A stretch of DNA of 64,000 nt from Actinobacteria bacterium casp-actino5 (GTDB taxonomy: Bacteria > Actinomycetota > Acidimicrobiia > Acidimicrobiales > Ilumatobacteraceae). Below are positions 1 through 64,000 of the stretch, piece by piece (position 1 is the first letter of the stretch; each line of letters starts with the position of its first letter). Location of the stretch: positions 1-64,000 of the forward strand of contig LFFE01000011.1 in NCBI GenBank assembly GCA_001510385.1, given 5' to 3'. Below the pieces are notes generated by a model, which was given only the letters and a program-made list of their open reading frames with translations, was not told the DNA's origin and did not search any database. Position numbers and translations under genes: made by a program.

Positions 1-213
1 TACGGGAACACAGAGAAAGGTCGCCGGCCGAGTTGGATTGCGGCTGCCCGCCCAGAGGTTGCAGAACCACTGATTGAGCATCTTGTCGATGTGTTACGAA
101 CTCGCGGGTTCAGGGTTGAAACAGGCCGATTCAGGACAGAGATGAAGGTGTCGCTTGTGAACGATGGTCCGGTGACGGTGACCGTCGAGACCACACCAAT
201 GGCAGACACGTGA
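1..213 (+). CDS. dtd: D-aminoacyl-tRNA deacylase, C-terminal part (5' end outside window)
   Basis: The frame is open from the first base and gives the last 70 codons of a Dtd-type D-aminoacyl-tRNA deacylase, the cytoplasmic proofreading enzyme that releases D-amino acids (and mischarged glycine) from tRNA. Visible signatures are GRRPSW followed by AARPE, the ETGRF segment, and the C-terminal active-site motif NDGPVT (Gly-cisPro), which E. coli Dtd shares. The N-terminal SQFTL-type motif lies off the window. Its 3' end overlaps the convergent 3' end of lnt by 83 bases. The identification is firm, although only about half of the protein is visible. Confidence 0.88.
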
Positions 214-1642
214 GCACCATCGCAATGACAGCGAAGGGCAGATCGCCAAGCCAGGTGTAGATCGTTGAACCTGTTCGTCGGATTGGAGTTGCGAACAGCA
301 CGCGCTGTTCGCTGATTTCGCTGCGCTCAAGAACGTTTCCTGACGGGTCAACGGTTGCTGAGTAACCGGTCGGTGCGACCTGCAGAACCCATCGTCCGGT
401 CTCGACAGCTCGAAGTCGGCTTGAGGCAACCTGTTGGCTCTGCACAATCGTCCACGTATAACTAGCGCCATTGGTGGGGTTCACGATGATTTCCCCGCCC
501 GATCTCACTGCATTCCGAGCTCGTGAGCCGAAGAACACCTCCCAAGAGATGACGACACCGAGTGTGCTGACATCAGGAACGTCAACCACCGCTGGACCCC
601 GCCCAGAGATGGCATCCTTAGGAATAAGCCCAACGGGCGCACCCAATGATTCGAGCAAGGATCGAAATGGGATGTATTCGCCAAACGGGACCTTGATGAC
701 TTTTACGTAGCGGTCACCGATAGCACCGTCAGGCATGACGACATATTGGGCATTAACAAAATTTCCGGGTTCGACGTCGTAGACAAACTCGGCATCCTCG
801 GTCACTCCAATAACGAAGGGGGCTTGTAGGCGGGATGCTTCACCGCGAACCAGGTCGGCGACCGTGCTGTCGCCAAAGGGCTGGCGATTTACATCGATTG
901 CATTTTCTGGCCACAGCACCATGTCAACCTGATCGCTGTGACGAACAAGTTGGCTGGCCGCAAGATGTGCGTAGGTGACATCAATTGATGGAACCTCGAG
1001 TGCGCTCGTTCCTTGTCTTCCTCCACCCTGTATTGCCGCTACGTTGATTGGCTCGAGATCTGATCCTGTTGGGGCTGCAATTGCGATCGCCAACAATGCG
1101 GTCACCGTGGTAGCACTCGCCATCCAAGACCGAGATGGACGTGTCGATGTGTTCCATGTTGCGCGGAGCTCAGTGACGAGTGCGCCAATCGTGAAGACAA
1201 CAAGCGTGAGTAGTGGTACGCCTCCGAGTCGAGCCACCGGAAGCAGTGGCCCATTGGCTTGGCTGATACCCAGCGTTGCGAGAGGGATCCCACCAAAAGG
1301 CGCCACAAGTCGAATCATCTCAACAAGAGAGTGAGCACCGATCTTTGCGATCTTGGAATCGCGTGCAATTGCGGCTGCACATGCATGCAACGCGGCAAAG
1401 AATGCAACAGCGATGACATAGCCCGGTGCGGTAAGAAAGTACATCCAAGCGGTGGTCGGGCCGAACCATGAAATCCCGAAGATGAGTCCGAGCATGAAGC
1501 GGTCGCGATTGCGCTCAGCCGACAATGAGATGAAGAGCGCTGAACCCAAGAGGGCTCCTGGCCAGAACCCCCACGGAGGCATCGACAATGCGATCAGCAA
1601 TCCCGCTACGAGCGCCAGAAGACGAGATTGGCGCGCTGTCAT
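131..1642 (-). CDS. lnt: Apolipoprotein N-acyltransferase-like protein with Ser at the catalytic Cys position
   Basis: This 503-residue protein has the Lnt plan: several N-terminal membrane helices (residues about 8-195), a periplasmic nitrilase-fold domain (about 198-455) and a final membrane helix. Lnt normally transfers an acyl chain to the N-terminal Cys of lipoproteins through a Glu-Lys-Cys triad. Glu246 (in WPENA) and Lys314 (before VPFGEY) are present with exactly the E. coli spacing (68 residues), but the position 52 residues further on, Cys387 in E. coli, is Ser366 in VVISWEVFF (codon tct). It is the last gene of the hem operon and overlaps the sortase stop by 4 bases. The fold is certain; activity as a classical Lnt is open. 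Confidence 0.85.
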
Positions 1643-2250
1643 TGGGCAAGTTCAGCGAACACTGCGTACCGCTGCGCAGTTGAACCCGGAGGATGGCAAG
1701 CAAACAGTGTTGCAGTGAACGCAGGAGTTTGACTAATGATCCAAAGGTCAGTTGGCTCGATGACTTGGGCATCGGTTACGAGGTAGGTGAATGTGCCAGC
1801 ATCGGTTTCGAAGATGATCTCATCGCCGATCTCTAATTCATTGATGCGAAGGAAGACTTGGTGTTTGCTGACTCGATGACCAGCGACGACGACGTTTCCG
1901 GCCGACCCTGGTAACGCAGTGCCTGGCCAATGGCCTGGGCCGAGATCAAGGGTTGTCAGTCGAATGCCTTCATAGAGTCCCATCTCGACATCGATCGCAG
2001 GAATAGAAATCTTGCCGAGCTCGATTACTGGTTCAGCCGCATTCGCGTCAGCAGGGGGAGCGATAGGCGTTGGAAGCGTTGTTGTTGTGGATGTTGTTGT
2101 CGTTGTGGTTGTCGTTGTCGTTGTGGTTGTCGTTGTCGAGGGTGTCACGGAGGCTGTTGTTGAAGTCGGCGCAACGGTGGCCTCGTCGCCGCCTGAGCAT
2201 GAAGTTGCAACGACCACAGCAAAGCTGGTGAGGACGAAACGGCGGAACAT
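1639..2250 (-). CDS. Sortase family protein with lipoprotein-like N-terminus and Thr-rich linker
   Basis: This is a 203-residue sortase, an extracytoplasmic cysteine transpeptidase that anchors or crosslinks surface proteins. The ATG at 2250 is chosen because it lies just after the hemG stop and begins MFRRFVLTSF, a signal-like segment ending in a Cys (ATSC) that could be lipidated. A linker of almost pure threonine follows (about residues 35-60), then the sortase barrel with catalytic His in VVVAGHR, Cys in LFACHPP and Arg in the final AQRY segment. The layout resembles class E/F sortases. It lies between hemG and lnt in one operon. No LPXTG- or LAXTG-type substrate was recognised nearby. 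Confidence 0.82.
   Translation of the reverse strand: MFRRFVLTSFAVVVATSCSGGDEATVAPTSTTASVTPSTTTTTTTTTTTTTTTSTTTTLPTPIAPPADANAAEPVIELGKISIPAIDVEMGLYEGIRLTTLDLGPGHWPGTALPGSAGNVVVAGHRVSKHQVFLRINELEIGDEIIFETDAGTFTYLVTDAQVIEPTDLWIISQTPAFTATLFACHPPGSTAQRYAVFAELAQ
2078..2138. repeat. Short-period repeat encoding the poly-Thr linker of the sortase
   Basis: The plus strand is a run of GTTGTC and GTTGTG hexamers (ACN codons on the coding strand). The array is in frame, so slippage would change linker length by whole residues. Confidence 0.75.
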
Positions 2251-2255
2251 CGGGA

Positions 2256-3626
2256 TCAGTTTGCCAGCATTGCGACAACTTTTTCCGCCGCACGTCGACC
2301 GTCGGCGATGCACGCAGGAATTCCGATACCGCGGTAGGAAGCGCCGGCGAGTTGCAGGGTTGTAGGAAGTTGTTGCTCAATTTCAGATATGCGATGAAAA
2401 TGATGAGGCCGGTACTGCGTAAATGCGTGTGTCCATCTTGAAATTCTTGCGGTTGAGTAGTCGATGGAGATTCCGAGATGGGCACCGGTTTCTTCAACTG
2501 CATGATTGACAAGGTCAGCATCGTCAAGGTGCTGTACTGGAAGGCCATCACGGCCGAGGGAGATTCTGAGGATTTGCGATCCGTCGGCCTGGGCGAGATG
2601 GGCCCATTTCTGAGATGCAAACGAGACTGCTGTTACCAGCCGTTGCTGGGATTTTGGCACGAGGTAGCCAGAGCGGCCATAGAGATGATCGGGCCAGTGA
2701 TGTGCTGCCACACGGACGGTCACGATCACAACGTCAGCGGTCTCAAACGAACGGAGAGCGGTCGATACATTTCCAGTGACGAGCGAAGCCGTTTGGTGGG
2801 CCGGGGTTGCGAGAATGACACCGTCTGCTGTGAGATCGTTCACGATCCAACCATCGCTGGCTTGTTGTAGTGACTCGCACGGCGTTCCGCTGATGATTCG
2901 AACTCTGTCCTCGCCGCGTCGTTGTATGTCGGCGATCGTCGACGTGATGAGTTGTTCCATTCCGAGGGGGGGCGCGCCGAAGATTGGACCTGTTTGCGCA
3001 GGAGCTGAAGCCCGCATCCGCCGGCCAGAGAGAATGGCGCTTCGACCAGCCTGAGACAAGGTCTGTAACTGCGGCACTGCAGCAAGACTGAATCGATCGG
3101 TATCTGCTCCGTAAATCGAACCGACGAGAGCATCAACAAGGCGGTCGTGCACGTAATGCCCGAACCTGTTTCGAGTCCATTCACCAATTGAATCGTGGTC
3201 GAGTCTGCTGGCGGGGCGGACAAGGTCGAATGCTGCACGGACAAGCCCGATTGGGGGAATGAGCCCTGATTTGGCGATCGACATCAGCGATGTCGGCACC
3301 CCCAGTGCAAGATCTGAAGGGATTGAGTGCAACTTTCCGGCCCAGATTGCCGCCGAGGCTGCTGTCGGAGAAACAAGCTCGTTGCCAATCCCAACCTCAG
3401 ACGCGAGTTGTACGGCATGGGGAGTGCGGAGCAGAAAGGCGTCAGCTCCCTCGTCAATTCGCGTACCACCAAACTCAGAGGTTTTGATTTTGCCACCAAG
3501 CCGATCGTCCGCCTCGAGAAGCACAACCTCGGTAGAAGATTGGTTGGTGAGTTCCGTCAGTCGATGTGCCGCAGCGACACCTGTGATGCCCCCGCCGATG
3601 ACAACGATGCGTGACGGGGCAGGCAC
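2256..3626 (-). CDS. hemG: Protoporphyrinogen/coproporphyrinogen III oxidase (HemY/CgoX type)
   Basis: This 456-residue FAD-dependent oxidase carries the dinucleotide-binding start IVVIGGGITGVAAAHRL, the GRLGG-like segment DDRLGGKIKT and a C-terminal FAD-contact region with GASYRGIGIPACI. In Actinobacteria this family (HemY/CgoX) oxidises coproporphyrinogen III to coproporphyrin III in the coproporphyrin-dependent heme pathway. That assignment here is inferred from taxonomy and the neighbouring ferrochelatase. It starts with GTG 5 bases after the hemH stop. The matching hemQ/chdC gene is not in the window. The gene symbol varies between annotation systems (hemG, hemY, cgoX). Confidence 0.9.
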   Translation of the reverse strand: MPAPSRIVVIGGGITGVAAAHRLTELTNQSSTEVVLLEADDRLGGKIKTSEFGGTRIDEGADAFLLRTPHAVQLASEVGIGNELVSPTAASAAIWAGKLHSIPSDLALGVPTSLMSIAKSGLIPPIGLVRAAFDLVRPASRLDHDSIGEWTRNRFGHYVHDRLVDALVGSIYGADTDRFSLAAVPQLQTLSQAGRSAILSGRRMRASAPAQTGPIFGAPPLGMEQLITSTIADIQRRGEDRVRIISGTPCESLQQASDGWIVNDLTADGVILATPAHQTASLVTGNVSTALRSFETADVVIVTVRVAAHHWPDHLYGRSGYLVPKSQQRLVTAVSFASQKWAHLAQADGSQILRISLGRDGLPVQHLDDADLVNHAVEETGAHLGISIDYSTARISRWTHAFTQYRPHHFHRISEIEQQLPTTLQLAGASYRGIGIPACIADGRRAAEKVVAMLAN

Positions 3627-3631
3627 AATGC

Positions 3632-4561
3632 TTATCCTGCGGCGATCACTCGATGGGCAAGCGCCTTGAGCACGTTGCTGTCATCGTTCACGCATGCTGT
3701 TCGATCAAACGCGAGTCCAACTGCTTCCGCACGTGCCCGCGCTTCAATGTCGAGGTCGTACAGCACCTCGAGATGGTCGGCGACGAAGCCGACCGCGCTG
3801 ACGATGACTCCTGGGTGTTCACGGCGGGCACCGAGGTCATCAATGACATCGAGAATGTCTGGACCGATCCAGGGTTCTGGTGTTCGGCCGGCACTTTGCC
3901 AACCAATCGACCATCCGGAGCCTTCTTCGAGCCCGACGATGCTGGCGACCGCCTCCGCTGTAGAGCGAAGCTCGTCTGGATATGGATCCCCGGCGGAGAT
4001 GATTCGTTCTGGGAGCGAATGGGCAGTGAAGACGACGTGAGCCCCGCTTGGCATATCTTCGAGTCGTCGAGCGAGATCACGCGTAATGAACTCAACGAAT
4101 GCGGGCTCGGTCGCCCAACTTTCGACTCCGGCTACCTCGATTCCGTGCGGCTCCGCTGCGGATCGTGTTCGGTCGAGGTACTGACCGATCGAATATGACG
4201 AGTAGTGAGGCGCAAGTACGAGCCCTGTGATTTTGGTGACGCCCTCCGCAGCGAGTTGATCAACTGAAGCCTCGATTTTTGGGTCTGCATGCTTTAGTCC
4301 AAGTTCGACACGGAAACCGCCCGGATCAATCGCGTCAAGTTCGTGTTGTAACTGACGTTGTTGACGCTCGGTCAGCGCGGCCAGAGGTGACAGCCCGCCG
4401 ATGGCTTCGTAGCGGGCGACGAGATCAGCAAGGGCTTCAGGTGTTGGTGGACGTCCGCGCCTGATGTCGGTGTAGTACGGCTCGATTTCGTCGCGGTGTC
4501 GCGGGGTTCCATAGGCCATCAGCATGACGGCGGTGTGAGGCTGTGAGTTGGAAGTGGTCAT
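3632..4561 (-). CDS. hemH: Ferrochelatase (coproporphyrin-type expected)
   Basis: This is a 309-residue cytosolic chelatase that inserts ferrous iron into the porphyrin ring. It shows the N-terminal VMLMAYGTP strand, the PHYSSYSIGQY segment, the catalytic-His motif FTAHSLPERI and the C-terminal GFVADHLEVLYDLD motif that carries the conserved Glu. The length fits the short soluble Gram-positive enzymes, which in Actinobacteria mostly act on coproporphyrin (CpfC). Its ATG overlaps the hemE stop by 4 bases and hemG follows, so the three heme enzymes are translationally coupled. Confidence 0.93.
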   Translation of the reverse strand: MTTSNSQPHTAVMLMAYGTPRHRDEIEPYYTDIRRGRPPTPEALADLVARYEAIGGLSPLAALTERQQRQLQHELDAIDPGGFRVELGLKHADPKIEASVDQLAAEGVTKITGLVLAPHYSSYSIGQYLDRTRSAAEPHGIEVAGVESWATEPAFVEFITRDLARRLEDMPSGAHVVFTAHSLPERIISAGDPYPDELRSTAEAVASIVGLEEGSGWSIGWQSAGRTPEPWIGPDILDVIDDLGARREHPGVIVSAVGFVADHLEVLYDLDIEARARAEAVGLAFDRTACVNDDSNVLKALAHRVIAAG

Positions 4562-5628
4562 TGTGAAGGGGTCTCTCTTGCGGTCTGGTCATGCACAAAG
4601 GCCACGATTTCAGTGAGCACGCCGGGGTCGGTATTGGGTTGCACACCGTGTCCAAGGTTGAAGATGTGGCCTGGGTTGTCACCATTGTCGCTGAGGACGT
4701 TCGCTGCACCATCGAGCGCAATATTTGCTCCAGCAAGCACTAGTGCGGGATCAAGATTGCCCTGCACAATGAGGTCAGACCCCATTCTCGAGCGAGCGGC
4801 CGAGATTGGAGTTCGCCAATCAAGACCAAGGATTTGGGGACCGGCAGCATGCATCGACTCGAGCAGGTGATCGCAGCCAATCCCGAAATGAATCCCGGGG
4901 ACGCCAACGTGACGTTCGTTGAGAGCTGAAAACACGCGAGTTGAATGCGGCACGACAAATGTTTCGTAATCACGCCTTGAGAGTGCCCCTGCCCAAGAAT
5001 CAAACAACTGGAATGCTCGAGCCCCATGCGACAGTTGTGCCGAAATGAATTCGATCGCGTAGTCGGTGAGGCGTTCCATCAGTTCGCTCCATAGGCCGGG
5101 AGCGCCATGCATCATTGCCTTCGTGTTCTCGTAGGTCCGACTTGGTGCACCCTCAATGAGATAACTCGCCACAGTAAATGGAGCCCCGGCGAAGGCGAGT
5201 AGAGGAACCGACGCAGGCAGTTCGTTCACAAGGATGTCAACGGTTGCAGTGACGTGCTCGAGGTTCTGCTCGGTGAGTGGCGGCAGTCGATGTAGGTCGG
5301 AACGCGTCCGAAATGGTTGTTCTGCAACCGGGCCTTTTCCAGGGGTTACGTCGATACCGAATCCGGCGGCATGGACCGGTACAACGATGTCGCTGAACAG
5401 CACTGCCGCATCGACGTTATGGCGGCGGACCGGTTGCAAGGTGATTTCTGCCGCAAGTTCCGGCTGCGCGATGGCATCGAGAATTGACCCGCTTCCCCTG
5501 ATTTGTCGGTACTCGGGCAGGCTTCGCCCAGCTTGTCGCATGAACCACACCGGAGTGTGGTGTGGCCGAAGCCCAACGCTGGCGGAAAGAAAGGAAGAAT
5601 CGATCATAAAAGATGTACCCGGAGGCAC
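4558..5628 (-). CDS. hemE: Uroporphyrinogen decarboxylase
   Basis: HemE converts uroporphyrinogen III to coproporphyrinogen III in the cytosol. The N-terminal signature PVWFMRQAGRSLPEYR is complete, and LFSDIVVPVHAAGFG, APFTVASYLIEG and the GLDWRTPI segment follow as in the family. The start is placed at the GTG at 5628 because TATCTT ends exactly 6 bases upstream, the leaderless arrangement used by many genes here. The ATG at 5607 is a possible alternative seven codons downstream. It is the first gene of the hemE-hemH-hemG-sortase-lnt operon. Confidence 0.93.
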   Translation of the reverse strand: MPPGTSFMIDSSFLSASVGLRPHHTPVWFMRQAGRSLPEYRQIRGSGSILDAIAQPELAAEITLQPVRRHNVDAAVLFSDIVVPVHAAGFGIDVTPGKGPVAEQPFRTRSDLHRLPPLTEQNLEHVTATVDILVNELPASVPLLAFAGAPFTVASYLIEGAPSRTYENTKAMMHGAPGLWSELMERLTDYAIEFISAQLSHGARAFQLFDSWAGALSRRDYETFVVPHSTRVFSALNERHVGVPGIHFGIGCDHLLESMHAAGPQILGLDWRTPISAARSRMGSDLIVQGNLDPALVLAGANIALDGAANVLSDNGDNPGHIFNLGHGVQPNTDPGVLTEIVAFVHDQTARETPSQ

Positions 5629-5634
5629 TGTTTG

Positions 5635-5640
5635 AAGATA
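5635..5640 (-). promoter_or_regulatory. Candidate leaderless -10 element for the hemE operon
   Basis: TATCTT on the minus strand is followed by a 6-base spacer and GTG. No convincing -35 hexamer was seen. Confidence 0.5.
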
Positions 5641-5712
5641 TCTGGACAGGTACACTTGTTGGACTTCAAAACGGAGTTCACCCCCCGAGCGCCGTATTGA
5701 CAACTGACAACG

Positions 5713-7833
5713 ATGACCCAGCTACACCCAGAAATCGCTGACGAGCAAGACTTCGTCAATCATGCGTACGACTGCCTAGAAAGCAGTCGTACGGCGGCGT
5801 GGCGGATGCGCGAAATGCATGAAGCCGACCTTGGCGGTACCTTCCAAGCCCGATTTGAACGCAATGCGGTCGATGAAGCGTTGGTGAAGCGGCTTGTTGA
5901 GCTCGATTTGGGCGATGCTGCGCTCGTATTTGGCCGAATTGACCGCGTTGGTCCAGAGGTTGGTGGTACTGAAGCATTCCATATCGGTCGTCTTGCGGTC
6001 TCCGATGAAGACCGAGAGCCAGTCGTGATCGACTGGCGGGCACCGGTTGCGGAGCCGTTTTACCGGGCGACCGGTCGTGACCCAATGGGTTTGGTACGTC
6101 GTCGGCACTTTGTGGTGGAGGGGCGATCGGTACTCGGTCTCGAAGATGAACTATTCGGGGAAGGGCACATCGGTATTGGTGACGATGGTTTGGCGTCCAC
6201 TCAGACTGAATTGCGTGGCTACAGCACCTTGGTGGCATCGATTGAGCGTGGCCGAACTGGCACGCTCGGAGACATTGTCGCCACCATCCAGTCTGAACAA
6301 GACGAGATTATTCGTTCACCGCAATCCGGGGTGCTTGTTGTGCAAGGGGGTCCGGGCACCGGTAAGACCGTTGTGGCACTGCACCGTGCGGCCTACCTCC
6401 TCTACACCCACCGGTTCCCCCTCGAAGATCAAGGCGTTCTCGTCATTGGGCCGAACCGAGTGTTTCTTCGCTATATCGAGCAGGTTCTACCTTCGCTAGG
6501 CGAGGCCGGAATCGAGCAGGTCGTGCTCGCTGATCTGATTCCTGGAGTGCGTGTCCGAGGGCATGATCGTGAGGCAACTGCACGCGTGAAAGGTTTGCCC
6601 GTAATGTCCAGCGTCATTGATCGAGCCATTCGTGATCGAGAACGCCCGCTACGCCATGACATGACCTTCCCATTTAGGTCGGGATACGTGCGTCTTCGTG
6701 CAGTAGAGACCGAGGCGATTATTCGGGGAGCTCGACGAGGTCAACGGCGACATAACGCGGCGCGGCGTCATGTTGAAAACGAAGTCTGGTCGGCGCTCGC
6801 AGCCAACTGGCGAGAGACGGATGTGACGCCTGAGCATGTTCGTTCAGAGCTCCGTGGGCGTTATGAAGTCCGAGAGATGTTCGAACGGATGTGGCCTGTT
6901 CTGACACCTGCTGAGCTTCTTCACGATTTGTTTGGTTCGGCTGCTCTTATTCGTTCTGCGAGCAGAAATCTGCTGGATGAAGACGAGCAGGCCTTATTAC
7001 GCAGACCGCGTGCAGCGTCTGTTGACGAGGTTTCATGGAGTGCGGCAGACGTGGCCCTACTCGACGATGCCCGAGAGGCCCTTGGGCCACGCCCCAATCG
7101 GTCCGGCAAGATCGATGACGCAGATGAGATTCGAACATACGGCCACATTGTTGTTGACGAGGTTCAGGACCTGTCGCCGATGGAGTTGAAGATGGTGAGC
7201 CGGCGATCCCTCAACGGCTCGATGACGGTGGTCGGAGATATTGCTCAAGCGACTGGCCCATCAGCGCCAGCTGATTGGGAGGATGTGCTCGAACATCTCC
7301 CCACCCGTCGTGAGCCACGCGTCATCGGCCTGTCCGTTGGTTACCGAATTCCGCAGCAGATTATGAATCTCGCGAATCGGGTGATGGCTGAGGCGGCTCC
7401 GGGGCTTCGTGCACCCGACTCAGTTCGTGAAGGTGACGCAGATCCTCAGATCGTGCACACAGACAACCTCGGTGCTGCTGTTGTTGAAGAGACACGCCGC
7501 CTCAACCAGGAGTTGGCTGGTGGCTCGGTGGCGGTTGTAGCCACCGATGATCGTTGCGATGAGATTTCATTGGCTCTCGATGAAGCAGGTGTCGAGCACG
7601 GCCGTGCAACTGCGGGGCTCGGAAAAGGCATCACCGTGGTTCCGGTGAGCGTGGTAAAAGGACTTGAACTTGATGGGGTCGTCGTAGTTGAGCCAGCGGA
7701 CATTGTCGAGTCGAGCGATCGAGGCTTGCGTTCTCTCTTCGTGGCGTTGACTCGTTCAACCAAGCGACTCAGTGTTGTGCATTCGCGCCCGCTACCACAG
7801 TCGATGGTGGATGCGACTCCAAGTAGCAATTGA
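5713..7833 (+). CDS. helR: HelD/HelR-type UvrD-like ATPase (RNA polymerase recycling motor)
   Basis: This 706-residue superfamily 1 ATPase has the N-terminal coiled-coil-like segment typical of HelD proteins (EQDFVNHAYDCLESSRTAA). Known HelD/HelR proteins use this arm in the RNA polymerase secondary channel to remove stalled or rifampicin-bound polymerase. Motor motifs are clear: Walker A GGPGTGKTVVALHR near residue 212, the DEVQDLSPMEL Walker B/motif II, a GDIAQATGP motif III and a final ALTRSTKRLSVVH motif VI. A DNA helicase IV function is less likely given the HelD-like N-terminus. It is divergent from hemE and has no operon partner. Confidence 0.83.
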   Translation: MTQLHPEIADEQDFVNHAYDCLESSRTAAWRMREMHEADLGGTFQARFERNAVDEALVKRLVELDLGDAALVFGRIDRVGPEVGGTEAFHIGRLAVSDEDREPVVIDWRAPVAEPFYRATGRDPMGLVRRRHFVVEGRSVLGLEDELFGEGHIGIGDDGLASTQTELRGYSTLVASIERGRTGTLGDIVATIQSEQDEIIRSPQSGVLVVQGGPGTGKTVVALHRAAYLLYTHRFPLEDQGVLVIGPNRVFLRYIEQVLPSLGEAGIEQVVLADLIPGVRVRGHDREATARVKGLPVMSSVIDRAIRDRERPLRHDMTFPFRSGYVRLRAVETEAIIRGARRGQRRHNAARRHVENEVWSALAANWRETDVTPEHVRSELRGRYEVREMFERMWPVLTPAELLHDLFGSAALIRSASRNLLDEDEQALLRRPRAASVDEVSWSAADVALLDDAREALGPRPNRSGKIDDADEIRTYGHIVVDEVQDLSPMELKMVSRRSLNGSMTVVGDIAQATGPSAPADWEDVLEHLPTRREPRVIGLSVGYRIPQQIMNLANRVMAEAAPGLRAPDSVREGDADPQIVHTDNLGAAVVEETRRLNQELAGGSVAVVATDDRCDEISLALDEAGVEHGRATAGLGKGITVVPVSVVKGLELDGVVVVEPADIVESSDRGLRSLFVALTRSTKRLSVVHSRPLPQSMVDATPSSN

Positions 7834-7859
7834 TCGTGTCTCTGGCAGGCGAGCGAGGG

Positions 7860-8273
7860 TTACTGGATGCTCGCAGCAACATCGATAAAGAGTTTCCACG
7901 CCTTTGATGCATCGGCGGGACGCCGGCGTTCAACGGAGATCTCTGCGAGCGTGATTACTTCATAGAAGCCGAAGTGGCTCTCAGGAAAATCTGTTTTGAT
8001 GTCGTCTTCGATGGCTTCCCAAGATTCGAGAAGCGACGCAAGAATTTGGTCACCCGATCCGTCGTTTTCGACAACTGCATCACTGAGCTGGTTTAACGAT
8101 GTATCAATGATCGCTATGTGTTCAGCGAAGGTCAGATCTACGGTCTGTGTAACCGCGGACGCTGTTGACACCGGTGACAAAGTCTCGACGAATGAGTCCT
8201 CGATGTAGGTGGCTCCACAGGCTGCGAGTAGCGGGCTTGCAGCAATCGCAAGAAGCGTTAGACGGTTGAGCAT
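7860..8273 (-). CDS. Putative lipoprotein downstream of the DtxR-type regulator
   Basis: This 137-residue protein starts with a lipoprotein signal (MLNRLTLLAIAASPLLAAC, lipobox LAAC), so it is expected to be anchored outside the membrane. The mature part is acidic and probably helical, with no recognised domain. It begins 9 bases after the stop of the metalloregulator and is probably cotranscribed with it. That hints at a metal-linked role, but nothing in the protein itself (no His or Cys cluster) demonstrates this. Confidence 0.65.
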   Translation of the reverse strand: MLNRLTLLAIAASPLLAACGATYIEDSFVETLSPVSTASAVTQTVDLTFAEHIAIIDTSLNQLSDAVVENDGSGDQILASLLESWEAIEDDIKTDFPESHFGFYEVITLAEISVERRRPADASKAWKLFIDVAASIQ

Positions 8274-8282
8274 GAAGGTGTC

Positions 8283-8942
8283 TTACTTGGTGACGAGAAT
8301 TCGCTCGCTAATAAACGCACTAATTTCGACAGTTGTTCCATCGAGGTCAACGACGAGTCCTCCATCATCGGAAGTCGACTTGACTAATCCATGACGTCCC
8401 GGGGTAAACCCGTTTTGTTCGAGGAATTCAAGCGTTCCGTCTTCGAACTCAAGTTCTTCTGGAATACGCACAACGACAAACTCTTCACCGACGGAATGGT
8501 CAATCAACGTTGTTGCATCGGGCGCCTCGTATCCAGATCCTGGAATCGGATTTCCGTGCGGGCATGTTGTTGGAGAATCAAGGAGTCGGTTCATTGCCGC
8601 TTCTACTGATTCGCTCATCACATGTTCCCAACGTCCGGCCTCGTGATGCGATTCAGCCCAAGAGAGTTGAAGGACATCGGTGAGGAAACGCTCTGCGAGT
8701 CGGTGACGCCGGACAACGCTTTGGGCAAGCGCCTCGCCGTCAGAAGTGAGTTCAATCGAGGGCGAGGTCTTAACAAGCCCCTCAGACTCAAGTCGCCGCA
8801 TCATTTCGCTCACAGCGGGTCGGCTCACGTCAAGGCGTTCTGCAATGCGCGCCTGAATGACGTCAACTCCATCTTCACGCAGTTCGAAGATGCAGTTGCA
8901 ATACTCCTCGAACGCAGGATGATGTTCGCCGGCGATCGCCAT
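8283..8942 (-). CDS. DtxR/IdeR/MntR-family metal-dependent repressor with altered metal ligands
   Basis: This 219-residue protein has the full DtxR plan: winged helix (ARIAERLDVSRPAVSEMMRRLE), dimerisation domain with RRHRLAERFLTD and GRWEHVMS, and a C-terminal SH3-like domain (about 150-219). Against DtxR, the ancillary-site ligands are kept (His80, Glu84, His100), as are Glu106 and His107 of the primary site, but the Met10 position is Glu13 and the Cys102 position is Gly103. Fe(II)-specific sensing therefore cannot be assumed; Glu at the first position recalls MntR. The start is supported by a leaderless -10 element. Confidence 0.86.
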   Translation of the reverse strand: MAIAGEHHPAFEEYCNCIFELREDGVDVIQARIAERLDVSRPAVSEMMRRLESEGLVKTSPSIELTSDGEALAQSVVRRHRLAERFLTDVLQLSWAESHHEAGRWEHVMSESVEAAMNRLLDSPTTCPHGNPIPGSGYEAPDATTLIDHSVGEEFVVVRIPEELEFEDGTLEFLEQNGFTPGRHGLVKSTSDDGGLVVDLDGTTVEISAFISERILVTK

Positions 8943-8949
8943 GCATGCG

Positions 8950-8955
8950 ATCCTA
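8950..8955 (-). promoter_or_regulatory. Candidate leaderless -10 element for the DtxR-type gene
   Basis: TAGGAT on the minus strand ends 7 bases before the ATG at 8942. Confidence 0.5.
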
Positions 8956-9006
8956 CGTCGGTTTATTGACGAGTGCGGAAATCAGCACAACGAAATCACT
9001 GGTGCA

Positions 9007-9600
9007 TCAACTGGTTGTTGGTGCAAGAGCACGTAGACCGGCCCAGGCAAGCGCGCTCAGAACTGTTGCGATTGCATCTGGGTCGAATTCGAGGTTGCTA
9101 TCGATGAGTCTGCGACTCGCTCCTTCAGCAAATCCGATCACCGCATGCGCAATGAGTGCCTGCTCCTCGCTGTCGACATCAGCCATGATCATTGACGCAA
9201 CGGCAGAAGCAATCGAGGACGTGATCTGTCGAATCTGGATGGAGAACTCTTCGTCGTGTCTCGCTGCGCCACCAAATAGAAGTTGAAAGCCGTCGTGGTG
9301 TGTGTCGACCCAATGGAAGTACGCCTGGAATCCACGCTGAGTTTGTGCTTTCCCGTCTGTCGCAGCTTGGGTTGCCGTCTTCACTGTTTCGACCATGTCG
9401 TTGCCAACGGTGTCGATGAGGGCGGCGAACAACTTGCGTTTTGACCCAAAATGTTGGTAAATCACCGGCTTTGTCACTCCCACAGCCTCGGCAATGTCGT
9501 TCATTGAGGTGTCATGAAAGCCGTGCGCGCTAAACACCGGCAGAGCACCGTCGAGAATGTGCTGGCGACGAAGAGGGGCGGCGAGGCGAATCTGGCTCAT
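9007..9600 (-). CDS. TetR/AcrR-family transcriptional regulator
   Basis: This 197-residue regulator has a TetR DNA-binding domain in the first 60 residues (ILDGALPVFSAHGFHDTSMN, then IAEAVGVTKPVIYQHFGSKRKLFAALI) and a helical C-terminal domain (about 70-190) that should bind a small ligand. The effector cannot be predicted. It lies 32 bases downstream of a small membrane-protein gene on the same strand, so the two are probably cotranscribed. An 11-base palindrome lies between them. Confidence 0.88.
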   Translation of the reverse strand: MSQIRLAAPLRRQHILDGALPVFSAHGFHDTSMNDIAEAVGVTKPVIYQHFGSKRKLFAALIDTVGNDMVETVKTATQAATDGKAQTQRGFQAYFHWVDTHHDGFQLLFGGAARHDEEFSIQIRQITSSIASAVASMIMADVDSEEQALIAHAVIGFAEGASRRLIDSNLEFDPDAIATVLSALAWAGLRALAPTTS

Positions 9601-9622
9601 GTGAAACGTGTTAATGACTTGG

Positions 9623-9633
9623 GGTTGACAACC
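9623..9633. promoter_or_regulatory. Short palindrome, possible TetR operator
   Basis: GGTTGACAACC is a palindrome around one central base. It lies between the small membrane-protein gene and tetR and touches the upstream stop codon. Assignment as the TetR site is a guess from position. Confidence 0.25.
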
Positions 9634-9911
9634 TAAACGTTGTTCTCAAGGTCTTCGCGTTCTGCAGCCTTCACTGCGTACCCAAGCACGATTGATGGGG
9701 CAAGGAGTACAAACGAGACGACAAGACAGACAACAACTGTTGTGGCAAGCGTTGACGAGAACCCAATAGCAAACGCGATGATGAAGATCGCAACAGCGAG
9801 GGCAAGAACCAGATATCCGACGCGATTTGCGAGCAATGTCCATTTCGCCACCACTGCGCGTCGTTGACGAACGTGGTCGGTGTGATTGATAGGACTTGGT
9901 GTATCTGCCAT
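9633..9911 (-). CDS. Small two-helix membrane protein
   Basis: This 92-residue protein has two predicted membrane helices (about 28-50 and 56-78) flanked by a polar N-terminus and a charged C-terminus (KAAEREDLENNV). No family is recognised. It precedes the tetR gene on the same strand and is divergent from the crotonase gene, with only 11 bases between the two start codons. Each gene's promoter must therefore lie inside the other gene. Confidence 0.65.
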   Translation of the reverse strand: MADTPSPINHTDHVRQRRAVVAKWTLLANRVGYLVLALAVAIFIIAFAIGFSSTLATTVVVCLVVSFVLLAPSIVLGYAVKAAEREDLENNV

Positions 9912-9916
9912 AGGGT
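9911..9916 (+). promoter_or_regulatory. Candidate leaderless -10 element for the crotonase gene
   Basis: TAGGGT ends 6 bases before the ATG at 9923 and overlaps the first base of the divergent start codon. Confidence 0.5.
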
Positions 9917-9922
9917 GCTCTC

Positions 9923-10654
9923 ATGGTACGAGCAGAACGGCCACATCCCGAGATCCTTCTCCTGACTCTTGATCGTCCAGAGCGCAGAAATGCAGTAAAC
10001 ACCGAGACGTTGCAGCAACTCACCGCCGCCCTCACCGACGTGTCATTACCAGAAACCCGAGTTGTCATCCTGACCGGTGCACCTCCGGCATTTTGTGCGG
10101 GAGCAGACCTCTCGGGTGCTGAATCAGAGGTGTTTCACGCCGCATTGGGGGCGGCGCTGCGCGCTCTCGCCACTTGCGACGTGCCGGTTGTCGCTGCGAT
10201 TGACGGGCCCGCGCTCGGGGCTGGAACGCAGTTGGTGATGTGCTGTGACCTCCGAATTGCGACTGAGCGAAGCGTGTTTGGAATCCCAGCAGCAAAACTT
10301 GGATTAGCCGTTGACCAATGGACGATCGATCGTATGACACGCGAGTTTGGTTGGGGTATTGCGCGAGGGATGTTGGTGGGAGCGGAGGTGTTTAGCGCTG
10401 ATCGATTGTTGACTGCAGGTTCTATTCATCGGATCGGAGAGCTCAAGGATGCGATCGAGTGGGCGACCGTTCTCGTAGGCCAAGCTCCTCTTACTGTTGT
10501 TGCTCACAAAGCTGCACTCGATGAGTCAGCTCGGTCGCCGGATCCTGGTGGTCGTAGCGAAGAATTACGGCAGCAGGCTTGGGCATCTCGTGATGCCGAA
10601 GAGGGCCGGATTGCGTTTCTCGAAAAGCGGACGGCAATTTTCAGAGCCGAATAG
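9923..10654 (+). CDS. Crotonase-fold (enoyl-CoA hydratase/isomerase) protein lacking both catalytic glutamates
   Basis: This 243-residue protein follows the crotonase pattern: LTLDRPERRNAV, the first oxyanion-hole segment FCAGADLSG and the second, DGPALGAGTQLV, then CCDLRIA. The two glutamates used by classical hydratases are replaced: the GGGCEL position reads GAGTQL and the PE position reads FGIPAAKLGL. Hydration is therefore doubtful, but the CoA-thioester-binding oxyanion hole is kept, so another crotonase-family reaction or a binding role is possible. It is monocistronic and divergent from the tetR unit. Confidence 0.8.
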   Translation: MVRAERPHPEILLLTLDRPERRNAVNTETLQQLTAALTDVSLPETRVVILTGAPPAFCAGADLSGAESEVFHAALGAALRALATCDVPVVAAIDGPALGAGTQLVMCCDLRIATERSVFGIPAAKLGLAVDQWTIDRMTREFGWGIARGMLVGAEVFSADRLLTAGSIHRIGELKDAIEWATVLVGQAPLTVVAHKAALDESARSPDPGGRSEELRQQAWASRDAEEGRIAFLEKRTAIFRAE

Positions 10655-10669
10655 GTTGCGAGTTCACAC

Positions 10670-11935
10670 TCAGAGGTTGGGTGGCACGAGGTTGTTGACG
10701 TTGAGATAAAAGAAATACAACCCGATTGCTGCGGGGAGAAGACCAACCGGAAGCATTGGCCACCAACTTTTACGTCGCTGGCTAACTCGGATCACGATGG
10801 TTCGAATGCCAAGAAGCACGATCATCCAGATGATTGCCTGCACGAGAGCGGTTGAATCATGGAACCAGCCAGCTGAGAAGACTTGCTCACCCTGAGACTC
10901 GTTGGGTGCAGAACTATTGAGGTCAGCAGGTTCAGGCGGTGTGACCGCAGCAGTGGTGTCGGTTGTCGTCGAGGTGTCGGACAATGTCTCTGATGGCAAC
11001 GACGTCGGGGGCAGAGTTGTTGCAGGGACATCAGGTGTTGCGGTGTTACCAATCGCTGTGTCGGGAAGCATTGGGTCTGAACGAAGGTCGTCAAGTGTTG
11101 CGGTGACAATGAGCCGCTGGGCAGCTGACCACTTGGGATGGCATGTGGTGAGCGTCAATGTTGCGGTCGTCGGATCTGTGGTTGACACCACGGCGTACTC
11201 CGTTGGTTCAACAACACGAAGAGTGTTCACCTCGTAGGCGAAGGTGCCATACGCCGTCGTGATGATGATGTCGTCGCCAGCCCTGAGTTGGTCAAGATCG
11301 TGAAACGGTTGGCCGTAGGTGGTTCGGTGGCCTGCGATGGCACTGTTTCCGAGTTGACCAGGTAGCGGAGTGTCGGTGAAGTGGCCTGGCCCAAGTCGCA
11401 AGTCTTCGACCCCGACACCAGACACAACAAAGAAGTCAACATCGATTGAAGGAATCTGAAGTTGGGCAACAACCTCCCCGGGAACAAACGAGGGAACGAC
11501 AGACGCCGGCACCACTGTCGTTGGAGATGGTTGGTCAGTCGCTGCTGTTGTTGAGATGTCGCTGATGGCGGGATTGGTAGGCGTTGTCACAACTTGTGAT
11601 GTTGCTGGTTGCAGCGATACAGCGAATTGCGCTTCGAGATTTGCTTGAGCAGCGGCGGTGCTTAAGCCCGTTCCCCAGAGTTGATAACCGACAAAACCGA
11701 GCATGAGAAGACCAGCGGTCACGAGCGCACGGCCGGTAAGGCCGATGAGCCAACGCCAGTCGTGCGGTTCGGGTGGTCGTTCCCACCTTCGTGCACTCAA
11801 CTCCCGTAGCCGTCGCCACTTAAGTCGATAGAACCGAGCCCAACGAGCGGTGGGACCTTGCCGATGCGCCCGACCGAGCACCTCTCGAACGCTGTACCCC
11901 TCCGAGGGTGAGCTGCGTTGCGGGCGTTGTGGCAC
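10670..11935 (-). CDS. Large class E-type sortase with an additional C-terminal Thr/Ser-rich membrane extension
   Basis: This 421-residue protein has a basic cytoplasmic N-terminus (1-65), a membrane helix (about 66-88), a Ser/Thr/Pro stalk, and the sortase barrel (about 150-285) with catalytic His in AIAGHRTTYGQPF, Cys in LTTCHPKWSAAQR and the Arg shortly after. A second Thr-rich stretch (about 295-350) and two C-terminal helices (about 362-380 and 393-412) follow, which most sortases lack. The GTG start is supported by TATCGT 6 bases upstream. It is divergent from the ccm operon, and no obvious substrate lies nearby. Confidence 0.85.
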   Translation of the reverse strand: MPQRPQRSSPSEGYSVREVLGRAHRQGPTARWARFYRLKWRRLRELSARRWERPPEPHDWRWLIGLTGRALVTAGLLMLGFVGYQLWGTGLSTAAAQANLEAQFAVSLQPATSQVVTTPTNPAISDISTTAATDQPSPTTVVPASVVPSFVPGEVVAQLQIPSIDVDFFVVSGVGVEDLRLGPGHFTDTPLPGQLGNSAIAGHRTTYGQPFHDLDQLRAGDDIIITTAYGTFAYEVNTLRVVEPTEYAVVSTTDPTTATLTLTTCHPKWSAAQRLIVTATLDDLRSDPMLPDTAIGNTATPDVPATTLPPTSLPSETLSDTSTTTDTTAAVTPPEPADLNSSAPNESQGEQVFSAGWFHDSTALVQAIIWMIVLLGIRTIVIRVSQRRKSWWPMLPVGLLPAAIGLYFFYLNVNNLVPPNL

Positions 11936-11941
11936 GAATAC

Positions 11942-11947
11942 ACGATA
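11942..11947 (-). promoter_or_regulatory. Candidate leaderless -10 element for the large sortase
   Basis: TATCGT on the minus strand, a 6-base spacer, then GTG at 11935. Confidence 0.5.
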
Positions 11948-11996
11948 TCTGCCGCAATGAAATCGTTAGAGGAGGTGGAGAGGTGGCCTCTCCGCA

Positions 11997-12002
11997 TAGC
12001 GT
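11997..12002 (+). promoter_or_regulatory. Candidate leaderless -10 element for the ccm operon
   Basis: TAGCGT, a 6-base spacer (GGAGGT), then GTG at 12009. The spacer resembles a ribosome-binding site but lies directly against the start codon, too close to act as one. Confidence 0.5.
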
Positions 12003-12008
12003 GGAGGT

Positions 12009-12680
12009 GTGGAACCTCACGTTCACGCCAGTGGGTCGCCTGCGGTAGAGCTCCGCAATGCCGTTGCCTTGATCAGTGATTTTCCCGCGCTCGCTGGCCT
12101 TGACCTCACGGTGGAGCGTGGCGAGATCGTCATGTTGACCGGCCCGAACGGGGCAGGAAAGACGACGTTGCTCAGGGTGTGCGCTGGTTTGACGCCTATC
12201 GCACGTGGATACGGGCGTGTCATGGGGGCAGATGTATCGATCGAGCGAGATGAGGTGCGTCGGCGGGTAGGGATGGTCGCGCATAGCAACGGGTTGTACG
12301 ACGAACTGACGGTTCAAGAGAATCTTGAGTTTTGGGGCGCACTCATCGGCGCAGGCGATGACGAGTTACACCAAGCGATGTCAATCATGGGTCTTGATGG
12401 TCGCCTCGCATCGGTACCGGTGCGTGGACTCTCAGCGGGACAGCGTCGCCGCACGGCTTTCGCAATTCTTGTGGTGAGGCGTGCCGGACTGTGGTTACTT
12501 GATGAACCTCACGCCGGGCTCGACAGCAGTGCTCGAGATGAGGTGGACGGCATTCTCAGGAAAGCGTCGGCGGCCGGGGCAACGGTGATGTTGTCAAGTC
12601 ATGAACTCGACCGAGCGCAGCAACTCGCAACGCGCGAGGTACGCCTTGCCGGGGGCGTCGTTGTAGGTGATGAGCGATGA
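12009..12680 (+). CDS. ccmA: Heme exporter ATP-binding protein CcmA
   Basis: This 223-residue ABC ATPase is the first gene of the cytochrome c maturation operon. It shows Walker A GPNGAGKTT near residue 45, the signature LSAGQRRR, Walker B with LWLLDEPHAGLD and an H-loop SSHEL. In System I, CcmA powers release of heme-loaded CcmE from the CcmABCD complex. Assignment to CcmA rather than another ABC ATPase rests on the genes that follow. Its stop overlaps the ccmB start by 4 bases. Confidence 0.9.
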   Translation: MEPHVHASGSPAVELRNAVALISDFPALAGLDLTVERGEIVMLTGPNGAGKTTLLRVCAGLTPIARGYGRVMGADVSIERDEVRRRVGMVAHSNGLYDELTVQENLEFWGALIGAGDDELHQAMSIMGLDGRLASVPVRGLSAGQRRRTAFAILVVRRAGLWLLDEPHAGLDSSARDEVDGILRKASAAGATVMLSSHELDRAQQLATREVRLAGGVVVGDER

Positions 12681-13369
12681 GTTCGTCAGGTCGTATCCAA
12701 GTTGCACGTGTCGTGCTGTCAAAAGACCTTCGAATTGAGCGCCGATCAAAGGTCTTGACCTCCCAAATCATTCCGTTCGCTGTGGTCACGCTTGTGTTGT
12801 TTGCGTTTGCCCTTGATGGTGACGCCATCCTTCAACGGACCGCCCCCGGACTTGTGTGGATCGCAATGCTGTTTTCGTCGATGATCATCGTTCAGCGAAA
12901 CTTTGCCGTCGAAACTTCCGATGGTGCTCTTGATGCTCTCCGAGTCGCTGGGGCGGATATGTCGGCGGTGTTCTGGGGTAAATGGCTTGCACTCGTCATC
13001 CAACTTTTGGTTCTCGAAGTGGTTCTCCTCATTGGTGCGTTTGTAATGTACGGCATTGAATTTCGGGGTCCGGGTGTTGTGTTACTCGTCACTTCATCGA
13101 TCTCGGCAACGTGCGGACTTTCTGCAGTGAGTACGATTTACGCAGGTCTTGCATCGGGTGTGCGGGGAAGGGAGTCGTTATTGCCGCTCCTCGTTATGCC
13201 GGTTGCATCGCCTGTGCTCATCGGAGCGACAAGGGCGGCGGAAGCGGCGTTTGGAACTGGTGGGACGGTGGTTTCAGAGGGTTGGCCTTGGCTGGGAGTT
13301 CTCTCTGTATTTGCCGTTGTATTCAGTTTCGGGGGCTCGTTAGCGTTTGGCCCGTTAATTGATGACTGA
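12677..13369 (+). CDS. ccmB: Heme exporter membrane protein CcmB
   Basis: This 230-residue polytopic membrane protein has about six helices and matches CcmB in pattern: an N-terminal SKDLRIERRSKV segment, FVVTLVLFAF-like first helix, then RNFAVETSDGALDALR before the later helices. CcmB is the permease partner of CcmA. The start overlaps the ccmA stop. The gene order A-B-C-D-E-F makes the assignment secure. Confidence 0.9.
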   Translation: MSSSGRIQVARVVLSKDLRIERRSKVLTSQIIPFAVVTLVLFAFALDGDAILQRTAPGLVWIAMLFSSMIIVQRNFAVETSDGALDALRVAGADMSAVFWGKWLALVIQLLVLEVVLLIGAFVMYGIEFRGPGVVLLVTSSISATCGLSAVSTIYAGLASGVRGRESLLPLLVMPVASPVLIGATRAAEAAFGTGGTVVSEGWPWLGVLSVFAVVFSFGGSLAFGPLIDD

Positions 13370-13384
13370 GTACAACAACACACC

Positions 13385-14155
13385 ATGACGATCGATACCC
13401 CCCCTATCACGGCAGCGACACAACGTCGAGGAACCTCGACTCCTGCGACTCGTGTCATTGGAATTCTGACCATTTCCATGACGATCTGGCTAGGGGTATT
13501 TGGATTGGTGTTGTCTCCTGCCGATCGTGATCAGGGCGACGCTGTTCGCATTATGTACGTGCACGTCCCCTCGGTTTGGCTGGCATATCTCGCCTTTATT
13601 GTCACGGCCCTCGCTTCTGGTGTGCATTTGTTTGGACGACGGCACTCCCTGCAGGCAGATCGTGTTGCCGGAGCGTCTGCTGAAATTGGTGTCGTCTTCA
13701 TGGCAGTCACGTTGGTGACTGGCATGTTGTGGGGTCGAATCACGTGGGGTGTGTATTGGCAATGGGATGCTCGACTCACTACGACAGCGCTGCTGTTCAT
13801 TAGCTACGTCGGCTATCTCGCGGTTCGAGGTCTTGAGGGGACTCGCGAACAGCGGGCACGCCGGAGTGCAATCGTTGGTCTTTTTGCAGTGCTCGAGGTG
13901 CCACTTGTGCACTGGAGCGTCAAGTTGTGGCGAAGCCTTCACCAAGAGGCGACGGTGCTTGGAACCGATCTTGATGTGTCGCTCGATGGATTGATGTTGT
14001 TCTCGCTGTTCGTCGGTGTTGTTGCCTTCACGCTGCTGTTCGTCTGGCTGCTACTGCATCGGTCGCGGATGCTGACAATGCTTGATTTGTCGGCAGAATC
14101 TGGCCTCGAATCGGCTCTTGCTCAACGCCGAGCGGAGGGTGGTGCGTCGGCATGA
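13385..14155 (+). CDS. ccmC: Heme-handling membrane protein CcmC
   Basis: This 256-residue protein has six membrane helices and the tryptophan-rich periplasmic heme-handling motif WGVYWQWDARLTT near residue 120. The flanking histidines expected for heme are visible in MYVHVPS and LVHWSVKLW. CcmC loads heme onto CcmE. The C-terminus carries an additional cytoplasmic tail of about 25 residues. The stop overlaps the start of the short ccmD gene. Confidence 0.92.
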   Translation: MTIDTPPITAATQRRGTSTPATRVIGILTISMTIWLGVFGLVLSPADRDQGDAVRIMYVHVPSVWLAYLAFIVTALASGVHLFGRRHSLQADRVAGASAEIGVVFMAVTLVTGMLWGRITWGVYWQWDARLTTTALLFISYVGYLAVRGLEGTREQRARRSAIVGLFAVLEVPLVHWSVKLWRSLHQEATVLGTDLDVSLDGLMLFSLFVGVVAFTLLFVWLLLHRSRMLTMLDLSAESGLESALAQRRAEGGASA

Positions 14156-14286
14156 CAAATGCAGGGTTCATTCTTGGTTCTTATGCGCTCACTTTTGGCT
14201 CGATCGTGATCTTTGCCTGGAGAACCGTAAAAGTTGGCAAACGGCTTTCTGCCGATCTCTCCGATGAGGACAAACCCTGGCTATGA
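14152..14286 (+). CDS. ccmD: CcmD-like small membrane protein (44 aa)
   Basis: This is a 44-codon gene starting MTNAGFILGSYALTFGS and ending DKPWL. It has one membrane helix (about residues 5-23) followed by a basic stretch (RTVKVGKR), the usual CcmD layout. Its ATG overlaps the ccmC stop and its TGA overlaps the ccmE ATG, so it is embedded in a chain of 4-base overlaps. CcmD helps release holo-CcmE from CcmABC. Small size makes homology weak, but position, topology and coupling support it strongly. Confidence 0.85.
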   Translation: MTNAGFILGSYALTFGSIVIFAWRTVKVGKRLSADLSDEDKPWL

Positions 14287-14771
14287 GTTCACCAGACCTC
14301 ACCCCGAGGCCAACCGAAACGCCACGTCGTTCCAAGCGACGAGTTCTGCCAATGGTGGTGCTTACTCTTGCAGTAGTTGCTGGTGGAGTTGTCATCACGC
14401 AGGCCTTGTCAACGGCAGTGGACTATTACTGCAATGTCGACGAGGTTGGTGTGCGCTCAGGGTGTGATACGGGTCGACGTCTCCGTATCCAGGGCACTGT
14501 CGGTGAGGGGTCCGTTGTCGTCACTACCGGTGCGACATTGTTTGACATTGAATTCAATGGTTCGTCGCTTCAAGTTGAGTACGCCGGTGAGCCTGGGGGC
14601 ATCTTTAAAGAGTGTCTCCCGGTCGTTGTCCATGGGGTATTCAATGAGCCATCCGGGATGTTTCTTGGTGACCGCGTCGAGGTAAAGCACTCAGAGGACT
14701 ATGTCGCAGTGAATGACGATCGATTGCAAGAGGCTGAGGCAGACTCAGCGGCTTGCGAAACTTCGGCATGA
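14283..14771 (+). CDS. ccmE: Cytochrome c heme chaperone CcmE with three additional cysteines
   Basis: This 162-residue protein has an N-terminal membrane anchor (about 20-42) and the OB-fold heme chaperone domain. The heme-attachment motif is the classical His form: His136 in VKHSEDY, with Tyr140 at the HxxxY spacing. Unusually there are cysteines at 50, 61 and 111; Cys50 and Cys61 bracket the segment before GRRLRIQG. These are not part of the standard CcmE mechanism. It overlaps ccmD and ccmF by 4 bases each. Confidence 0.9.
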   Translation: MSSPDLTPRPTETPRRSKRRVLPMVVLTLAVVAGGVVITQALSTAVDYYCNVDEVGVRSGCDTGRRLRIQGTVGEGSVVVTTGATLFDIEFNGSSLQVEYAGEPGGIFKECLPVVVHGVFNEPSGMFLGDRVEVKHSEDYVAVNDDRLQEAEADSAACETSA

Positions 14772-16732
14772 GTGCAGCGCTCGGTAACGCGGGCCTTCTC
14801 ATTGTCTTAGTCGCTGCGTCGGTTGGGGCGCTCGCAACTGCCGTTGCGATTATTGGGGGAAACCTTCGGGCGTTGCGCCAAGCTCCGATATACGCAGCGG
14901 TCATCGTCGGGGGAGCTGTACTTGCCGTTATTTCGATGCAGTGGGCATTGTTCTCCCGGGATTACTCGATCGACTTTGTGCAGCGCGTCGGGTCGTCAAC
15001 GACGCCGACTCTCTACAACATTGCTGCGATGTGGAGTGCTCTTGAGGGGTCGATCCTGCTGTGGGTGATCGTGCTTGCTTTGTTTACCGGTGGGGTGGCA
15101 TTGAGGTTCGTTCGTCGCCGCGATGACGAACTCGTGGCCTGGGCGCTTGTTGTCATGTACGTCGTGATGACGTTCTTTGCGTTGGTGAGTTTTGGTCCTG
15201 CATCACCGTTCGCACCTGGAGCAACCGTGCCGATTGGGTTCGATGGCCCTGGCCCGAATCCGTTGCTGCAGAACCACATCCTCGTGTTGTTTCATCCACC
15301 GCTGCTGTATCTCGGCTATGTCGGGTTCACCGTGCCGTTTGCGTTTGCGATTGCCGCACTTATTACCGGCCGTGTTGGAGAGGGCTGGTTGCTCGAAACG
15401 CGCCGCTGGGCACTGCTCTCGTGGGGATTTCTGACGATCGGCATTTTGCTGGGTGGCTGGTGGAGTTACGAAGTGCTGGGGTGGAGCGGTGTGTGGGCCT
15501 GGGACCCTGTCGAGAATGCGAGTTTCCTCCCATGGCTCACCGGCACGGCCTACATCCACTCGGTGCTTGTTCAGCAGCGGCGTGGGATGCTTCGTGTCTG
15601 GAATCTCAGTCTGCTGATTGCCACTTTCGCCCTGACAATCCTTGGAACCTTCCTCACTCGCTCGGGAGTCATTAACAGCGTCCATGCGTTCGCAGCGGGC
15701 GAAATCGATGGGTACCTGCTTGGGTTCTTTGGGATTGTTGTTCTCGTCTCGTTGGGTCTCATCGGTTGGCGTGGAGACGCGTTACGAGCCCCCGGCCGAA
15801 TTGACTCACCAATGTCGCGTGAGGGTGCATTCCTCGCCAACAATGTTGTATTCGCATTATTTGCCTTCATCGTGCTTCTCGGTACGGTGTTTCCGCTTCT
15901 CGTTGAGGTCTTTCAAGATCGTCAGACGGTGGTTGGCGCTCCATATTTTGATCGGCTGTCGATGCCGATCGGGTTGGTGCTGTTGTTCCTGATGGCCGTT
16001 GCTCCCGTCTTGCCTTGGCGGAGAGCATCTACGGAAACACTGAGAGACCGTCTGTTCTGGCCAGCGTGGTGTGGAGTTGGAGCACTTGCGATCGCAGTTG
16101 CGGTCGGTGCCGACCGCCTTGCACCGTTACTCGCATTTCTATTGGGCGGATTTGCAGCTGGCGCAGCGGGTCGACAGTTGCTCCTCGCTACCCGCCGTCA
16201 AGGACTTCGTGGTTTGGTTGGTCGTGCGAATGGCGGCATGTTGGTGCATATCGGGGTCATTCTCATTGCGGTGGCTCTTGCCGCATCAAACTCATACACC
16301 CATTCGGCGACTTTGACGATTGGGCGTGGTGAACGCGTGGAGTGGGCTGGTCATTCGTTCGAGTTTGTCGGTGTGTCAACCGAAGTGACAGCTCGGGCTG
16401 ATGTCGTTATGGCAGATGTGTTACTCGATGACAAGAAGGTGTATGCCCCCGCGGTGACGACATACCTGCAACAAGGTATGACGGTGCCGACACCGAGCGT
16501 TCGCACAGGTCTGACGAGCGACGTGTACCTCACCATCGATGGCAATGACCCTCCTGCAACCGACGCAAGTGAGGTCGTGCTCCGAGTCTTCGTGAAGCCG
16601 ATGGTGTTGTGGCTCTGGATAGGTGGCGCGGTGATGGCAATCGGCACCGTACTGTCTGCGCTGCCTTCAGGTCGTTCTCGACGCCCAACTGATCCAACCT
16701 CGGCGTTAGTTTCTGGCGGTCAGCATGGTTGA
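14768..16732 (+). CDS. ccmF: Cytochrome c heme lyase CcmF
   Basis: This 654-residue polytopic membrane protein belongs to the heme-handling family. The tryptophan-rich WWD motif lies in GWSGVWAWDPVENASFLPWL near residue 245, and conserved histidines occur in LFHPPLLYLGYVG and AYIHSVLVQQRRG. CcmF moves heme from CcmE to the CxxCH of apocytochrome c. The ATG at 14768, overlapping the ccmE stop, is preferred to an upstream in-frame start. The C-terminal periplasmic domain (about 520-610) and last helix are present, so the gene is full length. Confidence 0.94.
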   Translation: MSAALGNAGLLIVLVAASVGALATAVAIIGGNLRALRQAPIYAAVIVGGAVLAVISMQWALFSRDYSIDFVQRVGSSTTPTLYNIAAMWSALEGSILLWVIVLALFTGGVALRFVRRRDDELVAWALVVMYVVMTFFALVSFGPASPFAPGATVPIGFDGPGPNPLLQNHILVLFHPPLLYLGYVGFTVPFAFAIAALITGRVGEGWLLETRRWALLSWGFLTIGILLGGWWSYEVLGWSGVWAWDPVENASFLPWLTGTAYIHSVLVQQRRGMLRVWNLSLLIATFALTILGTFLTRSGVINSVHAFAAGEIDGYLLGFFGIVVLVSLGLIGWRGDALRAPGRIDSPMSREGAFLANNVVFALFAFIVLLGTVFPLLVEVFQDRQTVVGAPYFDRLSMPIGLVLLFLMAVAPVLPWRRASTETLRDRLFWPAWCGVGALAIAVAVGADRLAPLLAFLLGGFAAGAAGRQLLLATRRQGLRGLVGRANGGMLVHIGVILIAVALAASNSYTHSATLTIGRGERVEWAGHSFEFVGVSTEVTARADVVMADVLLDDKKVYAPAVTTYLQQGMTVPTPSVRTGLTSDVYLTIDGNDPPATDASEVVLRVFVKPMVLWLWIGGAVMAIGTVLSALPSGRSRRPTDPTSALVSGGQHG

Positions 16733-17288
16733 GACAACCATGCGTGCTCCCCGCAGGGTCGCTCCGTTGATTGCGGGAGCAGTTGCGTTGGTCATTGCGG
16801 TGCTCTTCGCGGTGCTGCTCCTCGCTGAACCGTCAAGTGATTCGGCTGAGACGGTGCTACTTGATCGGGCAGCACCTACGGCAATTGGTGAATATGGCGA
16901 TGGCACGCCGTTTGAACTTTCTCGTCGACGCGGATCTTGGGTGGTTCTCAACTTCTTCACATCGACATGTATTCCGTGTCGAAACGAGCACCCTGAACTC
17001 ATCAAATTCGTTGAGCAGCAGCGGGGACTCGGAATTGACGGCGCAGAGTTTTACACCGTTGTCCAAAACGATGACCCTGACGATGTTGCAGCGTTCTTCG
17101 AAGAATTTGGGGGCGAATGGCCAGTCATATTTGATGTTGACTACTCATTTCAGAACGGTTTTGGTGTCGCACAAGTTCCTGAAACATGGATTATCGATCC
17201 AAATGGAGTGGTGCGCGGCAGAGTGATTTCAGAAGTCTCAGCCGAATTTTTGTCAACAAGTATTCAAACTCTGCGAGAACGACTATGA
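16725..17288 (+). CDS. ccmG: TlpA/CcmG-type membrane-anchored thiol-disulfide oxidoreductase
   Basis: This 187-residue protein has an N-terminal membrane anchor (about 13-34) and a thioredoxin fold with active site TSTCIPCRNEHPEL near residue 86 and the cis-Pro loop VPETWIIDPNG. In System I this type of protein keeps the apocytochrome CxxCH cysteines reduced. A long insertion (FYTVVQNDDPDDVAAFFEE) is typical of the TlpA/ResA group. It overlaps ccmF by 8 bases and ccmH by 4. Confidence 0.88.
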   Translation: MVETTMRAPRRVAPLIAGAVALVIAVLFAVLLLAEPSSDSAETVLLDRAAPTAIGEYGDGTPFELSRRRGSWVVLNFFTSTCIPCRNEHPELIKFVEQQRGLGIDGAEFYTVVQNDDPDDVAAFFEEFGGEWPVIFDVDYSFQNGFGVAQVPETWIIDPNGVVRGRVISEVSAEFLSTSIQTLRERL

Positions 17289-17782
17289 CCTCACGAAGCC
17301 GTTGGAAGGCTTGGCCATCGTGGGCGGCAATGTTTGTGGTGTTGGTTGCCCTCTTGGCGGTTGGATCAACTCGTGATTCAGGTCCGTTGAACCCAGGAGA
17401 TCGGATCGATTCGATTTCACGGCGAGTGGCATGCCCGGTGTGTGATGGCGAAAGTGTGTTCGAGTCGCGCAACCCCGCGTCAGAGGCGATCCGGGCTGAA
17501 ATCCGTGCATCCGTCTACGACGGAACCGCTACGGACAACGAAATTCTTGCGTCGATCGCAAATTCGTATGGTGGAAAGGTGCTGCTGGTGCCAAGCTCGT
17601 CTGGTTTCGATGCTCTGATCTGGGCGCTTCCAGCAGCCGGGTTGATGGTAGGACTCGTCGGGTTGTGGTTCGCCTTCCGAAGATGGCGTGAGGAAGCTGC
17701 TGCCCTTGGGCCACCGTCTACCGAGGATTACAGCCTTGTTGAACAGGCCCGTCAAGCGCGCAGCGAGCATGTCTGTGAGTGA
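17285..17782 (+). CDS. ccmH: Cytochrome c biogenesis protein CcmH
   Basis: This 165-residue protein has an N-terminal signal or anchor, the redox motif RVACPVCDGESVFES near residue 46 (the family usually reads RCPVCQGQS), a short helical domain and a second membrane helix (about 103-125). CcmH reduces or holds apocytochrome thiols for heme attachment. The Arg directly before the first Cys in LRCxxC is replaced by Ala here (VACPVC). Its start overlaps the upstream stop and its end overlaps the ccmI-like gene by 14 bases. Confidence 0.88.
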   Translation: MTSRSRWKAWPSWAAMFVVLVALLAVGSTRDSGPLNPGDRIDSISRRVACPVCDGESVFESRNPASEAIRAEIRASVYDGTATDNEILASIANSYGGKVLLVPSSSGFDALIWALPAAGLMVGLVGLWFAFRRWREEAAALGPPSTEDYSLVEQARQARSEHVCE

Positions 17783-18500
17783 GGATCGGGAGGCGCTGAT
17801 AGTCGAGCGCGACTTTCTGCTGTCCTCGCTTGACGACCTCGATCGTGAACTTGCAGCTGGCGATATTTCACCTGAAGATCACGCTGAGTTGCGAGACGGG
17901 TATGTCGCTCGGGCGGCGGAAGTGCTGCGGTTAATCGAACAAGAGCGTCTCGAACCCTTACGGCGCATTCGATTGGGGTGGAAGAGAGCTGTAGGAGTTC
18001 TCGGTGTCGTCATCGTGATTGGTGCTGCACTCGCTGTTGTGCTCGCAAGCACTCTAGGTGAGCGCTTGTCAGGTCAGTCCATGACAGGTTTTGACCCGCG
18101 TGACACGGCAACTGCACTTCTCGCTGAGGCACGCGCAACAAATTTTTCAGACCCTGCCGGTGCTGCAGATTTATACGCGCTCGTGCTTGTTGAAGACCCG
18201 ACAAATGTTGAGGCATTGACGTATCGAGGGTGGACATTGGCGTTGGCTGCTCGCCAAAATCCTGATGAAGATGCCGGTGCTGAGCAATTTGCTGAGGCAG
18301 TTGATCTTCTCGTTGAGGCGGTCACAGTTGACCCGTCGTATGCCGACCCGCTCTGCTTCTTAGGAATCATCCAATATCGATTTGTTGGTGATGCTGATGC
18401 TGCTCGGCCGTTTGTCGCCGCGTGCTTGGCAGCGAACCCACCAGCGGAGGTGAGAGATCTTGTGCAGAATCTTGCCGACGAATTGGGCGTCGGGAGTTAA
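17769..18500 (+). CDS. ccmI: CcmI-like TPR protein
   Basis: This 243-residue protein starts with a cytoplasmic helical segment (ALIVERDFLLSSLDDLDREL), has one membrane helix (about 80-100) and ends with tetratricopeptide-like repeats (about 125-240, including ALYALVLVEDPTNVEALTYR-type helices). This is the layout of CcmI, which binds apocytochrome c C-termini. It closes the ccm operon. Its 3' end overlaps the convergent sixA gene by 4 bases. Confidence 0.78.
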   Translation: MSVSEDREALIVERDFLLSSLDDLDRELAAGDISPEDHAELRDGYVARAAEVLRLIEQERLEPLRRIRLGWKRAVGVLGVVIVIGAALAVVLASTLGERLSGQSMTGFDPRDTATALLAEARATNFSDPAGAADLYALVLVEDPTNVEALTYRGWTLALAARQNPDEDAGAEQFAEAVDLLVEAVTVDPSYADPLCFLGIIQYRFVGDADAARPFVAACLAANPPAEVRDLVQNLADELGVGS

Positions 18501-18976
18501 TCCCTCTTTGAACCACGTTTTGGTGGTGGCCACGCCTTGGCTTTCGAGAAATTCCCGAGCTTTGATCGCCTGATGACCCATACCGACGCTTTTCGCCACT
18601 CAGCCGCAGAGGTGATCTCCATGCCGCGGCGTTCGAGTGCCGCAATCGTCGAAGGGATGATGTCGCCGTGACTGCAGAGAACAGCATGATCGGGGACTTC
18701 TGCGAGTAGTTCCAACACTGGCTCAAATGGCTCGTATTCGCAGATTCGGTGTTCAACGGCGATCTCAAGACCAACGAGATCCGCAAGCGGTTCAAGCGTT
18801 TGCACACATCGGACGTATGGGCTTGAGAGCAACACACTCGGTTCATGTTTTGCGAGTCGCGTGGCAAGCATACGGGACTGTTCCCAGCCTGCTTTTGACA
18901 GCGGTCGATCAATGTCGTCGCCCGTCCATACGCGACGTTCGCCAGCCTTGGCATGTCGAACAACATAAATTGCCAT
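18497..18976 (-). CDS. sixA: SixA-like phosphohistidine phosphatase
   Basis: This 159-residue protein belongs to the histidine phosphatase superfamily. It starts MAIYVVRHAKAGER, the SixA form of the RHG motif, and has the second catalytic His in AVLCSHGDIIP. SixA dephosphorylates phosphohistidine on histidine-kinase or PTS proteins in the cytosol; the natural target here is unknown. The ATG at 18976 is chosen because it begins the domain and follows the upstream stop by one base, implying coupling with the membrane protein gene. Confidence 0.85.
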   Translation of the reverse strand: MAIYVVRHAKAGERRVWTGDDIDRPLSKAGWEQSRMLATRLAKHEPSVLLSSPYVRCVQTLEPLADLVGLEIAVEHRICEYEPFEPVLELLAEVPDHAVLCSHGDIIPSTIAALERRGMEITSAAEWRKASVWVIRRSKLGNFSKAKAWPPPKRGSKRD

Positions 18977-18977
18977 C

Positions 18978-19715
18978 TCAGCTGATTCCTTTTGATTGCA
19001 GGAGTGCTTGGTGGCGTTGAGTGAGCCGGCGAGCAAGCGTGACGAACAATGCTGCTGCCGCAACGCTCGTGAGGGCAGAACCCCAGATAATGAAGCGCTG
19101 GTCTATCGCGGTCTCTGCCATGGCCGTTGCGCCAGAACCAAGCAGTGGAGACCGATCGAGCCACTGACGGATGGCGAGTCCAGTGGGTACCACACCAAAG
19201 GCGATAAACCAGCCGGTGATCAGCGGGCTGGCAGGAGCCTTCTTCCACGAATCTTGCTCGAGGTCAGTTGCTTTCCAAAGTTCTCGAAACATGAAGAACG
19301 GGATGATGTACAAAATGAGCGGTGGCACAAACCAACCTCCGATCGCCCAAGCCGGTCGCCAGGTTGCAACCCGACCAACTTGTTCGTGATGTGCAGCAAG
19401 CCGCCGCATCCACATGATCGCAGTGATGCCTGCGCCGAGCTGAGTGAGGGTTTGGGCAAGTTGCAGCGTTAGGCCGGGGCCATAGGAGGCGACAAAGTCT
19501 GTTTCGGACATCGCCCCACCCAGAAACATTTGTGCATCGTCCAAGGCAAGTTCGTTGAGCAATGCGAAGAGCAAACCCAAAACCGCAGTGATTGGCACGA
19601 GCACCGTGATTGAGGTGAGCAAGCCGTTGAGTGGCTTCGTGTTGTAGTTCTGTCCGACAAGTCCGGCGGGCGGTGGAGGAGGAAGGGGGGTTGACCCTTC
19701 GGTCGCTTCGTCCAT
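18978..19715 (-). CDS. DUF4328-like membrane protein
   Basis: This 245-residue protein has a proline-rich N-terminus (STPLPPPPPAG) and four or five membrane helices. The pattern resembles DUF4328 proteins: an RRLAAHHEQVG loop, WAIGGWFVPPLILYIIPFFM, a FRELWKA segment and TGWFIAFG. Function is unknown. It is the first gene of a two-gene unit with sixA, and its start is supported by a leaderless -10 element. Confidence 0.72.
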   Translation of the reverse strand: MDEATEGSTPLPPPPPAGLVGQNYNTKPLNGLLTSITVLVPITAVLGLLFALLNELALDDAQMFLGGAMSETDFVASYGPGLTLQLAQTLTQLGAGITAIMWMRRLAAHHEQVGRVATWRPAWAIGGWFVPPLILYIIPFFMFRELWKATDLEQDSWKKAPASPLITGWFIAFGVVPTGLAIRQWLDRSPLLGSGATAMAETAIDQRFIIWGSALTSVAAAALFVTLARRLTQRHQALLQSKGIS

Positions 19716-19721
19716 ATCGGC

Positions 19722-19727
19722 AAACTA
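19722..19727 (-). promoter_or_regulatory. Candidate leaderless -10 element for the DUF4328-sixA unit
   Basis: TAGTTT on the minus strand ends 6 bases before the ATG at 19715. Confidence 0.5.
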
Positions 19728-19741
19728 TCGCAGGTCGTCGA

Positions 19742-20080
19742 CTAGCCCCACCCGAGCTCGTCAAGCCGTTCATCTTCGATGCCTGCGGCGTGAGCCAGTT
19801 CGTGGATTACGGTCACGACAACTTCATTGACGAGATCCTCATCGGTGTCAACCGAAGCACAAAGGGTGTGCCGGAAAATGGTGATCACCGATGGACCGTC
19901 AGAATCGAGGCTTTCAGTGATGGGGATCCCTTCAAAGAGACCGAGCAGATCAGGCTCTTCAGTCGAGTAGTCGTCAATGACGATTGCGACGTTGTCGAGA
20001 GCTGGCGCGAGTTCGTCAGGGATCAGGTCGATCGCATCTTTCACAATGCGTTCGAATCGGTATAGCGGAATCGGCTCCAC
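19742..20080 (-). CDS. Minimal zincin-type metallopeptidase-like protein
   Basis: This 112-residue protein ends with the zincin motif VIHELAHAAGIEDERLDELGW (HExxH plus a downstream acidic residue and a conserved LGW end), the signature of the small actinobacterial metallopeptidase family (DUF1025-like). The substrate is unknown. It begins with GTG 8 bases after the mrp stop and is probably cotranscribed with mrp. Confidence 0.8.
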   Translation of the reverse strand: MEPIPLYRFERIVKDAIDLIPDELAPALDNVAIVIDDYSTEEPDLLGLFEGIPITESLDSDGPSVITIFRHTLCASVDTDEDLVNEVVVTVIHELAHAAGIEDERLDELGWG

Positions 20081-20088
20081 CGAGGTTG

Positions 20089-21237
20089 TTAATCGACGAT
20101 GCGCAGTTCGGGGCTAAAGACCTTGCGAGGGCGAAGGTCGACAGCGATTTGTTCAGCAATCTTCATGAATGCTTGGGCAGATTCAGACTCAGGATCAACG
20201 GCGGTAATTGGCCGACCATCGTCTCCGCCCTCTCGAAGCGCAGGTACGAGAGGAAGTTGCCCGAGCAGAGGCACTTCAAGTTCTTCGGAGAGTTCATGGC
20301 CACCGCCCGCACCAAAGAGTTCATAGCGCTTGCCATCATCACCGGTAAACCATGACATGTTCTCAATGACACCACGGACCGGCAGGTTGACCTTTTCAGC
20401 CATCGCAGCAGAGAGGCGAGCAACTTTCTGGGCGGCTGGCTGAGGAGTCGTGACGACGTAGACCTCGCCTCGTGGCAAGTATTGGCTCAAACTGAGAGCG
20501 ATGTCGCCCGTACCCGGAGGCATGTCGATGAGGAGAAAATCTGGCTGGTCCCAGAACACATCGGTGAGGAACTGTTCGAGTGCTTTGTGCAGCATCGGTC
20601 CACGCCAGATCACGGCCTCGCCCTCAGGAACGAAGTAGCCCATCGAGATGCAACGGACGCCCCACCGCTCCGGCGGGAGAATCATCTCGTCGACGACTGT
20701 TGGTTTCCGGTCGGTACCGAGCATTCGAGGAATTGAGAATCCGTAGATATCGGCGTCGACGACACCAACGGTGTGGCCGAGGCGGGCGAGAGCGACCGCA
20801 AGGTTGGTGGTCACGCTCGACTTACCAACTCCACCTTTACCCGAGGAAATGAGAAGTGGCCGAGTCTTTGAGCCTGGCTGCGAAAATGGGATTGCTCGCC
20901 CCTCCGCATGACCATGAGCCTGCTGTTGTCCGGCGGTTGCTGCGGGGCTGCCGTGGAGTAACTCGCGAACGGCGGCTCTCTCTTCGTCGGTCATGACGGT
21001 GAATTCGAGTGCGACTCCGGTGACTCCCGGAAGGGTTTCGACTGCTCCGGTGACCCGATTTTGGATCTCATTGCGTAACGGGCAACCCGCAATTGTGAGG
21101 GCGACAAGAATGTCGGCCGTGCCATCGGCTCGAAGTTCTGCCCGCTTCAGCATCCCGAGGTCAACGATTGAGCGATGCAGCTCAGGGTCTTCGATCGGAC
21201 GAAGAGCTTCGACGAGTTGGTCGTTCGACGTGGTCAT
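20089..21237 (-). CDS. mrp: Mrp/ApbC-type iron-sulfur cluster carrier ATPase
   Basis: This 382-residue protein has an N-terminal MIP18/DUF59 domain (LRPIEDPELHRSIVDLGML) and a P-loop Mrp ATPase domain with the deviant Walker A GKGGVGKSSVTTNLA near residue 132. Known relatives deliver Fe-S clusters to apoproteins. The C-terminal CxxC seen in many ApbC/Nbp35 proteins is absent here: the region reads ENMSWFTGDDGKRYELFG. The ATG at 21237 is chosen over upstream starts because MTTSNDQLVEAL begins the domain. It is divergent from the SufR-like regulator. Confidence 0.88.
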   Translation of the reverse strand: MTTSNDQLVEALRPIEDPELHRSIVDLGMLKRAELRADGTADILVALTIAGCPLRNEIQNRVTGAVETLPGVTGVALEFTVMTDEERAAVRELLHGSPAATAGQQQAHGHAEGRAIPFSQPGSKTRPLLISSGKGGVGKSSVTTNLAVALARLGHTVGVVDADIYGFSIPRMLGTDRKPTVVDEMILPPERWGVRCISMGYFVPEGEAVIWRGPMLHKALEQFLTDVFWDQPDFLLIDMPPGTGDIALSLSQYLPRGEVYVVTTPQPAAQKVARLSAAMAEKVNLPVRGVIENMSWFTGDDGKRYELFGAGGGHELSEELEVPLLGQLPLVPALREGGDDGRPITAVDPESESAQAFMKIAEQIAVDLRPRKVFSPELRIVD

Positions 21238-21297
21238 AAGTTCCATTCTGGCGAACGCAAAAGGGGTTTGCACGACGGCGGTAGTGGAAATTCCATC

Positions 21298-21303
21298 TAA
21301 GAT
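21298..21303 (+). promoter_or_regulatory. Candidate leaderless -10 element for the SufR-like regulator
   Basis: TAAGAT ends 7 bases before the GTG at 21311. Confidence 0.5.
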
Positions 21304-21310
21304 TTACCTC

Positions 21311-22036
21311 GTGGCGTCAAAAGGCTCTTCAACTACGTCGTTTAGTGCGACGGTGTCGGCAATTACTGACGCGTTTGGCGACCCCACTCGCCGAAAGGTG
21401 TATCTCTTCGCTCGCGACACAGATGGAGATGGGGTCACAACATCGCAAGTTGCAGCTGAAGTCGGGGTTCATCCCAACGTCGCCCGTCACCACCTCGAAA
21501 AACTTGCTGCTGGCGGGTACCTAGAAGTTCACAGCGGTCGCAGTGGGTCAGGTGTCGCCGGTCGGCCGTCGAAGCGCTACGTCGCAGTTGATGATGTTGT
21601 TACCGAGTTTCCGGTTCGTAGCGATGATCTCGTGCTCTCGCTGCTTGGTCGCGCGTTGACAAAGTTGCCTCGCAACGAGGCGGAAATTCTCGCAGAAGAA
21701 GTTGGAGCGGAGTATGGCCGTGCGATGGCAGCGGGCCTCACTGGCGAAACGATTGAGCGAGGCCAGAAATCCCTTCGTGCCGCCATGCGCTCTGTCGCTG
21801 CCGCGCTGACCGCCCACGGGTTTGCCGCACATGCAGATAACCGATCGAACCAACTTCGAATTATTAATGACCATTGTCCGTTTGGCGACGTTGCAACCGA
21901 ACATCCGGTGATCTGCGCAGTCGATCGAGGAATGGTTCGAGGAATGCTGGCTGAGCTGTATGGCGACAATGTCGGTGAGGTTGTGACTGAATCGTCCCTC
22001 GCATTTGGCGACACGTTTTGCTCGACGACGATTTGA
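21311..22036 (+). CDS. SufR-like helix-turn-helix regulator with a C-terminal cysteine set
   Basis: This 241-residue protein has an ArsR-like winged helix (about 15-95; VTTSQVAAEVGVHPNVARHH) and a C-terminal domain with Cys189 and Cys202 (CPFG...VIC, CX12C spacing) plus Cys237. SufR-type repressors use such a CX12C pair and a third Cys to bind a [2Fe-2S] or [4Fe-4S] cluster and control suf genes. Divergence from mrp supports a role in Fe-S homeostasis (inference). The GTG start fits the leaderless promoter and excludes a long N-terminal extension that would run antisense to mrp. Confidence 0.75.
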   Translation: MASKGSSTTSFSATVSAITDAFGDPTRRKVYLFARDTDGDGVTTSQVAAEVGVHPNVARHHLEKLAAGGYLEVHSGRSGSGVAGRPSKRYVAVDDVVTEFPVRSDDLVLSLLGRALTKLPRNEAEILAEEVGAEYGRAMAAGLTGETIERGQKSLRAAMRSVAAALTAHGFAAHADNRSNQLRIINDHCPFGDVATEHPVICAVDRGMVRGMLAELYGDNVGEVVTESSLAFGDTFCSTTI

Positions 22037-22060
22037 ACCATTGCCGTAGAGACACCGTTC

Positions 22061-22076
22061 GCGGGAGGATTCCCGC
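22061..22076. other. GC-rich hairpin just upstream of argS
   Basis: GCGGGA-GGAT-TCCCGC forms a 6-bp stem with a 4-base loop, ending 15 bases before the argS ATG. It has no T-tract, so it is not a standard terminator. It could affect argS translation. Confidence 0.4.
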
Positions 22077-22091
22077 CACAATGGTGGAGCA

Positions 22092-23849
22092 ATGTCGAAT
22101 AAGCGCCCCCTTGTAGAGACCTCATTGACGGATCCGATTGCGTTGGTTTCAGCGCGGCTAGGCCCATGGCTGTCACAGCGCGCCGGTGGAGGGGATATCG
22201 ATGCAGTTGTTCGGCCGAGCGACCACGCGGACGCGCAGATCAATGGCGCGCTTCCATTGGCAAAACAACTGGGCTGTAACCCGCGCGATCTTGCAACAGA
22301 GATTGTCGACTCCGGCCAGTTAGCTGATCTGTGTTCTGAAACTGAGGTTGCGGGGCCAGGGTTTATCAATGTCACATTCTCGAACTCAGTCATCAACTCT
22401 TTGCTTACAGAAGTCGCAAACGATGAGCATCTTGGGCTTCGGCAGGCGTCCAACGCTCGGACGGTTGTGGTCGACTATTCGGCGCCGAACGTGGCGAAGG
22501 AAATGCACGTTGGGCACCTTCGCTCGACGGTGATTGGTGACGCGCTGGTTCGTATGTACACCGCAGCTGGCCATCGTGTCATCCGAGAAAACCATATTGG
22601 TGATTGGGGACGGCCATTCGGAATGCTCATTGAGCATCTGCTTGATCTTGGCGAGGAAGTCGCAGCATCGGGGCTTGGACAAGGCGATCTTGACAGCTTT
22701 TATAAGGCGGCGAATGCAAAGTTCAGTGAGTCTGAGGAGTTCCAGGAACGTTCACGTCAACGTGTTGTGCTGTTGCAGGGCGGCGACGAAGAAACACATG
22801 TGCTGTGGAACCGACTCGTGGCGATGTCAACCGAGTACTTCAACACCGTGTACGAACAACTCGGCGTGCTGTTGGTTGACGATGACCTGATGGGTGAGAG
22901 CAAGTATCAGCCGTTGATGCCGGAGACCCTTGCCCGTCTTGAAGCATCCGGATTGATGTCTGAAAGCGAAGGAGCAAAGGTTGTTTTCCCACCCGGGTTT
23001 ACCAACCGTGATGGCGACCCGTTACCACTCATTGTGCAGGCGCGCACTGGGGGATTCAACTACGCGACGAGTGACCTCGCATGCGTGATCGACCGCGTTG
23101 AACGACTTCATGCGGATCTCATGCTGTATGTGATCGGTGCGCCTCAACAGCAGCACCTTGAGATGGTGTTTGCCGTTGCAAACATGGCTGGTTGGATGCC
23201 CGATGGTGTGTCGGCGATTCACGTTGCATTCGGAAATGTGCTGGGCGACGACAAGAAAATGTTGCGCAGTCGAAGCGGAGAGTCGGTCAAGCTGGTCGAT
23301 TTGCTGTCGGAAGCGGTTGAGCGAGCCGCGTCAGCGGTGGAAGAGAAGAACCCGAGTCTTTCGGATTCTGAACGGGCGGACGTTGCCCAAATGATTGGCA
23401 TCGGCGCAGTCAAGTATGCAGACCTCTCAACTGACCGAGTACGCGACTATGTCTTCGATTGGGATCGCATGCTTGCCTTCGATGGCAACACTTCCCCATA
23501 TCTGCAGTACGCACATGCACGTATTCGGTCGATCTTCCGTCGCGCCGCCGATGACCAAGTTTCGGCAGGGGCGATTGCGGTGCATGAAGCAGCTGAACGC
23601 GCCTTGGGCCTACGACTTCTTAGTTACCCAGCAGCGGTCGCTGATGCGCTTGAATCAAATTCTCCCCATCGACTGTGCACCTACCTGTTCGAGCTCGCAC
23701 AACTGTTCACGGCGTTCTATGAGCATTGTCCAGTTATGAAGTCCGAGGGAGATATTCGTGCATCCCGTCTCGCACTCTGCGATCTCACCGCTCGCACCCT
23801 GTCGGCAGGTCTTGACCTCCTAGGGATCGACGCCCCGGAGCAGATGTGA
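22092..23849 (+). CDS. argS: Arginyl-tRNA synthetase
   Basis: This 585-residue class I synthetase charges tRNA-Arg. The HIGH-type motif is in KEMHVGHLRSTVIGD, and as in many ArgRS enzymes the KMSKS motif is degenerate (DDKKMLRSRSGE). The N-terminal Add1 domain and the C-terminal DALR anticodon-binding domain (from about residue 470, with SPYLQYAHARIRSI) are complete. Its stop overlaps the lysA GTG by 4 bases (GTGA). Confidence 0.96.
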   Translation: MSNKRPLVETSLTDPIALVSARLGPWLSQRAGGGDIDAVVRPSDHADAQINGALPLAKQLGCNPRDLATEIVDSGQLADLCSETEVAGPGFINVTFSNSVINSLLTEVANDEHLGLRQASNARTVVVDYSAPNVAKEMHVGHLRSTVIGDALVRMYTAAGHRVIRENHIGDWGRPFGMLIEHLLDLGEEVAASGLGQGDLDSFYKAANAKFSESEEFQERSRQRVVLLQGGDEETHVLWNRLVAMSTEYFNTVYEQLGVLLVDDDLMGESKYQPLMPETLARLEASGLMSESEGAKVVFPPGFTNRDGDPLPLIVQARTGGFNYATSDLACVIDRVERLHADLMLYVIGAPQQQHLEMVFAVANMAGWMPDGVSAIHVAFGNVLGDDKKMLRSRSGESVKLVDLLSEAVERAASAVEEKNPSLSDSERADVAQMIGIGAVKYADLSTDRVRDYVFDWDRMLAFDGNTSPYLQYAHARIRSIFRRAADDQVSAGAIAVHEAAERALGLRLLSYPAAVADALESNSPHRLCTYLFELAQLFTAFYEHCPVMKSEGDIRASRLALCDLTARTLSAGLDLLGIDAPEQM

Positions 23850-25135
23850 ACTCGTTGCCTCGTCATCTGTTGCCCGACAACGCAGCGGTCGCGTCCGATG
23901 GCTCACTCATGATCGGTGGTGTGAGCGTTGCCGATCTCGCAGCAGAGTTCGGTACTCCATTATTTGTGTATGACGAAGAGCACCTCCGTGATCGGTGCCG
24001 ACAAGCGGTAACTGCATTTGGGCATCAATCAGCGGTATACGCAACAAAAGCATTTCTTTGCCGGGCGATGGCCGATCTTGCATACTCCGAAGGAATGATG
24101 CTTGACGTCGCTTCGGGCGGGGAACTGCACGTTGCTCTATCGGCAGGTGTTCCGGGGTCGGCCTGCGTGCTCCACGGGAACAACAAAAGCCTTGTCGAAT
24201 TGCAGATGGCAATCGATGCGGGCGTGCACGCGATTGTTGTTGATTCGTTCGACGAGATTGACCGTCTTGAGCGACTAGGGGCTGAGGCAGGGGCAAAAGT
24301 GCCTTCGGTGTTACTACGCATCACGCCTGGGGTTTCAGCGCACACGCATGAGTTCATCTCCACCGGCCAGAACGATTCGAAGTTTGGTTTCAACCTCGAA
24401 AATGGTGATGCTGAACGAGCGGTTCAACGAGTGCGATCATCATCGGTATTGAGCCTCATTGGGGTCCATTGCCACATCGGTTCGAACGTGTTCGACGCGG
24501 CAAGTTTCGCAAAGGCTGCGCAGGTGATGGCGGAGTTCGCGATTCCGCTCGACTTGCCCGAACTGGTTCTTGGTGGTGGTCTTGGCGTCCCTTATGTAGC
24601 AGGTGAGGAAGCTCCAACTATCTCAACTTGGGGATCTGTACTCCTCGATGCATGCGAAGCGCTCGGGGTTCGATCGCGGGTATCAGTTGAGCCTGGCCGG
24701 GCGATCGCCGCCGCAGCCGCGATCACCGTGTACACCGTCGGTACCGTGAAAGACATTCCGGGTGTTCGCAGATACGTCTCGGTTGATGGTGGAATGAGCG
24801 ACAACCCTCGTCCGGTGTTGTACGGGTCGGGTTATGAAGCAGGTCTCGTGAGAGACCCATTCGCTGATCGGACGTTGACGGCTCGAATTGTTGGAAAGCA
24901 CTGTGAGAGTGGTGACGTATTGGTGGCGGATGCACGACTGCCAGAAGACCTTTCTGTAGGTGACTTGTTGTTTACGCCTGTGACTGGTGCGTATGGGCAC
25001 TCCATGGGGTCGAACTACAACAAGGTCTTACGGCCTGCTGTGGTGTTCGTTCGTGACGGAACTGCCCGCCTCGTCGTTCGACGTGAGACCTACGACGACC
25101 TACTGGCGACCGACATCTTTGGTGCCGACAGCTGA
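23846..25135 (+). CDS. lysA: Diaminopimelate decarboxylase
   Basis: This 429-residue PLP enzyme of the alanine racemase fold makes L-lysine from meso-diaminopimelate. The PLP lysine lies in VYATKAFLCRAMA, the phosphate-binding loop in LVLGGGLGVPY, and the active-site Cys in GKHCESGDVLV. SVEPGRAIAA and GVHCHIGSNV are also typical. It is translationally coupled to argS. The convergent crotonase gene begins 4 bases past its stop with no terminator between them. Confidence 0.95.
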   Translation: MNSLPRHLLPDNAAVASDGSLMIGGVSVADLAAEFGTPLFVYDEEHLRDRCRQAVTAFGHQSAVYATKAFLCRAMADLAYSEGMMLDVASGGELHVALSAGVPGSACVLHGNNKSLVELQMAIDAGVHAIVVDSFDEIDRLERLGAEAGAKVPSVLLRITPGVSAHTHEFISTGQNDSKFGFNLENGDAERAVQRVRSSSVLSLIGVHCHIGSNVFDAASFAKAAQVMAEFAIPLDLPELVLGGGLGVPYVAGEEAPTISTWGSVLLDACEALGVRSRVSVEPGRAIAAAAAITVYTVGTVKDIPGVRRYVSVDGGMSDNPRPVLYGSGYEAGLVRDPFADRTLTARIVGKHCESGDVLVADARLPEDLSVGDLLFTPVTGAYGHSMGSNYNKVLRPAVVFVRDGTARLVVRRETYDDLLATDIFGADS

Positions 25136-25139
25136 CCGA

Positions 25140-25943
25140 TCAACTTGACCCGCGAGAGCGGCTCTCGAGATACCGCTGAGAGGCGGCTCTTGATTCCTCG
25201 TCGTGAAGCGCAACCACGAGGGTGTCTGCATCATTTGCGTTTCGAGCGGTGCCCGCAATTTCTTCCATGACGGCATTGACCTGGGTTTTCGTTGCGAGCA
25301 ACGAAAATGTTGGCTTGCTTGCAAGCGACTCGGCAAAGGATGCCGCCTCTGAGATGAGGTCATCGTCGGGGACAACCCGGTTGACGAACCGAAGCTGGCG
25401 TGCTTCCTCAGCATCGAAGGGTCGACACGACAAGATGAGCTCCTTTGCGACTGCTGGGCCGACTTCTCGGACGAGTCGGGGTACTCCTCCCCATGCGAGA
25501 GGTATCCCAAGGTCAACTTCTGGAATGGAGAACCGAGTGCCGACCGCCGCAATGCGTAGGTCACATGCCGAGGTGAGAACAACGCCGCCGCCAACGCAAT
25601 GACCGTGAACTGCGGCGATCGTGAGTTGTCGCATGTTGGTGACCGTGTCGGCCATAACGCGGCCAAGTTCAGCACCTGCTCGCGGGTTAGCCCCGCCGTA
25701 CACAGTCGTGAAGTCATTGAGGTCAAACCCTGCGGTGAAGGCACGACCCTCACCTCTGAACACCACGACCTTGATGTCGTGCTGGTTCGAGATCCATGTG
25801 CAGAGCTCGATGATTTCAGACATCAACGCCACCGATAGAGCATTGAGGCGCTCGGGACGATTCAACACGACTGTGCCGACGGGTTCATCAGCGGTGCGTT
25901 CCCAGCGAAGGGAGTTGAGCACGGGACATTCACGATCTGCCAT
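25140..25943 (-). CDS. Enoyl-CoA hydratase/isomerase family protein
   Basis: This 267-residue crotonase has VVLNRPERLNALS, an FTAGFDLND first oxyanion segment, HGHCVGGGVVLTSACDLRIA as the second, and FSIPEVDLGIPL, which keeps the glutamate equivalent to Glu164 of rat mitochondrial hydratase. The other hydratase glutamate (GGGCEL) is Val here (GGGVVL), so an isomerase or other CoA activity is as likely as hydration. The ATG at 25943 (MADRECPVL) is chosen at the domain start; the frame upstream is open but lacks crotonase features. It stands alone between lysA and hom. Confidence 0.85.
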   Translation of the reverse strand: MADRECPVLNSLRWERTADEPVGTVVLNRPERLNALSVALMSEIIELCTWISNQHDIKVVVFRGEGRAFTAGFDLNDFTTVYGGANPRAGAELGRVMADTVTNMRQLTIAAVHGHCVGGGVVLTSACDLRIAAVGTRFSIPEVDLGIPLAWGGVPRLVREVGPAVAKELILSCRPFDAEEARQLRFVNRVVPDDDLISEAASFAESLASKPTFSLLATKTQVNAVMEEIAGTARNANDADTLVVALHDEESRAASQRYLESRSRGSS

Positions 25944-26006
25944 AGATCTATCGAAGCATGGGATGTGCCATTCAGCCGTGTCGGGGCTGGTGTGGGCGCT
26001 CGCGGA

Positions 26007-26012
26007 TAGCCT
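26007..26012 (+). promoter_or_regulatory. Candidate leaderless -10 element for hom-thrC
   Basis: TAGCCT ends 7 bases before the GTG at 26020. The spacer contains GAAGG, but it is too near the start to act as a standard ribosome-binding site. Confidence 0.45.
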
Positions 26013-26019
26013 CTGAAGG

Positions 26020-27330
26020 GTGAAAGAACAAGCAGTTTCATCAGCCGCTCGGCAGGTTCGTGTCGGATTGCTCGGCTGCGGCAATGTCGGCGGCGCATTG
26101 GTCCCGCTATTGCGGTCTCAGCGTGAGTCGATCGCGGTTCGAACTGGCTTGGAACTTGTTGTGACATCTGTTGCGGTTCGCAATATGTCGCGAGATCGTG
26201 GCGTTGATCTTGGTGACGTTGCGCTGACGAACGACGCAATGGCGGTGGTATCAGATCGCGAGGTGGACGTCATTGTTGAGGTGATCGGCGGCATTGAGCC
26301 GGCTCGAGAACTCATCGTTGCAGCACTGTCAGCAGGTAAGCCGGTCATCACTGGCAATAAAGAACTTCTTGCAAATCACGGGGCCGAACTCTTTGAGCTC
26401 GCGGATTCAAACGGTGTTGACCTGCTGTTCGAAGCCGCCGTTGCAGGCGGGATCCCGCTAATTCGTCCGCTCCGCGAAAGTCTTCGCGGTGAACCCGTGT
26501 CAAGAGTGATGGGAATTCTCAACGGCACGACGAATTACATCCTGTCGAAGATGACAAATGAGGGTGCTGACTATGGTGATGCACTTTCTGATGCCCAGCG
26601 CCTTGGGTACGCCGAGCGTGACCCCACAGCTGATGTTGAGGGCTTTGACGCCGGAGCGAAAGCGGCAATTATTGCGAGCATCGCATTTGGGGTGAAGGTC
26701 GTTGCTGGCGATGTGTATCACGAAGGCATCAGCAATATCACTGCGAGCGACATCGCGATCGCCGGGCGTTTGGGATACGTGGTCAAGCTTCTTGGAATTG
26801 CTGAACAAGATCGCGAGACGGGCGAAGTAGCGGTCCGAGTCCACCCTGCAATGGTCCCCAATGAGCACCCACTTGCCTCTGTTCGAGATTCGTATAACGC
26901 GGTGTTCGTTGAAGGTGATGCCGTTGGATCATTGATGTTTTACGGCCGCGGCGCTGGCGGAAGCCCAACCGCAAGTGCGGTTCTGGGCGATCTCATTGAT
27001 GCTGCGGTGAATCTCAGTCAAGGCACTCATGGTTCGCTTGGCACGTTCCAACGTGCTCGAGTGCGGCCGATCGACGCAACGAGCGCTGAATATCTTCTTG
27101 CTCTCGATGTGCTCGACCAGCCTGGTGTGTTGCACAGCGTGACAGGTGTATTTGCTGAACATGGCGTCAGTATCCGCGCAGCTGAACAGGAAGGTGCAGG
27201 AGAAGAGGCGCGACTGGTGTTTATTACGCACGAAGCAGTTGAGTCGTCTGTGCAGGCAACTGTTCGGCAACTCCGCGAGCTTGATGTCGTGCGTCGCATC
27301 GGTGGGTTGATCCGAGTGATCGGGGCGTAG
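26020..27330 (+). CDS. hom: Homoserine dehydrogenase
   Basis: This 436-residue enzyme reduces aspartate semialdehyde to homoserine. The Rossmann motif is VGLLGCGNVGGALVP. The catalytic domain shows TGNKELLANHG, GILNGTTNYILSKM and the DPTADVEGFDAGAKAAI segment. A C-terminal ACT domain (about 350-436, DVLDQPGVLHSVTGVFAEHG) suggests feedback control by threonine. The stop is followed directly, with no spacer, by the GTG of thrC. Confidence 0.95.
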   Translation: MKEQAVSSAARQVRVGLLGCGNVGGALVPLLRSQRESIAVRTGLELVVTSVAVRNMSRDRGVDLGDVALTNDAMAVVSDREVDVIVEVIGGIEPARELIVAALSAGKPVITGNKELLANHGAELFELADSNGVDLLFEAAVAGGIPLIRPLRESLRGEPVSRVMGILNGTTNYILSKMTNEGADYGDALSDAQRLGYAERDPTADVEGFDAGAKAAIIASIAFGVKVVAGDVYHEGISNITASDIAIAGRLGYVVKLLGIAEQDRETGEVAVRVHPAMVPNEHPLASVRDSYNAVFVEGDAVGSLMFYGRGAGGSPTASAVLGDLIDAAVNLSQGTHGSLGTFQRARVRPIDATSAEYLLALDVLDQPGVLHSVTGVFAEHGVSIRAAEQEGAGEEARLVFITHEAVESSVQATVRQLRELDVVRRIGGLIRVIGA

Positions 27331-28701
27331 GTGAAATACGTATCGACCCGAGGCAGTGCACCTGAATTGGGCTTCTCCGATGTCTTATTGAGTGGGCTTG
27401 CATCTGACGGCGGGTTATACGTGCCAACTGAGTGGCCTTCGCTGCCGTCAATCGGTAGCGATTATTCCTCGGCGGCCGTGGCAATTATGTCGGCGTATAT
27501 CGGTGACGATATTCCAACCGATGTGCTCATCGAACTGGTTGGCGATTCGTACGCAACGTTCCGCCATCCAGCGGTTGCGCCGCTCGTTCAAATCGATGAT
27601 GAACTCTGGATCCAGGAACTTTTTCACGGCCCAACGCTTGCGTTCAAAGATCTTGCGCTTCAAGTCGTCGGTCGACTATTTGACTACGTGCTTGCCGAGC
27701 GAGGCGAGCGGGTAACGATTGTTGGGGCAACAAGTGGTGACACGGGATCTGCCGCGATCGATGCAGTCAAAGCATGTGACAACGTTGACATCGTTATTTT
27801 GTATCCACATGGCCGGACGAGCGAGGTGCAGCGACGTCAGATGACCACCGTTGACTCACCAAATGTGCACGCTGTGGCAATCGATGGCACCTTCGACGAT
27901 TGTCAGGATCTCGTGAAAGCAATGTTTGCTGACGAACAACTGCGAAACGACTGCAATCTTTCGGCGGTGAACTCAATCAACTGGGCTCGAGTAATGGCCC
28001 AGATCGTATATTACGTAACCGCATCTGAGTCGCTGTCGGGTTCACCGACGTTTTGTGTGCCGACAGGTAATTTTGGCAATGTTCTCGCCGGTTGGATCGC
28101 AAAATCAACAGGTGCCTCAATTGATCATCTGTTGATTGCATCAAATGCAAATGACATTCTCGCTCGATTCGTGAATGATCGCGATATGTCAGCCGCAGAC
28201 GTGGTGCCGACGCTGAGCCCAAGTATGGATATTCAGGTGTCGTCAAATTTCGAGCGACTTCTTTTTGAGATGAATGATCGCGACGGGGGAATGACAGCCG
28301 AACAACTTCAGCGCTTTCGGTCAACTGGGAAACTCGAGGTCGAAGAAGGGGAGTTTCGCGATTGGGTCTCTTCAACCTTCTCTGCCGAACGTGTTGACGA
28401 CGAGCAAACGCTCGCAGAAATCGCTCGGGTCTATAGCGAAACTGGGTTGCTGATTGATCCGCACACAGCCACCGGCACGGCGGCCGCCCGCAGGAATGAT
28501 CGTTCGGGAGCCACCGTGTGTCTGGCGACTGCCCATGCAGCAAAGTTTCCTGATGCGGTCGAGCGGGCCACTGGGATTCGACCAAAGTTGCCAACTGCGC
28601 TTGGCGACTTAATGGAGCGCCCTGAACAAATCACCAATCTTGATGCTGACCTCGCTGCAGTTTCGGCATTTGTGCGACAGATGTCCCGCGTTGATAGGTG
28701 A
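27331..28701 (+). CDS. thrC: Threonine synthase (long form)
   Basis: This 456-residue PLP enzyme converts O-phosphohomoserine to threonine. The N-terminus MKYVSTRG and the PLP-lysine motif HGPTLAFKDLALQ belong to the long threonine synthase type (E. coli/yeast-like) rather than the roughly 360-residue form common in Mycobacterium and Streptomyces. Later signatures are GATSGDTGSAA and CVPTGNFGNVLAGW. The homoserine kinase gene thrB, which usually follows in Actinobacteria, is missing from this locus. Confidence 0.94.
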   Translation: MKYVSTRGSAPELGFSDVLLSGLASDGGLYVPTEWPSLPSIGSDYSSAAVAIMSAYIGDDIPTDVLIELVGDSYATFRHPAVAPLVQIDDELWIQELFHGPTLAFKDLALQVVGRLFDYVLAERGERVTIVGATSGDTGSAAIDAVKACDNVDIVILYPHGRTSEVQRRQMTTVDSPNVHAVAIDGTFDDCQDLVKAMFADEQLRNDCNLSAVNSINWARVMAQIVYYVTASESLSGSPTFCVPTGNFGNVLAGWIAKSTGASIDHLLIASNANDILARFVNDRDMSAADVVPTLSPSMDIQVSSNFERLLFEMNDRDGGMTAEQLQRFRSTGKLEVEEGEFRDWVSSTFSAERVDDEQTLAEIARVYSETGLLIDPHTATGTAAARRNDRSGATVCLATAHAAKFPDAVERATGIRPKLPTALGDLMERPEQITNLDADLAAVSAFVRQMSRVDR

Positions 28702-28724
28702 TTGCCGTCAGTCGTTGATACTGC

Positions 28725-28730
28725 TACAGT
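28725..28730 (+). promoter_or_regulatory. Candidate promoter -10 for rho with a long leader
   Basis: TACAGT at this position, with TTGCCG at 28703-28708 and a 16-base spacer, would give a leader of roughly 180 bases before rho. rho genes are often autoregulated through their leaders. Confidence 0.4.
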
Positions 28731-28751
28731 TTGAGGAGTCAGAGCGATCGT

Positions 28752-28771
28752 TCTGATTTCACGAATTCAGA
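28752..28771. other. Imperfect hairpin in the rho leader
   Basis: TCTGA and TCAGA arms, extended inward by TTC/GAA-type pairs with one mismatch, form an 8-of-9 paired stem. The rest of the 28731-28915 leader shows no known riboswitch. Confidence 0.3.
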
Positions 28772-28915
28772 AATACTGATTCGTCCCACGTAGCCGGCGG
28801 TTCGCAGGGCTGTCCCCGTCACAGCAGATTTCACTTCTGCTTGGCGAAACACATGCCGTTTCCTCCGGTCATACGTGAAGCGATATCCCGCCAATTTGGC
28901 GAAGAGAAGGTGAAC

Positions 28916-30664
28916 GTGGCTGCTCAAGCTCTCGAACAATCAGTCCTCGAAACGAAAGACAAGGAACAGCTCCTTGCGATTTCTAAAGCGTTAGGTGTCA
29001 AGGTGACAGCTCGCTCCAAGAAGGCTGACATTATTGACGCGATTCTCGCAACCACTGGCGGTGCTCCCGCAAGTGATTCGAGCAGTGGTGCTCCAGCGAA
29101 GTCGGCTCTCTCAGAAAAGCCGGCGCTTACCACTGCTGGTCCCGCCGATAAAACCACAGCAGATCAGGCAACAGACAAGGCTGCTCCTGCCCCGGCAATC
29201 GATGACGAGCCGCCGGCAGAATGGGAACTCGAGTTCTCAGCTGAGCCCGCCGAGGACGTCGCAAAGGGCAATTCCTCTGCCCGCGGCGCAAACGCTCGTG
29301 AGGGGCAGCAGCGCGAGGGAGGGCAACGTCAACAGCGCGACGGGCAACGAAGTGGCCAGCGTCAAGAAGGCCAGCGCGACGGTCAGCGTCAAGAGGGGCC
29401 GCGCGACGCGGATGGCGAAAGCCGGAACCGTCGTCGTCGCCGTCGGCGCAAGGGTGGTCGCCCTGAAGATGGCCCACAGGGCGAGGATCGCGAATTTTTT
29501 GACGATGATGACGACACACCGGTTAGCAACGAACCGGTCCCCGTCGATGGATACCTCGACATGCGCGATGAGGGATACGGTTTTGTTCGGGTGAATAACT
29601 ACCTGGCATCGAAGAAAGACGCCTATGTGCCAGTGCGAATGTCGCGTCAGTACGGCTTGCGCAAGGGCGACCATCTCGTTGGAATGATGCGGCCTGCTGG
29701 ACGTAACGAGAAGAATCCGGCAATTCTTGAGATTCAGACGGTGAATGGGCGCCCACCTGAAGAGGCGAAAAAGCGTCGCAAGTTTGAAGATATGACGGCG
29801 CTGTTCCCCGACGAGAAACTCCGTCTCGAGAATGAAGATGACCCAACTGACATGACTTCGCGGATCATCGATCTGATCTGCCCGATTGGTAAGGGTCAGC
29901 GTGGGATCATCGTGTCGCCGCCGAAGGCGGGTAAGACGACCGTGATGAAGTCGATCGCTACGTCAATTGAGCGAAACAATCCCGAGGTTCGACTCATCGT
30001 GCTTCTGATTGATGAACGACCAGAAGAAGTCACCGACATGCGGCGTCATGTCCGAGGAGAGGTCATCTCCTCTACCTTTGACCGTCCCAGTGATCAACAC
30101 ACTCAGGTTGCCGAAATGGCGCTTGAGAAGGCAAAGCGAATGGTTGAGTACGGTGAGGACGTCGTCATCATCCTCGATGGAATCACGCGTCTAAGCCGCG
30201 CCTACAACCTCGCCGCTCCGGCAAGTGGCCGAATTCTCTCTGGTGGAATTGATGCAGGAGCGTTGTACCCACCGAAGCGATTCTTTGGTGCTGCTCGCAA
30301 TATTGAAGAGGGTGGGTCATTGACCATCCTCGCAACCGCGCTTGTTGAGACAAACAGCCGGATGGACGAAGCAGTGTTTGAGGAGTTCAAGGGAACCGGC
30401 AACATGGAGTTGCGTCTCGACCGAAAGATGTCTGAACGACGTGTGTACCCGGCGATTGATGTCGATGCATCGAGTACTCGTCATGAGGAATTGTTATTCG
30501 ATCGGAAACAACTGCAGATGGTGTGGAAGTTGCGCCGTGTGTTGTCAGGGCTTGCGGCGGATGGGAGCGCTGCTCCAGGCCTCGAGTTGCTTGTCGACCG
30601 TTTGAGAACATTCCGGACAAATGACGAGTTCCTTACAGAAATTGCGAAACAACCAGGAATGTAA
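28916..30664 (+). CDS. rho: Transcription termination factor Rho with Arg/Gln/Gly-rich insertion
   Basis: This 582-residue hexameric RNA helicase ends transcription. It has the N-terminal Rho domain ([17 protein letters not shown]), then a low-complexity insertion (about residues 85-195) rich in Gln, Arg and Gly with QRQEG/QRDG repeats and an RRRRRRR run, then the cold-shock RNA-binding domain ([15 protein letters not shown]), and the ATPase with SPPKAGKTT near 336 and the DEVT-type [12 protein letters not shown]. Insertions here are common in actinobacterial Rho. The GTG at 28916 is preferred because of AGAAGG 5 bases upstream; in-frame starts at 28841 (TTG) and 28853 (ATG) are alternatives. 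Confidence 0.95.
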
Positions 30665-30736
30665 GCACTGGCGCCCATGTGGTTCCGCTGCAGTTGCCCG
30701 CTAACATTCTGAAGTCCTGAGTCAGGAGAATTTCCC

Positions 30737-30949
30737 ATGAAGTCCGATATTCACCCCAATTACGAAGTTGTTACTGTTCGTTGCTCCTGTGGCAACGCAT
30801 TTGAAACCCGCTCAACCCGTTCCGGTGAGCAAATTCTTGAACTTTGTAACGAATGCCACCCGTTCTTCACTGGTAAGCAGAAGCTTGTTGACTCTGGTGG
30901 ACGCGTCGAGCGCTTCAATCGCCGTTACGGCGATCGCGTCAAGAAGTGA
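30737..30949 (+). CDS. rpmE: 50S ribosomal protein L31 (zinc-binding form)
   Basis: This 70-residue ribosomal protein begins [10 protein letters not shown] and keeps the zinc-binding cysteines (CSCG and [10 protein letters not shown]), so it is the C+ form that binds zinc. A clear ribosome-binding site (CAGGAG) lies 8 bases before the ATG. TAACAT at 30702-30707 is a candidate -10. Position after rho is conserved in Actinobacteria. C+ L31 is a zinc store whose C- paralogue is often Zur-controlled; no C- copy is seen here. Confidence 0.96.
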
Positions 30950-30970
30950 CCCAACCCTGAGGGGTTTATC

Positions 30971-31984
30971 GTGACTGAGCCTGGAACGGTTGGAGACAGC
31001 CGCCGACCGGCTCTCATTTCGTCAGCCTTGCGGTCGCTCGCCCGCGAATATCGCGATGTAGTCGATGTACCCGTCATTCCATTCCCGGGTGGCGCAGGAA
31101 TTCATGACCCGTCTGGGTCATTCGTTTGGCTCGACGAGCAACCTGAGCGGCTTCTCGGTGCCGCAATTGCGCTGCACCTCAGGAAGGGCACTGACCGGCT
31201 TGATGTCGTGATCCCTGAGATTCACAGAGCGATCGCCCCTGCTGTTGCTCGCCGAGCAGCACAGTGGGATATTGGCGCCGATGTATTCCTTCTCGAGGGC
31301 AAAACACTCGCACACGTAGATCCTGCAGCCGCCGAGCTGGAACGTGAGTGTGATTTCGACGTCGAGGCGTTTCGCCCGGTGATCGTCGAGGCTGGTGCAG
31401 AGGCTGTGATTGAACACGGTGTGCTTACTGGCGAAGTTGCAGGTCTTGAAGTGTGTCGCCTGGTCTTTGAGGACGACTGGCGCTTACGCGTTGGAGTGGG
31501 ATCGCAAGATCGTGAAGCGTTCCATATGTTGCATGGTGACGCGCCGGCCCTTGGCTCATTGCTGAAGGTTGTCGAATTTGTGCAGGCCTATCGTCAGCCA
31601 TCCGCCGACCCGCATCCGTTAAATCGACTCTCACCCGAGAGGTGGATGCGTTCATCGTTTCTACTCACGAATCTGGCGGCTCGAGGCACGACAACACAGA
31701 TGCCAGGAGTGCTACCGCGCGGCTCTATGGCCGATGCCTCTCCTGCGTTTGCGGTGACTGAACGTGATGGCAATAGGGTGCTGTATGCCTTCACTACAGG
31801 CACTGATCTAGGAGCGGTTGTTGATGCTGCTGACCACGCAGAGTGGTCAGCCCATGAGACCGAAGTTCGTGAAATCATCATTGTGGTGAAGGGGAACAAC
31901 CGCCTACCAGTGCTCGATGTCATGACCCAGAGGTCGGTTCGACCAATGCGTATGGTCTCACAGGACGAACTTGTCAGTCTCTGA
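30971..31984 (+). CDS. Conserved-looking protein of unknown function between rpmE and prfA
   Basis: This 337-residue soluble protein has no recognised family. It starts with GTG behind a good ribosome-binding site (GAGGGG, 6-base spacer). It lacks a signal peptide and membrane helices. It has a mixed alpha/beta pattern with hydrophobic strands (RLDVVIPEIHRAIAPAVARR, DVFLLEGKTLAHVDP) and a C-terminal REIIIVVKGNNRLP segment. Codon use looks like its neighbours. It sits in the translation operon rpmE-X-prfA-prmC, which suggests a translation- or ribosome-related role, but this is inference from position only. Confidence 0.75.
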   Translation: MTEPGTVGDSRRPALISSALRSLAREYRDVVDVPVIPFPGGAGIHDPSGSFVWLDEQPERLLGAAIALHLRKGTDRLDVVIPEIHRAIAPAVARRAAQWDIGADVFLLEGKTLAHVDPAAAELERECDFDVEAFRPVIVEAGAEAVIEHGVLTGEVAGLEVCRLVFEDDWRLRVGVGSQDREAFHMLHGDAPALGSLLKVVEFVQAYRQPSADPHPLNRLSPERWMRSSFLLTNLAARGTTTQMPGVLPRGSMADASPAFAVTERDGNRVLYAFTTGTDLGAVVDAADHAEWSAHETEVREIIIVVKGNNRLPVLDVMTQRSVRPMRMVSQDELVSL

Positions 31985-32002
31985 GAGTAACCTCAGATCA
32001 CC

Positions 32003-33109
32003 ATGACGCAGCCTTCTTCTGAGCACGATGCTCTTTTCGAGCGCCTCGCGTCTCACACCGGTGAATTCCGTGAACTAGAGCAGCGATTGGCCGATCCTGC
32101 AACAGCTGCTGATCCGAACGAACTTCGCCGCGTTTCACAGCGGTATCGCCAACTTCAGGCATTTGTCGACGCTCTCGCCGAGTGTGACCGTTTGCGCGAT
32201 GACATTGCCGCAGCAAATGAACTTGCTGAGGTTTCGGAGGGCGACGATCGCTCTTCCTTCGAGGAAGAAGCGCTCGCTGGAAGTAAGAAACTGGAAGATC
32301 TTGCTCAACATGTCCGCGAGTTACTCATTCCTCCCGACCCCGATGCTGGACGCAATGTGATCATTGAAATTCGCGGGGCAGAAGGCGGCGAGGAAGCGAA
32401 TCTCTTTGCCAGCGATTTGCTCGACATGTACCGCGGCTACGCCCAACTTCGTGGATGGAAAGTTGAGGTTCTGTCACATGACGCGAGTGACCTCGGTGGA
32501 ACAAACCAGGTCACGTTCATTATCCGCGGCGAGGATGCCTGGCAGCGACTCAAGTTCGAAGGTGGACCGCATCGGGTACAGCGAGTGCCGGTCACCGAGA
32601 GTCAAGGACGCATTCACACGTCATCGGCAACAGTTGCGGTCCTTCCAGAAGCTGATGAGGTCGAAGTTGAGATCGATGACCGCGATCTCGATATTGATGT
32701 GTATCGATCCTCCGGAGCGGGTGGGCAGCATGTGAATACAACCGACTCGGCCGTGCGAATTACGCACCGGCCATCTGGCCTTGTGGTCACAATGCAAGAT
32801 GAGCGAAGCCAGCTGCAGAATCGTGCCAGGGCGATGCAGGTGTTGCGCGCTCGGCTGAAGGCACTTGCGGAATCAGAACAAGATTCTCAGCGGTCGGCGG
32901 ACCGTCGATCGCAGGTCGGTGGTGGCGGCCGAAGTGAGAAAATTCGTACCTACAACTTCAAAGAAAGCCGAGTGACAGACCATCGGATTGGTCTCACCAT
33001 CCACCGTCTGCCCGAAGTGCTCGCCGGGGCGCTCGACCATGTGATTGAGCCGCTCCTTCTTGAAGAGCGCGAGCGGCTTCTTGCGGAGGAGACAGAAGTC
33101 TCGTCGTGA
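32003..33109 (+). CDS. prfA: Peptide chain release factor 1
   Basis: This 368-residue factor ends translation at UAA and UAG. The GGQ peptidyl-hydrolysis motif is in [15 protein letters not shown]. The stop-recognition tripeptide is PVT ([10 protein letters not shown]), where E. coli RF1 has PAT; Val at this site is known in Actinobacteria as far as I recall. The spacing to the 31984 stop is 18 bases, and TAACCT at 31988-31993 could be a weak internal promoter. Its stop overlaps the prmC start (GTGA). Confidence 0.95.
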
Positions 33110-33954
33110 CCACCGTTCGCGAGCTTGTTGAGTCGACCGCAGCGGTGCTTGGTGATCATGTTCAGGCACAATGGCTTGTTGAGGTAGCAGTCTCTGCTGA
33201 CCATCTTGACGAGGTGCTTGATGAGGATGTCACAGAGCGAATGGTTGCACATCTCGATTCGATGGTCGGGCGCTTGCGAACGGGCGAACCACTTCAATAT
33301 GTGCTGGGCCGTTGGGCATTTCGTCACCTCGATCTTTTTGTTGATCAACGCGTGCTGATCCCGCGTCCCGAGACCGAAGAGGTTGCGGGTGTTGCAATTG
33401 AATTTGCGAAGTTAGTGAAGAGTGATCGAACAGTGATCGATCTCGGTACCGGATCAGGGGCGATCGGTCTGTCGCTCGCCACCGAGCTTCCTCTTGATGG
33501 CACTGCCGTGTGGATGACAGATGTTTCTGCCGATGCCTTAGATGTTGCTCGTGCCAACCTGGCTGGCATTGGGCGGCCAGCCCGAAATGTGACCATGATC
33601 GAAAGCAGTTGGTTCGATGCGGTGCCTGCGGAGCTTCAAGCTGATGTCATCGTGTCGAATCCTCCCTACATTGCGGCAGGAAGCCGCAACATTGAACGCA
33701 GTGTCGATGATTACGAACCGGCAATCGCGTTGTATTCCGGAACCGATGGTTTAGGCGCCATTCGCGAAATTATTGAACATGCAGGCCGTTATTTGAAACC
33801 GGGTGGGGTGCTGGTGCTCGAAATTGGATTTGATCAGGCCTCGGCAGTGCGAAAACTGCTGGTCGAATACGGTTTCGTTGATGAGGAAATTCGCGTGGAC
33901 GCTTTTGGTCAAGATCGAATTGCGATCGGACGATGGAATAGTGGCACGAAGTGA
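33106..33954 (+). CDS. prmC: Release factor glutamine methyltransferase
   Basis: This 282-residue S-adenosylmethionine enzyme methylates the GGQ glutamine of release factors. The N-terminal helical domain, the SAM motif [16 protein letters not shown] and the catalytic NPPY ([10 protein letters not shown]) are all present. It is translationally coupled to prfA, its substrate gene. The following 84 bases carry a new promoter for the chorismate mutase unit. Confidence 0.95.
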
Positions 33955-33998
33955 CCGACGACGCATCCGCACGGATGGCCGCATGAGCGGGATGCCGC

Positions 33999-34004
33999 TA
34001 GCGT
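33999..34004 (+). promoter_or_regulatory. Candidate -10 for the aroQ unit (short leader)
   Basis: TAGCGT would start a transcript near 34011. The leader contains a small GCGG-AAAA-CCGC hairpin and an AGGAG ribosome-binding site before the GTG at 34039, so this unit is not leaderless. Confidence 0.4.
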
Positions 34005-34038
34005 CTCAAGGGCGGAAAACCGCTGAGGAGAAGACACC

Positions 34039-34323
34039 GTGAACGACGACCGTTTGTCCCGCTATCGATCAAGCATTGACAATATTGACGCCGCGCTCGT
34101 GTTCATGCTTGCCGAGCGTTTCAAGATCACTCAGGCTGTTGGTGAATATAAGGCAGAGGTTGGCCTACCGCCAGCTGATGAGTCGCGGGAGAGCGAACAG
34201 ATTGAGCGACTCCGGGCCCTCGCAACCGAAGCCGGTCTCGACCCTGCGTTTACGGAGAAATTCCTTCGATTCATCGTGGCAGAAGTGATCCGGCATCACC
34301 AGCTGATTGCTGGCGAAAGCTGA
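34039..34323 (+). CDS. AroQ-type chorismate mutase
   Basis: This 94-residue all-helical protein matches the AroQ family: an N-terminal YRSSIDNIDAALVFMLAERFKI helix with the catalytic Arg preceding it, the KAEVGLPPADESRESEQIERL segment containing the active-site lysine and arginine, and a final helix with IRHHQ. It rearranges chorismate to prephenate for Phe and Tyr synthesis. It is the first gene of a short unit with the flavoprotein that follows 9 bases later. Confidence 0.88.
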   Translation: MNDDRLSRYRSSIDNIDAALVFMLAERFKITQAVGEYKAEVGLPPADESRESEQIERLRALATEAGLDPAFTEKFLRFIVAEVIRHHQLIAGES

Positions 34324-34332
34324 CCTGTCCTC

Positions 34333-35565
34333 ATGTCTGACCGTGTAGATGTTGTTGTTATTGGTGGAGGACCGGCTGGTTCTGCCGCTGCAATGCGCGC
34401 CGCCCGCGGTGGAGCATCGGTAGCACTATTCGAATCAGGTGATCGTGGGCGCGACAAAATCTGTGGTGACGGGCTGACTCCTCGTGCTGTTGCAGCATTA
34501 AACGAACTCAATATCCCGATTGAGGAAGCGCATAAAATCGCGGGCCTTCGGATGATCGCTGGTCGTCAAACACGCGAACTGCCCTGGCCGGCAACTGGCC
34601 GGTTCCCGGATTATGGAGCGGTCTGGCCGCGCCAGCGGCTTGATTCGGCGCTGATCGAAGCTGCCGAAGTATCCGGAGCGGCTGTGTCCTTCAATTCGAA
34701 GGCAATGCCGATCATCGAAGGTGGTGTGGTGCGCGGCGTGCATGTTGAAACCGAACGCGGTGCGCGAACGGTGATGGCTGAAAAAGTTGTGGTCGCGACC
34801 GGTGCGCCTGGTGCTGTTGCCCGAGAACTTGGCGCGGTTCGTATTGCGGACGAGCCGTTCGGGCTAGCGATCAGAACGTATGTTGAGTCGCCACGGCACG
34901 CCGATGAGATGTTGGAAGCTTGTCTGACGTTGCGTGATGAGCACGGAACCCCGGTACCGGGCTACGGGTGGATGTTCCCCTGCGGAGACGGAACCGTCAA
35001 TATTGGTGTTGGTGCGTTGTCCACGATGAAGGGGTTTAAGAAACTCAATCTAAACAAGTTGCTTGCGTCGTACCGTGCTTCGGTCGAAGGTCCTTGGAGT
35101 CTTGGAGCGGACACTGGAAAGGGTCGGGCGTGGCGGCTTCCGATGTCGGTCGTGAAGCGTTCTGGCCCTGGCTGGATGGCAATCGGCGATGCGGCCGGAC
35201 TTGTGAACCCCATGAACGGCGAGGGCATTGACTACGGGCTCGAATCGGGAATGCTTGCAGCGGATGAGATTCTCCGCAATCCGGTAGGGGCTGAGCAACG
35301 GTACGACGACGCGGTGGGTGAACGATTTGATTCATTCCTGCGGACCGGCCGTCGATTTGCATTCCTTATCGGTCACCCGCTGTTGCTTCGCACTGGGCTT
35401 CGCATGGCGGTCGGTACACAGTCGATTGCGAACATTACGTTGCAGGTCATGGGCAATCTGGTTGATGGGGATACTCCAGGTGCAGCCGGTCGGGTGTTGT
35501 CGGTCGCAGATCGTGCGCTCGGCATCGCAGATCCATTGCTCCGCAAAACAAGAGCCAAAGCCTGA
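34333..35565 (+). CDS. Geranylgeranyl reductase-family FAD-dependent oxidoreductase
   Basis: This 410-residue flavoprotein has the FAD-binding motif VVVIGGGPAGSAAAMRAA, the GDGLTPRAV segment and the second FAD motif GDAAGLVNPMNGEGIDYGLESG. The family hydrogenates isoprenoid chains such as those of menaquinone, lipids or chlorophyll. In non-photosynthetic actinobacteria the usual target is the menaquinone side chain (MenJ-like), a role consistent with but not shown by this sequence. The final segment (about 360-410) may bind a membrane. Confidence 0.85.
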   Translation: MSDRVDVVVIGGGPAGSAAAMRAARGGASVALFESGDRGRDKICGDGLTPRAVAALNELNIPIEEAHKIAGLRMIAGRQTRELPWPATGRFPDYGAVWPRQRLDSALIEAAEVSGAAVSFNSKAMPIIEGGVVRGVHVETERGARTVMAEKVVVATGAPGAVARELGAVRIADEPFGLAIRTYVESPRHADEMLEACLTLRDEHGTPVPGYGWMFPCGDGTVNIGVGALSTMKGFKKLNLNKLLASYRASVEGPWSLGADTGKGRAWRLPMSVVKRSGPGWMAIGDAAGLVNPMNGEGIDYGLESGMLAADEILRNPVGAEQRYDDAVGERFDSFLRTGRRFAFLIGHPLLLRTGLRMAVGTQSIANITLQVMGNLVDGDTPGAAGRVLSVADRALGIADPLLRKTRAKA

Positions 35566-35569
35566 TCGG

Positions 35570-35575
35570 TAGCGT
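35570..35575 (+). promoter_or_regulatory. Candidate leaderless -10 element for ppgK
   Basis: TAGCGT ends 7 bases before the GTG at 35583. Confidence 0.5.
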
Positions 35576-35582
35576 TTTAGCT

Positions 35583-36329
35583 GTGACTGCAGCCGTTGGT
35601 TTTGGGATTGATATTGGTGGCACCGGGATGAAGGCCGCCCCGGTTGACCTCGCGGCCTCTGGGCAACTTCTCGCGGACCGATATCGAATTTCGACACCGC
35701 GTCCCGCCACCCCTGATGCAGTTGCAGGAGTAGTTGTTGCTCTTGTGCGACAGTTTGAATGGGAAGGACCGGTCGGGATTGCACTTCCCTCGGTGGTGAG
35801 GAATGGAGTTGTTCACTCCGCAGCGAATATCGACGACAGTTGGATTGACGTCGATGCACAGGGTCTTTTTGCCTCTGTCCTTGGTCATGACGTCGTCGTG
35901 TTGAATGATGCCGACGCAGCTGGGCTTGCTGAGATGTCATTTGGAGCAGGTGTCGGTCGCAACGGAGTTGTCATGGCGTTGACGTTTGGCACGGGAATCG
36001 GGTCAGCACTGTTTGTCGATGGCCAACTCGTACCGAATACCGAGTTAGGACACCTCGAGTTTCGCGGTGAATCAATTGAGAAGTGGGCGGCAGCGAGCGC
36101 CAGAAAACGCGAGAATCTCTCGTGGCGCAAATGGGCGGCTCGGGTTTCAACCTACTTGCAAACCATCGATGCACTGTTCTCACCCGACCTTCTGATTCTT
36201 GGTGGCGGCGCGTCAAAGTCGGCTGAGAAGTGGGTTCCGTTGTTAGACGCTCGACCAGAAATTGTCGTTGCTGACTTTGCATACTCAGCGGGGATCGTTG
36301 GCGCAGCAATGGCGAGTAGCAAACTCTAA
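35583..36329 (+). CDS. ppgK: Polyphosphate glucokinase (ROK family)
   Basis: This 248-residue kinase phosphorylates glucose, using polyphosphate (and often ATP) as donor. The first phosphate motif is GIDIGGTGMKAAPVDL, the glucose site includes LNDADAAGLAE, and LTFGTGIGSALF is the second phosphate motif. The ending SWRKWAARVSTYLQTIDALF, then SPDLLILGGGASK, is characteristic of PPGK rather than generic ROK glucokinases. The length is typical. With pgi and glgX in the window it supports glucose/glycogen metabolism. Confidence 0.9.
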   Translation: MTAAVGFGIDIGGTGMKAAPVDLAASGQLLADRYRISTPRPATPDAVAGVVVALVRQFEWEGPVGIALPSVVRNGVVHSAANIDDSWIDVDAQGLFASVLGHDVVVLNDADAAGLAEMSFGAGVGRNGVVMALTFGTGIGSALFVDGQLVPNTELGHLEFRGESIEKWAAASARKRENLSWRKWAARVSTYLQTIDALFSPDLLILGGGASKSAEKWVPLLDARPEIVVADFAYSAGIVGAAMASSKL

Positions 36330-36350
36330 GACCACTTAGTTGTTGAGTTC

Positions 36351-36367
36351 TCCCGACTAAGTCGGGA
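36351..36367. terminator. Hairpin between convergent ppgK and the cation exchanger
   Basis: TCCCGACT-A-AGTCGGGA is a perfect 8-bp stem overlapping the minus-strand stop codon. It has no long T-tract, so termination efficiency is uncertain. Confidence 0.5.
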
Positions 36368-37469
36368 TGTTGGCTGTGCGCCGAGAGCCTCGAATGCCGA
36401 TCACAATGAGTGTCACCGCAGTGAGTGGAACAACGAACACGACCATGACGGTGCTGAATTCATCATGGATCGCGGCAGAAGATGCGTCGAGTCCGAGCCA
36501 GATGAGATAGGCCGCGTAGTACGCAACAAACAAGATGCCCTCCCAACGCTTGATCACAAACCCGTTCACGAAAATCGGTAGGCACGCAACGGCGACGGCG
36601 AGCATGAAGGGCAGATCGAAACCGAGCGCGGTGTCCCCGATGGAAATGGGCGAAACAAGTGAGGTAAATCCGAGTACCGCAAGAATGTTGAACAGGTTTG
36701 ATCCGACGGCATTACCAACAGCGAGATCTCGTTGGCCTTTCGCTGCTGCAACAATTGACGTTGCGATTTCGGGAAGTGAGGTTCCAACGGCAACAACGGT
36801 GAGTCCGATCAGGAGTTCGCTCGCGCCCAACGCGGTTGCAAGATCTGTTGCTGCGGTAACAAGTAATTGTGCGCCAATGACCAGCAAGGCGATACCGGCG
36901 ATGACGAGACTCAGGCTTTGCCATAACGGGTGTGCCCCAGACAAATCTGAAGCGAGTCCCTGCTGGTATTCCTCTTCGATAACGACTCCGTCGCCATCGC
37001 TTGATGGTGCCTTTGTTGACGACACTGTTCGGTAGAGGTACGCGATGAGAGCGGCAATGAAAAGTGTCCCGTCTATCCGCCCGAGTGTCCCATCGAGACC
37101 AAGGACGATGACAGCGGCAGATGCCCCAATCATGATCGGGACGTCGATGCGGACAATTCGGAACGCAACCACAAGCCCTGAGCCAACGACGGCCGAGAGG
37201 CCAAGCACCAGAAGAATGTTGGCAATGTTGCTTCCCACGACATTGCCAAGAGCGAGGTCGCTAGTTCCTTGCACCGCAGCCCCCAAACTCACCGCAAGTT
37301 CAGGAGCGCTTGTCCCAAATGCAACCACCGTGAGGCCGATGACGACCGGCGAGAGACCACTGCTGGCTGCAATTCGCGCGGCTCCGCGAACCATGATGTC
37401 GGCGCCATAAATCAGCACAACCGTGCCGATAATGAAGGCCAGAGCGGTAGAGAGCGACATTGCCTTCAT
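36357..37469 (-). CDS. Calcium/sodium antiporter family protein (CaCA)
   Basis: This roughly 370-residue membrane protein has two homologous halves, each with the alpha-repeat: GLTVVAFGTSAPELAVSL with GNVVGSNIANILLVLG, and GLTVVAVGTSLPEIATSI with GNAVGSNLFNILAVLG. These are the ion-binding repeats of YrbG-type exchangers. A hydrophilic loop (about 150-180) joins the halves. The ATG at 37469 (MKAMSLST) is chosen; upstream codons look non-coding and overlap the divergent kinase promoter region. The ion pair (Ca, Na or H) cannot be read from sequence. Confidence 0.9.
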   Translation of the reverse strand: MKAMSLSTALAFIIGTVVLIYGADIMVRGAARIAASSGLSPVVIGLTVVAFGTSAPELAVSLGAAVQGTSDLALGNVVGSNIANILLVLGLSAVVGSGLVVAFRIVRIDVPIMIGASAAVIVLGLDGTLGRIDGTLFIAALIAYLYRTVSSTKAPSSDGDGVVIEEEYQQGLASDLSGAHPLWQSLSLVIAGIALLVIGAQLLVTAATDLATALGASELLIGLTVVAVGTSLPEIATSIVAAAKGQRDLAVGNAVGSNLFNILAVLGFTSLVSPISIGDTALGFDLPFMLAVAVACLPIFVNGFVIKRWEGILFVAYYAAYLIWLGLDASSAAIHDEFSTVMVVFVVPLTAVTLIVIGIRGSRRTANIPT

Positions 37470-37548
37470 CTTCGCAGAGGAAAATCGACTTGCCTCGTCG
37501 TAATCAAGAATGTCGGAACTTTCTCGCAATGTCTGCGACTATTGGGAT

Positions 37549-38487
37549 ATGTCGGCGGTCCCGCAAGTATCAGTGTTCGGTGAAGCACTGATTGATCTCA
37601 TCGTTCCCGAGGAGGGGGAGGTTCATGCCGTGGCTGGCGGCGCACCATTCAATACGGCACGTGCGCTCGGACGACTTGGTGTAACGACCTCATTTATCGG
37701 CTCTGTTGCGCAGGACCGATTCGGTGATCGGCTCGTAGCTCAACTCGTCGCCGATGAGGTCGATGTTGCTCACGTGCGTCGAACGAGTTCACCTACAACC
37801 CTTGCCCTTGCCGAGCTTTCAGCAAACGGTACCGCCGCGTATAGGTTCTATGTCGACGGAACCTCAGCCAGCGAGTCATTTGAGGACCTTCCTTGTCAAG
37901 ACGGCGGATGGCTGATGACCGGGGGTTTAGGGCTGGTGTTGAACCCGTTGGCCGACCGAATCGTGACTTGCATCGCTGAGCGATCTGCAACCGCTCGAGC
38001 GATGATCGACATCAATTGTCGGCCACTCGTGATTACACGTCCCGACGAGTACCGAGAGCGTCTTGCCAACGTGTTGCCATTGGTTGACGTCGTGAAAGTG
38101 AGTGACGAAGATCTCGCCTACCTATACCCCAAAGTTTCAGCCGGTGATGCGGCACGTAAGGTGCTCGAGAGCGGCCCGAGGCTCGTGCTTCTTACGGCTG
38201 GGTCAGATCCGGTTCAGGCACTTACCGCCAGTGGGTCGTCGATGGTTGAGGTCCCCGCAGTGGATGTTGTTGACACAGTCGGAGCTGGGGATACGTTTGG
38301 GGCCGGCTTTCTTGCCTGGTGGGTTCATCACGGCAACAATCAAGACGTTGATATTGCATCACTCACCGACCTCGATCTTGTGACTCGGGCAGTGACCGCT
38401 GGAGTCCATGCCTCGACTCTCACTGTTGGTCGCAGGGGTGCAGATCCGCCATATCGAAGCGAACTCGATGACGACCTGTGGCGCTGA
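37549..38487 (+). CDS. PfkB-family carbohydrate kinase (fructokinase-like)
   Basis: This 312-residue ribokinase-fold enzyme begins VSVFGEALIDLI, has GGAPFNTARALGRLG (substrate-side glycines) and ends with the catalytic VDTVGAGDTFGAGFLAW motif, whose Asp is the base. Sequence style fits fructokinases, but the sugar is uncertain. The ATG at 37549 is preferred to an upstream one because it opens the conserved fold. It is divergent from the cation exchanger with about 80 bases between starts. Confidence 0.85.
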   Translation: MSAVPQVSVFGEALIDLIVPEEGEVHAVAGGAPFNTARALGRLGVTTSFIGSVAQDRFGDRLVAQLVADEVDVAHVRRTSSPTTLALAELSANGTAAYRFYVDGTSASESFEDLPCQDGGWLMTGGLGLVLNPLADRIVTCIAERSATARAMIDINCRPLVITRPDEYRERLANVLPLVDVVKVSDEDLAYLYPKVSAGDAARKVLESGPRLVLLTAGSDPVQALTASGSSMVEVPAVDVVDTVGAGDTFGAGFLAWWVHHGNNQDVDIASLTDLDLVTRAVTAGVHASTLTVGRRGADPPYRSELDDDLWR

Positions 38488-38512
38488 GATGACCAGCTAC
38501 CGCCTCCACGGC

Positions 38513-38518
38513 TAGCGT
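38513..38518 (+). promoter_or_regulatory. Candidate leaderless -10 element for the M20 peptidase
   Basis: TAGCGT ends 7 bases before the ATG at 38526. It argues against the overlapping upstream GTG at 38517 as start. Confidence 0.5.
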
Positions 38519-38525
38519 GTCGGCC

Positions 38526-39605
38526 ATGGGTGATCTGCTCGAAACAATGATCGACGACCTTCGACAACTCGTTGAAGCAGAATCTCCATCACATGACCCT
38601 CATCTGTTGGCACAGTCGGCTGAGACCGTTGCCGCCCTGATGGAACGATGCCTTGGAACCCGCCCAGCTCTCGTTGAGGGCGGAGCAGGTCCTCACGTCC
38701 ATTGGAGCGGGGGAGGTACTCCCAAGGTGCTCATACTCGGGCATCACGACACGGTGTTTCCTGCCGGCACACTCTCGCGGCGCCCGTTTGCAGTCGAGAA
38801 TGGCCGGGCCACCGGCCCGGGAGTATTTGATATGAAGGCCGGGATTGTTCAGGCCATCCATGCTGTCGCCTCGTTAGATGATCGATCGGGGGTTGAAATG
38901 TTGCTCTCCTGCGACGAAGAGATTGGCTCATTGACCTCTCGAGAACTTCTCGAAGAACGGGCATTGGCCTGTGGAGCCGTGCTCGTGCTTGAACCAAGCG
39001 GTGATGGTGGAGCCCTGAAGACAGGGCGCAAGGGAACCGGAACATTCGAGGTAGTAATTGGTGGCCGAGCAGCTCATGCTGGGCTTGAACCCCATCGAGG
39101 GGTGAACTCTCTCATTGAGGCCGCTCACCAGGTACTGCAGATTGCGTCGTTTGCCGATGACTCGCAAGGCACCACCGTGACGCCAACCGTTGCCCATGCG
39201 GGCACTGCCGACAACGTTGTTCCGGCTGAGACAAGAGTCCGGGTTGATGTCCGGGTGACCTCGGCTGAAGAGGCGCACCGAATTGAAACAGCGTTCGCAG
39301 GTCTTAGCCCGGTGAACTCAGGGGCATCAATCGCGGTGACTGGCAGGGTCGGCAGGCCGCCGATGCCAGAATCAGCATCAGCTGAACTGATGCCGCTCGC
39401 TCTTGCTCATGACAGCTCCATCATTGGGGTTGCAGTTGGCGGGGGTAGCGATGGCAACTTCACCGCAGCACGTGGTGTGCCCACTCTTGACGGTCTAGGT
39501 GCCGTTGGCGGGGGAGCGCACGCCGACCATGAATACGTCGAAGTTGCCACGATGCCGGGCCGAGCTGAACTCCTCGCAGCAATTATTGAAGCTCGTATGA
39601 ACTGA
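38526..39605 (+). CDS. M20-family metallopeptidase (glutamate carboxypeptidase-like)
   Basis: This 359-residue zinc hydrolase has the first zinc ligand in GHHDTVFPAG, the bridging Asp in GPGVFDMKAGI, catalytic Glu-Glu in LSCDEEIGS, and the lid-domain His in GGRAAHAGLEPHRGVNS. The last ligand is in GGGAHADHEYVEV. The arrangement resembles carboxypeptidase G2 and related M20A enzymes that cut terminal glutamate or small amides. The actual substrate is unknown. It is monocistronic and convergent with argG, with 9 bases between the stops. Confidence 0.87.
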   Translation: MGDLLETMIDDLRQLVEAESPSHDPHLLAQSAETVAALMERCLGTRPALVEGGAGPHVHWSGGGTPKVLILGHHDTVFPAGTLSRRPFAVENGRATGPGVFDMKAGIVQAIHAVASLDDRSGVEMLLSCDEEIGSLTSRELLEERALACGAVLVLEPSGDGGALKTGRKGTGTFEVVIGGRAAHAGLEPHRGVNSLIEAAHQVLQIASFADDSQGTTVTPTVAHAGTADNVVPAETRVRVDVRVTSAEEAHRIETAFAGLSPVNSGASIAVTGRVGRPPMPESASAELMPLALAHDSSIIGVAVGGGSDGNFTAARGVPTLDGLGAVGGGAHADHEYVEVATMPGRAELLAAIIEARMN

Positions 39606-39614
39606 TCTCAGGCT

Positions 39615-41395
<1,781 letters not shown>

Positions 41396-41402
41396 TGATG
41401 TA

Positions 41403-41408
41403 AGTGTA
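41403..41408 (-). promoter_or_regulatory. Candidate leaderless -10 element for the four-helix membrane protein
   Basis: TACACT on the minus strand ends 7 bases before the ATG at 41395. Confidence 0.5.
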
Positions 41409-41446
41409 CGAGGCGACTCCAGACAGAGGGTGAGAGGGATCCTCGG

Positions 41447-41452
41447 TAACCT
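41447..41452 (+). promoter_or_regulatory. Candidate -10 element for the GT2 glycosyltransferase
   Basis: TAACCT ends 8 bases before the ATG at 41461, implying a leader of at most one or two bases. Confidence 0.4.
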
Positions 41453-41460
41453 TCTTCCCT

Positions 41461-42204
41461 ATGAACACGTCGTCCGCAACGATCGGAACTCCTCCGATGT
41501 TGTCGATCTTCTACCCCATGTGGAATGAGGAGGAATACATCGAACGAGCGATCGCGTACGGCCGCAGGTCGTGTGAGCGCATGATCGTTTCGGGTGATAT
41601 TGCTGACTACGAACTCATCATTGTGAACGATGCATCAACCGATGCGACCGCAGATATTGCTGACCGGCTTGCAGCCGAAGACCCGCGGGTGCGGGTTATT
41701 CATCATCCGGTAAATAGAAAGCTTGGTGGCTCAATGCGGTCGGGCTTTGCTGCCGCGACCGGTGACATCGTGTTGTATACCGACGCTGATTTGCCGTTTG
41801 ATCTCAACGAGTTGCCGCGCATCGTTCGACTGCTTCGCGAATACGAGGCAGACATCGTGAGCGCCTACCGGTTTGATCGAACAGGCGAAGGGGTGCTGCG
41901 AGCCGTCTACACCACGGTCTACAACACTCTCATCAAAGCGGCATTTGGAGTCCGTGTTCGCGATATCAACTTTGCCTGCAAGCTCGTGAGCAGGCGCGTT
42001 CTTGATGCTGTTGACCTGAAAAGTGAGGGGTCGTTTATTGACGCTGAGCTCATCATTCGTGCTCAGCGTGATGGGTTTGAGGTGGTGCAGATGGGTGTCG
42101 ACTATTTTCCAAGGACCCGTGGTGAGTCGACTCTGTCCTCTCCTGCCGTGATTCGAAAGATGCTGTTGGAGATGTGGTCATTGCGGCGTGATCTTCGAGG
42201 CTGA
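41461..42204 (+). CDS. GT2-family glycosyltransferase (polyprenyl-phosphate sugar transferase-like)
   Basis: This 247-residue soluble GT-A enzyme has SIFYPMWNEEEYIERA, LIIVNDASTDATADIAD and the metal-binding DxD motif VLYTDADLPFDL, and a NFACKLVSRRVLDAV segment. It resembles dolichyl/polyprenyl-phosphate mannose or glucose transferases that load lipid carriers for cell-envelope sugars. There is no C-terminal membrane domain. Donor and acceptor cannot be read from sequence. Confidence 0.87.
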   Translation: MNTSSATIGTPPMLSIFYPMWNEEEYIERAIAYGRRSCERMIVSGDIADYELIIVNDASTDATADIADRLAAEDPRVRVIHHPVNRKLGGSMRSGFAAATGDIVLYTDADLPFDLNELPRIVRLLREYEADIVSAYRFDRTGEGVLRAVYTTVYNTLIKAAFGVRVRDINFACKLVSRRVLDAVDLKSEGSFIDAELIIRAQRDGFEVVQMGVDYFPRTRGESTLSSPAVIRKMLLEMWSLRRDLRG

Positions 42205-42308
42205 TCGTGAGCAACACGGGAAAGTCTGCATGAATCTTCTTCCTGTAGTTGTCTTGATACCCTCAGGTCAGCCATATTTGAGACTGAATCACCACACCAA
42301 ATCCCCCA

Positions 42309-43403
42309 ATGATGCTTGAGCAATACCGCCGATGGTTTCCTGCTGCGTTTGCGGCGTTGCTACTACTTGTCATTGTCGTTGCCGGCTCGGTGTCAGGTGA
42401 TGAAGATGCATCTGAAGTTCCTCCTTCAACCACAGTGGCACCCCAGTCGACGACGACATCAACCACTATTCCAAAAGTCCCCATTACTCGGAACCTAGAA
42501 CGCGGTACCTCGGGCGATGACGTCGTCATGGTGCAGCAGCGTCTGCTCGACCTTGGTTTTGATCCGGGACCAATCGATGGTGTCGTTGGCACGTTGACCA
42601 AGCAGGCGGTGTGGGCCTTCGAGAAACTTGTGATGGGTGTCCCTCGTGCAGATGCAACCGGAGTTGTGACGCCTGCATTGTGGGACCGCATGCAAGACCC
42701 GTTGATGGTGCAACCTCGTCGACCAACGGGAGGGCTGCGCAATCACACCGAGATCTACCTCGAAGAACAAGTTCTTGTGGTATTCCACCAAGACCTACCC
42801 GTGCTGATCACCCACATTTCATCAGGCGAACTTGATGAATTTGGTGAGCCGGCGCTGTACTGCGAAGTCGTTACCTATGACACTGACTCGGATGGCGAAT
42901 TGCTCGAGGAGCCAATCACTCGAGAGATCTGTGCGTACGCGAAGACACCTGGTGGGGTGTTTACCTACCGCAGACTTGTCGAAGGCACTCGAAATGGTCC
43001 TCTTGGAGACATGTGGAACCCGGTGTATTTCAACTATGGAATTGCTGTGCATGGAGCTCTTCAAGTACCGGCTGAGCCGGCTTCGCACGGTTGTGTCCGA
43101 ATTCCTCTACACATTTCGGAATATTTTCAGTCATTAATTGAGCTCGGTGATTCAGTGCTCGTATGGAATGGTGTGAGCGAGCCAGAAGATGTCACTTATG
43201 AGGAGAGTCTCCCGAGTTTTGACGGGAGTGTCCAAAATCCGAACCCGACGACGACTACCTCGACTACAACAACGTCAACAACCACAACGACGACTGTTGC
43301 TCCAACCACAACAACGACTGTTGCTCCAACCACAACAACGACAGTTGAGATCGTTGATGGAGACTCGGATCAATCGACCACATCGACGAGTGTTGAGAAC
43401 TAA
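42309..43403 (+). CDS. L,D-transpeptidase with peptidoglycan-binding domain and Thr-rich tail
   Basis: This 364-residue secreted or anchored protein has an N-terminal hydrophobic signal (about 8-30), a Thr-rich linker, a PG_binding_1 domain (GDDVVMVQQRLLDLGFDPGPIDGVVG, about 65-130) and a YkuD catalytic domain with the HGALQVPAEPASHGCVRIPL motif, His and Cys included. It should form 3-3 crosslinks in peptidoglycan or attach proteins. The tail (about 315-364) is a repetitive Thr stretch with TVAPTTTT units. The start is MMLEQYRR; the second Met is equally possible. Confidence 0.9.
   Translation: MMLEQYRRWFPAAFAALLLLVIVVAGSVSGDEDASEVPPSTTVAPQSTTTSTTIPKVPITRNLERGTSGDDVVMVQQRLLDLGFDPGPIDGVVGTLTKQAVWAFEKLVMGVPRADATGVVTPALWDRMQDPLMVQPRRPTGGLRNHTEIYLEEQVLVVFHQDLPVLITHISSGELDEFGEPALYCEVVTYDTDSDGELLEEPITREICAYAKTPGGVFTYRRLVEGTRNGPLGDMWNPVYFNYGIAVHGALQVPAEPASHGCVRIPLHISEYFQSLIELGDSVLVWNGVSEPEDVTYEESLPSFDGSVQNPNPTTTTSTTTTSTTTTTTVAPTTTTTVAPTTTTTVEIVDGDSDQSTTSTSVEN
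43249..43347. repeat. Thr-codon repeat in the L,D-transpeptidase tail
   Basis: ACN-rich tract including two near-identical 24-base copies that encode TVAPTTTT. It is in frame, so expansion only changes tail length. Confidence 0.7.
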
Positions 43404-43464
43404 AATAAGTCCGAAGTGAGCGCCGGCACAGACTCGGCGACGTACTAATTGGGTAAGGGTTCCG

Positions 43465-44382
43465 CTAGCGATTCACAGCAATGCTGTGGTCGGATTGAAT
43501 CCTCTGGCCTCGGGCTTTGAGAACGGTTTCGATAGCCACCGCAACGAGAGCAAGCCAAACTGTTGCGAATCCGATGAACCTGGCTGGTGTCATTGCTTCG
43601 TCGTATGCGAGCCAGCCCAATAAAAAGTTGATGATCGGCACCATCCATCCGATCGGACCGAGCAACGTGAATGGCACTCTCGGGGCAGCATGGGCGAAGA
43701 GCAGCAGAGGTGCAGCAGTCACGAGGCCTGTTGCGCCAAGAAGCACCCAATCAAACCCTGATGCAATCTCGCCCGCACCTCCCGAGCGCGAGAGTGAGAG
43801 GATGACGACGGCCGCGGCGACGGGGAGCAACATCGTGACTTCACCTGTGAGGCTGTCGATTGGTCCGAGGGGTACCCGCCGCTTGACCAGACCGTAGAAC
43901 GCCCAGCTTCCTCCAAGAGCAAATGCGAGCCATGGAACTGCCCCATATGAAACTGTGAGAATTGCGATCGACGTGATGACGAGAGTGATCGCAAGCATCC
44001 TTATTGGGGAAAGGCGTTCGCCAAGAACCGTCACCCCGATCGCCATCGTGATCAACGGGGCCAAGAAATACCCGAGAGCCGTTTCGAGTACTCTGCCTGA
44101 AATGATGGCGCCAACATAGGTTGACCAGTTAATGACGAGCAACCCTGCAGCCAGAAGCAAAAAACGCCGAACCTTTGGGTCTTTCATACCGGTCATCACA
44201 TTCGACATGTGGCCGCGTGAGACTGTGAGTACCCACAAGACGATGACCGCAGCAACGACTCGCCAGCCAATGAGATCAACAGCTGAAAACTCGTTCAGCA
44301 ACTTCCAGAAAGCGGTGAAGCTTCCCCATAGGGCATACGCAATCACTGCCGAGCGCACACCGCTTGTTGTACGAGAATCCAT
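43465..44382 (-). CDS. RarD/EamA-family transporter
   Basis: This 305-residue membrane protein has about ten helices in two EamA repeats. It starts GVRSAVIAYALWGSFTAFWKLL, the RarD-type beginning, and has LGYFLAPLITMAIGVTVLGERLS ending the first repeat. The substrate is unknown (amino acids or metabolites in characterised relatives). The start is supported by TAGGTT 6 bases upstream; the gene is divergent from pgi with 39 bases between starts. Confidence 0.85.
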   Translation of the reverse strand: MDSRTTSGVRSAVIAYALWGSFTAFWKLLNEFSAVDLIGWRVVAAVIVLWVLTVSRGHMSNVMTGMKDPKVRRFLLLAAGLLVINWSTYVGAIISGRVLETALGYFLAPLITMAIGVTVLGERLSPIRMLAITLVITSIAILTVSYGAVPWLAFALGGSWAFYGLVKRRVPLGPIDSLTGEVTMLLPVAAAVVILSLSRSGGAGEIASGFDWVLLGATGLVTAAPLLLFAHAAPRVPFTLLGPIGWMVPIINFLLGWLAYDEAMTPARFIGFATVWLALVAVAIETVLKARGQRIQSDHSIAVNR

Positions 44383-44388
44383 TGCGAC

Positions 44389-44394
44389 AACCTA
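44389..44394 (-). promoter_or_regulatory. Candidate leaderless -10 element for the EamA transporter
   Basis: TAGGTT on the minus strand ends 6 bases before the ATG at 44382. Confidence 0.5.
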
Positions 44395-44414
44395 CGCTGA
44401 TGATTAGTTCTCAC

Positions 44415-44420
44415 TAGTGT
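44415..44420 (+). promoter_or_regulatory. Candidate leaderless -10 element for pgi
   Basis: TAGTGT lies one base before an ATG (44422) but 7 bases before an in-frame GTG (44428). The spacing suggests GTG 44428 as the real start. Confidence 0.4.
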
Positions 44421-44421
44421 C

Positions 44422-45984
44422 ATGACAGTGAAATACCTCACCGATGTTCACGCTGATGGCCGAACTCTTCAAGAGTTATTTGACGCAGACCCAACTCGAG
44501 CTGACCGTTTTGTGGCGTCCGTGGCTGGACTTCGGGTCGACTGGTCGCGCCAGCCCGTCACTGACGATGTACTTCGTGAGTTGAGGGCAGCAGCTCGACT
44601 AGCAGGTGTCCCGGAACATTTCCGGTCGCTTTTCGCTGGCGAACACATCAATAGCACCGAAGACCGAGCGGTGCTGCACATGGCGCTGCGTGCTCACCCG
44701 TCGGATTCATATGAGGTTGATGGCCATAACGTAATGATGAATGTTCGTCACGAACTTGACCGAATGACAGCATTTTCTGAGGTTGTCCGAGCAGACTCGC
44801 GTATTACTGACATCGTCAATATTGGAATAGGTGGTTCAGATCTGGGTCCGGCGATGGCCGCCCAAGCACTTGCGGGCGACGTGCATCCGCGACTCACTGC
44901 CCACTTCGTGTCGAACATTGATGGAGCCGATATTGATTCGGTGCTACAGACCGTCCAACCTGAATCAACGTTGTTCGTGATTGTCTCAAAGACGTTCACC
45001 ACCCTTGAAACATTGGCGAATGCAATGGCTGCCCGACAATGGATTGTCGAGTCACTCGGCGAAGCCGCGGTGCGAGAACATTTTGTTGCGGTCTCTACTG
45101 CACCAGACAAAGTTGAAGAGTTTGGCATCAGTGCTGACATGACGTTTGGGTTCTGGGATTGGGTCGGTGGACGATATTCGTTGTGGTCTGCGGTTGGCCT
45201 TTCGTTGATGTTGCTGGTTGGCGCCAAACGATTTGAGGAACTGCTGTTAGGTGCTCGCGAAGTCGACGCCCACATGATTGAGACGCTGGTGAGTGACGAC
45301 CGACTCGACGAAAATGTGCCGGTCACCCTTGCGTTAATCGGAGTACTGCATCGAAATGTGCTCGACCGACCGACTAAAGCGGTGATTCCTTATGTCCACG
45401 AACTTCGTCGATTCCCTGCTTTCTTGCAGCAACTTGACATGGAGTCGAACGGTAAGTCGGTCACCATAGACGGCGAGGCCGTCGAGTCGGCCACAGGGCC
45501 CGTGATTTGGGGCGAACCGGGAACCAACGGGCAGCATGCCTTCTTTCAGTTACTGCACCAAGGTACTGACATCGTGCCAGTTGATTTCATCGGAGTTGCG
45601 CGCCCGCGCCACCCTCGCGTTGATCAACATGACCTGTTGTTCGCAAACCTTCTCGCTCAGGCCCAGGCTCTGGCATTCGGGCGCCCGTCAGCGCATGAAC
45701 CGCACCGAGGGTTCGAGGGCAATAGGCCGAGCACGTTGATCCTTGCTGAGCAACTTGACGCGAGAACGCTTGGGCAACTCATTGCGTTATATGAGCACAT
45801 CGTGTTTGTTCAAGGAGTGATGTGGGGAATTAACAGTTTTGACCAGTGGGGTGTCGAACTCGGCAAGGAATTAGCAAGTGCACTTGCTCTGGTTCTGTCA
45901 GATGAGAGTGTTTCACTCGATGACGTCGGTGATCCAGCAACGCTTGCCGCTGTCCAGTGGTACCGAGCGCATAAGTTGCATTAG
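44422..45984 (+). CDS. pgi: Glucose-6-phosphate isomerase
   Basis: This enzyme of about 520 residues interconverts glucose-6-phosphate and fructose-6-phosphate. Family signatures include NIGIGGSDLGPAMAAQAL, SKTFTTLETLANA, the WVGGRYSLWSAVGL segment and GEPGTNGQHAFFQLLHQGT, which carries a catalytic residue. The annotated start is the ATG at 44422; the leaderless pattern favours the GTG two codons later. It is convergent with glgX, with 11 bases between the stops. Confidence 0.95.
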   Translation: MTVKYLTDVHADGRTLQELFDADPTRADRFVASVAGLRVDWSRQPVTDDVLRELRAAARLAGVPEHFRSLFAGEHINSTEDRAVLHMALRAHPSDSYEVDGHNVMMNVRHELDRMTAFSEVVRADSRITDIVNIGIGGSDLGPAMAAQALAGDVHPRLTAHFVSNIDGADIDSVLQTVQPESTLFVIVSKTFTTLETLANAMAARQWIVESLGEAAVREHFVAVSTAPDKVEEFGISADMTFGFWDWVGGRYSLWSAVGLSLMLLVGAKRFEELLLGAREVDAHMIETLVSDDRLDENVPVTLALIGVLHRNVLDRPTKAVIPYVHELRRFPAFLQQLDMESNGKSVTIDGEAVESATGPVIWGEPGTNGQHAFFQLLHQGTDIVPVDFIGVARPRHPRVDQHDLLFANLLAQAQALAFGRPSAHEPHRGFEGNRPSTLILAEQLDARTLGQLIALYEHIVFVQGVMWGINSFDQWGVELGKELASALALVLSDESVSLDDVGDPATLAAVQWYRAHKLH

Positions 45985-45995
45985 CTCGAGGCGGT

Positions 45996-48137
45996 TCAGG
46001 CCGCAGAGCGTTCAAAAATGATGGTGGTTCGACTTGGGATAGTGAACTTCTCGCCAGCACGGGTGATTTCGTTGTTCTCGGCACCAATTGTCGGACGTGA
46101 TGAATCGAATCGGGTGATCCACGACTGACCCCACTGTGCGGGCGGCATCTTCCAATCAAGATCTATTCCACTCGCAGAGAAGACACAAAGGTAGCTCTCG
46201 TCGATGATTCGATTCCCGTATCGATCAGGTATCGAGATTGCTTCTCCGTTAAGAAAAACCCCAACGGCTTGAGCGAATCCCTGTTCCCAGTCAGAAGGAG
46301 CCATCTCCGCTCCATCTGGGCGGAACCACGTCATGTCGTCGTTGTCTCGAAGTGGGCGCCCTTGGAACCACCGTCGACGGCGAAAAATCGGGTGTGCTGA
46401 ACGAAATGCGAGAAGCCGTTGAACCCAATCGAGCGTCGTGTGGTCAACTCGCTCCCAGTCAATCCAGCTGAGGTCGCTGTCGTGACAGTACGCATTGTTG
46501 TTGCCACGTTGGGTGCGACCGAGTTCGTCGCCGCTGAGCAACATCGGCACCCCTTGAGAGAGCAGCAGGGTTGCGAGCAAGTTTCTTCGTTGACGATCAC
46601 GAAGTTCGTTAATCGCTTCGTCGTTGGTGGGTCCTTCGACACCGTGGTTCCACGATCGATTGTGCGATTCGCCATCGCGACTGTCCTCGCCGTTCGCCTC
46701 GTTATGTTTCTCGTTGTAACTCACGAGATCATTGAGTGTGAAGCCGTCGTGGCAGGTGATGAAGTTGATCGACGCCGTTGGACGTCGGGTGTCCGACCGA
46801 TACAGGTCTGATGAACCGGTAAAGCGTTGAGCAAATGTTGCAAGTTGGGCATGCTCGCCTCGCCAGAAGTCACGCATCGTGTCGCGATAATCGGCGTTCC
46901 ACTCAGACCATTTTGGCGGGAAGTTTCCGACTTGATAGCCCCCTTCACCAACGTCCCATGGTTCGGCGATGAGTTTGACCTGTGACAGCACTGGGTCTTG
47001 ATGGATGATGTCAAAAAATGCCGAGAGCCGATCGACTGCGAAGAGTTCGCGAGCGAGTGCAGAGGCAAGGTCAAAACGAAAACCGTCGACGTGCATGTCA
47101 AGAACCCAGTAGCGAAGGCTGTCCATGATGAGTTGCAGCACGTGTGGGTGACGCATGTTGAGGGAATTGCCACACCCAGTGAAGTCCAGATAGTGGCGCT
47201 GGTTCTCGTCAGTCAGTCGGTAGTAGGCATGGTTGTCGATACCGCGCATGGACAGGCTTGGCCCAAGGTGATTTCCCTCGGCCGTGTGGTTGTACACAAC
47301 GTCCAGAATGACTTCGATGCCGAACGAATGAAGTGCTTTGACAGTCTCACGGAAGTCAGTTGCTGGGTCTGCGCTGGCTGGTGAGCCGTAGTCATTATGG
47401 GCACTGAAATATCCGAGAGTGTTGTATCCCCAGTAGTTGCGGCGCCCCTGTTCGACAAGATGGTGATCGTGAACGAATTGGTGAATTGGCATCAACTCGA
47501 TTGCCGTCACTCCGAGGCGAACCAGGTGTTCGAGCACAGCGGGATTGCGGATTGCGGCAAATGTCCCTCGTTCTTGGGGGGCGACCGCAGGGTGTTGCAT
47601 GGTGAGGCCGCGAACATGGGTCTCGTAGATGACGCTTTCATGGGTTGGTGTTCGTAAGAGTTCATCGTCAGCCCAATCGAATGACTGGTCATGCACCGCT
47701 CCGATCGGAACGTATGGAGCAGAGTTCGTGGGGTCGAGTGCATCGGGATCATCAAGGTCGTATCCAAAGCACGCTGGGTTCCAATTGAGTGGGCCATCGA
47801 TTCGTTTTGCGTACGGGTCAAGGAGCAATTTGTTCGCGTTATGCCATAGACCTGCGGCTGGGTTCCACTCGCCGTGCACTCGATATCCGTAGTGCTGCCC
47901 AGGTATTACGTCGGGTAGGTACCCATGCCAGATATGTCCGTCGACTTCGTTGAGCTCAATCCGGTGCTCTTCATGAGCTTGTTCACCCGGACCGTCGAGG
48001 AGGCAGAGTTCGACGTGTTCTGCGCTTGACGAGAATACTGCGAAATTCGTACCTGACCCGTCGTAGGACGCTCCAAGCGGAGTGGGTTCACCTGTCCACA
48101 CCCTGCGGTGCAGCGACGGATGAGCTTGACGAGTCAC
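45996..48137 (-). CDS. glgX: Glycogen debranching enzyme GlgX
   Basis: This 713-residue GH13 enzyme removes alpha-1,6 branches of glycogen. An N-terminal CBM48-like domain (PLGASYDGSGTNFAVFSSSAE) precedes the catalytic barrel with the nucleophile Asp in VDGFRFDLASALAR, the acid Glu in KLIAEPWDVGEGGYQVG and the third Asp in NFITCHDGFTLNDL. LSGDELGRTQRGNNNAYCHD is typical of GlgX/TreX. It starts with GTG. It complements ppgK and pgi in glucose metabolism. Confidence 0.94.
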   Translation of the reverse strand: MTRQAHPSLHRRVWTGEPTPLGASYDGSGTNFAVFSSSAEHVELCLLDGPGEQAHEEHRIELNEVDGHIWHGYLPDVIPGQHYGYRVHGEWNPAAGLWHNANKLLLDPYAKRIDGPLNWNPACFGYDLDDPDALDPTNSAPYVPIGAVHDQSFDWADDELLRTPTHESVIYETHVRGLTMQHPAVAPQERGTFAAIRNPAVLEHLVRLGVTAIELMPIHQFVHDHHLVEQGRRNYWGYNTLGYFSAHNDYGSPASADPATDFRETVKALHSFGIEVILDVVYNHTAEGNHLGPSLSMRGIDNHAYYRLTDENQRHYLDFTGCGNSLNMRHPHVLQLIMDSLRYWVLDMHVDGFRFDLASALARELFAVDRLSAFFDIIHQDPVLSQVKLIAEPWDVGEGGYQVGNFPPKWSEWNADYRDTMRDFWRGEHAQLATFAQRFTGSSDLYRSDTRRPTASINFITCHDGFTLNDLVSYNEKHNEANGEDSRDGESHNRSWNHGVEGPTNDEAINELRDRQRRNLLATLLLSQGVPMLLSGDELGRTQRGNNNAYCHDSDLSWIDWERVDHTTLDWVQRLLAFRSAHPIFRRRRWFQGRPLRDNDDMTWFRPDGAEMAPSDWEQGFAQAVGVFLNGEAISIPDRYGNRIIDESYLCVFSASGIDLDWKMPPAQWGQSWITRFDSSRPTIGAENNEITRAGEKFTIPSRTTIIFERSAA

Positions 48138-48194
48138 CTCAGAATTCTGCCTGCTTTACGCGGACAACCCACTGTTATCGGGCATGATTGAGAG

Positions 48195-49067
48195 ATGGCT
48201 GAAGGAAAAACAATTGACCGAGTTGGAGTCATTGGCTGCGGGCTGATGGGTTCTGGCATCGCAGAGGTCTGCGCACGTGCCGGCCTTGAAGTGCTCGTGA
48301 GAGAAGCCTCTGCTGAGGCGGCAGAGGCAGGTCGATCGCGGCTTGTTACATCGTTTGATCGTGGTGTGTCTGCGAACAAAATGACAGAGGAGCAACGCGA
48401 CGCAGCGATGGCTCGACTGTCGTTCACAACTGACCTTGGCGACCTCTCAGACCGTGATCTCGTCGTTGAGGCGATCATTGAAGACGAAGACATGAAAGTT
48501 GGACTTTTCCGTGATCTTGATCAGGTACTGACAAGCTCGGATGCAATTCTCGCCTCGAACACATCTTCTATTCCGATCATGAAACTTGGCACTGCGACAT
48601 CTCGGCCAGAACAGGTCATTGGAATTCACTTTTTCAATCCGGTTCCGGTACTCCGGCTCGTAGAACTTGTTGAGAGTTTGATGACCTCGGAAGAGACGTC
48701 TCAACGGGCCGAATCATTTGCCGCGGACATCCTCACCAAGCGGGTAATTCGTTCGCAGGATCGCGCGGGTTTCGTCGTCAATGCGTTGCTTATTCCATAT
48801 CTCTTGTCTGCAATCCGCATGATGGAATCCGGGTTTGCTTCCGCGGACGATATTGACATCGGCATGGTGGAGGGATGCAGCCACCCGATGGGACCACTGC
48901 GCCTCACCGATCTCATTGGGCTTGATACGACGCTCGCCGTTTCCGAAAGTCTCTACGAAGAGTTCAAAGAGCCGCTGTACGCACCACCTCCGCTGCTGTC
49001 CCGAATGGTCGATGCCGGGCTGCTCGGACGAAAGTCGGGGCGCGGCTTTTATGACTATCGACGCTGA
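48195..49067 (+). CDS. 3-hydroxyacyl-CoA (3-hydroxybutyryl-CoA) dehydrogenase
   Basis: This 290-residue NAD(P) enzyme has the Rossmann motif VGVIGCGLMGSGIAEVCARAG, the substrate region SNTSSIPIMKL, the catalytic His in GIHFFNPVPVLRLVELV and a helical C-terminal dimerisation domain with GHPMGPLRLTDLIGLDT-like residues. Length fits single-domain 3-hydroxybutyryl-CoA dehydrogenases (FadB2/Hbd). The start lies 57 bases from the divergent glgX start. The pafB-like gene follows within 6 bases. Confidence 0.92.
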   Translation: MAEGKTIDRVGVIGCGLMGSGIAEVCARAGLEVLVREASAEAAEAGRSRLVTSFDRGVSANKMTEEQRDAAMARLSFTTDLGDLSDRDLVVEAIIEDEDMKVGLFRDLDQVLTSSDAILASNTSSIPIMKLGTATSRPEQVIGIHFFNPVPVLRLVELVESLMTSEETSQRAESFAADILTKRVIRSQDRAGFVVNALLIPYLLSAIRMMESGFASADDIDIGMVEGCSHPMGPLRLTDLIGLDTTLAVSESLYEEFKEPLYAPPPLLSRMVDAGLLGRKSGRGFYDYRR

Positions 49068-49073
49068 TGGCTG

Positions 49074-50003
49074 ATGGCTGATCGCGTCGAGCGTCTTACC
49101 AATTTGCTGGCATTGTTACTTGAGACGCGCCGTCCGCTCACACTTCATGAGATTGCGTCTGAACTTGGTGGCCAGTACCCCGACGCTGGTCAAGCTCGCC
49201 GCGCAGCATTTGAGCGAGACAAGGCGTCTCTGCGAGACATCGGCATCATCATTTCGTCGGAAACCTTTGGGGGCGACCGAGCGGGGGAGATGGGATATTG
49301 GATCGATCGTTCAGGATTTGAGCTGCCTGAGATTGATCTCACCGAAGACGAAGTTCGGGCCCTGCAGGTCGCTCTGGCGGCAACCCGACCTGATTCAGCA
49401 ATTGGTGAAGAAGCGTTGTGGAAGCTCGGAGGGGCCGGTGGTGGTGTCGGCGGGCCAGTCCGTATGCACCTCCCAGAATTACCTTCGTTGCCGGTCTTGC
49501 GTGCTGCGGTTGCGAATCGGCATCCCGTGCAGTTCGTCTACGCCGGTATGCCTCGTCAACTTGACCCGTGGGGGCTGTTACTACGCGATGGTTTTTGGTA
49601 CGTGATCGGATTTGATCATGATCGAAACGACCGCCGCACATTTCGGGTCGATCGTTGTGACGGCGAGATCTCCGTCGATTCCTCTGTTCAGTTTGATCGG
49701 CCTGACGATGGGGTTTTGGCCGGGGCATTACCCACAAATCCGTTGTTGCTCGGTGACGAAGTGCCTCATGAGCGCGAGGCACTAGTCCACATCGCTCGCC
49801 GACGCGCGTGGCTAGTTGAACGCGAAGTTGGGCCTGAGCGAATACGAGATCGGCGAGACGATGGCTCAGTCGTCGTTGCACTGCCGTTTACTAACGAAGA
49901 TGCCCTGAGATCATGGGTACTTGGATTTCTTGACGACGCGGAATTACTTGAGCCAAGCGATGTTCGGCAGCGACTGATCGAGTGGTTGGAGAGTGTCGCC
50001 TGA
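49074..50003 (+). CDS. pafB: WYL-domain regulator, PafB-like
   Basis: This 309-residue protein has an N-terminal winged helix (ERLTNLLALLLETRRPLTLHEIAS), a WYL domain (about 140-210, with FVYAGMPRQLDPWGLLLRDGFWYVIGFD) and a C-terminal WCX extension. PafB with PafC forms a DNA-damage-responsive activator in mycobacteria. One base of overlap couples it to the next gene. The Pup-proteasome genes that adjoin pafBC in Mycobacterium are absent here, so the symbol is by similarity and pairing. Confidence 0.8.
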   Translation: MADRVERLTNLLALLLETRRPLTLHEIASELGGQYPDAGQARRAAFERDKASLRDIGIIISSETFGGDRAGEMGYWIDRSGFELPEIDLTEDEVRALQVALAATRPDSAIGEEALWKLGGAGGGVGGPVRMHLPELPSLPVLRAAVANRHPVQFVYAGMPRQLDPWGLLLRDGFWYVIGFDHDRNDRRTFRVDRCDGEISVDSSVQFDRPDDGVLAGALPTNPLLLGDEVPHEREALVHIARRRAWLVEREVGPERIRDRRDDGSVVVALPFTNEDALRSWVLGFLDDAELLEPSDVRQRLIEWLESVA

Positions 50004-50935
50004 TGGCTCAACGACCAGCAACAGATCGCCTTCGGCGTCTACTTATTGTTCTGCCGTGGTTGATGGAGCAGGGGGAGGTATCCGTCGAAGAAGCCGCGAA
50101 GAGATTCTCTATCGGTGTTGACGATCTCATTCGTGATCTTGAGTTGGTGTCGATGTGTGGACTGCCGCCATATGTCGATGAAATGATTGATGTATTCATC
50201 GATGAAGGAATGATTTTCGTTGGTATTCCGCGGCTCTTCACGCGCCCCCTGCGTCTCAGTGAGGTCGAGGCGTTTGAACTGCTCGCAGCGGGTAGAGCAG
50301 CGATGCAGTTGCCTGGCGCCGACCCTGATGGGTCACTTGCGCGCGGGTTGCAGAAAATTGCCGTTGGCCTTGGTGAGGATGACACTGGTCTACTCGTGAT
50401 CAATCCGACGCCTTCGATGGTGAAAGAACTCACGCAGGCGATTGAGCATCGTCAGCGTGTTCGGGTTCGGTATCAGTCATCGTCTGATGTTGAGCCAGTT
50501 GCCCGTGAAGTGGAGCCCTTTGTTGCGTTTTCATCGCAGGGAAACTGGTATGTCCACGCCCATGATGTTCGGTCTGAAGGATTACGCACTTTTCGAGTTG
50601 ATCGAATTGAGTCTCTCGACATCGTTGGAGACGCCGAGCATGTTGCGCCCTCGTCGATGCCCGAGCCGGGAACATGGTTTGCGGATGCCGATATTGAGCG
50701 GGTGACGCTTCGGGTGGGTCCGCGTGGAAGGTGGGTGTACGAGCGTTACCCGGTTGATGAGGTGTCAGTTTCAGATATCGATGGTTGGGTCACTGTGTGC
50801 TTGCCTGTGACATCTGAACAGTGGCTCGCCCGTTTGTTGCTGCGGCTTGGTGATTCGGTTGAAGTGGTTGAGCCGTCGGCATGGAGCGATGTGAGATCAA
50901 ATGCCGCTGAAATCGTGTTGCGGCGCTATTCATAA
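50003..50935 (+). CDS. pafC: WYL-domain regulator, PafC-like
   Basis: This 310-residue partner of the preceding protein has a divergent N-terminal winged helix (TDRLRRLLIVLPWLMEQGEVSV), a WYL core (VRVRYQSSSDVEPVAREVEPFVAF, then GNWYVHAHD and LRTFRVDRIESL) and a WCX end. The ATG at 50003 overlaps the pafB stop. The tandem WYL arrangement is diagnostic of PafBC. Its 3' end overlaps the convergent exonuclease gene by 10 bases. Confidence 0.8.
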   Translation: MAQRPATDRLRRLLIVLPWLMEQGEVSVEEAAKRFSIGVDDLIRDLELVSMCGLPPYVDEMIDVFIDEGMIFVGIPRLFTRPLRLSEVEAFELLAAGRAAMQLPGADPDGSLARGLQKIAVGLGEDDTGLLVINPTPSMVKELTQAIEHRQRVRVRYQSSSDVEPVAREVEPFVAFSSQGNWYVHAHDVRSEGLRTFRVDRIESLDIVGDAEHVAPSSMPEPGTWFADADIERVTLRVGPRGRWVYERYPVDEVSVSDIDGWVTVCLPVTSEQWLARLLLRLGDSVEVVEPSAWSDVRSNAAEIVLRRYS

Positions 50936-51474
50936 CGCTGATCACGAAGGAGCAGCGGCAGAATCTGTGCAGTCGCCATCGCATCATGATGGGCATCATG
51001 CGCCTGTGCAATTTTGATTCCATAGCGCTCGCAGATATCAGTTAATCGGTGAGATCGTCGCCGATCGGGGTCGAGTTGGCGGGAAAGTTGCAGGGTGCAG
51101 AGATGTCGCCCGGTAGGCAATTGCAGGTTGTGACGTTGGGCTGCAGTTGAGATGAATTTCCAATCGAACGCAAGGTTGTGAGCAACAATCTCGCGTGACT
51201 CAATCGTGGTGAACAGACGAGTAAGTACTCGGGCAACATTCGGGGCGAAGAGGAGTTTCCTACGAGGAATGTGATGGATGTGTTGGGCTCCGATCGGGTC
51301 CCAAGGGCGACGGAGCCGAACCATTGAGCTCCATGATGAGAGCTGTTGTAGGGCCAAATCATTTTCCGTGAGATTGCCGCAGATGACAGCGACCTGAAAG
51401 ATGGGATCGCTTAAGCCGTCGAGTCCGCCGGTTTCTACGTCAATGATCGCAAAGCGGCGGACAGCGGAACTCAC
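50926..51474 (-). CDS. DEDDh 3'-5' exonuclease (DnaQ epsilon-like)
   Basis: This 182-residue exonuclease has all three Exo motifs: AIIDVETGGLDG (Exo I, Asp and Glu), IVAHNLAFDWKFI (Exo II) and HDAHHDAMATAQ (Exo III with the DEDDh His). It resembles free-standing epsilon-like proofreading or repair nucleases. Its position beside the PafBC pair suggests, without proof, a repair role. GTG start with TAGTCT 6 bases upstream. Confidence 0.87.
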   Translation of the reverse strand: MSSAVRRFAIIDVETGGLDGLSDPIFQVAVICGNLTENDLALQQLSSWSSMVRLRRPWDPIGAQHIHHIPRRKLLFAPNVARVLTRLFTTIESREIVAHNLAFDWKFISTAAQRHNLQLPTGRHLCTLQLSRQLDPDRRRSHRLTDICERYGIKIAQAHDAHHDAMATAQILPLLLRDQRYE

Positions 51475-51480
51475 GTGGCC

Positions 51481-51486
51481 AGACTA
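51481..51486 (-). promoter_or_regulatory. Candidate leaderless -10 element for the exonuclease
   Basis: TAGTCT on the minus strand ends 6 bases before the GTG at 51474. Confidence 0.5.
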
Positions 51487-51509
51487 GGCCAGAGGTGGTA
51501 CGCGGTTTG

Positions 51510-51824
51510 CTATGCGTTACGGGCCCGGATGCCAATCGGAGCGGCAACGGTGTATCCAAGAAGATGGCGATCTTCTTCGTTCTCGCCAGCCCAAAAGCCA
51601 TATTCGTGGTTTTCTCGGGCAAATTGCTTACAGGGCACTCGAACTGGGCATGCTGTACACAGCATGTTTGCACGTGCCTCACGACGCTCGCGTGCCTGCG
51701 GGCGCTCGGCCTTCTTTGCGAAGAACAATTCGAGACGACCTTTACACATTGCAAACTCTTGCCAAGCGACGTCGCGGGGGAGATCGTCGATTGGCTCAAC
51801 AACGAAGGTTTCAGCAGCGCTCAT
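51510..51824 (-). CDS. WhiB-family Fe-S transcription factor
   Basis: This 104-residue protein carries the four cluster cysteines at 27, 56, 59 and 65 (AMCKGR and LCTACPVRVPC) and the beta-turn motif YGFWAGENEEDR, a variant of the usual GVWGG. WhiB-like proteins bind a [4Fe-4S] cluster and the housekeeping sigma factor. The short linker with ARERREARANM is basic. The family is confined to Actinobacteria and their phages, a strong taxon marker. A perfect inverted repeat lies 3 bases upstream of the start codon. Confidence 0.92.
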   Translation of the reverse strand: MSAAETFVVEPIDDLPRDVAWQEFAMCKGRLELFFAKKAERPQARERREARANMLCTACPVRVPCKQFARENHEYGFWAGENEEDRHLLGYTVAAPIGIRARNA

Positions 51825-51827
51825 ATC

Positions 51828-51845
51828 CCATTTAACACTAAATGG
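51828..51845. promoter_or_regulatory. Perfect inverted repeat in the whiB promoter
   Basis: CCATTTA-ACAC-TAAATGG has 7-bp arms and a 4-base centre. It overlaps a TAGTGT -10-like hexamer on the minus strand, so it is a candidate operator (autoregulation or another repressor). Confidence 0.45.
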
Positions 51846-51889
51846 TGCTCCCGTATTCCAAGAACGCCAAATTTTCTGAAATCGATGCG

Positions 51890-53314
51890 CTACAGCAGCT
51901 CAGCGGCAAGTGATGCAACACTCGATCGCTCACACGATTGGAGCGTGATATGCCCAAAGCATGGCTGCCCAGTGAATGCGTTTGTGAGCACCGCAAGCGC
52001 ATTATTGGTTTCGCCCAGATAGGGCGCATCTATCTGGCTCGTATCGCCGGTGAACACAACTTTGGTTCCATCGCCGACCCTGGTGAGGATTGTTCTGAGG
52101 GTCGTGGGCTCTAGATTTTGTGCCTCATCGATCACGACCATCTGCTGCTGCAGTGAGCGGCCTCGCAGGAATGTCACTGATTCAAGTGACAGTTTTTGCC
52201 GTTGGGTGAGCTCGTCGATGAGTTGTCGAGCATCACCTGAAGACCGCCGATCGGTGAGCGCAACGACCGCATCATGTACGGCTGACATCCACGGGTCAAG
52301 CTTTTCGTCAAGTCCACCGGGCAGGAACCCGACATCGGCTCGGCCGACAGGTACAAGCGGTCGGTAAATGGCTACGCGCTCGTAGCGCTGTTCTTCAACT
52401 ACCTGTTCGAGCGCTGCAGCAATAGCGAGGATGGTTTTTCCGGTACCTGCACGACCGTCTAAGGCAATGACTGAAACGTCTGGATCGAGCAGTAGGTCAA
52501 TTGCGAATCGCTGTTCTTTGTTGCGAGGGTGCAGTCCCCATGGCTGTGGCGGCGCATGGGGGAGAAGGTGGAATTCGGTTCCGCGCCGGCGAGCAAGAGC
52601 TGATTGCGAACCCGCTCTAACCACTACGAATTCGTTCTCGCGGACAAGAGGTGGCTCGTCAACGCTGAAAGCAAGTTCGATACCCGTTGGGGTGTAGTCG
52701 GCTTGGTGCGTTGCCTCGTCGACGCCGACGACACCATCTCGGTACAGGTCATCAATGATCTGGGTATCTGTGTCGATGACGTGCCATCCGGTCTGCCGAA
52801 TCTCGCGGGCGCCGCCCGTGGGTTGATGCTCAGTTGCCGATAGCCCGAGATGGGCAGCCTTTATTCGAAGAGCCGCGTCATTCGAGACCATCATCGTTGG
52901 TGCTTGTCGAGATTGACCGAGTGCTGCTCCGATGATGCGGTTGTCGGCCTTCGCAGGGTCGAGTCCGTGTTCGACGAGTGCTTCGCGTTGCACACCGTTG
53001 ATCTCGATACGTAGCGATCCCTCGCCAAGTGGAACGGGAACGGCTAGCGAACCGCCGTGTCGTTGCCGTAACTCTTCGATTGTTCGTAGAGCAGTTCGAG
53101 CGGCACGACCGACGTCATCTGACCGACCTTTGAGCCCATCGAGTTCCTCAATCACGGTGAGAGGAATGACGACATCTGCATCTCCCATCGAGTGGAGGCA
53201 CGCTGGGTCGGCAATGAGAACCGACGTATCGATAACGACACGAGTTGGAGTTACATCGCCAGGAGCCCCCTTTCCGATAACAGCATGATTGGCAGTTCCG
53301 GCAAGGTCAGTCAC
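51890..53314 (-). CDS. phoH2: PhoH2-type protein (PIN domain plus PhoH ATPase)
   Basis: This protein of about 474 residues has an N-terminal PIN nuclease domain (TRVVIDTSVLIADP, later ADNRIIGAAL) and a C-terminal PhoH ATPase domain with ALDGRAGTGKTILAIAAALE near residue 288 and MVVIDEAQNLEPTT near 394. PhoH2 proteins of mycobacteria are sequence-specific RNA helicase/nucleases. The GTG at 53314 is chosen because AGAGG lies 5 bases upstream and the open frame further upstream (with HHHHHLGRYN) looks non-coding; GTG 53320 is an alternative. It precedes whiB on the same strand by 65 bases. Confidence 0.88.
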   Translation of the reverse strand: MTDLAGTANHAVIGKGAPGDVTPTRVVIDTSVLIADPACLHSMGDADVVIPLTVIEELDGLKGRSDDVGRAARTALRTIEELRQRHGGSLAVPVPLGEGSLRIEINGVQREALVEHGLDPAKADNRIIGAALGQSRQAPTMMVSNDAALRIKAAHLGLSATEHQPTGGAREIRQTGWHVIDTDTQIIDDLYRDGVVGVDEATHQADYTPTGIELAFSVDEPPLVRENEFVVVRAGSQSALARRRGTEFHLLPHAPPQPWGLHPRNKEQRFAIDLLLDPDVSVIALDGRAGTGKTILAIAAALEQVVEEQRYERVAIYRPLVPVGRADVGFLPGGLDEKLDPWMSAVHDAVVALTDRRSSGDARQLIDELTQRQKLSLESVTFLRGRSLQQQMVVIDEAQNLEPTTLRTILTRVGDGTKVVFTGDTSQIDAPYLGETNNALAVLTNAFTGQPCFGHITLQSCERSSVASLAAELL

Positions 53315-53657
53315 AGTCACCTCTGCTGAAGGCAGCACATTTGAGAGCGGATGGTTACGTACAGCAACGTCCCTGTTGTACCTCCCAAGGTGATGGTGAT
53401 GGTGGATTTGAAGGGGTGATTCTTGTGGATAAGGCGCTGACGAATCAGCTACCTGCCGTTGCATCGTTGTGATGTAAGGCATAAAGATGAACATCATTTG
53501 CAAATGCAACAACATGATTAGTTGCACCGTTGTCATTTAGGTCGTTTCGATGGTGTTGTTCCTAGGTTTCTGGGTGCAATTAGATATTGAGTGCACCCAT
53601 AGGTCTAGGGCCCGGAGGACAATCCTGTTCGCCGGCACCTTGAACAAAAGGACGATT
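53315..53657. other. 343-base intergenic region between phoH2 and hup
   Basis: No gene is supported. It holds a consensus DnaA box (TTATCCACA on the minus strand, 53424-53432), a perfect 12-base palindrome CATTTGCAAATG (53495-53506), and an 8-bp-arm inverted repeat (53571-53578 with 53592-53599) whose loop contains a -10-like TAGATA sequence directed at hup. Confidence 0.5.
53571..53599. promoter_or_regulatory. Inverted repeat flanking a -10-like sequence upstream of hup
   Basis: TGGGTGCA and TGCACCCA arms enclose 13 bases that include TAGATA. It could be an operator or a leader hairpin. Confidence 0.4.
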
Positions 53658-53930
53658 ATGACTAAGTCAGAACTCATCGACGCAGTGGCAAGCGCCGCCA
53701 ACGTTTCAAAGGCAGACGCTGAGCGCACAATTGGTGCATTCTTCGACACTGTTGTCTCGAATGCAAAGAAGGGCGACAAGGTTGCATGGCCAGGCTTTGG
53801 TGCGTTCAGCGTCACTAAGCGCCCAGCTCGCACCGGCCGTAACCCTCGCACGGGTGAGCCAGTAAATATCAAGGCATCGAACGCAATGAAGTTCAGCGCC
53901 TCGTCAACATTGAAGTCAACACTTAACTAA
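53658..53930 (+). CDS. hup: HU-family nucleoid protein (tail-less)
   Basis: This 90-residue HU protein bends and compacts DNA as a dimer. It starts MTKSELIDAVASAANVSKAD, has AWPGFGAFSVTKRPARTGR and the DNA-intercalating RNPRTGEPV arm, and ends at the normal HU length. AAAGGAC upstream serves as ribosome-binding site. The lysine-rich C-terminal tail present in mycobacterial HupB and Streptomyces HupS is not part of this gene but is encoded 15 bases downstream in the same reading frame. Confidence 0.96.
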   Translation: MTKSELIDAVASAANVSKADAERTIGAFFDTVVSNAKKGDKVAWPGFGAFSVTKRPARTGRNPRTGEPVNIKASNAMKFSASSTLKSTLN

Positions 53931-53945
53931 GGAAAACGATCCTAA

Positions 53946-54191
53946 ATGGCAGTAAAGAAGGCTCCGGCCAAGAAGGCAGCAGCTAAGAAGGCTCCAGCCA
54001 AGAAAGCAGCAGCGAAGAAGGTTGCGAAGAAGGCTCCAGCTAAGAAGGCAGCAGCGAAGAAGGTTGCGAAGAAGGCTCCAGCTAAGAAGGCAGCAGCGAA
54101 GAAGGTTGCGAAGAAGGCTCCAGCCAAGAGGGCAGCAGCGAAGAAGGTTGCTAAGAAGGCTCCAGCCAAGAAAGCAGCTAAGAAGCGCTAA
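53946..54191 (+). CDS. Histone H1-like Lys/Ala-rich repeat protein (free-standing HU-tail equivalent)
   Basis: This 81-residue protein is almost wholly Lys, Ala and Pro in KAPAKKAAAKK and KVAKKAPAKKAAAK units, like eukaryotic H1 tails and the C-terminus of HupB. It should bind DNA nonspecifically. It lies in the same frame as hup: HU-TAA-four codons-TAA-ATG. AAGGA 11 bases before the ATG could be its ribosome-binding site. Translation as a separate protein, readthrough fusion to HU, or both are possible. A strong terminator follows. Confidence 0.85.
   Translation: MAVKKAPAKKAAAKKAPAKKAAAKKVAKKAPAKKAAAKKVAKKAPAKKAAAKKVAKKAPAKRAAAKKVAKKAPAKKAAKKR
53958..54187. repeat. 42-base tandem repeats of the Lys/Ala-rich gene
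   Basis: About four near-identical copies of a 42-base unit encoding 14 residues (KVAKKAPAKKAAAK) are visible, differing by a few silent or conservative changes. Confidence 0.8.
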
Positions 54192-54217
54192 GGCTCTTCA
54201 GCTCAATACGAATACAG

Positions 54218-54249
54218 AACTGGCGGGGTCAATGACCCCGCCAGTTTCG
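54218..54249. terminator. Bidirectional intrinsic terminator after the hup locus
   Basis: A perfect 14-bp stem (arms 54218-54231 and 54233-54246, core TGGCGGGGTCA) with a tiny loop is followed by TTT on the plus strand and preceded by AA, giving a T-flank on the other strand too. It separates convergent hup-tail and PIG-L genes. Confidence 0.8.
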
Positions 54250-54255
54250 CGTCTG

Positions 54256-55029
54256 CTACAGATTGCTCATGAGGTGGAACGCCTCCGCCGCAGGCACCCC
54301 AAATGGCTCCCCGATGTCGGCGAGCCGCATTCTCATCCGGGTTCGAAACTCTTCTAGCCCTGCCTCATCAATTGCCTTCATTGTCGATTCAAATTGGCTG
54401 ACATGACATTCCAGTGCACGAAGTTTGATATCGACCGAAGTGGTGATGTCCTCGATATGGTTCACCTCGTCGGCTTCCCACAGCAAGAGACGTTCCGGTC
54501 GATGGGGCGCTAATCCGTGCTCTGGATTGAAATGGGGGTCTCGTGCGGCGACGATCGCATCGCAGACAAGCCGCCCAGTTTCCCGATGATCTGGGTGAAG
54601 GCGATATCGCTTCCAAGGGTCGTGAGAAAGTACAACGTCAGGTTTGACCATTCGGATCACTCGGGCAACCTCTGATCGTCCATCGACATCGGCAATCAAC
54701 TCGCCGTCAACACGTCCCAACCAATGCACATGATCGCTCCCTTGCCCTCCAAGCCGGGTGTGAGCGTCAATCTGTTCACCCCGTCGACGATCAACCAGAA
54801 GTTGAGTGTCTGCGCTCGCATCCCAGGTGCCCTTGGAGCCATCGGTCATCACGAAGTGATGGATCTCGCAACCAAGTTGCGCCCACTTTGCCAGAGTTCC
54901 ACCACATCCAAACTCCACATCATCAGGATGGGCACCGATTGCAAGCGCAACGTTCGGCGCTTGGAGGTTGCTCGTTGACTTCACCTGCTGAGTTGAAAGC
55001 GGAGGCTGTCCTGGGTCATTGGCATTCAT
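54256..55029 (-). CDS. PIG-L/LmbE-family N-acetylglucosaminyl deacetylase-like protein
   Basis: This 257-residue zinc hydrolase has the family start ALAIGAHPDDVEFGCGGTLAKW (the HPDD zinc and base residues) and the third ligand in LHPDHRETG. The family includes MshB of mycothiol synthesis and Mca-like amidases; this sequence is not clearly either. It overlaps the preceding cofC-like gene by 4 bases, an unexpected partner for mycothiol metabolism. Confidence 0.86.
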   Translation of the reverse strand: MNANDPGQPPLSTQQVKSTSNLQAPNVALAIGAHPDDVEFGCGGTLAKWAQLGCEIHHFVMTDGSKGTWDASADTQLLVDRRRGEQIDAHTRLGGQGSDHVHWLGRVDGELIADVDGRSEVARVIRMVKPDVVLSHDPWKRYRLHPDHRETGRLVCDAIVAARDPHFNPEHGLAPHRPERLLLWEADEVNHIEDITTSVDIKLRALECHVSQFESTMKAIDEAGLEEFRTRMRMRLADIGEPFGVPAAEAFHLMSNL

Positions 55030-55643
55030 CGTGTGAGGTCCTTTAGTGCGTAGGAAGCAAGCGGGTGGGCAAGGTCGGTTGGTGTATCGAGGTCGAGGCC
55101 TAATTCGTGATGATGCACGATTCGGAGCGAATATCGGTTGGTTCTGGCAATCGCAGCGGCTTGGTGAAAGTGGCGTGCAAACGACTGCGACCCGTAGGTG
55201 AACTCAAAGTCGAGATGTGCCGGTAGCGACAGAACGTTGGTGCCGTCACGTTGATGGTCAGGCACGATCGTGATCCCTTCATGCTCGCAAATCCTCGACA
55301 AGGCACGAGGCTGAGGCACGTCAGAGTGGACGATGGTGAGTTGGGTTCTGTTATTTCGGACGGCCCATGAAAGTGCGGTACTCGCAGCGGCGTTGAGCCC
55401 AGAGGTGTCGGGGTGGATCACTTCGACCTGACGGCGCAGGGCCCATTGTTCAACCTCGGTGTCGTTGGTGACAACAACAACATGGAACGAGTCGATCGCA
55501 TCTATGAGGTTGTCGGACACACAACGCGCAAGATTGCCTCGCTCCACCGCTGACAACGCTGAAGACATTCGTTCTTTGCCGCCCGCAAATGAGCGAATTG
55601 GCACTGCGATAGTGATCGCTCGATCCGCAGTTGACTCCGGCAT
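55026..55643 (-). CDS. cofC: CofC/FbiD-type phospholactate or PEP guanylyltransferase
   Basis: This 205-residue nucleotidyltransferase has the GT-A-like start ITIAVPIRSFAGGKERMSSAL, a phosphate-binding segment, and metal-binding acidic residues in IVHSDVPQPRAL. It matches the CofC/FbiD family that activates 2-phospholactate or phosphoenolpyruvate with GTP for cofactor F420. The ATG at 55643 is fixed by TACGCT 6 bases upstream. It is the first gene of a two-gene unit. Other F420 genes are not in the window. Confidence 0.83.
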   Translation of the reverse strand: MPESTADRAITIAVPIRSFAGGKERMSSALSAVERGNLARCVSDNLIDAIDSFHVVVVTNDTEVEQWALRRQVEVIHPDTSGLNAAASTALSWAVRNNRTQLTIVHSDVPQPRALSRICEHEGITIVPDHQRDGTNVLSLPAHLDFEFTYGSQSFARHFHQAAAIARTNRYSLRIVHHHELGLDLDTPTDLAHPLASYALKDLTR

Positions 55644-55649
55644 GCTCAC

Positions 55650-55655
55650 AGCGTA
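55650..55655 (-). promoter_or_regulatory. Candidate leaderless -10 element for cofC
   Basis: TACGCT on the minus strand ends 6 bases before the ATG at 55643. Confidence 0.5.
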
Positions 55656-55692
55656 AGGCGAATTCAACGGTGTACGCCTGCTGAAGTTCCTG

Positions 55693-56919
55693 TTGACTGG
55701 GGGAGTGGACGTTCTCCGACAGTTTCTTGCTGACCCCGTGACGATCGGCGTAGCCGGAATGCCATGGTGGGGTGAGATCTCATCCGACGGGACGATTGCC
55801 GTATCCGACGATGACCGAACCCTTGGCTTCCACGTTGCAGCTGAAGATCGTTGGCATCATGGAGTAAGCGAACCGGGAGTTCGACAGTTACGCCGAGAAG
55901 GTGTCCCGGTCATCGAGACTCGAATGCGAGTGCCAAGTGGCGACATTGTGCAAACCGTCTTCGCCACCGCTCATCGGGGCGGGATAATCATCATTGACTT
56001 CTATAACGATTCTGCACTTCCGGTGGCAATTGGTATCGACCGGGGTGATGTGATCGTCGAGTCATCAGCAGCGGTTGGGGCAGTTGCGGGTGCTGACCTT
56101 GGTCCAGGCGCATTCTCGATCTCACTTGGCCATCACACAAACACTCGGGTTGCGCTCGTAGCGAGTGACGTAGTGGCCGATGCAACCTGGTTCGAAGGTG
56201 TCCCATCTGCTGATGCTGTGATTTCTGGTTGGAGGTTGATTGTTGATCGTGCTGGCCGGATGGAACTTCCCCCTGGTGTCTCGGGCTCGTCGGTGTCAGA
56301 TGCGGTCGTTGCAGCCCGCTGTTCATGGTTGCTTGGTGACTTAGTCGATCCAGAACTTGATCCGGTGAGCGCTCTTATTGAGTGGGACGAACTTTGCCGC
56401 ATGGGTGAACGGCCCGAACCACTTGTTGATGATGTTGCTCGGGCAGTTGAACTTGTGGCCCGTCGGCAACTACCGGGAGCAAGAATGGCGTTTAACGCTG
56501 CTGAAAGAATTCTCACGCAGGCGAATGAAGAGCGCGGTGCAAGCGATGTACGAGACATCAGTGCTCGATTGGTAGATCGCACTGATGCCCGAAGCGATTC
56601 TCTCGCAACGGCGGTGCGCACATTTGAAGAGCGCCTGGTAGCGCAGCACGGCTCAGTTACTGAAATCCTTTCCGGCGGGATGCCATCGGATTGGTCCTTG
56701 CAGCCCTTTGAGGTCTTTCATTTGTCCGCGTCCGCCACGGCATCGGTGTCGTACGCCGTGAGGTGGCATGGGCTTCGTCCTGCGATCGTGTGGGAAGTTG
56801 AGGGCGACGACGTCACTTTGTGTTCTCCATTGCTCGATGCCGATTGGTTGTCGAACGAATCGAAGGGCGAGACGTTGCTCGCTCACACGGCTGAACCCGC
56901 CGAGGTCGGTGAGACGTAA
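55693..56919 (+). CDS. Protein of unknown function upstream of selD
   Basis: This soluble protein of about 400 residues has no recognised family. The first 220 residues are rich in beta strands (GGIIIIDFYNDSALPVAIGID, SSAAVGAVAG) and loosely recall the sugar-binding N-terminal domain of some glycogen-debranching enzymes. The remainder is helical, then strand-rich again (ATASVSYAVRWHGLRPAIVWEV). No signal peptide is seen. The start is uncertain: TTG 55693 or GTG 55705, which follows GGGGGA. Its TAA stop forms part of the selD -10 element. Function should not be guessed. Confidence 0.7.
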   Translation: MTGGVDVLRQFLADPVTIGVAGMPWWGEISSDGTIAVSDDDRTLGFHVAAEDRWHHGVSEPGVRQLRREGVPVIETRMRVPSGDIVQTVFATAHRGGIIIIDFYNDSALPVAIGIDRGDVIVESSAAVGAVAGADLGPGAFSISLGHHTNTRVALVASDVVADATWFEGVPSADAVISGWRLIVDRAGRMELPPGVSGSSVSDAVVAARCSWLLGDLVDPELDPVSALIEWDELCRMGERPEPLVDDVARAVELVARRQLPGARMAFNAAERILTQANEERGASDVRDISARLVDRTDARSDSLATAVRTFEERLVAQHGSVTEILSGGMPSDWSLQPFEVFHLSASATASVSYAVRWHGLRPAIVWEVEGDDVTLCSPLLDADWLSNESKGETLLAHTAEPAEVGET

Positions 56920-56922
56920 GAT
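56917..56922 (+). promoter_or_regulatory. Leaderless -10 element for selD built on the upstream stop codon
   Basis: TAAGAT begins with the TAA stop of the preceding gene and ends exactly 6 bases before the selD ATG. Confidence 0.5.
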
Positions 56923-56928
56923 CGCTCT

Positions 56929-57945
56929 ATGAGTACACCTCTTGATCTCAGCGCCCTTCGTCTGACGGAGTGGACGTCGTGTGGTGGCTGTGCGGCAAAG
57001 TGGGGAGCCTCACTGCTGTCTGATCTGGTAGCTGGCCTTCCGCAGTCGAATGATCCGTCACTCGTGGTCGGGCTCGCTCCGTTTGACGACGCAGCGGTCT
57101 ACAGAGTGAGCGACGACGTGGCAATGGTGTCAACCACCGATTTTTTCCCTCCACTCGTTGACGATCCTGCAGATTTTGGAGCGATAGCTGCGGCGAATGC
57201 CTGTAGCGATGTTTTTGCGATGGGAGCTTCGGTTGTGATGGCCATCAATGTGGCTGCATTTCCCGAGGAGTTTCCAAAAGAAGCAATTGCTGCGATCTTC
57301 ACTGCTGGGGCAGAAATTGTTGCCGAGGCTGGTGGAACTGTTGCTGGCGGTCACACCATTAGAAACCCTGAGCCGATTTATGGACTTGCTGTGCAGGGAG
57401 TCGTGCACCCAGACCGTATCCTTCGCAAGTCGGGTGCAAAACCAGGCGACGTCGTACTGCTCTCAAAGCCATTAGGAACGGGCCTTACGTTGGCGGCTGG
57501 CTCTGAGGGAGAAAAGTCAGCAGCAATCACCGGAATGAAGAACGTCAATCGACGCGCATCAGAACTGTTGGTGGCTGCAGGAAATTCAGTTCATGCCGTT
57601 ACTGACGTGACCGGCTACGGCCTTGCAGGGCATGGTTGGGAGGTTGCGCAACGTTCTGGCGTTCGACTCATCGTCGACACCAGCGCACTCGAGATGTACC
57701 CGGGGGCACTTCGGATTGCCGAAGATGGTGTCCGCACAGGTGGCGACCCGCGTAACCGTGAATACGTCGATGGTCATGTCGAAATGACTGCCGATGATGC
57801 TCGCGTCGCAATTTGCTATGACCCTCAGACGTCAGGCGGTCTGTTGGCTGCTGTGGAACCTGATTTGGCTGACGATCTTGTTGGTCGCGGGTTCTGGCGC
57901 GTCGGTGAAGTAGAAGCCGGTGTTGCAGGCATTGTGCTTGCATGA
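56929..57945 (+). CDS. selD: Selenide, water dikinase (selenophosphate synthetase)
   Basis: This 338-residue enzyme makes selenophosphate from selenide and ATP. Aligned to E. coli SelD, essential Cys17 is Cys21 and Lys20 is Lys24 in SCGGCAAKWG; the second Cys of GCGCK is Ala. Downstream, DDAAVY, STTDFFPPLVDDP, NACSDVFAMG, GGHTIRNPEPIYGLAV, VTDVTGYGLAGH and CDPQTSGGLL-like YDPQTSGGLLAAV are all conserved. It implies selenocysteine, selenouridine or a selenium cofactor elsewhere in the genome; selA, selB and tRNA-Sec are not in the window. It overlaps rnhB by 4 bases. Confidence 0.94.
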   Translation: MSTPLDLSALRLTEWTSCGGCAAKWGASLLSDLVAGLPQSNDPSLVVGLAPFDDAAVYRVSDDVAMVSTTDFFPPLVDDPADFGAIAAANACSDVFAMGASVVMAINVAAFPEEFPKEAIAAIFTAGAEIVAEAGGTVAGGHTIRNPEPIYGLAVQGVVHPDRILRKSGAKPGDVVLLSKPLGTGLTLAAGSEGEKSAAITGMKNVNRRASELLVAAGNSVHAVTDVTGYGLAGHGWEVAQRSGVRLIVDTSALEMYPGALRIAEDGVRTGGDPRNREYVDGHVEMTADDARVAICYDPQTSGGLLAAVEPDLADDLVGRGFWRVGEVEAGVAGIVLA

Positions 57946-58646
57946 GCGACCGACGCCCTTCCGACGGACCGGGTCTTCATCTTGAAAGACCGTTCCTCAA
58001 CAAGGGACTTGTTGTCGCAGGGGTTGATGAAGTTGGAAAAGGCTCGTGGGCCGGGCCATTAGTGATCGGCGTTGCGGTGCTCGGCGCTCCGGCGACATCG
58101 GGCGACTTGCCCAATGGGATGCGTGATTCGAAAGCGCTCAGCGAACGGACACGCGAGCGGGTATTCGATGGAATTGCAGAGGCTTGCGCGCACTGGTCAA
58201 CAGGGTGGGCTTCGGCGCAGGAGTGCGATGAGTTAGGCATGTCGGAGGCGCAACGCTTGGCATGCAGGCGCGCATTTGATGCGTTAGGGGTTTCCGTTGA
58301 TGTTGCGATTGTGGATGGTCGCTGGGATTTTGTATCACCGGTCGTTGAAGAAGTCGTGATGCAGGTGAAAGCAGATCGCGAATGTGCGAGTGTCGCTGCT
58401 GCTTCGGTTCTTGCGAAGGTGACTCGTGATCGCCACATGCGTGAGCTTGCTGAACATCACTCTCATTGGGCGTTTGCGTCAAACAAGGGATACCCGTGCG
58501 CACAACATAGGGCAGGTCTGCACGCATGGGGCCCGTCAGTCGAGCATCGGACGTCATGGGCGTTTATGGACAATCAAGTGCCGTGGAGCGGCTCGGCTCG
58601 TCGTCATCGTCTCGGAGACCAGGGCTCACTGTTCAGTTTGCTGTAG
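57942..58646 (+). CDS. rnhB: Ribonuclease HII
   Basis: This 234-residue nuclease removes ribonucleotides and RNA primers from DNA. The N-terminal active site VVAGVDEVGKGSWAGPLV supplies the Asp and Glu, with further acidic residues in MRDSKALSE and KADRECASVAAASVLAKVTRD. The protein is full length. Coupling to selD by a 4-base overlap is probably incidental in function. Confidence 0.94.
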   Translation: MSDRRPSDGPGLHLERPFLNKGLVVAGVDEVGKGSWAGPLVIGVAVLGAPATSGDLPNGMRDSKALSERTRERVFDGIAEACAHWSTGWASAQECDELGMSEAQRLACRRAFDALGVSVDVAIVDGRWDFVSPVVEEVVMQVKADRECASVAAASVLAKVTRDRHMRELAEHHSHWAFASNKGYPCAQHRAGLHAWGPSVEHRTSWAFMDNQVPWSGSARRHRLGDQGSLFSLL

Positions 58647-58682
58647 CGCTCTCGCTGGTTCACCATTGCTGAAGAATCGCGT

Positions 58683-59141
58683 TCACGCTTGCGCTGTTTC
58701 CTGACAGTTAGCGCATGTTCCAACAATGTCGATGTTGTGTCGGTCGACGGTGAACTTTGATCCAATTGCTGCTTTTTCGAATGCCTCATCCATCAGATGC
58801 TCGATGTGAGTTGGCAACTCGACGTCGATGACGACGTCACAGGAATGGCAAACGAGGTGGTGGTGATGGTGGCCGGTGAGTTCTTCAGAGAGTTCCCACC
58901 TTCCGTATTCGCCATGGTGAACGAGGCGACGAACCACTCCCATTTCCTCTAGAACCGTCAGATTTCGGTACGCGGAACTTTGGGCGATGCCGTCACTGAA
59001 CTCAAGAAGCTCAGGAAGGGTGCATGGCCCGGCCTGTGAAAGAGCATCTACAAGTTTCTGTCGCTTCTGGGTATACATCTGGCCAGCCTCATCGAGTTTT
59101 GTGGCGACGAGTTGGTGAAGACCAGAGTTGTCGAGGTTCAT
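58683..59141 (-). CDS. zur: Fur-family regulator, probably Zur
   Basis: This 152-residue protein has a winged helix (QKRQKLVDALSQAGPCTLPELLEF and AQSSAYRNLTVLEEMGVVRR) and the dimerisation/metal domain with HHHHHLVCHSC and CANC (two CxxC pairs for structural zinc). Genomic context, directly behind znuC and near znuAB, identifies it as the likely zinc-sensing repressor of the locus rather than Fur or PerR (inference). It is probably cotranscribed with znuC (32-base gap). Confidence 0.85.
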   Translation of the reverse strand: MNLDNSGLHQLVATKLDEAGQMYTQKRQKLVDALSQAGPCTLPELLEFSDGIAQSSAYRNLTVLEEMGVVRRLVHHGEYGRWELSEELTGHHHHHLVCHSCDVVIDVELPTHIEHLMDEAFEKAAIGSKFTVDRHNIDIVGTCANCQETAQA

Positions 59142-59173
59142 GCGAGTTCACCCCAGCTTGTTATTGAATCATC

Positions 59174-59968
59174 TCAGTGTGAGTGATCGTGATGGCTGTG
59201 GTCGTGATGATCGAGGTGACCAGACAGTTCTGTTGTGGGATGGTGATCAGAATCATGGTGGTGTTCATCGACAACCAGGGTGGCGGTTTGGTCACTGACC
59301 ATCCTTCCACCAAATGCCTCAGCAAGCAGTGCTGGCGTTAACACTTCCTCAGGCGTTCCATCGGCAAGCACGCACCCCGCAAGAAGGACAACACGGTCTG
59401 CACAGCGTGCCTCGCCGAGGTGGTGGGTAGAGAACACAACGGCTGCACCTCGTGCTGCTTCGTCGGCGATGACGTGAAGAATGATTTCTTGACTGGGGAG
59501 ATCAAGCCCAGTGATTGGTTCGTCGAGTAGGACGAGATCGGCCGACGAGGCAATCGCTCGGGCGACGATGACCCGTTGGCGTTCGCCGCCCGAGAGTTCA
59601 CCGAATCGCCGAGATCGCAGGTGCGAAATATCGAGTCGCTCGGCTGCTGTATCGATAGCGCGGCGATCTTCCGACCGAAGACGGTGGAGGAGGCCTCGGT
59701 AGCGACCCATTCTCAGCACTTCATCAACTGACATTGGCATCCATGCATGGTGTGTTTGGTCTTGAGCAACGAACGCCACTTGTGGGGCGCCGCTCACGTT
59801 GCCATCGGTTGGCTCAAGAATTCCTGCTAGCACATGGAGAAGGGTGGTTTTGCCGCTGCCGTTAGCACCGACGAGAGCGAGTATCTCTCCTGACGAGATG
59901 CTTAGAGAGCATGGGGCAAGGCAGATCGTCGAGCGCCGATGCACACAGATATCTGAAATCGAAATCAA
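59174..59968 (-). CDS. znuC: Zinc/manganese ABC transporter ATPase with a His-rich C-terminal tail
   Basis: This 264-residue ABC ATPase has LVGANGSGKTTLLH (Walker A near 34-41), the LSGGERQRVIVARA signature, VLLDEPITGLD and the STHHLGEA H-loop. The last 32 or so residues are dominated by His and Asp (HHHDSDHH and LDHHDHSHHDHSH), unusual for the cytoplasmic ATPase and likely to bind metal. It starts with TTG. It is divergent from znuA, so the importer genes lie in two units around a shared control region. Confidence 0.9.
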   Translation of the reverse strand: MISISDICVHRRSTICLAPCSLSISSGEILALVGANGSGKTTLLHVLAGILEPTDGNVSGAPQVAFVAQDQTHHAWMPMSVDEVLRMGRYRGLLHRLRSEDRRAIDTAAERLDISHLRSRRFGELSGGERQRVIVARAIASSADLVLLDEPITGLDLPSQEIILHVIADEAARGAAVVFSTHHLGEARCADRVVLLAGCVLADGTPEEVLTPALLAEAFGGRMVSDQTATLVVDEHHHDSDHHPTTELSGHLDHHDHSHHDHSH

Positions 59969-60000
59969 GGCCGGCTTGCCAGCTAGATGAGGTGAATAAG

Positions 60001-60029
60001 TTGCGTTGTTTATGGCAACACGTTACCAT
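60001..60029 (+). promoter_or_regulatory. znuA promoter (-35 TTGCGT, -10 TACCAT)
   Basis: TTGCGT at 60001-60006 and TACCAT at 60024-60029 are separated by an ideal 17 bases. TACCAT ends 7 bases before the ATG at 60037, matching the leaderless pattern. Confidence 0.55.
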
Positions 60030-60031
60030 AA
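60010..60031. promoter_or_regulatory. Candidate Zur operator covering the znuA -10
   Basis: A 22-base imperfect palindrome (9 of 11 positions symmetric; arms TTATGG and CCATAA) covers the -10 element. A second partly symmetric sequence with core AGAATGATTCT follows at 60034-60044, resembling Fur/Zur boxes. Both fit Zur repression of the divergent znu units. Confidence 0.5.
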
Positions 60032-60036
60032 TGAGA

Positions 60037-61185
60037 ATGATTCTTACTCTTGACCAGTGTCGTCGTCGGTATCTCGCAGGTTTTGCCGCATCAGGTTTGT
60101 TTCTTGCAGCGTGCGGGGGAGGAGGCTCCGACTCAGCATTGTCAAACTTGACCGCCCTCGCCACCACCTCAATTTGGGCCGACGTCACTTCGAACGCTCT
60201 ATGCGGGGCACCGGTCGAGAGCATTATCCCCTTGGGGGCAGACCCTCACTCGTGGGAGCCTTCGATTCGGGTGCCAGAAGATATTGCGGCCGCTGATCTT
60301 CTCGTCCGTAATGGACTCTTTTTAGAAGAGGGGCTTCTGGCAACCCTTGATGCGGTCGACGAAAGTGTCACCCCTGTGGTCTCCATAGCGACTCTTATCG
60401 CGTCTGGAGAAGAGGACGATCACGTGGATCATGACGATCATGACGATGAGGCTGACCATGCGGATCATGACGATGAGGCTGATCACGATGATCATGACGA
60501 TGAGGCTGACCATGCGGATCATGACGATGAGGCTGATCACGATGATCATGACGACCATGCGGATCATGACGATGAGGCTGATCACGATGATCATGACGAC
60601 CATGCGGATCATGACGATGAGGCTGATCACGATGATCACGACGACCACCACCATTCAGGCCCCGACCCTCACCTCTGGATGGATCCAACCTTTGTTGCTG
60701 AAGCCGCAACGTTGATCGCTGACGCAGCCGTCGAGGCGGGTTGGCCTGAAAGCGTGAAAGATTGCGCTGCCGACTACTCAGGTCAACTTGCAGCCCTCGA
60801 CGAGGAAATTGCCTCACAAGTCTCGGTTGTTGATGCAGGTGATCGAGTGCTCGTGACGAACCATGACGCGTTTGGACGATTTGCCGAACGCTATGGATTC
60901 ACAGTTCTCGGAACCATCCTGCCTTCGATGAGCACGCTGGCTGAGGCCAACCCTGCCGATCTAACGGCTCTTGCTGAAGAAATTCTTGCGGCAGGGGTAA
61001 GCACGATTTTCTACGACCTTCAATCGAGCAGCGTCGACGCCGAGTCTCTGGCAGAGCGTCTCGATGGAGTGGAAGTTGCTGCGCTCCTCACAGGCTCGCT
61101 TGTTGAAGACCCTGAAGTGGGGGCGGACTACATCACGATGATGCAGACAAATGTTCAGAGGATTCTCTCCGCAATCGGGGGCTGA
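60037..61185 (+). CDS. znuA: Zinc-binding ABC transporter lipoprotein ZnuA with long Asp/His repeat
   Basis: This 382-residue solute-binding lipoprotein (lipobox FLAAC followed by a Gly run) delivers zinc to ZnuBC. Cluster A-I ligands are visible: His in LGADPHSWEPS, His in GPDPHLWMDP, His in TNHDAFGRFAERYG and the acidic residue in FYDLQSSS. Between the first two ligands lies a loop of about 80 residues (127-207) made only of His, Asp, Glu and Ala repeats; most ZnuA loops are far shorter. The ATG at 60037 fits the leaderless promoter; ATG 60031 is two codons earlier. Confidence 0.94.
   Translation: MILTLDQCRRRYLAGFAASGLFLAACGGGGSDSALSNLTALATTSIWADVTSNALCGAPVESIIPLGADPHSWEPSIRVPEDIAAADLLVRNGLFLEEGLLATLDAVDESVTPVVSIATLIASGEEDDHVDHDDHDDEADHADHDDEADHDDHDDEADHADHDDEADHDDHDDHADHDDEADHDDHDDHADHDDEADHDDHDDHHHSGPDPHLWMDPTFVAEAATLIADAAVEAGWPESVKDCAADYSGQLAALDEEIASQVSVVDAGDRVLVTNHDAFGRFAERYGFTVLGTILPSMSTLAEANPADLTALAEEILAAGVSTIFYDLQSSSVDAESLAERLDGVEVAALLTGSLVEDPEVGADYITMMQTNVQRILSAIGG
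60436..60650. repeat. 45-base tandem repeat encoding the Asp/His loop of ZnuA
   Basis: About four near-identical copies of a 45-base unit (15 residues of Asp, His, Glu and Ala) are preceded by partial units. Near-identity at silent sites indicates recent duplication. Copy number may vary or be misassembled. Confidence 0.85.
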
Positions 61186-61199
61186 ACCCCCGCAGTAGC

Positions 61200-62057
61200 A
61201 TGCAACCGATGGGCTGGTTGACGAATCCAATCGAATGGTGGATCAATCCGTTCATTGACAGCGCGATTATGCGAGATGCTCTTCTCGCGGGCCTTCTTAC
61301 TGTGCTGGGAGCATCAATCGTCGGAACCTGGGTAGTGCTGAGAGGTCTCACATTTCTTGGTGATGCGTTGGCGCAAGGTGTGCTCCCGGGGATTGCAGTT
61401 GCATGGGCCTTAAGTGTTGACCCGCAGCTCGGCGCCTTAGTCGCTGCCCTTGCAATGGTCGCAGGGGTGAACATTATTCGCTCTTCTTCGCCATTACCTG
61501 ACGATGTTTCTCTCGGAATTCTGTGCGTTGGCTTTCTAGCTCTTGCGGTCGTGCTGATGTCAGCCCGAGGTGGATTTGGTGATTTGAACCGCTTCCTCTT
61601 TGGCTCGATCACTGGTGTCGACCAGCAGGGGATAATTCGGTCAGCGATCTTCGCAGGTCTCACGATCGTGTTCGCAACGGTCGGTTACCGCGCGATGATC
61701 ATGTCGACGTTTGACCCCGCACAAGCGAAAATCGCAGGATTCTCACCCCGGGCTGTCCATTTCGCCTTACTCGTGATGACCGCTCTCACCGTGGTGAATT
61801 CATTCGAAACTGTCGGGTCGCTGCTTGTCTTTGCGTTTCTCATCGCCCCTCCGACAACAGCATCGCTGTTGGTGAAAAGCGTTCCAAGAATTATTGGACT
61901 ATCGGTTGTGCTAGGTGCCCTTGCCGCCATCATCGGGCTACTCATCAGCTATCACCATCGAACCGCCGCTGGTGCGACGATGGCACTTGTCAGCGTGATG
62001 CTGTTTTTCCTTGGCCTCATCAGCTACAACATCCGCATTCGCGCATTTTCGGCCTAG
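61200..62057 (+). CDS. znuB: Zinc/manganese ABC transporter permease ZnuB
   Basis: This 285-residue ABC-3 family permease has about eight membrane helices. It includes GTWVVLRGLTFLGDALAQGVLPGIA (the GD...H/Q segment typical of ABC-3 permeases), GFLALAVVLMSARGG and ALTVVNSFETVGSLLVFAFLIAPPTTA, the conserved region contacting the ATPase. It lies 14 bases downstream of znuA and completes the importer. Confidence 0.93.
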   Translation: MQPMGWLTNPIEWWINPFIDSAIMRDALLAGLLTVLGASIVGTWVVLRGLTFLGDALAQGVLPGIAVAWALSVDPQLGALVAALAMVAGVNIIRSSSPLPDDVSLGILCVGFLALAVVLMSARGGFGDLNRFLFGSITGVDQQGIIRSAIFAGLTIVFATVGYRAMIMSTFDPAQAKIAGFSPRAVHFALLVMTALTVVNSFETVGSLLVFAFLIAPPTTASLLVKSVPRIIGLSVVLGALAAIIGLLISYHHRTAAGATMALVSVMLFFLGLISYNIRIRAFSA

Positions 62058-62088
62058 TACCGCCGATCGAGAGGGCCCAAGTGCGAGG

Positions 62089-62111
62089 TGACGTCGTCTG
62101 CCGAGACGTCA
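62089..62111. terminator. Inverted repeat between convergent znuB and the mycoredoxin gene
   Basis: TGACGTC and GACGTCA arms (7 bp) enclose 9 bases. It has no T-tract, so this is a weak terminator candidate or an incidental palindrome. Confidence 0.3.
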
Positions 62112-62127
62112 GCGCTTCGGAGCGATC

Positions 62128-62385
62128 TCACAGAAGGTGTGGAGCGTGCTTCGCCAGGTACTCTTCGACAGTTTTCGCTGATGGATTGACAAATCCGGTG
62201 TCGCCAATGACGACTGTTGGCACGGTTTCGTTTCCGTTTGCAAACTGCCGAACGACAGCCGCAGCATTCGGATCTGACCAGATGTCATGATCGATCGTGG
62301 TGATTCCTCGCTTGTCGAGACTGCGCCGCAACATTGAGCAGAATGGGCAACCTGGCCGCCAGTAGAAGTGAATTGCCTCAGACAT
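62128..62385 (-). CDS. Mycoredoxin/glutaredoxin-like protein
   Basis: This 85-residue redoxin starts MSEAIHFYWRPGCPFCSMLRR with a CPFC active site, has the cis-Pro segment TVPTVVIGDTGF and ends with a short helix. It matches mycoredoxins, which in Actinobacteria work with mycothiol instead of glutathione. It lies 4 bases downstream of the SRPBCC gene and is probably cotranscribed with it. Confidence 0.88.
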   Translation of the reverse strand: MSEAIHFYWRPGCPFCSMLRRSLDKRGITTIDHDIWSDPNAAAVVRQFANGNETVPTVVIGDTGFVNPSAKTVEEYLAKHAPHLL

Positions 62386-62389
62386 GTGA

Positions 62390-62830
62390 TTAGTCTTTGA
62401 ACAAGTCTCGTAGCCGTTGAAGAGTGTTCACTATTGACTGTCGGTTTCTCGATGGATAATTCATCAATTCGAGAAACTTTGGAACTTTGGCTGTAGACCA
62501 ATCGAACGATTCTGTGACGAGAGAGCCATCTCCGTCAGGTTCAATTTGGTAGCGCCAGCGGTGGCCGCCGATATGAGCCCATGCGATGAGTTTGTTGTTC
62601 TCAAACTCAACCACCGTGTTATTCATGCGATACGGGATGGGACCAAGTTTCATATTCATCCCAAACTTCGAACCCAACTCGACTGTCGTGCTGCCGCCGC
62701 GGCTCGATTGAACCATCCCCGAGCCATCGAAACGATGATGCTGAGAAGGGTCGCTGAGTAGCGCGAAGACATCAGCGGGCGCCGCCGGGACATGTATTGA
62801 CTCAGAGACGCATTGATCATCGGTTGACAT
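62390..62830 (-). CDS. SRPBCC-family (polyketide cyclase/START-like) protein
   Basis: This 146-residue protein matches the helix-grip SRPBCC fold: SESIHVPAAPADVFALLSDP at the start, the strand EFENNKLIAWAHIGGHRWRYQI and a C-terminal long helix (RQSIVNTLQRLRDLF). Such proteins bind hydrophobic ligands, and many in Actinobacteria have no known role. Its start is supported by TACTCT 7 bases upstream. Confidence 0.85.
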   Translation of the reverse strand: MSTDDQCVSESIHVPAAPADVFALLSDPSQHHRFDGSGMVQSSRGGSTTVELGSKFGMNMKLGPIPYRMNNTVVEFENNKLIAWAHIGGHRWRYQIEPDGDGSLVTESFDWSTAKVPKFLELMNYPSRNRQSIVNTLQRLRDLFKD

Positions 62831-62837
62831 CGATGCG

Positions 62838-62843
62838 AGAGTA
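62838..62843 (-). promoter_or_regulatory. Candidate leaderless -10 element for the SRPBCC-mycoredoxin unit
   Basis: TACTCT on the minus strand ends 7 bases before the ATG at 62830. Confidence 0.5.
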
Positions 62844-62880
62844 CTTGCAGGATGGACGAAGCGCCCACTCCTGTGAGCGA

Positions 62881-63633
62881 TCAGTCTGACCCGGCGAAGC
62901 GCTCAACATCGTGTGGATGACCCGCAACAACAATGTGATCGTGGGGTCCAAGGATGGTGTCGGCCTCGGCGTAGGTGAACTTGCCACCTTCAGGCTGGAT
63001 GCACACGACCGTGACCTTGAACTCTCCTCGAATACCAGCATCGCCGAGAGTCTTCCCTGCGACATGCGTTGGCACCATCATCTGGCTAATCACAAATTCG
63101 TTGTCGGGATCGATCGGGGTTCCGACTTCGTCCGCGGCATTGAGCCTGACAAATTCTTCGAGCTTTCCGGTGACAAGGTGAGCAACGCGTTCACCCATCT
63201 CTGCCTCGGGATACACGACGTGGTGTGCGCCAACTTGCGTCAAGATTCGGCCGTGATCTGAGGTAATTGCCTTCGCCCAAATGTTCTTCACCTCAAGTTC
63301 GACAAGCAGTGCAGTTGTGAGAACACTGGCTTCGATGCCGCTACCAATACACACGGCAACGGTGAGCGCCTCATGAACTCCGAGTGCTCGCAGCGCACGT
63401 TCACTTGTCGTATCGGCCTCAGCAACTTCGGTGAGTTGTCCCTTGTGCTCGTCAACTCGGCCGGCATCTTGATCAATACCGAGCACCGGGTGTCCCAATC
63501 GCATGAGCTCATTTGCGAGGGCGCTCCCAAAGCGGCCCAGACCGATCACAACGATCTCTCCAGAGTGCTCAAAGCGGTTGCTACGCATGCCATCGAGCAT
63601 GCTCTGCATGTTGCGTGTAATTCTTTCAGCCAA
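62881..63633 (-). CDS. trkA: TrkA/KtrA-type potassium uptake regulatory protein
   Basis: This 250-residue cytoplasmic protein has an N-terminal charged segment, an RCK_N Rossmann domain (GEIVVIGLGRFGSALANELMRLG, then ADTTSERALRALGV) and an RCK_C domain (about 165-250, MVPTHVAGKTLGDAGIRGEF). One RCK pair matches KtrA rather than the doubled E. coli TrkA. It gates the TrkH/KtrB channel. It overlaps the trkH stop by 8 bases. Confidence 0.92.
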   Translation of the reverse strand: MAERITRNMQSMLDGMRSNRFEHSGEIVVIGLGRFGSALANELMRLGHPVLGIDQDAGRVDEHKGQLTEVAEADTTSERALRALGVHEALTVAVCIGSGIEASVLTTALLVELEVKNIWAKAITSDHGRILTQVGAHHVVYPEAEMGERVAHLVTGKLEEFVRLNAADEVGTPIDPDNEFVISQMMVPTHVAGKTLGDAGIRGEFKVTVVCIQPEGGKFTYAEADTILGPHDHIVVAGHPHDVERFAGSD

Positions 63634-64000
63634 TGATCGGTCTCTCCTCGGGATAACGATAGGGCAGGTCTCGATTTTTTAGTGCGATAGCGGTCACGAA
63701 GGTCATCGGGCCGATTCGCCCAGCGAGCATGACGATGACGAGTAGCGCTCGCGAAATGCCGTTGAGTTCTCCGGTGAGTCCGGTTGATAATCCAACAGTA
63801 CCGAATGCGGATGTTGCTTCGAACAGCGCCGGAGTAAGCGTAACGTCCATCGTTCCGACGAGCACGAGTGCGGTTCCAACGACCAGTCCAACCGAGAGCA
63901 ATGCAATAGTGATTGCTTGTCGGACAACCCCGTGGCTGAGTCGCCTGCCGAAGACATTCACGTCATTGCGCCCCCGAACCTCGGCCCAAATGACGAATGC
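63626..64000 (-). CDS. trkH: TrkH/KtrB-type potassium transporter, C-terminal part (5' end outside window)
   Basis: The frame stays open to the window edge, giving 124 C-terminal residues. They include a WAEVRGRNDVNVFGRRLS loop, a membrane helix, the fourth pore-loop selectivity segment TSAFGTVGLSTGLTGELN and the final GRIGPMTFVTAIA helix. This is the membrane subunit partner of the TrkA-like protein. The start and the first three repeats lie beyond base 64000. Confidence 0.92.
   Translation of the reverse strand, partial: AFVIWAEVRGRNDVNVFGRRLSHGVVRQAITIALLSVGLVVGTALVLVGTMDVTLTPALFEATSAFGTVGLSTGLTGELNGISRALLVIVMLAGRIGPMTFVTAIALKNRDLPYRYPEERPIIG

Follow-up and report, generated by a model that had tools for sequence, protein, structure and literature searches.

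The ZnuA proteins of E. coli, Salmonella, Citrobacter koseri and Synechocystis contain a disordered loop with His and acidic residues, placed before the second His ligand of the zinc site. These loops range from 12 to 50 residues in the excerpted text of PMC4542158, where the longest one named is the 50-residue His-rich region of Haemophilus influenzae ZnuA. The same excerpt gives the loop a micromolar affinity and describes it as not essential for the high-affinity site, and its role was called enigmatic in 2022 (PMC8900738, in excerpt). For AdcA, the excerpt of PMC7858048 reports that loss of the loop alone has no significant effect on growth and that, under zinc restriction, the loop affects growth only if the partner domain is lost as well. 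PA4063 of Pseudomonas aeruginosa resembles ZnuA in being a zinc-binding periplasmic protein, and the number of His in its second His-rich region ranges from 3 to 10 within the species (PMC4542158), but unlike ZnuA it has a ferredoxin-like fold and is not a cluster A-I binding protein according to the excerpt of PMC8561739. Within a PubMed Central collection, searched by set terms at the level of titles and abstract openings, none of the papers listed dealt with tandem repeats or variable copy number in this loop of ZnuA; in the excerpted text of PMC3794297 "tandem repeat" stands within a reference title, and in that of PMC3872050 the search terms occur only in the reference list.

The window analysed here is a stretch of 64,000 nucleotides from Actinobacteria bacterium casp-actino5 (Ilumatobacteraceae). 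The loop of its ZnuA agrees with the described loops in protein family, in its place before the second His, in its His and acidic residues and in its disorder. It differs in its length of 82 residues, which exceeds that of the H. influenzae region, in being dominated by Asp and in being encoded by exact tandem DNA repeats. Longer loops at the same place, also D/E/H-rich and built of tandem units, occur in ZnuA proteins from Nitriliruptoraceae and from the family to which the window belongs (among them L010, L102, L191 and L194), with repeat units unlike those of the window. The window loop belongs to a known class of loops, within which it is long and recently expanded.

The znu locus and the predicted ZnuA structure

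The znuA gene (60031-61185, forward strand) encodes a zinc ABC transporter substrate-binding lipoprotein of 384 residues counted from the ATG at 60031, with the ATG at 60037 as the other possible start. The protein matches the PF01297 profile with 157.5 bits (cut-off 29; E = 5.9e-46), is the single PF01297 match in the source genome (G000; 1.90 Mb, 32 contigs) and carries the lipobox LAAC at residues 25-28, as read from the sequence. An AlphaFold model based on an alignment of 50 sequences has pLDDT values of at least 90 at 225 of the 384 residues and presents the two-lobed fold typical of cluster A-I binding proteins. The top Foldseek match of the model is MntC (1xvl; E = 1.7e-16, TM-score by target 0.83), other matches include TroA (1toa) and AztC (5w57), all of them cluster A-I metal-binding proteins, and E. 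coli ZnuA (2osv; E = 4.9e-12) ranks fiftieth among the best 50 rows. The leading matches are a mixture of Mn, Zn and Fe binders, so that it is the three-His site, the loop and the locus that point to zinc as the substrate. His73, His214 and His278 are invariant across the 50 ZnuA sequences and by analogy correspond to the three His zinc ligands described in the excerpts of PMC4542158 and PMC8900738. Profile, fold, the three His residues, the locus and the position of the loop all fit membership of ZnuA (PF01297, cluster A-I), as the initial annotation had proposed, and the protein is predicted to be an ordinary zinc importer protein with high-affinity zinc binding and uptake.

The loop comprises residues 127-208 (60409-60654, forward strand; numbering from the ATG at 60031) and is composed of 41 Asp, 22 His, 10 Ala, 8 Glu and a single Val, which bears out the earlier description of a stretch at 60415-60657 made almost entirely of Asp, His, Glu and Ala. 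The mean pLDDT is 46-48 in each ten-residue block from residue 131 to 200, and the second ligand, His214, lies six residues past the end of the loop, at the usual place of a ZnuA His-rich loop. The model has a loop predicted to be disordered beside an intact three-His site. Elsewhere in the source genome, a NuoL-like protein (G000:C16, L152, 1282-3714, reverse strand; 810 residues, named by eye) has an insert rich in His and Asp, about 45 residues long, whose last residues are HGPHESP, and a similar stretch is present in the congener G008.

The permease gene znuB (61200-62057, forward strand; PF00950, E = 6.1e-55) lies downstream of znuA, and the divergent genes upstream encode the ATPase ZnuC (59174-59968, reverse strand; PF00005, E = 3.6e-27) and a Fur-family regulator (58683-59141, reverse strand; PF01475, E = 4.2e-14), which from its context is probably Zur rather than Fur. 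ZnuC ends in a His-rich C-terminal tail, HHDHSHHDHSH, and similar tails are present in the congeners L006, L007, L015 and L020; together with the ZnuA loop, such a tail means that His-rich stretches may flank the membrane on both sides in the transporter. At 56929-57945 (forward strand) there is a selenophosphate synthetase-like gene, judged by eye, with SCGGCAAK near the N-terminus of its product.

The start codon of znuA is covered by a near-perfect 15-bp palindrome, TGAGAATGATTCTTA (60032-60046, no strand assigned), a probable Zur operator, read as a Zur box from the general form of Fur-family boxes. The sequence TGAGAATNATTCTNA occurs in 10 of the 16 genomes of the genus, at one or two places in each, and in all ten one copy lies at the znuA start; its reversed control gave no match in the 16 genomes. 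Among the six genomes without it, two have no znuA match and G012 lacks the 5' part of the gene, and in G001, G003 and G007 the 5' part of znuA is present with no exact match to TGAGAATNATTCTNA. From the sequence, znuA is probably controlled by Zur through the candidate operator at 60032-60046. Most congener ZnuA proteins begin with an RMIL-like peptide that goes with the palindrome, and this peptide would be a by-product of the operator if the palindrome is indeed one. Second copies of the palindrome lie outside znu at G014:C12:78478, G006:C33:4504 and G015:C97:4052 and may mark further regulon members.

Repeat units and copy number of the loop DNA

The loop DNA contains a tandem array of 9-base words at 60427-60642 (forward strand), detected by Tandem Repeats Finder at 60427-60644 with a period of 45, 4.4 copies, 89% matches, 8% indels and a score of 277. 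Four exact words make up the array, A (GATCATGAC), a (GATCACGAT), B (GATGAGGCT) and C (GACCATGCG), and from 60427 to 60633 their order is AAB CABaAB CABaA CABaA CABa, after which come a variant word and a degenerate end. The higher-order units are one of 54 bases (60454-60507) and three of 45 bases (60508-60552, 60553-60597 and 60598-60642, the last ending imperfectly). The earlier count of about four near-identical 45-base units was right as to the repeats and wrong as to the units, the word order ruling out a structure of four 45-mers. Open reading frames on the antisense strand or in other frames over the array were also rejected as genes, as a repeat of a multiple of three bases without stop codons opens several frames by itself. 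A separate 42-bp tandem array at 53985-54178 has 4.6 copies with 95% matches, and its unit is Lys/Ala/Pro-rich on the forward strand, presumably resembling the tail of some DNA-binding proteins.

The longest exact repeat in the loop is 86 bp, in two overlapping copies starting at 60508 and 60553 (60508-60638, forward strand). When the loop's own codons were reassigned synonymously with the protein kept, the longest exact repeat averaged 21 bp and reached at most 48 bp (300 shuffles), and shuffling of the codon order gave at most 21 bp (300 shuffles). The observed repeat is far above these values, indicating duplication of DNA and not merely a biased amino acid make-up, and the still matching silent sites make the duplication recent. 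Both the agreement of silent sites between units and the recent expansion had been put forward in the initial annotation and are upheld here.

An array of this kind invites the question of whether its assembled length in the window is wrong. Relatives were sampled at one genome per species, and in 4 of the 13 congeners with znuA (G004, G006, G012 and G014) contigs end inside the loop, at its edge or no more than 65 bp away from it; 2 of the 15 congeners gave no znuA match. The number of breaks expected at the loop is about 0.33 and the probability of at least four is 2e-4, assuming that breaks are spread evenly and that the target measures 300 bp, with contig counts rounded and with one G004 end lying 64 bp outside the loop. 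As controls, znuB was matched in one piece in all 13 congeners and znuC in 12, with G012 giving only a weak paralogue. Most of the flanking DNA of G004 is 92-94% identical to the window, falling to 89% in the 222 bp nearest before the loop, and its ZnuB protein is 100% identical; one of its contigs stops 64 bp before the loop and the other starts two codons before the loop end. These breaks, together with ambiguous bases in the G014 array, indicate that the locus is hard for assemblers. Within the window, by contrast, the word order is not uniform, ordinary reads would be able to bridge an 86-bp exact repeat, and an error would sooner shorten than lengthen the array; moreover, longer loops lie within single long contigs in G027 (one contig) and G440 (a 5.56-Mb contig). 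We therefore regard an assembly artefact in the window as highly improbable.

In the assemblies, close lineages carry different copy numbers. The flanks of the znuA loop are 95.6-95.9% identical between the congeners G014 and G015. G015 has one full 45-bp unit of window-type words and one partial unit, whereas in G014 four full units, a few of their bases ambiguous, precede the end of the contig, and a second contig begins inside the array. The difference amounts to at least three 45-bp units, and because the first and last units agree it consists of whole units in register; a contig break interrupts the G014 array, and the G015 assembly may have collapsed here, in which case the difference would be artefactual. 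The ambiguous bases inside the G014 array (L031, G014:C59) are as expected if several copies or strains were merged.

Long loops in Actinomycetota and possible selection on their composition

D/E/H-rich loops of at least 40 residues were collected from 43 loci, of which 41 remained distinct after the duplicate pairs L058/L193 and L116/L186 were taken out. The counts cover frames with the anchor motifs; loops broken by contig ends were left out of the counts and the tree, as were, by hand, loci repeating an earlier locus. With 81 residues by this comparative measure, the window loop shares tenth place with L046, and 9 of the 40 other distinct loops are longer, up to 109 residues with 32 His. 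These nine rule out a unique loop length and make that of the window unexceptional in this part of Actinomycetota, so that the earlier statement that ZnuA loops typically have a few dozen residues or fewer agrees with the 12 to 50 in the excerpt of PMC4542158 and fails for the relatives. The repeat unit is DEDHA in G027, HAHDEDED in G033, HGDEE in G016, DDHGH in G019 and DDDDGHGH in G510, G027 and G033 being one-contig genomes. Within the genus, loop length runs from 21 to 90 residues by one measure, the shortest stretch (G013, L020) containing one His. In a clade of 35 other actinobacteria, including Streptomyces, Rhodococcus and Microbacterium, the counterpart of the loop has 10 to 23 residues, with the exception of Nocardiopsis sinuspersici with 44.

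Of 396 genomes drawn evenly from Actinomycetota, a strict pattern flagged 42, the window's own among them. On translation, 26 (including the window's) have a D/E/H-rich stretch before a DPHxW-type motif, although for two of these (G450 and G430) no downstream His motif was visible in the fragment; G428 and G320 have a D/H-rich-looking pattern match that falls outside the script criteria, and the remaining 14 flagged genomes have no D/E/H-rich stretch. A family-level pattern search allowing 3 mismatches (30 of 200 genomes) produced many GC-rich chance matches and its tally was not used. The ZnuA relative L155 (G081:C285) has an Asp/His-rich N-terminal region directly after the lipobox in addition to a D/E/H-rich stretch before DPHxW.

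Long loops tend to sit together on the tree and still change frequently. On a quick tree in which 28 of 80 inner branches are open, the long state (at least 45 residues, 30 of 83 rows) requires 10 changes, at least 6 of them forced by starred branches, compared with 24.7 in shuffles. The sample is not random, as L153-L164 were added for looking long, and with rows partly picked for length the 30 of 83 is no frequency.

Among the 2688 residues of the 41 loops, 2618 (97.4%) are Asp, His, Glu, Gly, Ala or Ser. Between units of 37 arrays the pooled pS is 0.41 and pN 0.19, a ratio of 0.47 compared with 0.70 for random codon pairs from the same loops, and pN is below pS in 28 arrays. An array was accepted if its units had a DNA identity of 0.65 or more, and the lag was chosen on DNA with the random-pair control, as a lag chosen on amino acids favors low pN. 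A make-up limited to Asp, Glu and His lowers pN by itself, so these sequence data make only a moderate case for selection on loop composition, which is favored, though not strongly. The loop could instead be the product of neutral slippage, in which a repeat-prone Asp/His-coding stretch grows and shrinks in a tolerant disordered loop with zinc uptake unaffected. The wide range of loop lengths within the genus, the different units of different lineages, the short stretch of G013 and the 9 of 37 arrays with pN at or above pS are what such slippage would produce. It accounts poorly for the rarity of residues whose codons are a single base change from those of His and Asp (Gln 8, Tyr 6, Asn 5 and Arg 2, in total 21 of the 2688) where silent sites do differ, and for the clustering of the long state on the tree, which relatedness alone can also yield. 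Neutral slippage thus appears unlikely, while keeping some weight as an explanation.

A possible antenna for scarce zinc

We propose that the window loop serves as a low-affinity, exchangeable zinc antenna that retains its composition through turnover of its repeat DNA, and give this reading as a whole a probability of about 0.6. The high-capacity zinc sponge at the cell surface, perhaps adapted to scarce zinc, that the initial annotation suggested was a reasonable conjecture on function. The known His-rich loop of ZnuA would have been lengthened through in-frame tandem duplication of a DNA minisatellite, yielding an unfolded loop predicted to hang just before His214, next to the binding cleft. 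Under zinc scarcity, with Zur off, the antenna would raise the local supply of zinc for the three-His site and the permease. Selection would act on the Asp/Glu/His make-up and not on a particular sequence, so that slippage can change unit and length quickly. Allowing two to four His per zinc, the 22 His residues might form perhaps 5 to 11 weak zinc sites. We infer zinc binding by the loop and an antenna role in the same way as control by Zur, and the AdcA result, in which loss of the loop alone had no growth effect, lowered our odds for the antenna to the value given.

The micromolar affinity reported in the excerpt of PMC4542158 would also suit a sensor or brake, in which the loop binds plentiful zinc and slows its transfer to the permease. 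This role was proposed by Wei 2007, as cited in the excerpts of PMC8900738 and PMC4542158, and is among the proposals in section 3.3 of the former. The sequence offers nothing in its favor, and a gene that Zur probably shuts off when zinc is abundant would have little need for another brake this large, which makes a braking function improbable for the window loop.

The ZnuA loop could also be a hypermutable, frame-safe tuning locus, in which units of a multiple of three bases let populations step their zinc-buffering capacity, and which evolved independently in several actinobacterial lineages, largely unseen as draft assemblies break or shorten such loci; we put this forward as a doubtful, speculative reading. 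Of more interest than the length of the window loop itself are the differing units from which lineages make their loops and the loss of such loops from assemblies. The contig breaks are also a warning that counts of long metal-binding loops taken from draft genomes may be too low. The natural length series among the close relatives G000, G014 and G015 makes it possible to ask directly whether zinc capture is set by the length of the loop.
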